From positions 2,795-27,389 of the IMG/VR virus record IMGVR_UViG_3300039106_000214: a DNA stretch of 24,595 bases; one strand, written 5' to 3'. The notes below the pieces were generated by a model. That model had not been told where the DNA came from. It did not search any database and was given only the letters and a program-made list of their open reading frames with translations. Origin of the DNA: a virus. The stretch's first letter is position 1. Every line of letters begins with the position of its first letter. A program made the position numbers and the translations under genes. Of this stretch, positions 1 through 24,595 are shown piece by piece.

Positions 1-69
1 TTGTTAATCTGGTGTTTAAAAGATGATAGCAATTTTGTATGGATTATATTTAATTATGAGAAGAACTGA
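1..69 (+). CDS. 3' end of an unidentified phage gene (partial)
   Basis: The first frame is open from the window edge to a TGA at 67-69, leaving 22 visible residues that end in YEKN. The stop shares its last base with the ATG of the next small ORF at 69 (TGATG), an arrangement typical of the tightly packed genes that follow. The visible tail is rich in aromatic and aliphatic residues and has no recognisable motif. I cannot name the product. It is probably the last part of a gene belonging to the same rightward transcription unit as the terminase genes. Confidence 0.5.
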   Translation: MLIWCLKDDSNFVWIIFNYEKN

Positions 70-206
70 TGGATGACGTTGAATACTTTTATGACATGGC
101 AGATAAAATGAATAAAATGCCAACTGAAGCGCAATTAGAGGCGTTTTTAGAAGCAGTTAATACTATGAGCAGGATAAAAGCATTTGTACTTGTGATGAGG
201 CTGTAA
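69..206 (+). CDS. small hypothetical phage protein, 45 aa
   Basis: This short ORF starts at ATG 69, five bases after a purine-rich GAGAAG ribosome-binding site at 58-63. It ends in TAA at 204-206, which overlaps the ATG of the next gene by one base. The product is 45 residues, predicted helical and rich in Met and acidic residues near the start (MDDVEYFYDMADKMNKMPTE). Its coupling to neighbours on both sides supports translation. I do not recognise a family. It resembles the many tiny helical proteins found between early genes and the terminase genes of phages. Confidence 0.55.
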   Translation: MDDVEYFYDMADKMNKMPTEAQLEAFLEAVNTMSRIKAFVLVMRL

Positions 207-436
207 TGAGCTATAAACATAATCATTATTACAAAGATATATCTTACTTAGATGGGATTGATGTTTATCGTGTTATTACGTTATATGGTGTTACTGATCC
301 TTGTTTGCAACATGCAATAAAGAAGTTGTTGTGCGCTGGTGGCAGAGGTGCAAAAGATATTGAACAAGACGTGCAAGAATCTATTGATTCTCTTGAACGT
401 TGGAAAGATATGCGTAGAGAGGATGAGTTAATATGA
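206..436 (+). CDS. conserved phage hypothetical protein, 76 aa (DVYRV/AGGRGAKDI type)
   Basis: The 76-residue product carries the strings YYKDISYLDGIDVYRV, YGVTDPCLQHAIKKLL and AGGRGAKDIEQDVQESID. I recognise these from memory as the hallmark of a small protein family common in phages of Proteobacteria and usually left as hypothetical. The function is unknown to me. It looks mostly helical and soluble, without membrane segments or metal-binding cysteines. The start at 206 overlaps the upstream stop (TAATG), and the TGA at 434-436 overlaps the ATG at 433 of the next gene, so it lies in the middle of a coupled string of small genes upstream of the terminase. Confidence 0.85.
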   Translation: MSYKHNHYYKDISYLDGIDVYRVITLYGVTDPCLQHAIKKLLCAGGRGAKDIEQDVQESIDSLERWKDMRREDELI

Positions 437-591
437 GATTTCCACCTATAAATTTGTTCAGTGCGCCAAAACAAGTGGCTATATGTAAGCACACACATTG
501 GACTATTTATGTAAGTTGGAGAAAAAAAACTTGCATAGATTGTGGACTAGATAGACCGTTATATGATATGAGTATTCAACATCAAAGGTAA
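433..591 (+). CDS. small putative zinc-binding protein, 52 aa
   Basis: A 52-codon ORF starts at ATG 433, overlapping the preceding stop by four bases (ATGA), and ends with TAA at 589-591. The protein contains C18-x-H20 and H22, then C34-x2-C37 (CIDCG), with Trp and basic residues between. The spacing suggests a small zinc ribbon or treble-clef-like knuckle that could bind nucleic acid or protein. That is inference from cysteine/histidine spacing only, because I do not recognise the family. The ATGA coupling and the absence of other ORFs here support it as a real gene. Confidence 0.65.
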   Translation: MRFPPINLFSAPKQVAICKHTHWTIYVSWRKKTCIDCGLDRPLYDMSIQHQR

Positions 592-599
592 TTGATAAA

Positions 600-683
600 A
601 TGGCATTAAAAACAAGTAACAAGAATAGAAAGAAAATAAAAAGGTTTAAAGCAGATGAACAAAGCTACAAAACCAAAGATTAA
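600..683 (+). CDS. possible very small basic peptide, 27 aa
   Basis: ATG 600 opens a 27-codon ORF that ends in TAA at 681-683. The peptide is strongly basic (MALKTSNKNRKKIKRFK at its N-terminus). It overlaps the first 29 bases of the better-supported ORF at 655 in another frame. No clear Shine-Dalgarno sequence precedes it. It could be a real mini-gene or merely the leader to the next ORF. I keep it at low confidence because it fills an otherwise empty gap in a densely packed region. Confidence 0.3.
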   Translation: MALKTSNKNRKKIKRFKADEQSYKTKD

Positions 684-783
684 ATGGGTTGGTAATTACT
701 GGAAGTGCTATAGTGCAGACAGAGTTGCTTATGGGGAGTCACCAAAGGTGGCGTTTATTAATTGGAATAGTCAGTATTTTTAA
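655..783 (+). CDS. small conserved-looking phage protein, 42 aa
   Basis: The ORF from ATG 655 to TAA 781-783 encodes 42 residues with the pattern KIKWVGNYWKCYS...RVAYGESPKVAFINW. Tiny phage proteins with a W-x-C core followed by GYGxTPxxAxxxW are familiar to me from many phage genomes, although no function is assigned. The aromatic, beta-prone composition suggests a small folded beta-hairpin domain. A 29-bp gap separates it from the terminase small subunit gene, leaving room for the terS ribosome-binding site (TAGG just before 813). Confidence 0.6.
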   Translation: MNKATKPKIKWVGNYWKCYSADRVAYGESPKVAFINWNSQYF

Positions 784-812
784 AATAAATATTTCGCAAA
801 GTAGGTTTATCT

Positions 813-1115
813 ATGGAAGATAATACAGAAAAAAATAGAGCAGGAAATAGAGGTCTTGGAAGGGTAAAAGGAACTCCAAACAAGGCAACAGCACAAGCAA
901 GAGAAGCAATAGCAGATTTCGTTGATGGTAATGCTCATAGATTAACAGGGTGGCTTGACCAAGTTGCTGAAACTAATCCAGAACGTGCGTTTCAGTTGTT
1001 TCAAAGTGTTATTGAATATCATGTTCCAAAGCTTGCAAGAACTGACAATACTGTAACTGGTGCAGATGGTGGCCCTGTTGTTCACAAAATAGAGGTTTCT
1101 TTTGGCGACGATTAA
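813..1115 (+). CDS. terS: terminase small subunit (TerS)
   Basis: The small terminase subunit recognises phage DNA and hands it to the large subunit for packaging. The 100-residue product has the signature of one widespread TerS type: a GNRGLGRVKGTPNKATA N-terminus (basic Gly/Pro/Lys segment), a helical middle with ADFVDGNAHRLTGWLDQVAE, then AFQLFQSVIEYHVPKLART. These segments match in order the DUF5681-like small subunits that I know from beta- and gammaproteobacterial phages. It lies directly before the large subunit, and the two genes overlap by 14 bases, which supports translational coupling. The ATG at 813 is preceded by TAGG. Confidence 0.88.
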   Translation: MEDNTEKNRAGNRGLGRVKGTPNKATAQAREAIADFVDGNAHRLTGWLDQVAETNPERAFQLFQSVIEYHVPKLARTDNTVTGADGGPVVHKIEVSFGDD

Positions 1116-2358
1116 GGCTAAATTTCCTCCCAATCTAAAAGAACTTTTTAATCCTAAAAGGTATAAAGTTATTTATGGTGGACGTGGATCAGGTAAGTCA
1201 TGGAGCTGTGCAAGAGCATTAATTATTAAAGCTGTTAATGAGCCAATACGTGTTCTTTGCGCTCGGGAAACTCAAAAGTCTATACAAGAATCAGTACATA
1301 AGTTACTGAAAGATCAGATTGATATGCTTGGTTTACAGCACATGTTTACTGTCCTTGAAACAAAGATAATTGGTATTAATGGTTCTGAGTTTAGCTTTGC
1401 AGGTATTAGGCAACAAGGAATTACTAATCTAAAGTCTTTTGAAGGTGTTGATATATGTTGGGTTGAGGAAGCTCAGGTTTGCACAAAGAAATCATGGGAT
1501 GTTCTTATTCCAACAATTAGAAAGCCTGGTAGTGAAATATGGATTACATTTAATCCAGAGTTAGATACTGACGAAACATATAAACGATTTGTGTTATCAG
1601 ATAATGATGAATCAATTGTTATAAAGTGCAACTATTCTGATAATCCGTGGTTTCCAGATGAGCTTGAGAAAGAGCGTGTTAATTGGTTAAGACGTGATCC
1701 TGAAGGATACAAGACAGTATGGGAAGGAGAATGTCGTCCTGCTGTTGAAGGTGCTATATATGCTCTAGAAATAACACGAATGCAAGCTGAAAAAAGACTA
1801 GGAAAAGCTCCATATGATCCTTTGCTAAAAGTTCATACAGTATGGGATTTAGGATGGAATGATTCCATGTCTATAGGATTTGTGCAGCGATCTGGGTCTG
1901 GTGAGATAAGAATTATTGATTATATTGAAGATTCACATAGAACATTAGACAGTTATGTTGATGAACTAAAGAACAAAGCATTGAACTGGGGAACTGATTT
2001 TATACCGCATGATGGGCGCAATAAAGACTTTAAGTCAGGTAAATCAACAGAAGAAATATTGCAAGCAATGGGTCGAACAGTTATTGTATTAGGAAGAAAT
2101 GACATTGAAGAAGGAATTAGAGCTTCAAGAATGATGTTCAGCCGCGTATGGATTGATGAAAAGGCGCAAGAAATAGTGAATAGATTGAAGCGTTATAGAA
2201 GAACACAGAATCAATCGACTGGTGAATTTGGCGCTCCATTACATGATGAAAGCAGTCATGGAGCTGATTGTTTTCGTTATATTGCGATGGCTGAACAACA
2301 GATGAACAATGAAACATGGGGTGGAAAGTTAAAATATCCAAGTTTAGGTTATAATTAA
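1102..2358 (+). CDS. terL: terminase large subunit (TerL), ATPase and nuclease
   Basis: TerL is the packaging motor: an ATPase that pumps DNA through the portal and a nuclease that cuts the concatemer. In the 418-residue product the Walker A is GGRGSGKS (about residues 26-33) and the Walker B is VDICWVEEA (116-124). A coupling motif ITFNP sits at 148-152. RNase-H-like nuclease acidic residues are visible at D249 (VWDLGW), HD303-304 and D389 (SHGADCFRY). The layout fits the PBSX/Terminase_3 family. Translation appears to begin at TTG 1102, since AGAGG at 1091-1095 lies six bases upstream and no ATG fits. The start overlaps terS by 14 bp. Confidence 0.96.
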   Translation: MATIKAKFPPNLKELFNPKRYKVIYGGRGSGKSWSCARALIIKAVNEPIRVLCARETQKSIQESVHKLLKDQIDMLGLQHMFTVLETKIIGINGSEFSFAGIRQQGITNLKSFEGVDICWVEEAQVCTKKSWDVLIPTIRKPGSEIWITFNPELDTDETYKRFVLSDNDESIVIKCNYSDNPWFPDELEKERVNWLRRDPEGYKTVWEGECRPAVEGAIYALEITRMQAEKRLGKAPYDPLLKVHTVWDLGWNDSMSIGFVQRSGSGEIRIIDYIEDSHRTLDSYVDELKNKALNWGTDFIPHDGRNKDFKSGKSTEEILQAMGRTVIVLGRNDIEEGIRASRMMFSRVWIDEKAQEIVNRLKRYRRTQNQSTGEFGAPLHDESSHGADCFRYIAMAEQQMNNETWGGKLKYPSLGYN

Positions 2359-2385
2359 GCATACACATATAAAAGGCTAATTAAA

Positions 2386-4479
2386 ATGGCAATGATGACA
2401 GACGATGAACTGAAAGCGATAACAGATCAAGAGATTAAGCAATCTTTAGGTTATGGCTCTGGAGAACTTAGTGACCAGAGAATGAGGGCGCTTGACTATT
2501 ACATGGCTAAGCCTATACGTGATCTTGCTCCACCTGCAATCGACGGAAGATCAAGTGTTGTATCAACAGATGTATTAGATACTGTTGAATGGATGTTGCC
2601 ATCACTGTTAAAGATGTTTGTTGGCACAGATAAGGTTGTTGAGTTTGAAGCAAAAGCTGAAGAGTATGAAGAACAAGCAAGATGCGCTACAACTTACATA
2701 AATGATTATGTTTTAAGAGTGCAGAACAACGGCTTTACTGTTTTTCATACGTGGTTTAAAGATGCTTTAATGAGCAAAGTCGGTGTATTAAAACTTTGGT
2801 GGGATACAATTGAAGATGAAGCAAGGGAAGATTATAACGGTCTTGATGAGATTGAACTTGCAATGCTTCTTAGTGATAAGACTGTTGAACCTATTGAAAG
2901 CTCAACGTTTATTGATAATGAAACTGGGGCAATGCTTTATAACGTTGCTGTTAAACGTAAGAAGACCAAAGGTTTTACACGCATAGAGAATGTTCCACCA
3001 GAAGAATTTTTAATAAGCAGACGTGCAAAGAATATACAAGATGCTGACTTTGTTGCGCATAGGTTTGAACGGACGATTGGCCAATTACGTGAGGCTGGAT
3101 ATAAAAACGTTGATGAATTATCTAGTGATGAATTAGATGGAGCATTTCAGCAGGAACGTGTTGAACGGCGTACTTTCTATGATGATATGCCTTACACTGA
3201 TGGTGGAAATAGATCACAAACATCTGATAAAACAAGCAGGGTTGTTTGGGTTACTGAATGTTATATGAAGGTTGATGTTGATGGTGATGGAATACCTGAG
3301 TGGCGTAAGATTACACGCTGTGGAAATAGTTTATTAGACAATATTGAATGTGATGGAAATCCATTTGTAACTATTACACCAATTCCAATGCCACACCAGT
3401 TTTTTGGTCTATCTGTTGCTGATCTTGCAATGGAGTCACAACGCACAAAGACTTCCTTAATGCGTGCAATGATTGATAATTTATACTTATCAGTCAATGG
3501 CAGATCATGGGCGCTTGAAGGACAAGTGAACATGGATGACTTGCTAACTTCAAGACCTGGTGGAATTGTAAGAGTTAAAACACCTAATGCGGTGGGAGCA
3601 TTACAGTCTGGCAATGGTGATATGTCTGGCGCTACAAGTCTACTTGAGATTGTAGAGCAAGCAAAAGAGAATAGGACTGGATTTACTAGATATAGTCAAG
3701 GAACAAATCCTGACGCATTAAACCAAACTGCAACAGGAATGAACATCATAACTAATCGAGCAGATAGTCGATTAGAATTGATTGCCAGAAACTTTGCTGA
3801 AACTGGTGTCAGAAACTTATTCTTAAAGGTGTTGGAACTTGTTAGTAAATATCAAGACAATGTTGAACGTATAAAAGCAACTAATGGCAAATGGGTTGAT
3901 ATTGATCCAAGAGAATGGAAAAATCAATTTCATCTTAATGTGTCAGTCGGATTAGGAACTGGAAACAAGGATCAGATCGAGCAAAAGTTAAATACATTAG
4001 GTTTATTAATGAAAGGAACTGCTGAATATGGATTGACCGGACCACAAGAGTTTTATAATGGAGCTATAAAGATGGCAGAAGTATTAGGATTTGCTAATCC
4101 TGAGCAGTTCTTTAAAAATCCTGCTGAACAACAGCAACAGCCAGAACAACAGCCTCCTCCTGATCCAACTACTATGCAAATACAAGCTGCGATTCAGATT
4201 AATGAGCGTACAATGCAACTAAAGGAAAGAGAAGCTGTTGCAACATTGCAGTTAAGAGATAAAGAACTTATGGCTAAGATTGCTCATGATAAAATGAAGC
4301 TTGAAGCTGATATCATGCTGAAGCGTGAAGAAATAGCTGCAAAGATTGGCATGAAGCAAGAAGAGTTAAACAATAATATGATTGAACGGGACATGATGAA
4401 TGGATTTGGAACAGCAAGCCAACCAAGCAATTACCAGACAGCAACAGGCGGAATGGTTAATAACCCACCCATTATTTAA
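2386..4479 (+). CDS. portal protein, P22-like
   Basis: The portal forms the dodecameric ring at the unique head vertex through which DNA enters and leaves, and it docks the terminase and tail. The product is 697 residues, close in size to the P22 portal (about 725). The N-terminal region (ALDYYMAKP, GRSSVVSTDVLDTVEW, YINDYVL, FKDALMSKVGVLKLWW) is typical of P22/SU10-like portals of podoviruses. After the stem and wing there is a Gln/Pro-rich linker near residue 580 and then a charged coiled coil to about 675, reminiscent of the P22 barrel. The last 80 bases also code in another frame for the next gene. An AAAAGG site precedes the start. Confidence 0.92.
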   Translation: MAMMTDDELKAITDQEIKQSLGYGSGELSDQRMRALDYYMAKPIRDLAPPAIDGRSSVVSTDVLDTVEWMLPSLLKMFVGTDKVVEFEAKAEEYEEQARCATTYINDYVLRVQNNGFTVFHTWFKDALMSKVGVLKLWWDTIEDEAREDYNGLDEIELAMLLSDKTVEPIESSTFIDNETGAMLYNVAVKRKKTKGFTRIENVPPEEFLISRRAKNIQDADFVAHRFERTIGQLREAGYKNVDELSSDELDGAFQQERVERRTFYDDMPYTDGGNRSQTSDKTSRVVWVTECYMKVDVDGDGIPEWRKITRCGNSLLDNIECDGNPFVTITPIPMPHQFFGLSVADLAMESQRTKTSLMRAMIDNLYLSVNGRSWALEGQVNMDDLLTSRPGGIVRVKTPNAVGALQSGNGDMSGATSLLEIVEQAKENRTGFTRYSQGTNPDALNQTATGMNIITNRADSRLELIARNFAETGVRNLFLKVLELVSKYQDNVERIKATNGKWVDIDPREWKNQFHLNVSVGLGTGNKDQIEQKLNTLGLLMKGTAEYGLTGPQEFYNGAIKMAEVLGFANPEQFFKNPAEQQQQPEQQPPPDPTTMQIQAAIQINERTMQLKEREAVATLQLRDKELMAKIAHDKMKLEADIMLKREEIAAKIGMKQEELNNNMIERDMMNGFGTASQPSNYQTATGGMVNNPPII

Positions 4480-4666
4480 TGAAGCATTTAGAAAGCTTGA
4501 AGATATGTATTTCGACAAGTGGCTAAATGGTGAAGGACTAACAAGACAAGAGAGAGAAGAAATATGGCGACAATTGAAGGCGATGCAACACCATCAGCAA
4601 TTATTGAAGAATCTGATAGTAAGCGGAGAACTCGCAAACCTAACTTTGACTTCAATGCGTTCATAG
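4400..4666 (+). CDS. small helical protein overlapping the portal gene, 88 aa
   Basis: The ORF begins inside the portal gene (80-bp overlap, different frame) and runs 103 bp into the next ORF. The 88-residue protein is predicted helical, with an N-terminal Gln-rich stretch encoded by the portal's 3' end and a core WLITHPLFNEAFRKLED followed by LTRQEREEIWRQLKAM. Small proteins with a REExWxxLxAM helix, encoded just after portals, occur in other podoviruses; I recall the pattern but no name. The true start could be 4400 or a later internal codon, but the conserved-looking core lies mostly after the portal stop. The role is unknown and is possibly in portal or head assembly. Confidence 0.72.
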   Translation: MDLEQQANQAITRQQQAEWLITHPLFNEAFRKLEDMYFDKWLNGEGLTRQEREEIWRQLKAMQHHQQLLKNLIVSGELANLTLTSMRS

Positions 4667-4839
4667 AGTGGGTGTTAAGTTTAGAATTAAAAGATGAGAA
4701 TTTAAGAATTGTATCTATAATATTAACAACATTAGTACCAGTTGATAATTATCATGTAAGATATAGCAACCCAAGTATTATTAAAGGCCCATTAGCAGGA
4801 GTACAAACTGCAAACGGAACATTTATTCCTTACGAGTAA
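4564..4839 (+). CDS. hypothetical protein between portal and scaffold, 91 aa
   Basis: ATG 4564 follows a purine-rich AGAGAGAAG and overlaps the preceding ORF by 103 bp in another frame. The 91-residue product has an acidic/basic linker (EESDSKRRTRKP), a helical part with two similar hydrophobic strings (FNAFIEWVLSLELK, NLRIVSIILTTLVP), and a C-terminal stretch ending in GVQTANGTFIPYE. No family is recognised. The protein-like composition through the non-overlapped part (4667-4839) and its place between portal and scaffold suggest a morphogenesis accessory role, which is inference from position. Confidence 0.65.
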   Translation: MATIEGDATPSAIIEESDSKRRTRKPNFDFNAFIEWVLSLELKDENLRIVSIILTTLVPVDNYHVRYSNPSIIKGPLAGVQTANGTFIPYE

Positions 4840-4844
4840 TTACT

Positions 4845-4892
4845 ATGAAAGGTAAAGGAAAAGGCAAAGGAGGCGGTGGAAAAAAATGCTAA
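4845..4892 (+). CDS. 15-residue Lys/Gly peptide ending in Cys
   Basis: ATG 4845 opens a 16-codon ORF: MKGKGKGKGGGGKKC then TAA. It lies five bases after the previous stop and before the scaffold gene. I have seen similarly tiny KGKG-type ORFs between portal and scaffold genes in other podoviruses, which argues against chance, but no function is known to me. The extreme composition (lysine alternating with glycine, with a terminal cysteine) would suit a nucleic-acid-binding tag or a leader peptide. There is no strong Shine-Dalgarno sequence, so coupling to the upstream gene is the likely way it is translated, if it is translated. Confidence 0.42.
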   Translation: MKGKGKGKGGGGKKC

Positions 4893-4899
4893 CCGCTTT
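4873..4899 (+). terminator. weak hairpin and T-run at the end of the Lys/Gly ORF
   Basis: GCGGT (4873-4877) can pair with ACCGC (4892-4896) around a 14-base loop, and TTTT plus further AT follows. The stem is short and the loop long, so it could only be a weak terminator or attenuator between the portal and scaffold genes. Confidence 0.25.
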
Positions 4900-4905
4900 T
4901 ATAAT
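4877..4905 (+). promoter_or_regulatory. possible weak sigma70-type promoter before scaffold
   Basis: TATAAT at 4900-4905 is a perfect -10 hexamer. Seventeen bases upstream lies TGGAAA (4877-4882), which matches four of six positions of TTGACA. It could add transcription of the highly expressed scaffold and capsid genes. In AT-rich DNA such matches arise easily by chance, so this is a candidate only. Confidence 0.25.
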
Positions 4906-4926
4906 TTAATTTAAAAGAGAAAAACA

Positions 4927-5868
4927 ATGGAAAATGAAGCTACCAATTATGGCGCTGAACCAATTGAGCAATCGGATACTGGACAATCAACCAGTGACTC
5001 AGATGCAGAGTTGCTCAGTGCATACTTAACGCAAGAAGAACAAGGTTATCAGTCTGATGATGAAGGCTCCTCCGATGAAGGACAAGAGCAAGATACTCAA
5101 AAGCCTGCTAATGATATTTTTACTGTTAAGGTAGATGGTGTAGAAAAGCAAGTCGATAGAGATGAATTGATTGCTAATTATCAAATCAATAAAGCTTCAA
5201 CTCAACGTTTTGAGGAAGCAGCAGCGATAAGAAAAGAAGCAGAATCTCAAAGAGAAGCTTATCTGCAACAGCAACAAGTATTAAGTAATGCGGTACAACA
5301 CTTTCAAAATGTAGCACAGCAATGGGCGCAACAAAGCCAACCCAACTGGCAAGATTTGTTAGAAAATAATCCACATGAATACTTGAGGCAAAAGGAATTA
5401 TTTGAAGCTAGACAAGTTGAAGTTAATAAGGCAAATGCAACTCAGCAATACCTTATGCAACAACAACAAGTTCAAGAGCGCGAATATTTAAGCCAGCACT
5501 TAGAGCAAGAAGGCAAGCGCTTACTTGATATTATTCCAGAGTGGCAAGACAAAACTAAGAGAACATCTGAAGAACAAGAGCTAATAAGCTATCTTACGAA
5601 TCAGGGATATTCTAAGCAAGACTTGTTAAATTTGAATGAATCAAGAGCAGCTAATATCAAATTAGCGTTAAATGCTATGAGATATGACAAACTTGTTAAT
5701 CAAGCTAAAAGTTCTAATAAAAAGGTTGAGAATTTACCGCCAAGAATTGAGCGATCAGGTAACAGTAATATACAAAAATCTGGACTTGATGAAGCTAAAT
5801 CTAGGCTGGCAAAATCTGGATCACTTAATGATGCAGCAGCAGCGTTTGCTGTTATGTTTGGTAATTAA
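4927..5868 (+). CDS. scaffolding protein
   Basis: Scaffold proteins guide capsid shell assembly and leave before or during packaging. The 313-residue product sits directly before the major capsid gene and has the usual composition: an acidic disordered N-terminus (residues 1-60, many D/E/S/Q), then TVKVDGVEKQVDRDELIANY at about 66-85. That motif is very frequent in podovirus and other phage scaffolds. A long Gln/Glu-rich coiled-coil region (about 95-190) and a charged C-terminal part follow. There are no membrane segments or catalytic motifs. AAAAGAG precedes the ATG. The assignment rests on position, composition and the VDG motif. Confidence 0.85.
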   Translation: MENEATNYGAEPIEQSDTGQSTSDSDAELLSAYLTQEEQGYQSDDEGSSDEGQEQDTQKPANDIFTVKVDGVEKQVDRDELIANYQINKASTQRFEEAAAIRKEAESQREAYLQQQQVLSNAVQHFQNVAQQWAQQSQPNWQDLLENNPHEYLRQKELFEARQVEVNKANATQQYLMQQQQVQEREYLSQHLEQEGKRLLDIIPEWQDKTKRTSEEQELISYLTNQGYSKQDLLNLNESRAANIKLALNAMRYDKLVNQAKSSNKKVENLPPRIERSGNSNIQKSGLDEAKSRLAKSGSLNDAAAAFAVMFGN

Positions 5869-5888
5869 ATTAATAGTAGGTAATTAAA

Positions 5889-6872
5889 ATGGCAATTGTA
5901 TCTGGTACATATCAGACGTTTCAAGCTAAAGGTATTCGTGAAGATTTGACAAACATGATTTATCAAATCACTCCGACTAAAACTCCGTTTATGTCGGCAA
6001 TTCCTAAAGTAAAAGCAACTAACACTTTTCATGAATGGCAAACTCAAGATTTAGCAGCAGTTACTGCTAATGCTCAAATCGAGGGTGATGACGTTTCAAC
6101 TTTCGGTACTGTAACACCAACAACTCGTTTAGGTAACTACACTCAAATCTCAACTAAAAACGTTGTTATTTCAGGTACTAACCAATCAGTTAAGGCTGCT
6201 GGTCGTAACAATGAACTAGGTTACCAAATATCTATGAAAGCTTCTGAGCTTAAAAGAGATATGGAAGCTGCATTGTGTTCTGCCGCTAACGGTACTGCTG
6301 GAGCTGTTTCTAACGCTGCAAACACTGCAACTTGCGCAGGTTCTACATCTGCAGCTCGTTACTTACGTGGTCTTGAAGGTTGGATTGCAACTAACGTTGA
6401 CTTAGGCGCTTCTGGTGTTGCTCCTGTTTATACTATGGGTTCTTGGGCGCCTCCAACTGACGGTACTCAACGTGCTTTCTTGGAATCTCAAGTAAAATCT
6501 GTTTTGCAAAGCATCTATGCACAAGGTGGCGAGCCTGACATGATTATGGTTGGTCCAAGTCAAAAACAAACATTCTCAACATTTACTGGTGGCTCTACTC
6601 GTTTCGACAAGTCAGAAGATAAATCAGTAACTGCTGCTGTTGATGTTTATGTAAGTGACTTTGGCACTTTACAAATTATGCCAAACAGATTCCAACGTGC
6701 AAGAACTGCATTTATTTTGGAAACTGATAAATGGGCATTGGCAACTTTACGTCCTTTTGAAACAGTTGATCTAGCTAAAACTGGTGATGCTGATAAAAAA
6801 CTTATCACAGTTGAATACACATTAGAATCTCGTCAAGAAAAAGCTTCTGGTGCAGTAAAAGACTTGTTGTAA
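5889..6872 (+). CDS. major capsid protein (DUF5309/SU10-like, HK97 fold)
   Basis: The 327-residue product is the shell subunit. The N-terminus (QAKGIREDLTNMIYQITPTKTPFMSAI, shown in parts) and the following EWQTQDLA, IEGDDV and TTRLGNYTQI segments are characteristic of the DUF5309 capsid family, which includes the phage SU10 capsid. This part corresponds to the N-arm and the start of the HK97-fold domain. The C-terminal half, with DVYVSDFGTLQIMPNR and FILETDKWALATLRPF, matches the same family. Codon use is richer in C-ending codons (AAC, TAC) than in its neighbours, as expected of a highly expressed gene. It follows the scaffold by 20 bp. Confidence 0.92.
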   Translation: MAIVSGTYQTFQAKGIREDLTNMIYQITPTKTPFMSAIPKVKATNTFHEWQTQDLAAVTANAQIEGDDVSTFGTVTPTTRLGNYTQISTKNVVISGTNQSVKAAGRNNELGYQISMKASELKRDMEAALCSAANGTAGAVSNAANTATCAGSTSAARYLRGLEGWIATNVDLGASGVAPVYTMGSWAPPTDGTQRAFLESQVKSVLQSIYAQGGEPDMIMVGPSQKQTFSTFTGGSTRFDKSEDKSVTAAVDVYVSDFGTLQIMPNRFQRARTAFILETDKWALATLRPFETVDLAKTGDADKKLITVEYTLESRQEKASGAVKDLL

Positions 6873-6882
6873 GATTAAAATA

Positions 6883-6916
6883 GAGTGGGTGTAAAATCCC
6901 ACTCACCTTTTAAAGG
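6883..6916 (+). terminator. hairpin after the capsid gene (terminator or attenuator)
   Basis: GAGTGGG (6883-6889) pairs perfectly with CCCACTC (6898-6904) around an eight-base loop, followed by ACCTTTT. The T-run is short, so this is more likely a partial terminator or mRNA stabiliser at the end of the capsid message than a full stop. The palindrome CCTTTTAAAGG (6906-6916) right after it contains the ribosome-binding site (AAAGGA) of the next gene. Confidence 0.55.
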
Positions 6917-6925
6917 AAAAATATT

Positions 6926-7228
6926 ATGTCGTTTAGCGATGCACTACAGATTGGCGCAGTTGGCAGTACAATTACAACTGGCGCAGCTTCTACAAGAATT
7001 ACAATCCCAAATAACGCAGCAGCTCAAAAACCAAACTACTTAAGAATTGCATCAAATGCTTATGCGTTTGTAAAAATAGGCGATTCAACAGTTACAGCAA
7101 CTGGCAATGATATACTTCTACAACCCAATGAAGAGCTTTATATTGTAGTTAGTGGAAATACTCATGTTGCAGCAATACAAGATTCAGCAGCAGGTAAAGT
7201 AAACGTAATTCCATTGGATAATGTTTAA
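6926..7228 (+). CDS. small beta-rich head protein (putative decoration or head-associated), 100 aa
   Basis: The product is 100 residues with alternating hydrophobic strands and many small polar residues (TNYL-type strands, FVKIGDSTVTATGNDILLQPNEELYIVV shown here only in outline), so a compact beta-sandwich is expected. It lies immediately after the capsid hairpin with a good AAAGGA ribosome-binding site. Genes in this slot often encode decoration, stabilisation or head-completion proteins. That role is inferred from position; I do not recognise a specific family. Its stop overlaps the next start by one base (TAATG at 7226-7230). Confidence 0.7.
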   Translation: MSFSDALQIGAVGSTITTGAASTRITIPNNAAAQKPNYLRIASNAYAFVKIGDSTVTATGNDILLQPNEELYIVVSGNTHVAAIQDSAAGKVNVIPLDNV

Positions 7229-7512
7229 TGGAAATGCAAACTCGTTTTGTTAATCAAGATGACAAAGTAATTGTTCAATCTTTTCAAGATACAAGTCAAA
7301 TACTTGAGAATGTAAAAGAAAGTATTGAGCAAGGAAATACAGGAAGTCATGAAATGAAACACGCTGCAACAATTCCAATGGTTATTATTGAGTCTTACAT
7401 AAATAGGACTGGAATAACATTTACTGAGTTTATGCGTGATAAAGAACACATTAAAACACTTTTAAACGATAAAAGTTTAGAAGGATTTAGAATCTGGAAA
7501 GGTAAAGTGTAA
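7228..7512 (+). CDS. conserved phage protein in the connector region, 94 aa
   Basis: The 94-residue product has a helical first half, then AATIPMVIIESYINRTGITFTEF, then a C-terminal segment LLNDKSLEGFRIWKGKV. The pattern of 'IP..VIE....~Gi.~..f~.d......LLND.....FR...G.V' is one I recognise from small proteins encoded between capsid and adaptor genes in many podovirus-like genomes, always without a known function. Start and stop each overlap the neighbouring gene by one base, so it is part of a coupled head-tail gene string. A role in head completion or tail attachment is inference. Confidence 0.75.
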   Translation: MEMQTRFVNQDDKVIVQSFQDTSQILENVKESIEQGNTGSHEMKHAATIPMVIIESYINRTGITFTEFMRDKEHIKTLLNDKSLEGFRIWKGKV

Positions 7513-8120
7513 TGGCATTATCTAATTTTACAGAACTTAAAAGCTCAATAGCCAACTGGATACATCGTAATGATTTATCTGCTGTTATACCAGATTTTAT
7601 AACGCTGGCTGAGAGCAGAATGTCTTTAGAATTAGATGTGGATCAACTTCAAAAATCAACTACTATAACAACTGTTTCTGGAAGTGACACTGTTCCATTG
7701 CCTTCTGATTTTAGAAGCATGGTTGATGCTACGATCACTATGGGAAGCGTTATGTATGTGCTTGATAAGATGCCTGCACAATTGCTTCGAACAAGATGGG
7801 GTAGTTATACAAGTAATATTCCTCAAAGTTATAGCATATTAAATACTAAGTTAAAGTTAGGACCTATTCCTAATGGTGATTATGATATTGTGCTTGAATA
7901 TAACTCTACAGTTCCTTCATTAAGTGATAGCAATCCAACTAATGATTTATTAACTGCTTATCCTGATATGTATTTACATTGCTGTTTGATATACGCAGCA
8001 ACTTATATTAGAGATGCAGAAATGGTTGGCGCAATGGAATCATTGTATAATGCTGACAAAGAACGAGCTAATATAGCAAACTGGAATCAAGATGCAGCTA
8101 TGGCTACCAAACAGGGGTAA
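7512..8120 (+). CDS. head-tail adaptor protein, SU10-like
   Basis: The 202-residue product starts ALSNFTELKSSIANWIHRND and continues ITLAESRMSLELDVDQLQ, followed by TVPLPSDFRSMVDATI. The order, a helical N-terminal bundle with the 'W..R.dl...ip.fi.laE.r~.r.l' pattern and then a beta region with LPxDFR, is the hallmark of the podovirus adaptor proteins that ring the portal and connect it to the nozzle (SU10/gp4-like adaptor families). The C-terminal helices (LHCCLIYAATYIRDAEMV) fit as well. It lies where adaptor genes are expected, between head genes and tail fibres. The start at 7512 overlaps the previous stop by one base. Confidence 0.85.
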   Translation: MALSNFTELKSSIANWIHRNDLSAVIPDFITLAESRMSLELDVDQLQKSTTITTVSGSDTVPLPSDFRSMVDATITMGSVMYVLDKMPAQLLRTRWGSYTSNIPQSYSILNTKLKLGPIPNGDYDIVLEYNSTVPSLSDSNPTNDLLTAYPDMYLHCCLIYAATYIRDAEMVGAMESLYNADKERANIANWNQDAAMATKQG

Positions 8121-8123
8121 ATA

Positions 8124-10019
8124 ATGGCATTAGAAAGCGGAAATTACATTAATGATTTGGCTATTACAAATCCAACTTCATCTGATCCAAAGAGTCAAGG
8201 TGACGATCATTTAAGACTGATTAAAACAGTATTAAAAGAAACCTTAAATGGATTTACTGGAGCGATTTTAGTCACTGCAACCGATACAGGCACAGCTACA
8301 GGTCATATTTTAGCTCCTAGCACAGCTCTAGTTGGCTACACGCCTATGTTGTGCTTGCTATATAGGGCAAATATTACTAATACAGGTGCATTAACGGTTA
8401 ACGTGTCTGGATTAGGTGTTAAGTCTATTAAGACAATGGCTGGTGCTGATCCTACTGCAGGTGACATCGTTGCTGGTTATCCGATGCTGTTAATGTATGA
8501 CGGCACTAATTTTGTTACATTAGGTGGGTCTGAGTTCTTAAGCAAAACAGGTACGCAAAAGTTAACAGGTAACTTTACTGTTGATGGTAACGATACTGTT
8601 ACTGGCAATGGTTTAATTGGTGGAACATTAGGAGTAACTGGAAAAACTACACTTAATGAAGCTGTTGGTTTAACTAGAACTGTTGCTGATAATACTACCA
8701 ATCTTGCGACAACTGCTTTTGTAACAACATCTACAGCTAATGAAGCTGCAATACGTTTAGCTGCTGATAACTTACTTGCACCATTGGCATCACCTGCATT
8801 AACAGGCGTACCAACATCAACAACGGCTGCAACAGGAACAAGCACAAATCAAATAGCAACTTGTGCTTTTGTTGCAGCACAAGCATTTAATTCTGCACTA
8901 CCAGCACAAGCTGGAAACGCAGGTAAATTTGTAACGACTGATGGCACAAATGCAAGTTGGCAAACGCTTTTAGCAACAAATTTATCAGGAATATTACCAG
9001 TTGCTAACGGTGGAACTGGAATATCATCAGCAGGAACATCTGGGAATATATTAACAAGTAACGGAACTTCTTGGGTCTCAACTACTCCAGCTTCAACAAC
9101 AAAATCTTGGACTGCATTAACTGCTACTGGCTCTTATGTTGTTCCAACAGGGGTAACATCAATTCGTGCATATGCTTTTGGTAAAGGAGCTAATGGAACT
9201 TCGTCTGCAGGCGGTGGCGGAGGTGGCTGTGCTTTTGGTGATATAGCGGTTACTGCTGGTCAAACAGTATCCGTTTCTATCTCTGCTGGTGTTGCAATAG
9301 TAACATATGCATCAACTGCAATGCTAACTGCAAATGCTGCTTCAGGAACTACAGGTGGAACTGCCTCTAAAAATGCTGCTGTGACTAATGGTGGTAATTA
9401 TTCTGGAGGAGCAGGTGGGAATCCTGCTGGTGGAGGAGGAGCCGCAGGATCACCATTAGGTATTGGGGGCGCTGGTGGATCAGGTGGAGGGTATGGCGGC
9501 GGCGGAGGTGGTGGTGCAGGAGGAGGAACAGGTGGAGGATCACCTAACGGTGCTGGCGGTGGGGGCGCTGGGTTTAGCGCGGATTCTACTACTTTTGGTG
9601 GTGGCGGTGGCTCAGGTGGTGCTGCTACTACACATGCTGGAGGAGCAGGAAGGGCTGCTTATAACGCATATACAGACCCATTAATGGCTCCTTTAAATGG
9701 AACTGGAGGCATTTTTCTTGGCACTAATACTAATTCTACTGTCGGAACAAGCGGTGGCCCTGGAGCTGGGGGAGGGGGTGCTTATGGAAATGGCTACGGT
9801 GGAACTGGAGGCGCTTTCGGTGGAGGCGGTGGCGGTGCTGGTAATACTAGTAATACGCCAACAGGAGGTAATGGAGGTTTTTGTGGCGGTGGCGGAGGCG
9901 GTTTTGCTGGCGGCTATATAACTGGATCAGGTGGCAGTAGTGTATATGGTGGCGGTGGCGGAGGCGGTATTGCTGCCGTAGGAACTGGCGGTGCTGCAAT
10001 CGTTCTTATTTACGCCTAA
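8124..10019 (+). CDS. tail fibre with glycine-rich C-terminal domain
   Basis: This 631-residue protein is probably a host-binding appendage. The N-terminus (LESGNYINDLAITNPTSSDP, GDDHLRLIKTVLKET) is a typical virion-attachment domain of podoviral fibres. Repeated shaft motifs follow, including two 'T.T..ATTAFV' units near residues 190-200 and 240-250, and GNAGKFVTTDGT and SGNILTSNGTSW. From about residue 338 (SYVVPTGVTSIRAYAFGKG) to the end there is a Gly-rich domain with GGGGGG runs, resembling glycine-rich phage adhesin tips. Such tips often use loops between polyglycine helices to bind receptors. The GGN-rich DNA (9200-10015) is locally GC-rich compared with the window. The chaperone-like gene follows. 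Confidence 0.88.
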   Translation: MALESGNYINDLAITNPTSSDPKSQGDDHLRLIKTVLKETLNGFTGAILVTATDTGTATGHILAPSTALVGYTPMLCLLYRANITNTGALTVNVSGLGVKSIKTMAGADPTAGDIVAGYPMLLMYDGTNFVTLGGSEFLSKTGTQKLTGNFTVDGNDTVTGNGLIGGTLGVTGKTTLNEAVGLTRTVADNTTNLATTAFVTTSTANEAAIRLAADNLLAPLASPALTGVPTSTTAATGTSTNQIATCAFVAAQAFNSALPAQAGNAGKFVTTDGTNASWQTLLATNLSGILPVANGGTGISSAGTSGNILTSNGTSWVSTTPASTTKSWTALTATGSYVVPTGVTSIRAYAFGKGANGTSSAGGGGGGCAFGDIAVTAGQTVSVSISAGVAIVTYASTAMLTANAASGTTGGTASKNAAVTNGGNYSGGAGGNPAGGGGAAGSPLGIGGAGGSGGGYGGGGGGGAGGGTGGGSPNGAGGGGAGFSADSTTFGGGGGSGGAATTHAGGAGRAAYNAYTDPLMAPLNGTGGIFLGTNTNSTVGTSGGPGAGGGGAYGNGYGGTGGAFGGGGGGAGNTSNTPTGGNGGFCGGGGGGFAGGYITGSGGSSVYGGGGGGGIAAVGTGGAAIVLIYA

Positions 10020-10031
10020 CAGGAGATTATT

Positions 10032-10475
10032 ATGCACTATGTATATCTAACAAACACTATAGTTACTGACCAAGCACAGGTAGACCCATTTTCTATTTTT
10101 AGCGCACCTTATGCTGAACAATTTATTGAAGCACCGGATGAAGTAACCTGTAACTGGAAACTGGAAGATGGAAACTGGGTTGCTCCTCCTATTATCCCAA
10201 TAAATTTTAATGATTTAGAAGTAGACACGCAAAAAAGATTAGATGATTTTGCAGCAACAAAAGGTTACAGCGATATTGTTTCTGTCTGTACTTATGCAAC
10301 ATCATCAAATTTACAATATAAATCAGATGCTGATTATTGCGTTTTATCAAGAGACAATACTTGGGAAAAACTTTACCTTATTTTTAATGAGATAGAACAA
10401 GGAAAAAGACCAATGCCAACAGATTATAATCAAATAGCTGTTGATCTTCCTGTACTAGCTTGGCCTGTGATCTAA
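10032..10475 (+). CDS. putative tail-fibre chaperone or fibre-associated protein, 147 aa
   Basis: The gene follows the fibre by 12 bases with a good AGGAG ribosome-binding site. The 147-residue product has an N-terminal part with TNTIVTDQAQVDPF and a C-terminal domain LDDFAATKGYSDIVSVCTYATS followed by SDADYCVLSRDNTWEKLY and MPTDYNQIAVDLPVLAWP. The C-terminal pattern is one I know from many phage proteins next to fibres (DUF4376-like or tail-assembly-chaperone-like), where it may cap or help fold the fibre tip. The chaperone role is inferred from family resemblance and position. It could equally be a virion component. Confidence 0.72.
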   Translation: MHYVYLTNTIVTDQAQVDPFSIFSAPYAEQFIEAPDEVTCNWKLEDGNWVAPPIIPINFNDLEVDTQKRLDDFAATKGYSDIVSVCTYATSSNLQYKSDADYCVLSRDNTWEKLYLIFNEIEQGKRPMPTDYNQIAVDLPVLAWPVI

Positions 10476-10476
10476 G

Positions 10477-12108
10477 ATGCCTTTAATACAGGTAAAAGGA
10501 ACTGGACAGATAGGTCTTAATCGAGACCTATCACAGCATGAAATGCCAACTAATGCTTGGAGTGATGCAAAAAATATTAGGTTTTTAGATGGCTATGCTT
10601 TGCAGTATTTAGGGCATGGTGAGGTCTATAACACTCCTTCTTATGCACCACTCCATGTATTGCCTTGTAATGTTAAAGGAAATCGTTATTGGATTTATTT
10701 ATCTAACTACAAACAATTTTCAGTTACTAATACACCAACAGGTTCACAGCATACTGATATTACCAACACATCATGGAATGGTTATTATCTTGATCTTATT
10801 ACTGAATCTGGGCTTACACTTATTGCTGAAAGCGGTGAAACATTAATTAATGGTGGTGTTGGTAATCCAATGAGTTGGACATCTGCTTTATTATCAGGTG
10901 TTCCAGTCATTAATGCAGCAGATAGTAACTTTCCACCAATGGCATGGAACCTTAGCAATTCATCAAAGTTTATAAGCTTACCAAACTGGCCTAGCAATAT
11001 GTATTGCAAATCAATTAGGGCTTATAAAAACTTTTTAATTGCTTTAAATGTCACCAAAGCAACAGCTGCTTATCCTTATATGGTGAAGTGGTCACAACCA
11101 GCAGACCCTGGTGGATTGCCGTCAACATGGGATGAAACAGACCCAACTAACATATCAGGTGAGTTTGACCTTGCAGAAGGATATGATGTTGTTGTTGATG
11201 GCATGCAGTTACGTGATTCATTCATAGTGTATAAAGAAAATAGTACATGGAGATTAGATTATGTTGGCGGTAATTATGTATTCAAATCATCAAAGGTATT
11301 TAACAAATCAGGTATCATGAATCGCAATTGCGTTACTGATATTGATGGTTTTCATGTTGTATTAACAAATAATGACGTGATTATTCATGATGGAAGTACA
11401 GCACAATCTGTTCTTGATAAAGCAACAAGAAGATGGTTATTTCAAAACATAGATGTTGATAATGTAAGCAAATGTTTTGTATTTACTAATCCATTCTTCA
11501 ATGAAGTATATATATGTTTTCCTTCAATAGGAGCAACATCTTGTGACACATCACTTGTATATAATTACAAAGATAAAACTGTATCAACTCGCCAAATGCC
11601 TAATATTAACCATGCAGGATATGGTCCTGTTGATAATGGATTAACAGGTAATTGGGCGCAAGATTCTCAACCGTGGGCATCTGACTTAACATTATGGAAT
11701 GGACCAGATTTTGTTCCAAGTAATGCTCGAGTTATTGCTGGAAGTTCTGATGTTAAACTATATATGCTTGATGCTTCTGCATCGTTTGATGGTGTACTTC
11801 CACAAGCATACTTAGAACGAAGAGGATTATCGTTTGAAATGCCAGAAAGCATTAAGTTGATAAAAGGTATTAGGCCAAGAATAACGGGCAACATAGGCGA
11901 TACAGTGCTTATACAAGTAGGTTCTCAAGACGATCCATGGGGCAATCCTACTTATTGTGATCCTATGACACATACTATAGGCACAACAATTGCTAATGAT
12001 TGTTTAGTGTCTGGCCGATATATTTCTATTAAGTTCTTAACTGGTACAGCATACCAATGGCGGTTAGATTCTTTTGATATTGAAGTTGAAAAAACTGGAG
12101 GTTGGTAA
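10477..12108 (+). CDS. tail nozzle-like protein (tail tube protein B type)
   Basis: This 543-residue product is expected to form the nozzle at the end of the short tail below the adaptor ring. The N-terminus (GLNRDLSQHEMPTNAWSDAKN followed by the FLDGYALQYLGHGEV strand, given in part) and the middle (QLRDSFIVYKENSTWRLDY, FHVVLTNNDVIIHDG) show the beta-propeller-like repeats of podovirus nozzle proteins, which are about this length. The large aromatic and Asn/Asp content fits. There is no signal peptide. It begins one base after the preceding stop, without an obvious Shine-Dalgarno sequence, so coupling is likely. Its 3' end contains the GGAGG of the next gene. Confidence 0.82.
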   Translation: MPLIQVKGTGQIGLNRDLSQHEMPTNAWSDAKNIRFLDGYALQYLGHGEVYNTPSYAPLHVLPCNVKGNRYWIYLSNYKQFSVTNTPTGSQHTDITNTSWNGYYLDLITESGLTLIAESGETLINGGVGNPMSWTSALLSGVPVINAADSNFPPMAWNLSNSSKFISLPNWPSNMYCKSIRAYKNFLIALNVTKATAAYPYMVKWSQPADPGGLPSTWDETDPTNISGEFDLAEGYDVVVDGMQLRDSFIVYKENSTWRLDYVGGNYVFKSSKVFNKSGIMNRNCVTDIDGFHVVLTNNDVIIHDGSTAQSVLDKATRRWLFQNIDVDNVSKCFVFTNPFFNEVYICFPSIGATSCDTSLVYNYKDKTVSTRQMPNINHAGYGPVDNGLTGNWAQDSQPWASDLTLWNGPDFVPSNARVIAGSSDVKLYMLDASASFDGVLPQAYLERRGLSFEMPESIKLIKGIRPRITGNIGDTVLIQVGSQDDPWGNPTYCDPMTHTIGTTIANDCLVSGRYISIKFLTGTAYQWRLDSFDIEVEKTGGW

Positions 12109-13124
12109 TGGCTGGATTATTAGAATGGTTATCTAATCAAAAAAATTCTGCTGCAAATGATTATGCGGACTTAATTAGTAATTATCCTAATGCTCAAAAG
12201 TTTGGTAAAGGATTGATAAACGCAATTTCTGAGCATATTCCAACACAACAAGATTATCAATCTCCAGAAAAGATGATTGATTTTGGTATGTCTGTTGCGC
12301 CAATGGGAATGACTGTTAAAAATACAAACGCCAAGTTGCTTAAAAAATACTTAGGCACAGGAAAGTTATCTCCAAAAGAAATGGCGGAATATGAAGCCAA
12401 TGCACTAGAAATGGAAACGCCACAGTTGCAAAGGTATAATGTGCAAAATGCTATGGCTAATCCTGAAAGACAAGCATATAAAGAAACTTTAAATGTTCCT
12501 GTTTATCATGGAACTAATGACGTTATAACTTCACCAGATTATGCTTTTAGTGGAAAAGGGGCAGATCAATTAGGTAGTGCAGCACTATATACATCAGAGC
12601 AACCTAGTTTAGCTAATGGATTTGTTAAACCTGATATATCAGGAGGAAATGTATTGCCATTGGCATTAAGAAACACAAGTAAATACATGTCTGATGAATT
12701 AGAAAAGAAATTAACACCAGCACAATTAAGAGAGTTTATTACTAAGTCACCTGATGAATATGCTTTATCAAATTTTGGTGATGTAGGATATGAAGGAAAA
12801 AATAAAGTAATTAATACTGCTGTACAAGGTTATCACCAATATGGTGATGAAAAGTTACTTGATACTTTAAATTCATTAAACAATGATTTTTATACAGGTC
12901 ATCCAGAAGAATTTAATAAGTTAGCAGAAAAATTAACTAAGAAAGCTGGTGTCGTTATGGATACTGGAGAAAATAAAATTTATGCTTCTTGGAATCCTAA
13001 AGACATACGCTCTCGCTTTGCAGCATTTGATCCACTAAGAAAAAACAGTTCTAGTTTGTTAGCCAGTGGTTTACTAGGCTCACTATTACTTAATAATGAA
13101 ATGAAAAACTCGGAGAATAGATAA
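12108..13124 (+). CDS. virion-region protein with ADP-ribosyltransferase-like domain
   Basis: I choose ATG 12108 (338 aa), because GGAGG at 12097-12101 lies six bases upstream and the TAATG overlap with the nozzle stop is typical; an upstream TTG at 12102 is less likely. Residues 1-110 are helical and virion-like. From about 131, VYHGT (132-136) followed by GSAALYTSEQPSLANGF (156-172) matches the H/Y-x-GT and aromatic 'Yt..' motifs of ADP-ribosyltransferases found in phage polyvalent and MuF-type proteins. IRSRFAAFDP (300-309) is their usual C-terminal signature. A clear catalytic glutamate was not identified, so activity is uncertain. The hydrophobic tail SSLLASGLLGSLLL ends the protein. It may be injected with the DNA and modify host targets. 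Confidence 0.72.
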   Translation: MAGLLEWLSNQKNSAANDYADLISNYPNAQKFGKGLINAISEHIPTQQDYQSPEKMIDFGMSVAPMGMTVKNTNAKLLKKYLGTGKLSPKEMAEYEANALEMETPQLQRYNVQNAMANPERQAYKETLNVPVYHGTNDVITSPDYAFSGKGADQLGSAALYTSEQPSLANGFVKPDISGGNVLPLALRNTSKYMSDELEKKLTPAQLREFITKSPDEYALSNFGDVGYEGKNKVINTAVQGYHQYGDEKLLDTLNSLNNDFYTGHPEEFNKLAEKLTKKAGVVMDTGENKIYASWNPKDIRSRFAAFDPLRKNSSSLLASGLLGSLLLNNEMKNSENR

Positions 13125-13273
13125 TGCCAACAAAATCAAAGAAACAACAAAAGTTAATGCTTGCAGTTGCTCACAATAAAAAGTTTGCAAAAAAAGTTGA
13201 TATCCCAATGTCTGTTGCTAATGATTTTATAATTGCAGATAAAAAACTTGGTTTATTAAAATCTCTTAAATAA
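13124..13273 (+). CDS. small basic phage protein, 49 aa (KSKKQQKLM type)
   Basis: ATG 13124 overlaps the previous stop by one base, and the stop at 13271-13273 overlaps the next ATG by one base. The 49-residue protein reads MPTKSKKQQKLMLAVAHN, then KFAKKVDIPMSVANDFIIAD. This matches a recurrent tiny phage protein that I know from many genomes ('MPSxSKKQxxFMxAxAHNPxFAKKxGIPxSVAxDFxxAD'). Its function is unknown. It is strongly basic with a helix-turn-helix-like spacing and might bind nucleic acid, but that is a guess. Confidence 0.85.
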   Translation: MPTKSKKQQKLMLAVAHNKKFAKKVDIPMSVANDFIIADKKLGLLKSLK

Positions 13274-13893
13274 TGGCAACTTTAATAAGTGGATCAACCT
13301 CATTAGAATATGCACCTGCTCCAGTTCCTAATGAGGTTAATGATTTAAAGCGCTACTTGGAGCATGAATTTATACAGGTTCAGGCAGCACTTCAACTGCT
13401 ATATGATAACTCTAAGAGTTCATCATTAACATATTATGGATCTTTTTACGACACAACTAATCAAACAATAACAAGTGTTACTGATACTTATGTTGTTAAA
13501 ATAGGATCAACAGATTCATCAAATGGTGTTTCTATTGTTGATGGCTCTAAAATAACATTTGCCAATGCTGGCACATATAACATACAGTTTAGTATTCAGT
13601 TTTCAAATGCTTCTGTTCAGATATATGATGCAGATATATGGTTTAGAAAGAACAGTGTTGATATTCCAGCTTCAAACAGCAAATACTCAATAACATCATC
13701 TCATGGCGGTAATCATGGGGCAATGATTGCAGCATTGAATTTTATTGTTACATTAAAAGCTGGTGATTATATACAATTGGCATGGCACGCAGATGATACT
13801 AATATTATGTTAGAAACGTTCCCTGCTGAATCACCTCCACCATTAGCAATACCTGTAACACCAAGTGTTATAGTTACAGCAGTTTTAATTTAA
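13273..13893 (+). CDS. appendage protein with C1q/TNF-like jelly-roll domain, 206 aa
   Basis: The first 60 residues form a short attachment and coiled region (NEVNDLKRYLEHEFIQVQAAL). The rest is a beta-rich domain: TYYGSFYDTTNQTI, GVSIVDGSKITFANAGTYNIQF, ADIWFRKNSVDIPASNSKY, then LKAGDYIQLAWHADD and a Pro-rich C-terminus ending PSVIVTAVLI. The 'aGtYniqfS.q' and 'lkaGDyiqlaw' strands are the classic pattern of C1q/TNF-like jelly rolls used in phage capsid or tail decorations and receptor binding. I recognise this as a frequent phage family with no precise name. Location among tail genes supports a surface appendage role. Confidence 0.78.
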   Translation: MATLISGSTSLEYAPAPVPNEVNDLKRYLEHEFIQVQAALQLLYDNSKSSSLTYYGSFYDTTNQTITSVTDTYVVKIGSTDSSNGVSIVDGSKITFANAGTYNIQFSIQFSNASVQIYDADIWFRKNSVDIPASNSKYSITSSHGGNHGAMIAALNFIVTLKAGDYIQLAWHADDTNIMLETFPAESPPPLAIPVTPSVIVTAVLI

Positions 13894-13903
13894 AGGATAT
13901 AAA

Positions 13904-14359
13904 ATGGCTTCAGTATCAATAAGCAATCTACCAGTCGTAACTACAGTTGTTCCATCATCTGACTTGTTACCATTGGTATCTGGTGGTATTACTACAAAAG
14001 TTACACCAACACAATTAGTTAGCGCTTTCAATACAGATTCAACAATTAAGATTGTTAATGGGTTTGGTCGTGGCGCACCAGTTACAAAGACAACTGCATT
14101 TACGGTTGGTACAACTGAAAACTTTATTATTGTTAATGGTACTGCATCTGTTGTGGTTACATTACCATCTGCATCAACCTATACAGGCCGTGAAATAAGC
14201 TTTAAAACAATAGCTGCTTTTACTGTTGTTTCTGCATCTTCTAATGTTGTTCCAATAACTTCTGCAACTGCTGGTACTGCTATACTTGCAGCTACAGCAG
14301 GTAAATGCGCAACATTAGTTAGTGATGGTACTAACTGGGTTATAATGTGCGCTAATTGA
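13904..14359 (+). CDS. small tail-fibre-like protein, 151 aa
   Basis: The N-terminus (SVSISNLPVVTTVVPSSDLLP, then GGITTKVTPTQLV) is the short conserved motif that begins many phage fibre proteins and mediates docking to the virion. The remainder is a Thr/Ser/Val-rich beta domain with TVTLPSAST-like and GREISFKTIAAFTVVSAS strands and the end LVSDGTNWVIMCAN, a closing motif common in phage appendage tips. At 151 residues it is much shorter than a full fibre, so it is probably a small spike or a fibre accessory. A ribosome-binding site (AAAGGA) precedes ATG 13904. Confidence 0.75.
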   Translation: MASVSISNLPVVTTVVPSSDLLPLVSGGITTKVTPTQLVSAFNTDSTIKIVNGFGRGAPVTKTTAFTVGTTENFIIVNGTASVVVTLPSASTYTGREISFKTIAAFTVVSASSNVVPITSATAGTAILAATAGKCATLVSDGTNWVIMCAN

Positions 14360-14360
14360 T

Positions 14361-14795
14361 ATGAAAATAATAGATTTGTTTGGCGGTAATAAACATGGAG
14401 AAGATATATTTGAAATGTTTAGGGTATTGTTTCACACTTGGGATGATTTAGTTGATAAAGATGTTGATGTTAGTGAAGATCAAATAAATGAAGCATTTAG
14501 AATTTGTTTGATAAAATTACCAACAAATCCTTTATATAACCATATATTTCCAAATATTGTTCCTATGTGGGAAGTGGTAATTTCTGCTTATGTAACGGCA
14601 AATAAATTTGAAAGGGAAAAGGATGAGCATGGTATTGAAATAAGTCATTCTTTGCGTTATGCGGCAGGTCATATTGTAGCTTATGCGATAATACAATGCG
14701 TTGGAATTGAAAAATCAAAAGAACTCATTCCTTTAATGTGGAAAGAAGTTTTTTATGAAAGATTTGATGATTATAAAAAGGAACATCTAACATGA
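14361..14795 (+). CDS. hypothetical helical phage protein, 144 aa
   Basis: The 144-residue product is mostly helical. It starts MKIIDLFGGNKHGEDIFEMFRVLFHTWDDLVDKD and has AFRICLIKLPTNPLY and MWEVVISAYVTANKFE, then SLRYAAGHIVAYAI. The pattern 'lf.~WDDLvD.D..v....i..af......lp.npfy......' is one I recall from other phage genomes as a hypothetical protein between fibre and ejection genes. The WDDLVDKD string resembles the Asp-rich DDxxD site of isoprenoid-type all-alpha folds, but the protein is far too short to be a usual synthase. No function is assigned. Its stop overlaps the next ATG by four bases (ATGA). Confidence 0.65.
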   Translation: MKIIDLFGGNKHGEDIFEMFRVLFHTWDDLVDKDVDVSEDQINEAFRICLIKLPTNPLYNHIFPNIVPMWEVVISAYVTANKFEREKDEHGIEISHSLRYAAGHIVAYAIIQCVGIEKSKELIPLMWKEVFYERFDDYKKEHLT

Positions 14796-15994
14796 AAAAA
14801 ATATTAAATAAACTTTTAAACCCTATTAGTTTTAATTTTAGCGGTGGAGGCGATAGCGGAGGGTCATCTGCTCCAACAACTACTACAACAGTTAGTGATA
14901 TTCCTGGTTGGGTTAAAAAATATTGGACTAATCAACAAAGCACATATGATCCTACAACTGGTCAATATATATTAAAAAATAATGCAAAATCTCCAATGGG
15001 TTTAATGCAGCAAACATCAAATTTTGCTGATACATATGGAACTCTTAGTCCAGAAGAACAGCAGTTATTATCTGATTATCAGACTACATTAAGTGGTCGT
15101 GGTACTGGTATTGGTAACATGCAAAACTTAGGTACAAATTTACAGAATGATTTAACTGGAGGAAAATATAATACTGATTTTGGTTATGTTGGCGATGTAA
15201 ATGCTTCATTAAGTGACCTTATTAAAGCAAGATCAGAGCAAGGCGCTCTTAATCCAACTCAAGCTTTGTCAGAAATATTGCGTGGCGATCCAACCACAAA
15301 CCCTTATCTTGCACAGATGAATCAGGCAAGCATTAACCAGTCTATGCAAGGTTACAATGATGCTTTAAGAAATGCAGGTCAAACCTTGCTTCCTGGTATT
15401 AAACAAGATACTTTTGCATCAGGACAGTATGGTGGATCAAGACAAGGCATTGCTGAAGGCATAGTTGGACAACAATTGGGTGTTAATGCAAGAGATTTAG
15501 CACAAAGAGCAATGGATACAGGCGCACAACTTTATGGCGGTGCTTTTGAAAATGCACAACAAAGAATGGCAGCAGCAGCAGGTGATCTTAATGCACAAGC
15601 TGCGCAAAATGCTCAATATAATGCATCAACACTAAATGATATAGCTAAATTTAATACTGATACAGCATTTAAAAACAGAGCGCAAAGCATGGAACAAGCG
15701 CAAAACAATCTTAACAATGCATTGCAAGCTTATAATGTTGGTAAAGCAACCTATGCAGACGTTACTGCTGCACAAGATGCATTATATGGCGCTCAAACTG
15801 ATGCTGAAAAAACACAAATGCAAAGAACTCTTGATATGTTAAACGCACAACAAGGAATATATGGTACTGCTGCAGGATTTGGAGGAACATCAACAGCAAC
15901 ATCTACAGGGGGCGGTGGTGGAAGTAGCGGTATGGGCAACATATTAGGTGGTTTAGCTGGTGCAGGTGGATTACTTAGTATGTTTAAAGGATAA
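14792..15994 (+). CDS. internal virion / DNA-ejection-type protein, 400 aa
   Basis: The 400-residue product starts with a basic segment and a Gly/Ser/Thr-rich linker (residues 19-36), then DIPGWVKKYW. The bulk is Gln/Asn/Ala-rich and predicted helical (LRNAGQTLLPGIKQDTFAS, YGGSRQGIAEGIVGQQLG, NARDLAQRAMDTGAQLYGG). It ends with a Gly-rich hydrophobic tail (GMGNILGGLAGAGGLLSMF). Helical Gln/Ala-rich proteins with 'G.yGgSRqgi..g.~.q.~' and Gly-rich ends are common virion-internal proteins in podoviruses and are thought to leave with the DNA and build a conduit across the envelope. ATGA coupling to the previous gene supports co-expression. Confidence 0.75.
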   Translation: MKKILNKLLNPISFNFSGGGDSGGSSAPTTTTTVSDIPGWVKKYWTNQQSTYDPTTGQYILKNNAKSPMGLMQQTSNFADTYGTLSPEEQQLLSDYQTTLSGRGTGIGNMQNLGTNLQNDLTGGKYNTDFGYVGDVNASLSDLIKARSEQGALNPTQALSEILRGDPTTNPYLAQMNQASINQSMQGYNDALRNAGQTLLPGIKQDTFASGQYGGSRQGIAEGIVGQQLGVNARDLAQRAMDTGAQLYGGAFENAQQRMAAAAGDLNAQAAQNAQYNASTLNDIAKFNTDTAFKNRAQSMEQAQNNLNNALQAYNVGKATYADVTAAQDALYGAQTDAEKTQMQRTLDMLNAQQGIYGTAAGFGGTSTATSTGGGGGSSGMGNILGGLAGAGGLLSMFKG

Positions 15995-15995
15995 A

Positions 15996-16415
15996 ATGAG
16001 TGATTTAGCGTTTAACGGCAACATGCCAGAGATAATTGAAATTGAAAAACTTATATTATCTTGTGAGCAAGTTGAAATGCCTGTTAGCCATTATCACATT
16101 GATGGTGTATATGTTCGCTCACTATTTATTCCTGCTGACACCGTATTGACTGGAAAGATACATAATTTTGAAAGCATAGCAATCTTAGCGCAAGGAACGA
16201 TTAAGGTTGCTAATGGTGATGATGCTTATGAAATTACAGCACCAGCGATAATGGTAGATAAGCCTGGTATTAAACGAATAGGATATGCAGTAACTGATGT
16301 AACGTTTATAACTGTTCATAAGACAGATAAAAAAGAAGTTCCTGATATTGAAGAACAATTAGTATCAGCAACATTTGAAGAATATGAAGCTAAAAAACTT
16401 GAGGTAATGTCATGA
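15996..16415 (+). CDS. cupin-like phage protein, 139 aa
   Basis: Translation most likely starts at ATG 15996, preceded by AAAGG at 15986-15990; an in-frame codon at 15960 lies inside the previous gene without a good site. The product has PVSHYHIDGVYVRSLFIPAD, TVLTGKIHNFESIAILAQG and IKVANGD, ending PGIKRIGYAVTDVTFITVH. This is a beta-barrel of the cupin type with His in 'HYHIDG' and 'KIHNFE'. It closely follows the pattern of cupin-like phage proteins whose typical strings are 'G.y.RE..ipaGt.~tGkiHk.e' and 'kpGtkRvgya...v...tvH'. Its role is unknown and could be structural. It is inserted among ejection genes. Confidence 0.78.
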   Translation: MSDLAFNGNMPEIIEIEKLILSCEQVEMPVSHYHIDGVYVRSLFIPADTVLTGKIHNFESIAILAQGTIKVANGDDAYEITAPAIMVDKPGIKRIGYAVTDVTFITVHKTDKKEVPDIEEQLVSATFEEYEAKKLEVMS

Positions 16416-17110
16416 CATTTATAATCGGTGGTACAACAGGCGCTATATTAGGCAGTGCAATACTTGGAGCTGGCTTAGGAGCTGCAACTAATAAAAACCC
16501 TGGAAAAGGCGCTCTTATGGGTGGATTGATGGGCGGATTAGGTGGTGCTGTTGGTCCTGCAATAGGAGCTTTAGGTGGAAGTGGCGCTTTAGGCGGTGCT
16601 GCCAGTTTAGAAGGAGCTGGAGGGTCTGCTTTAGCAAATATGGGTGGTATTGCTCAGCCGGGAGCGACTGCATTAAACTCGGCATTAGCTCCATCGATAG
16701 GAAGCGCAGGAAGTTTATCAACACCAATGATGGGGTCTGTGGGCATGGGTGGAATTAATTCTGCTCTTAGCGGTAGTGTTGGGTCTACTGGTTCATTAAT
16801 GATGCCAGGAGCAATGCCAGGGGCAACAGGTACATCATTAGGAAGCATGGGTGCTTATCAATCAGTAAAACCTGGTTTATTGTCATCATTAACAAGTAAA
16901 TTACCTTCTGGTGAATCGTTAGACAAGGCAACTAAATTATTGAATATGGGTAGCCAATTAGCTGGTGGAAATCAACAACAGCAACAACCTATGGCTCCTC
17001 CTGCTCCTATGCCTGTAAGAACTAGCAATCAATTTACTCCAATACAGTTATCATCTATGCGTATGCGTCCTCAATCACAAGGCGCTTTACCTTTACAAAG
17101 AATGGGTTAG
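16412..17110 (+). CDS. Gly/Ala-rich hydrophobic virion protein (glycine-zipper), 232 aa
   Basis: The 232-residue product begins with hydrophobic glycine-zipper-like repeats (GGTTGAILGSAILGAGLGAA, then ALMGGLMGGLGGAVGPAIGALGG, shown in parts). It continues with Gly/Ser/Met-rich repeats and ends with a Gln/Pro/Met-rich stretch. Glycine zippers pack membrane helices, so the protein could form or line a membrane channel during DNA delivery, as proposed for podovirus ejection proteins. That is inference from composition and from its position between other virion-internal proteins. The start overlaps the cupin stop by four bases (ATGA). Confidence 0.68.
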   Translation: MTFIIGGTTGAILGSAILGAGLGAATNKNPGKGALMGGLMGGLGGAVGPAIGALGGSGALGGAASLEGAGGSALANMGGIAQPGATALNSALAPSIGSAGSLSTPMMGSVGMGGINSALSGSVGSTGSLMMPGAMPGATGTSLGSMGAYQSVKPGLLSSLTSKLPSGESLDKATKLLNMGSQLAGGNQQQQQPMAPPAPMPVRTSNQFTPIQLSSMRMRPQSQGALPLQRMG

Positions 17111-17114
17111 TATT

Positions 17115-18272
17115 ATGGGATTATTAGACTCTTTATCAAATATTGAATTTAAACCTACTCCTATGGGCTTGGGGTTATTAAATGCTGGTGCAAGCATGTT
17201 ACAAGCGTCTAATAATCAACCAAGAGGCGCTTCATTGGGAAATGTAATTGGACAAGGATTACAAGGATTTAATACAGGAATAGGACAGGGAGTTGCCTAT
17301 AACCAAAGTCAACTAGAAAACCAGCAAACTGATCTTTTACGACAAGTTCAAATGCAAGAAGCAGAGCTTAAAAAGAAAAAATTAGAACAAGATATTATTG
17401 CTCAAGAAAAATTAAAAACTATTGACTGGTCATTGCCACCAAAAGAACTTGCATCAAAATTAGGACAATTAGGATTAACTGAAAAAGCTTTTGATCTTAT
17501 CAAGCAAGCAAGCAAAGGTGCTGATGCTCCTTCTGGTTGGATGTATGGACCAAATGGAGCTTTAGTTCCTGTTCCTGTTAGTATTCCTGGCAGTCCAGAA
17601 ATAACTAACATGTATGATGCTAATCTTGCAAAATCTCAGTATCTAACTCCTTTGCAACAAAGAACTGAAGATAGAGCAACAAGATCAGAATCAAGATCAG
17701 AAGTAAACCAACAAAGACAAATAGATGCTCAAGATAAAGCTATTGCAATGGAGCAATGGAAACTTGAAAATCCAAATGCAGCAACTAATATTAAAAAAAT
17801 TCAAGACGCAGAAAGTGCTAATAAAATATTACAAGATACGTTTAAAAACTATCGTAATAAATTAAAAGAAATGGACCCATTGGATATAATAAATCCAATT
17901 AAAAATACTGAATTACAATCATTATATCAATCTGCAACATGGCCTTTACGTTCAGAAACATTAATGAATACTGGTGTTTTAAATGCTGGTGAAATACCAA
18001 TGCTACATAAAGCATTACAAGACCCAACTACTGCTATGGCATATTTCAAAGGAAAAGATGAATTGTTAAAGCAAATTGAGTCAATAATAAATATTTCCAA
18101 TACCAATACAAATGCATTAAAAGAAGCATTAGCTCCTGCACCTCCACCTGGAGTTAAAAACTTAAATTATTATAAAAAAGAAACAAATTCAAAAGGATGG
18201 CAATTGCATATTGATGCAAATGGTAACAAAGCGTATGTCGGACCTAATGGCGAAATTGAAGAGGTGAAGTAA
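17115..18272 (+). CDS. internal virion protein with coiled coil, 385 aa
   Basis: The 385-residue product starts MGLLDSLSNIEFKPTPMGLG, a short Gly-rich hydrophobic segment seen at the start of several phage virion-internal proteins. A charged coiled coil (about residues 65-105, QAELKKKKLEQDIIAQEKLK in part) and a long helical part follow. The C-terminus has a Pro-rich APAPPPGVKNLNYY and a small beta tail (WQLHIDANGNKAYVGPNGEIEEV) resembling an Asp/Gly-rich hairpin. No enzyme motif is visible. Its position between the Gly-zipper protein and the large helical protein suggests a component of the ejection apparatus. Confidence 0.68.
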   Translation: MGLLDSLSNIEFKPTPMGLGLLNAGASMLQASNNQPRGASLGNVIGQGLQGFNTGIGQGVAYNQSQLENQQTDLLRQVQMQEAELKKKKLEQDIIAQEKLKTIDWSLPPKELASKLGQLGLTEKAFDLIKQASKGADAPSGWMYGPNGALVPVPVSIPGSPEITNMYDANLAKSQYLTPLQQRTEDRATRSESRSEVNQQRQIDAQDKAIAMEQWKLENPNAATNIKKIQDAESANKILQDTFKNYRNKLKEMDPLDIINPIKNTELQSLYQSATWPLRSETLMNTGVLNAGEIPMLHKALQDPTTAMAYFKGKDELLKQIESIINISNTNTNALKEALAPAPPPGVKNLNYYKKETNSKGWQLHIDANGNKAYVGPNGEIEEVK

Positions 18273-20387
18273 ATGGCATTTGATATAAATACAGCAAGGC
18301 CAGTAAAAAAAGATGGATTTGATATTTCAACTTCACGTCCTTTATCTGGAGAGCCATCATTAAACCAAACATTCTCAACACCAGATCAATTAACTGCTGA
18401 GATAGATAAACTTCGGAAAAGTGGCGACATCCAGAATGCTGATGCACTGCAAGCAGAACTTGATCGTCAAGTTGCTAAAGGTTCATTTAGCGGTACAAAA
18501 GATAAGATTATCCAAGCAAGTCAACCAGCACAGGAAAATACAGATAGTCCTTTGCTTAACTTTGCAAGAGGTATTGAAGCAACTGGAAATAAAGTAATGC
18601 TTGGTCTTAATGAACTTTTGCCATTTACTAAAGATGCACAATGGTTAAAAAATCAACGAGAACAAGTTGCAGCAGAACAAGAGTGGATGAAAAATGCGCC
18701 AACAAGTTCAAAAGTTGGTGAGTTTACAGGCAATGTAATCAATTCACTTCCTGCTGCTATGGTTGCACCAGAAGCAAGTGCAGGGGTAGCTGGAGCTGCA
18801 TTTCTAGGTGGATTACAAAACTATTTAACAACACCAGGAAATGCTAATCAACGTTCAATAGCAGGTCTTGAAGGAACTGGAGGTGGAATTGGTGGTGTAT
18901 TACTTGGGAAAGCATTAAAACCATTAGCTGAACCTATATCAAGATTTTTTAAACCTGCATCAGAAGAAGTTGTACAAAGAACTGCTAATGAAATGACAGA
19001 TGAAGCAATCTTAAAAACAATACAAGATAGCGGAATTGATATAACTGGAATGTCACCAGAAACATTATCAGGTTTAAAATCATCGATAATGAATTCTATA
19101 AAAACTGGTGTTAAACCAGATGCTGCTGCATTAGTAAGAAAAACAGAATTTGAAAATCTAGGTATAAAACCAACATTAGGTCAAATTACAAGAACTCCTG
19201 AACAGTTCTCACAAGAAAGAAATTTGCGTGGCCTTATTCCATCAATAAGCAATCGCTTTGTTGAGCAAGGTCAAAAGATGCGTGGTTTACTAGATGAGCT
19301 GTCTTCTGGGTCTCAAGAACCTTATGCAGCAGGCAAATCTCTAATATCCCCATTAGAGCAATATCATAATGAGCAAAAGGCTGTTATTGATAACTTGTAC
19401 AAAGCAGCAAGAAATTCTGAAGGTCGCTATGCTCAAGTTAATACACAGCAGTTTAGCCAGATGGCTAATGATAAGTTAGATCAAGAAATGCTTGGTGGTC
19501 AGTTACCTAGTGACATTAGGAACATGTTGAATGACATATCATCTGGTAAGATTCCTCTTAATGTTAATAACCTAGTGCAAGCAGATACTGTTTTTAGTAA
19601 TGCACAAAGAACAGCAAATGCAGCAGGCAATAAGAATGCAGCATTAGCGATTAGTCACGTTCGTGATGCTTTAAACAATGCAGATATTGTTGAAGGAGCT
19701 GGTCAAGATACAAAAGCATTATTTGATACTGCAAGAAAAGCAGCGGCAGATCATTTTGCAACATTAAGAAAAATACCTGCACTAGATGATGTTGTTAATA
19801 ACAACGCTGTTAGTGATACGTTTGTTAAGAAACACATATTGTCAAACAGCGATACAGATCAAGTAAAAGGATTAACGGCTTTCTTGCAAGATAAAGCTCC
19901 TGATGCATTTCAACAAGCTAAAGCGCAAGTTGGTCAACATTTAGAAGATGCAGCACTTGGTGTTAATCCTGCTGGTGATGCTGAGTTTAGACCTGATGCA
20001 TTTAAGAAAGCATTAGATAAATTTGGTACTGAAAAATTATCAGCTTTTTATAATACAGATGAGATAGAAAAACTGTATAGCATGGCAAAGGTTGGCGCTT
20101 ATATCAATAAACCACCTGCTGCAAGCACAGTTAATGCTTCTAATACTGGAGTTATGTTGATGCAAAATGCACCAGCAATAGGAAAAATGCTTGGATCAAT
20201 ACCTGGAGCTTCAATAGCAAAAGGAGCATTTGATCTTGGATCAAGATATAAAGCAGGTGCAAACGCATTACAAGCAGAAGTTCCAACATCAAAGATGATG
20301 TTTCCAGATCAATATTCATTATCTAATAAGATAAAAGAAGCGTTGCCTGTTATGGGTGGTCTATTAGGAATGGGTGTATCAAGATGA
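18273..20387 (+). CDS. large virion-internal protein (putative ejection / DNA transfer protein), 704 aa
   Basis: At 704 residues this is the largest late gene product here. It starts with repeated short motifs (FDINTARPVKKDGFDISTSRPL, residues 3-24 in outline), a charged helix and a Gly/Ala-rich hydrophobic region at about 160-215. A long helical body then includes FENLGIKPTLGQITRTPEQF and NLRGLIPSISNRFVEQG, a motif set that I recognise from large podovirus internal proteins. There is no lytic transglycosylase motif. The stop overlaps the ATG of the holin-type gene (ATGA), so it closes the structural region. I am confident it is virion-associated, less sure of the exact role. Confidence 0.78.
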   Translation: MAFDINTARPVKKDGFDISTSRPLSGEPSLNQTFSTPDQLTAEIDKLRKSGDIQNADALQAELDRQVAKGSFSGTKDKIIQASQPAQENTDSPLLNFARGIEATGNKVMLGLNELLPFTKDAQWLKNQREQVAAEQEWMKNAPTSSKVGEFTGNVINSLPAAMVAPEASAGVAGAAFLGGLQNYLTTPGNANQRSIAGLEGTGGGIGGVLLGKALKPLAEPISRFFKPASEEVVQRTANEMTDEAILKTIQDSGIDITGMSPETLSGLKSSIMNSIKTGVKPDAAALVRKTEFENLGIKPTLGQITRTPEQFSQERNLRGLIPSISNRFVEQGQKMRGLLDELSSGSQEPYAAGKSLISPLEQYHNEQKAVIDNLYKAARNSEGRYAQVNTQQFSQMANDKLDQEMLGGQLPSDIRNMLNDISSGKIPLNVNNLVQADTVFSNAQRTANAAGNKNAALAISHVRDALNNADIVEGAGQDTKALFDTARKAAADHFATLRKIPALDDVVNNNAVSDTFVKKHILSNSDTDQVKGLTAFLQDKAPDAFQQAKAQVGQHLEDAALGVNPAGDAEFRPDAFKKALDKFGTEKLSAFYNTDEIEKLYSMAKVGAYINKPPAASTVNASNTGVMLMQNAPAIGKMLGSIPGASIAKGAFDLGSRYKAGANALQAEVPTSKMMFPDQYSLSNKIKEALPVMGGLLGMGVSR

Positions 20388-20545
20388 AAATAGATTGGTC
20401 AGAAGCATCAACTAAACGTGGTTTAATTTGGCTTATAACTGCAATTGTAGGGGCAGTATTTTTATTTATGGGAAAACCTATTGACCAATTATTATTGTTG
20501 GCGACAGGAGTTGCTGGCGGTCTTGGTGTTATGTTGAAAGACTAA
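20384..20545 (+). CDS. putative holin or small membrane protein, 53 aa
   Basis: ATG 20384 overlaps the previous stop (ATGA), and the TAA at 20543-20545 overlaps the ATG of Rz. The 53-residue protein has two hydrophobic segments (about residues 14-29, LIWLITAIVGAVFLFM, and 35-50, IDQLLLLATGVAGGLGVM) separated by a short Gly-Lys-Pro turn. The first is preceded by TKRG. Its size, two-TM topology and lead position in the lysis cassette suggest a class II holin. I recognise the WS-E-x-x-TKRG-x-WL pattern from small membrane proteins at this place in other phages. Confidence 0.72.
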   Translation: MKIDWSEASTKRGLIWLITAIVGAVFLFMGKPIDQLLLLATGVAGGLGVMLKD

Positions 20546-21021
20546 TGCCATATTTATTAGCTATTGTTTTTGTCACTGGTTTTAGCTCTGGATATTTTAT
20601 TTCTCATAAGATAGACAAGGCTGAAATCATTGAAATGTCTGACAGTATTGCAAGTATGAATAAAGAAGCAGAGCTTAAACTTGCAATGATTACTGAAGAA
20701 GCAAATAGAGCCAATATAAATGCTTTAAAGCTTAATAAAGAACTAGAGGATGCAAATGTATCAGCAATCAACGCAATTAATAGTCAGCACGATTCTTTTG
20801 CTTCTAAGCGCATGTACGACAACGGCAGGAAAAGTAGTCGTTGCACCACAGCAAAAGTTGGTGATTCCACAGAAGTTGATAGAACCGATGAAAATGGAAG
20901 CGAACTTTCAGAAGAATTTAGCACATTTCTCAAGTCAGAAGCCTACAGAGCAGATAAAGTAGCAACCTATGCTATATTATGCCAAAATTTTATAAAAGGA
21001 TTAAATCGTGACAGACCTTAA
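20545..21021 (+). CDS. Rz: Rz-like inner-membrane spanin
   Basis: The i-spanin sits in the inner membrane and joins the o-spanin to fuse the two membranes in the last step of lysis. The 158-residue product has an N-terminal hydrophobic anchor (about residues 3-19), then a long charged helical region (about 22-95) suited to a periplasmic coiled coil. The later RMYDNGRKSS segment is familiar from Rz proteins. The strongest support is the second gene nested in another frame, with an Rz1 lipobox (20756-20962). It lies between two holin-like genes just before the lysozyme. The start overlaps the previous stop (TAATG). Confidence 0.85.
   Translation: MPYLLAIVFVTGFSSGYFISHKIDKAEIIEMSDSIASMNKEAELKLAMITEEANRANINALKLNKELEDANVSAINAINSQHDSFASKRMYDNGRKSSRCTTAKVGDSTEVDRTDENGSELSEEFSTFLKSEAYRADKVATYAILCQNFIKGLNRDRP
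20756..20962 (+). CDS. Rz1: Rz1-like outer-membrane lipoprotein spanin, nested in Rz
   Basis: A 68-codon ORF lies entirely within Rz in the +1-type alternate frame. I choose ATG 20756, six bases after AGAGG (20745-20749); ATG 20750 is too close to that site. The protein reads MYQQSTQLIVSTILLLLSAC, giving a signal segment and a lipobox L-S-A-C with the lipid-bearing Cys at residue 20. The mature part is short and Pro/Gln/Lys-containing (APQQKLVIPQKLIEP). This is how lambda-type Rz1 is built: an outer-membrane lipoprotein that pairs with Rz to span the periplasm. The signal has no N-terminal Lys/Arg, which is slightly unusual. Confidence 0.85.
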   Translation: MYQQSTQLIVSTILLLLSACTTTAGKVVVAPQQKLVIPQKLIEPMKMEANFQKNLAHFSSQKPTEQIK

Positions 21022-21238
21022 TTGTAGAGTTGCAAAAGTGGAACAAAAAATTGAAGGACTTACGCAAGAGCTTCACAAAGAGCTTGAAGACTCAAGAAGA
21101 AGATCAGACAGAATATTTATGATTTTAGATGAACTTAAAAAAGAATCAGCAAACAATAAAGGTTTTTTTGGCGGTGTGGTATTTGCTGTCGGTGCTATCT
21201 TTGCGGTTATAGCTTATATATTTGGCAAAGGTGGCTAA
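21008..21238 (+). CDS. holin-like / XhlA-type membrane protein, 76 aa
   Basis: The gene appears to start at GTG 21008, six bases after AAAAGGA (20995-21001), and overlaps the end of Rz by 14 bp. The 76-residue product has an amphipathic, charged N-terminal helix (residues 3-48, many E/K/R with heptad spacing) and one C-terminal hydrophobic segment (about 52-72, FFGGVVFAVGAIFAVIAYIF) with a short Gly/Lys tail. This layout resembles the XhlA/hemolysin type of lysis-associated protein. It may act as a second holin, antiholin or holin partner of the 53-aa protein. Its stop overlaps the lysozyme ATG (TAATG). Confidence 0.72.
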   Translation: MTDLNCRVAKVEQKIEGLTQELHKELEDSRRRSDRIFMILDELKKESANNKGFFGGVVFAVGAIFAVIAYIFGKGG

Positions 21239-21669
21239 TGAGTGCATTAGAAATATTAATGAAGCTTATTAAAGAATCAGAAGGTTGTTCTTTAAAATCC
21301 TATAAATGTCCTGCTGGTGTTTGGACTATTGGTTATGGACAAACCAAAGGAATAAAAGAAGGCATGGTATGGACACAGCAACAAGCTGATGAAGACTTAA
21401 TTAAAACGGCATTAGAAGTGCTTAACAGAGCGATTAAAGCTTCACCAATACTAGCAGATGCTAATATGGAGAAACAAGCTGCAATAGCAGATTTTATCTA
21501 TAATTTAGGTATTGGTAATTATTCATCATCAACGTTAAAAAAGAAAGTTGATGTTGGTGATTGGATGGCAGCCTCATCTGAAATTAAAAAATGGGATAAA
21601 GCTGCCGGTAAAGTGCTAAAAGGTCTTGCTATTCGTAGACAGAAGGAAGCTGCTCTGTTGTTGGCGTAA
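21238..21669 (+). CDS. endolysin, T4-type lysozyme (GH24) with E-C-T triad
   Basis: The enzyme cleaves the glycan strands of peptidoglycan. The 143-residue product is close to the usual GH24 lysozyme length. Catalytic E15 lies in ESEGCSLKSYKCPAGVWTIGYG. By T4 spacing (E11-D20-T26), the second position is C24 and the third T30, so the aspartate is replaced by cysteine, a version I recognise from other phage lysozymes. The C-terminal domain has FIYNLGIGNYSSSTLKKK and IRRQKEA, both typical. No signal peptide is seen, so release depends on a holin. It ends the rightward block and overlaps the convergent gene by 41 bp. Confidence 0.95.
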   Translation: MSALEILMKLIKESEGCSLKSYKCPAGVWTIGYGQTKGIKEGMVWTQQQADEDLIKTALEVLNRAIKASPILADANMEKQAAIADFIYNLGIGNYSSSTLKKKVDVGDWMAASSEIKKWDKAAGKVLKGLAIRRQKEAALLLA

Positions 21670-21970
21670 GATAAGGATTATTTACACTTTCAGTGCTATA
21701 CGGTGAACCATATTTGCTATAAGGATTTTTAATGCTAGTTGTACTATATGGCGATCCATACTTACCATACGGGTTATTGATTGAATTAGCATCATATGGG
21801 TTTGCATTCATCTCACCAAGATAAGTTCCATCTTTTGCGTACAAACTTACTGCAAATGCATCTTTAAAGTTAAACATTAAAGATATAATTAAAAACACCA
21901 TTAAAACTACATTTATTAATTTAGATTTATAAAGTTTTGTTTCAGTTTCTTCACAATTATAAAAGTTCAT
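21629..21970 (-). CDS. secreted protein with 16-residue NPY..YGSPYS repeats, 113 aa
   Basis: The protein has a hydrophobic segment (about 20-34) followed by a plausible signal-peptidase site after AFA-40, so it is probably exported. The mature part begins VSLYAKDGTYLGEMNANPYD. It then has two tandem 16-residue repeats (residues 64-79 and 80-95; 13 of 16 identical), each with NPY and KYGSPYST, and a third partial copy (96-103). Related 'LG.l..NpYd..Si.NPYG.YGS.YS' proteins are common in bacterial genomes as hypothetical, so this may be a captured host gene. Its last 41 coding bases overlap the lysozyme gene on the other strand. The start overlaps the upstream stop (ATGA). Confidence 0.82.
   Translation of the reverse strand: MNFYNCEETETKLYKSKLINVVLMVFLIISLMFNFKDAFAVSLYAKDGTYLGEMNANPYDANSINNPYGKYGSPYSTTSIKNPYSKYGSPYSTESVNNPYLTPTTEQLPSVYE
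21686..21781 (-). repeat. tandem 48-bp coding repeat in the secreted protein gene
   Basis: Two adjacent 48-bp units (21734-21781 and 21686-21733) encode the 16-residue repeats. They differ in three residues (N/K, G/S, T/E). The unit reads as coding sequence throughout, so it is a protein repeat rather than a regulatory array. Confidence 0.75.
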
Positions 21971-22065
21971 TTCTTTTCCTCTTTTTTGTTTTTACCAAAG
22001 ATTTGTTCCCAATTGTCGTTGTATTTCTTTTGATCTGTCGGTCGTTGTCTGCTACCTTTACTCAT
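21967..22065 (-). CDS. small conserved phage protein, 32 aa (MSKGSRQRPTD type)
   Basis: The reverse-strand ORF from 22065 to 21967 encodes 32 residues: MSKGSRQRPTDQKKYNDNWE, then a basic tail. This matches a well-spread tiny phage family that I recall as 'MSKGSxxRPTDxxxYxxNWDxIFGKK', with no known function. The start overlaps the previous stop by four bases (ATGA), and so does its own stop with the next ATG. A GGAGAA site lies before the start. Tight coupling plus the family match give good support despite the short length. Confidence 0.85.
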   Translation of the reverse strand: MSKGSRQRPTDQKKYNDNWEQIFGKNKKEEKK

Positions 22066-22490
22066 TGTTTATTCTCCAGTTGTTTTTCTAACCATCGTAC
22101 ACCATCTTCAAAACCTTCTTCCCATTCTTCAGAATAGTATTCTTCACTAACTGCGGATGATCTTAATGAATTGATGTATTCTTCTATTTCTTTTTCACTC
22201 AAAGGCGTAGGTTTTGGTGGTGCTAGATATAGTGGCATCCAAGATTTATCATAAATCCAGTCTTTCATTTCAAAGCTAGTCAATAAATCTTGCACTTTCC
22301 CTTCAACCATCTGACACCAAGCCACAGGCTCTTGCTCAAACATTACAGACTTTCTACCTTCTTCATAAGCCTCATAAACATTAGATACAGCACTTCCGTT
22401 TGGCATATAATCCATAAGAGTTGCATCTGTTATAGAATCTTGCTCACGTTTAACTATTATCCACGCTTCTGGTTGTTGCTCAATGCTCAT
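22062..22490 (-). CDS. PVAW-type accessory phage protein, 142 aa
   Basis: The 142-residue product contains a QPEAW near the start and an EPVAWCQMVEGKVQDLLTSF segment followed by WMPLYLAPPKPTPLSEKE. The 'epvAW.........~~~PLY.aPp' module is widespread in accessory genes of Proteobacteria phages, often present in several copies and of unknown function. Here the N-terminal QPEAW may be a degenerate second copy. The C-terminus is acidic (SEEYYSEEWEEGFEDGVRW). The start overlaps the upstream ORF by 11 bp and lacks a clear Shine-Dalgarno sequence, so it may rely on coupling. Confidence 0.72.
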   Translation of the reverse strand: MSIEQQPEAWIIVKREQDSITDATLMDYMPNGSAVSNVYEAYEEGRKSVMFEQEPVAWCQMVEGKVQDLLTSFEMKDWIYDKSWMPLYLAPPKPTPLSEKEIEEYINSLRSSAVSEEYYSEEWEEGFEDGVRWLEKQLENKQ

Positions 22491-22680
22491 AGTAATTGGC
22501 TCGAAAATCTATAAACAAATTGCAATCCATTTCTTTCAATTCCTTCATTGCATCCATGTGCCACATGTAGTCTTTAGTATCAATTTCAATGCTTAAATAT
22601 CTAGCGCAATCTTGCTTTTTATCGCAATTACTACCAAGACATCTGGCATTTTCATTAGGTAGTGGATATTTCATCTTCAT
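22480..22680 (-). CDS. Cys-rich small phage protein, 66 aa
   Basis: I choose ATG 22680, with GGAGA eight bases upstream, rather than the longer in-frame start at 22737, which would lie deep in the preceding gene. The 66-residue protein has RCLGSNCDKKQDCARYLS, a compact Cys-x5-Cys-x5-Cys pattern plus a later Cys (MDCNLF). Small phage proteins with 'R-CLGxxCxxRxxCARY' are known to me as hypothetical. The cysteines could bind a metal or form a structural knuckle, but the function is not known. It overlaps the HTH gene upstream by 26 bp and the next gene by 11 bp. Confidence 0.75.
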   Translation of the reverse strand: MKMKYPLPNENARCLGSNCDKKQDCARYLSIEIDTKDYMWHMDAMKELKEMDCNLFIDFRANYYEH

Positions 22681-22900
22681 TGTAATAATCTCCAATTCTA
22701 GGAACTTGTATTCCACAGTGTTTAATGTATAAATCAAGAAAACTAATAGCGGAGTTCCATGCTTTTGGCGGATCTCGTCTTTCTTGTTTTACTGAACTTA
22801 TTGTTTCAATAGGAAAGTCTGTTATCCTTGCTATTTCTGCTTGTGTTATTCCTTTTTTTTGAAGGTTTATTATCATTATTGCCCAATCAAAATTTCTCAT
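22655..22900 (-). CDS. HTH DNA-binding protein (Cro/repressor-like), 81 aa
   Basis: The reverse-strand ORF has ATG 22900, preceded by AGAGGTAGG; a TTG at 22918 would add six residues. The 81-residue protein carries a helix-turn-helix at about 18-39 (GITQAEIARITDFPIETISSV), a Gln-Ala-Glu-Ile-Ala turn typical of Cro/CI-type folds. It is followed by a short KQERRDPPKAW linker and a C-terminal helix (AISFLDLYIKHCG). It probably binds DNA as a dimer and may regulate the early region. Position next to another DNA-binding-type gene supports a regulatory role, but the operator is not identified. Confidence 0.72.
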   Translation of the reverse strand: MRNFDWAIMIINLQKKGITQAEIARITDFPIETISSVKQERRDPPKAWNSAISFLDLYIKHCGIQVPRIGDYYNEDEISTT

Positions 22901-23363
22901 TATGCCTACCTCTACCAATTAACTTTTTACGTCTAATCTCATTACAAATTAATTCTGTTTCTTTATTCCTGTGCATAAAATACACTATTGATGCAGCCAT
23001 ACCGGTCAATTTAATTTGCTTTCCTTTCTTAATAAAAGCACAAGACTCTCTAGCGTATGGCATCCATTCCATAACTTCATTGCGGTTAAATAATACTGTT
23101 CCGTCAAAATGTGTTTCTGTGTGCTTTGGTGCGCTGTATTTCTTATCTATTAAAATCTTTTCTAACGTCAACATTTTAACGCCAATAAGTTTGGCGATTT
23201 CTTTTTTGGTGATGTTAATTTGTTGGTCAATTTCTGGCATTTTCCCAATCCTTTCTCTTAATTTTCTTGCTCTGATTCGAGCATTTATTGATGCTCTGTT
23301 TTCTTCACGATACTTTTTGTTGTGCAGTCTGCGCTTCTCCTTACGTTCTGCTTCTGTCATCAT
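22887..23363 (-). CDS. putative DNA-binding protein with basic N-terminus and HTH-like core, 158 aa
   Basis: I choose ATG 23363 because it overlaps the stop of the upstream membrane peptide (ATGA); a GTG at 23411 would add 16 residues but runs over that peptide gene. The product begins with a highly basic helical region (about 5-40, KEKRRLHNKKYREEN, then NARIRARKLRERIG). An HTH-like segment follows (ITKKEIAKLIGVKMLTLEKI, about 51-70), with NRNEVMEWMPYARE. The layout resembles excisionase/AlpA-type helix-turn-helix proteins extended by a basic tail. DNA binding is inferred from these patterns; no specific family is recognised. It overlaps the HTH gene by 14 bp. Confidence 0.65.
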   Translation of the reverse strand: MMTEAERKEKRRLHNKKYREENRASINARIRARKLRERIGKMPEIDQQINITKKEIAKLIGVKMLTLEKILIDKKYSAPKHTETHFDGTVLFNRNEVMEWMPYARESCAFIKKGKQIKLTGMAASIVYFMHRNKETELICNEIRRKKLIGRGRHNEKF

Positions 23364-23473
23364 AAGAAAGCACTTTTTATGGCAAGTAAAACTGATGCTG
23401 CAATCAAACACCAGATTTGTATTTCTTGGTGCTTAGTGAATGTGTGTACTGGTTTATTTTTATAGTCTTTCAT
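23360..23473 (-). CDS. small membrane peptide, 37 aa
   Basis: The reverse-strand ORF starts at ATG 23473, with GGA seven bases upstream. It codes for MKDYKNKPVHTFTKHQEIQI, then a hydrophobic stretch (about 21-37, WCLIAASVLLAIKSAFL), and ends with TGA overlapping the next ATG. One membrane segment with a basic cytoplasmic N-terminus suggests a single-pass inner-membrane peptide. It begins only about ten bases after the T-run of the terminator at 23484-23510. No family is recognised. The support is the overlap coupling and the clear hydrophobic segment. Confidence 0.55.
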   Translation of the reverse strand: MKDYKNKPVHTFTKHQEIQIWCLIAASVLLAIKSAFL

Positions 23474-23483
23474 TATCTTATCC

Positions 23484-23510
23484 AAAAAAATGCCCTGCAA
23501 AAACAGGGCG
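23484..23510 (-). terminator. intrinsic terminator for the leftward unit 24264-23526
   Basis: On the reverse strand GCCCTG pairs perfectly with CAGGGC (plus coordinates 23504-23509 and 23492-23497) around a six-base loop, followed by A and seven T residues (23484-23490). It lies 16 bases after the stop of the 82-residue gene at 23526, exactly where the unit should end. It is the clearest intrinsic terminator in the window. Confidence 0.85.
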
Positions 23511-23525
23511 AGTGGTTGCTTCCCT

Positions 23526-23774
23526 TCAGGAATTGCAAATTAAGTTATTAGCTTTCCAGTCCATTGCCTTTTGAACTAAAAGATTAATACTGGTGTACTT
23601 TGGTGATAATGTTGCGTTTTCCAGCAATCCAAATAGCTCAGAACCGTCTGTTTCTGCGATTTGAGCGTTGATTAGTGCTTGGCAATAGTCTACAAAGGCT
23701 TGTGCTATTAAAATGCCACCAAGCGATTGATCTATACGCATATCATTAATAATTTTATCAAATTGCTCTTCCAT
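23526..23774 (-). CDS. hypothetical protein, 82 aa
   Basis: The 82-residue product starts at ATG 23774, overlapping the previous stop by one base (TAATG). It appears all-helical and acidic (MEEQFDKIINDMRID, then GGILIAQAFVDYCQALINAQ and LLENATLSP). No family or motif is recognised. It is the last gene of the unit ending in the terminator at 23484-23510, which supports expression. A role in host takeover is possible from position among early-type genes, but nothing in the sequence shows it. Confidence 0.65.
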   Translation of the reverse strand: MEEQFDKIINDMRIDQSLGGILIAQAFVDYCQALINAQIAETDGSELFGLLENATLSPKYTSINLLVQKAMDWKANNLICNS

Positions 23775-23998
23775 TAGAAATCACCTTTGTTTGGAGATAC
23801 AAAAGAAGGAACATTGCTAGGTAACTCTAGCACTTGGTAGATTTGCTCTTCTCCCTTAATGTTCTTTTGAATGATGAATGCTCCTGATCTGGTTTTGTGG
23901 ATTACGCTAGATTTGTCGTTATTGGTGTATGTTGCGCCAATAAACCCACCTAATGTAAAAGCAGATAGGATTAATATAATTGCTATTTTATTGTTCAT
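23774..23998 (-). CDS. small membrane-anchored or exported protein, 74 aa
   Basis: The 74-residue product has an N-terminal hydrophobic segment (about 5-22, IAIILILSAFTLGGFIGA) after MNNK, then a polar domain of about 50 residues with no cysteines. This fits a signal anchor placing the C-terminus in the periplasm, or an exported protein. It has a good AAAAGG ribosome-binding site before ATG 23998. No family is recognised. Small phage membrane proteins of this type sometimes block superinfection, but there is no direct evidence for that here. Confidence 0.62.
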   Translation of the reverse strand: MNNKIAIILILSAFTLGGFIGATYTNNDKSSVIHKTRSGAFIIQKNIKGEEQIYQVLELPSNVPSFVSPNKGDF

Positions 23999-24027
23999 GG
24001 TTTTTACCTTTTATAGTTATAGTTAAT

Positions 24028-24043
24028 GCCTCGTCCTTGAGGC
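24028..24043. other. small intergenic inverted repeat
   Basis: GCCTC (24028-24032) and GAGGC (24039-24043) form a 5-bp stem around GTCCTT between the 70-residue and 74-residue genes. No T-run follows on either strand, so it is not a typical terminator. It may be an mRNA processing or stability element, or chance. Confidence 0.3.
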
Positions 24044-24051
24044 GGTGGTTA

Positions 24052-24264
24052 TTATAGTTTTAGTTCATTGTAATAGCCCTCAAGATATGCACAAATACAA
24101 GATTCATAGCAACTAAAAAACTCATGCACCCCTTCTTTAGCGTTGTTGTACCAATCAAGGTCGGCATTTTCAAGTATTGAACTTAATTCACTAGCAAAGC
24201 CTTCTGGAAATGAATATCCGAATGTTTTAGCATAATCTAAGGCTTCTTGATCCCATGTAGTCAT
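24052..24264 (-). CDS. hypothetical protein, 70 aa
   Basis: The ORF starts at ATG 24264, with a strong AAAGGGGA site just upstream. The 70-residue protein is acidic and aromatic (TTWDQEALDYAKTFGYSFPE, then DWYNNAKEGVHEFFSCYESC, given in outline), with two Cys near the end. It looks like a compact helical protein. No family is recognised. It is the first gene of the unit starting at the promoter at 24301-24329. Confidence 0.65.
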   Translation of the reverse strand: MTTWDQEALDYAKTFGYSFPEGFASELSSILENADLDWYNNAKEGVHEFFSCYESCICAYLEGYYNELKL

Positions 24265-24300
24265 CTTATTCCCCTTTCTTTTTCTTGTTAAGTTGGGTAA

Positions 24301-24329
24301 ATAATAATATTTATTTTACAGAATGTAAA
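24301..24329 (-). promoter_or_regulatory. sigma70-like promoter for the leftward unit
   Basis: Read on the reverse strand, TTTACA (24329-24324; five of six matches to TTGACA) is followed after 17 bases by TATTAT (24306-24301; five of six matches to TATAAT). The expected start site is near 24294, about 30 bases before ATG 24264. The -35 lies at the 3' end of the nuclease gene and is part of an inverted repeat TTTACA-GAA-TGTAAA (24315-24329), which could be an operator. In AT-rich DNA chance matches are common, but placement and spacing are good. Confidence 0.5.
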
Positions 24330-24595
24330 GATTTTTTATCTTTCCAATAAATAAATGCTTCATATGCTCCAACATAACCTAAGCCAATACAGACAAAAGC
24401 TCCCTGTTTCTGGGCTTCCAAGAGATATTCTTGCTGTCCATCTTGCCATTTTGAACGTGTATGATCTTGTCGTTTTAATTCACAAACGAACGCAACGCTT
24501 GCTGGAATAATAATATCTGGTGCGCCTTTTACCATACCTTCACTCTTTTGTTTAGTTGCCTGGTAAAAGGTTCTTAAGCCTTCATTCCTAATGTG
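24311..24595 (-). CDS. VRR-NUC-type nuclease, 5' end cut by the window edge
   Basis: The reverse frame is open from the window edge to the TAA at 24311-24313, giving 94 visible residues. The ATG at 24535 is internal, not the start. The visible part holds RNEG (3-6), GAPD (24-27), VCELKR (37-42), QQEYL (54-58) and GAFVCIGLG (65-73). This is the order of the VRR-NUC (PD-(D/E)xK) nuclease core: NEG...PD...ExK...Q. Such phage nucleases are small DNA-processing or Holliday-junction-type enzymes. The full length is about 100 to 130 residues in relatives, so only the first few tens of residues may be missing. Confidence 0.82.
   Translation of the reverse strand, partial: HIRNEGLRTFYQATKQKSEGMVKGAPDIIIPASVAFVCELKRQDHTRSKWQDGQQEYLLEAQKQGAFVCIGLGYVGAYEAFIYWKDKKSLHSVK

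What the first reader, a model, noticed from the sequence alone, without database searches (positions are those of the whole stretch)
12108..13124. ADP-ribosyltransferase-like domain in a virion gene
The protein between the nozzle and the appendage genes has VYHGT and a following YTSEQ, with a C-terminal IRSRFAAFDP signature. In MuF and polyvalent phage proteins these motifs mark ADP-ribosyltransferases that can be injected with DNA. The N-terminal third looks like a virion-attachment part and the C-terminus is hydrophobic. A delivered effector made with the tail would be an interesting host-takeover strategy. No catalytic Glu was clearly identified, so activity is open.
Basis: partly seen in the sequence, partly recalled or inferred. 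Interest (0 to 1): 0.65.

Follow-up and report, generated by a model that had tools for sequence, protein, structure and literature searches.

The report
Swappable ADP-ribosyltransferase in phage tail operon
Between two tail genes of an uncultured short-tailed phage lies a gene for a protein with an ADP-ribosyltransferase fold (an enzyme type that attaches ADP-ribose to other molecules), and in related phages this catalytic core has been exchanged for others while both ends of the protein stay the same, as expected of a customisable weapon carried with the virus particle.

Summary
ORF 12108-13124 (338 aa) overlaps the nozzle gene's stop codon and carries VYHGT, YTSEQ and IRSRFAAFDP. The ART reading holds. 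Pfam's ART-PolyVal model is sub-threshold for this protein, but close relatives exceed it (92, 53, 45 bits; cut-off 31). AlphaFold2 gives pLDDT 84.5. The best viral matches are ART-PolyVal proteins (E 4e-13), and the best solved match is the anti-CRISPR ADP-ribosyltransferase AcrIF11, though weakly. His134 and Tyr161 sit at conserved active-site positions. The third, acidic residue is absent at both places where relatives keep it (Ala280, Ile291). Ile at the second is also found in mono-ADP-ribosylating PARPs, so activity is open. The unexpected part is modularity. In eight related phages the linker and C-terminal tail remain 72-88% identical in DNA, while the core is unalignable in all but one. 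Three other phage groups show the same pattern. Conversely, related cores occur between unrelated flanks. The N-terminal module is also joined to a metallopeptidase-like effector in one phage. Presence in virions and injection are inferred from operon position only. I read it as a new variant of the known polyvalent-protein effectors: a swappable, late-operon ART.

The parts
12108..13124 (+). CDS, 338 aa modular protein: N-terminal module, linker, ART core, hydrophobic tail
   Evidence: dN/dS 0.08 versus L002
12097..12101 (+). GGAGG ribosome-binding site 6 nt before the ATG, inside the end of the nozzle gene
   Evidence: read directly
12106..12269 (+). N-terminal module; same DNA (91.5%) begins the metallopeptidase-like effector gene of L002
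   Evidence: window 12106-12269 = L002 1356-1519
12336..12482 (+). Linker (..LLKKYLGTGKLSPKEMAEYEANALEMETPQLQRYNVQNAMANPER), DNA conserved in related phages that have different cores
12495..13004 (+). ART-PolyVal-type core (residues 130-299), the exchangeable cassette
   Evidence: AF2 pLDDT 84.5 on residues 118-310; fold matches; profile E 1e-8
12507..12509 (+). His134, strand 1 active-site position (H in 41 of 43 relatives)
12588..12590 (+). Tyr161, strand 2 active-site position (Y 30, F 11, H 2 of 43)
12717..12938 (+). Helical insertion (residues 204-277) typical of this sub-family (..SPDEYALSNFGDVGYEG..NNDFY..)
12945..12947 (+). Ala280 where 31 of 42 relatives have the Asp of GYDG
12960..12971 (+). 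Asp285 and Glu288, nearest acidic residues in the loop between the last two main strands (possible substitutes)
   Evidence: inference
12978..12980 (+). Ile291 at the position of the PARP catalytic Glu
   Evidence: plus comparison with the PARP motif in PMC7955679
13005..13124 (+). C-terminal flank: IRSRFAAFDP (final ART strand) and hydrophobic tail, 83-88% identical DNA in related phages with different cores
13124..13273 (+). 49-aa MPTKSKKQ.. gene overlapping the ART stop; follows the ART gene in the window and eight further contigs
10477..12108 (+). Nozzle protein gene, upstream and overlapping (context)

Best explanation
The gene encodes a modular late-operon effector. Residues 1 to about 125 are a phage-group-specific module and linker; residues about 130-309 are an ART-PolyVal-type ADP-ribosyltransferase core with a helical insertion; the last 30 residues are a conserved hydrophobic tail. 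Shown: the ART-type fold (prediction), homology to ART-PolyVal, conserved His and Tyr, purifying selection, virion-operon position, and exchange of the core between conserved flanks. Inferred: the flanks (perhaps with the co-travelling 49-aa MPTKSKKQ protein) place the protein in the particle; it enters the next cell with the DNA; there it uses NAD+ to mono-ADP-ribosylate a host protein, most plausibly in transcription/translation takeover or defence evasion; and homologous recombination in linker and tail lets phages trade cores to match hosts or defences. My estimates: ART fold 0.95, active enzyme 0.65, packaged and injected 0.6, core exchange real 0.95.
For: AF2 model of residues 118-310 has pLDDT 84.5, pTM 0.81; the best viral structural matches are annotated ART-PolyVal (E 3.9e-13, TM 0.70); the PDB list is led by AcrIF11 (6kyf, prob 0.91) and includes tankyrase 2, MbcT, diphtheria toxin and PARP10/12/13. 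The family profile finds only ART superfamily chains in the PDB at E<=1 (15 of 15). Relatives L058, L034 and L040 pass the ART-PolyVal cut-off with 92, 53 and 45 bits, and a profile built without this sub-family finds the window protein at E 1e-8 (Z set to 20000). His134 and Tyr161 are conserved. Core exchange. Virion-operon position in several slots. The N-module is fused to a HEFQH metallopeptidase-like protein in L002.
Against: Direct Pfam score is below cut-off (18.5 against 31.2 bits). No PDB fold match reaches E 0.001 (best 0.019; TM 0.34/0.45). Neither candidate acidic position is acidic (A280, I291). No proteomics, activity or host data. Some exchanged cores (L018, L024, L028, L029) were not recognised as ART by sequence. 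No isolated relative with the same N-module was found, so delivery rests on gene position alone.
Confidence: 0.62

Rival explanations
1. Active ART made late but acting in the producing cell (host shut-off, superinfection exclusion, defence suppression) and never packaged.
For: Solo homologues of the same sub-family sit among tRNA-rich, non-structural genes of jumbo phages, so the fold does not require packaging. Late position alone does not prove virion incorporation.
Against: In most podovirus-like relatives the gene lies among virion genes, in several different slots, with stop-start overlaps; the flanks are conserved independently of the enzyme.
Confidence: 0.22
2. Catalytically dead ART-like domain used as a binding or virion-decoration module.
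For: The acidic third residue is lost at both conserved positions, as in pseudo-enzyme ARTs.
Against: His134 and Tyr161 are retained; dN/dS 0.08; Ile at the PARP-Glu site is characteristic of mono-ADP-ribosylating PARPs (PMC7955679); AcrIF11 works with H-F-H-D (PMC12421852).
Confidence: 0.12
3. Polymorphic toxin-immunity pair, the 49-aa downstream gene being the immunity protein.
For: A small overlapping ORF follows the ART gene in the window and eight further contigs, as described for MuF polymorphic toxins (PMC5576092).
Against: The small protein is identical in phages with different cores (L003, L018, L024, L025), unlike a core-specific antidote; it also occurs in phiKZ and as the N-terminus of proteins annotated as virion structural.
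Confidence: 0.04

Closest known systems
ART-PolyVal (PF18760) / Tox-ART-HYD2 clade of polyvalent proteins (Iyer et al. 2017, PMC5512222)
   Same: Fold, His in strand 1, Tyr in strand 2, the ..PxxIRS..FDP C-terminal motif (..QIKS..N.GtFDP in the wider family), association with LPD23, metallopeptidase, GNAT and ParB-like modules in related phages
   Different: Compact 338-aa single-core protein; helical insertion; the GYDG Asp is lost; core swapped between fixed flanks
AcrIF11 anti-CRISPR ADP-ribosyltransferase (PDB 6kyf; PMC12421852)
   Same: Best solved-structure match; phage ART with a variable helical region and a non-canonical active site (H-F-H-D)
   Different: AcrIF11 is a small solo protein expressed in the cell; about 11% identity; TM 0.34/0.45 only; target unknown here
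T4 Alt, head-packaged injected ART (described in PMC5512222)
   Same: Proposed mode of action: ART travelling with the virion
   Different: Alt belongs to the R-S-E clade with a different active site; packaging is demonstrated for Alt, not here
MuF polymorphic toxins of temperate phages (PMC5576092)
   Same: Conserved virion-linked N-part with variable effector part, ART and metallopeptidase among the effectors, small ORF downstream
   Different: No MuF domain; both ends conserved and the middle variable; no matching immunity gene; no bacterial or prophage copies found

Membership tests
ADP-ribosyltransferase superfamily | ART fold (split beta-sheet) | tested here: met
   AF2 pLDDT 84.5; viral fold matches to ART-PolyVal proteins at E 4e-13; the top PDB hit and most of the leading ones are ARTs, though none below E 0.001
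ART-PolyVal (PF18760) | Profile score above the gathering cut-off | tested here: not met
   18.5 bits against 31.2 for the window protein itself; relatives at 92, 53 and 45 bits
ART-PolyVal (PF18760) | Homology to accepted members over the whole domain | tested here: met
   Chain window - L037 (about 50%) - L058 (33%, 92 bits full profile); independent profile E 1e-8 over model positions 2-130 of 139
ART-PolyVal / Tox-ART-HYD2 | His in strand 1 and Tyr in strand 2 | tested here: met
   His134 in strand 130-136, Tyr161 in strand 160-163
ART-PolyVal / Tox-ART-HYD2 | Asp in strand 5 | tested here: inconclusive
   The conserved Asp column is Ala280 in the window; Asp285 closes the same predicted strand; which residue the published 'D' denotes could not be settled
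Any ART enzyme | NAD+-dependent ADP-ribosyl transfer | not testable with these tools
   Needs a biochemical assay
Polyvalent proteins (Iyer et al. 2017) | Several effector domains in one polypeptide | tested here: not met
   Only one recognisable effector domain in the window protein; relatives L010, L013 and L022 do combine two, L029 probably
Polyvalent proteins (Iyer et al. 2017) | Encoded among late virion genes | tested here: met
   Between nozzle and fibre-like genes; other virion slots in relatives
Injected virion effector | Present in particles and delivered to the host | not testable with these tools
   No proteomics; position only
MuF polymorphic toxins | MuF domain encoded next to the portal gene | tested here: not met
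   No MuF match in Pfam or PHROGs; gene lies after the nozzle gene

The most novel reading that the evidence does not exclude
Podovirus-like phages keep a dedicated effector slot in the virion operon: invariant delivery ends (N-module/linker and hydrophobic tail) with an internal enzyme cassette that homologous recombination swaps between phages, ADP-ribosyltransferases being frequent and metallopeptidases occurring with the same N-module. The particle's injected payload would then be polymorphic, without an immunity partner, and some cores would work as H-Y-I mono-ADP-ribosyltransferases aimed at variable host or defence targets.
Probability: 0.45. Interest if true: 0.72.

Novelty: new variant of a known kind. 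Interest (0 to 1): 0.52.

Why it matters
Phage ARTs such as T4 Alt and AcrIF11 rewire or disarm the host, and polyvalent proteins have been predicted to be injected. Recombinational cassette variation was suggested in 2017 (PMC5512222, for a kinase-containing system) as a possibility. Here closely related phages show it at DNA level for ART cores: flanks 72-88% identical, cores unrelated. If the flanks are the delivery signal, they give a portable tag for finding, and perhaps loading, injected phage effectors, and the set of cores becomes a catalogue of candidate anti-defence enzymes.

Tried and rejected
Full-length AlphaFold2 with ten sequences gave a useless model (pLDDT 51); adding polyvalent relatives solved it. 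Direct PDB sequence search found nothing. Two scans of 84,980 bacterial and archaeal genomes, with the N-module and with the core sub-family, found no relative, so no host or prophage link. PADLOC gave no hit. MuF membership was rejected. The downstream small gene as immunity protein was rejected because it is identical beside different cores. A shared N-terminal signal with a neighbouring late protein (MAGLLDWLSKQK and MAGLLDYLSNLK in L013) was the best non-family match among about 7000 starts but was not convincing in the other loci; kept as a lead. The A7 alignment was too diverse for a locus scan. A first version of the flank/core script failed on a motif pattern and was rerun.

Full report
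What was checked. The ORF exists as stated: ATG 12108, stop 13122-13124, 338 aa, overlapping the upstream stop codon and preceded by GGAGG. The upstream gene is a nozzle protein of SU10/LUZ24-like short-tailed phages (PDB nozzle entries E 1e-44; best match E 9e-86; SU10 7z47 E 1e-21). The portal (PF23899, 669 bits) and adaptor (PF24175, 102 bits) are SU10-type. G000 is a 27,389-base viral record.

Is it an ART? The window protein scores only 18.5 bits against ART-PolyVal (cut-off 31.2), so I tested membership through relatives. Jumbo-phage proteins found by tblastn (E down to 7e-6) align along the whole domain and score 42.8, 45.4 and 53 bits. The IMG/VR protein L037 (about 50% identical core) leads to L058, a giant polyvalent protein whose domain matches the full ART-PolyVal profile with 92 bits. 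A profile built from 26 polyvalent ARTs without any IRSRFAAFDP protein finds the window protein at E 1e-8 (database size set to 20000). The family profile against the PDB gives 15 chains at E<=1, all ART superfamily (diphtheria toxin, PARP10/12/15, PARP13 and others), each weak on its own.

Structure. AlphaFold2 on residues 118-310 with 43 sequences gave pLDDT 84.5 and pTM 0.81, with His134 in strand 1, Tyr161 in strand 2 and a helical insertion 204-277 before the last main strands. Viral fold search: 46 matches at E<=0.001, led by ART-PolyVal proteins (E 3.9e-13, TM 0.70). PDB: best is 6kyf, probability 0.91, E 0.019; PMC12421852 identifies 6KYF as AcrIF11, an anti-CRISPR ADP-ribosyltransferase; tankyrase 2, MbcT, diphtheria toxin and PARPs follow, mixed with a few unrelated large proteins. 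No PDB match is below E 0.001, so the solved-structure evidence is supportive, not decisive.

Active site. Across 43 relatives H134 is His in 41, Y161 is Tyr in 30 and Phe in 11. Iyer et al. describe the clade as His strand 1, Tyr strand 2, Asp strand 5 (PMC5512222). The column that best fits, the Asp of GYDG (31 of 42), is Ala280 in the window and Lys or Ser in several relatives with the IRSRFAAFDP tail. The position of the PARP Glu is Ile291; only 7 of 43 relatives have an acid there. Ile at this place is characteristic of mono-ADP-ribosylating PARPs (PMC7955679) and AcrIF11 uses H-F-H-D, so loss of the acid does not prove inactivity. D285 and E288 in the adjoining loop are candidates. Selection is strong: dN/dS 0.08 between window and L002 over residues 132-338.

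The IRSRFAAFDP signature. It is the last ART strand and what follows: the wider family has QIKS..N.GtFDP at the same columns.

Cassette exchange. Searching with the C-terminal 49 residues fetched 27 loci. In the window's own group (window, L002, L003, L013, L018, L024, L025, L028, L029) the 60-residue linker is 51-80% identical to the window's (nucleotides 72-86%) and the first 32 residues of the tail 84-97% (nucleotides 83-88%), while the cores cannot be aligned as DNA except in L002, the one phage with the same core (92%) (local alignments). Three further frameworks repeat this: L016/L036 (tail 100%, linker 81%, core unrelated), L017/L020 (tail 100%, linker 83%), L010/L012 (tail 87%, linker 79%). 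The converse also holds: the window core (about 50%) sits in the unrelated flanks of L036 and L037, and the core of L025 (54%) in those of L020. In L002 the window's N-module (91.5% DNA, 12106-12269) begins a different gene, a 377-aa protein with HEFQHAIQ and a weak LPD23 match, next to the ART gene. Other relatives add GNAT (L013, sub-threshold), ParB-like (L029, weak) or LPD23 (L008, L010, L022) modules. Not every exchanged core is shown to be an ART: L003 and L013 are near the cut-off, L018, L024, L028 and L029 are not recognised.

Position. The gene lies among virion genes in different slots: after the nozzle (window, L013), after a 479-aa virion-gene candidate (L028), at the end of the late operon after the ejection-protein-like genes (L003, L024), between an adaptor-like and a 508-aa gene (L017, L020), and before a portal-like gene (L016) (assignments in the last three cases by position and resemblance only). 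In L037 and L038 it follows lysis-type genes. Such neighbourhoods have been read as a sign of packaging (PMC5512222, PMC9503650), and SU10 releases five kinds of ejection proteins from its head (PMC9509320). None of this shows that this protein is in virions. Jumbo-phage homologues lie among tRNA genes, so the fold alone does not imply packaging.

Companion gene. A 49-aa MPTKSKKQ gene overlaps the ART stop codon; homologues follow the ART gene in L003, L018, L019, L023-L026 and L030, identical in sequence although the cores differ, and precede it in L020. The same short sequence begins proteins annotated as virion structural in jumbo phages (PHROG 22033, 25121; GAP32_317) and stands alone in phiKZ. 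An immunity function is therefore unlikely; a role in assembly is a guess.

Verdict. Novelty: a new variant of a known kind.

Noticed in passing
window 13124-13273; L003 5261-5398; L020 4563-4742: 49-aa MPTKSKKQ/MPSKSKAQ gene travels with the ART gene, is identical beside different cores, and occurs as the N-terminus of jumbo-phage proteins annotated as virion structural and as phiKZ 165.1.
   Followed up: partly
L002 1358-2491: 377-aa protein with the window's N-module and a HEFQHAIQ zincin-like motif plus weak LPD23, placed directly after the ART gene: two effectors in tandem, one N-module shared with the window.
   Followed up: partly
L013 4852 and 9475; window 12108 and 17115: Effector and a neighbouring late protein start alike (MAGLLDWLSKQK / MAGLLDYLSNLK; MAGLLEWLSN / MGLLDSLSN), perhaps a shared N-terminal signal.
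   Followed up: partly
L025 4705-6153 and L020 4735-6207: A 300-residue core of unknown fold (HGTERLDRLLS.., only weak ART profile match) is shared at 54% by two phages with unrelated flanks.
   Followed up: no
L058-L061: Very large polyvalent proteins (1923-2733 aa in the part held) carry the same ART sub-family with the FGDVNYEG insertion.
   Followed up: no
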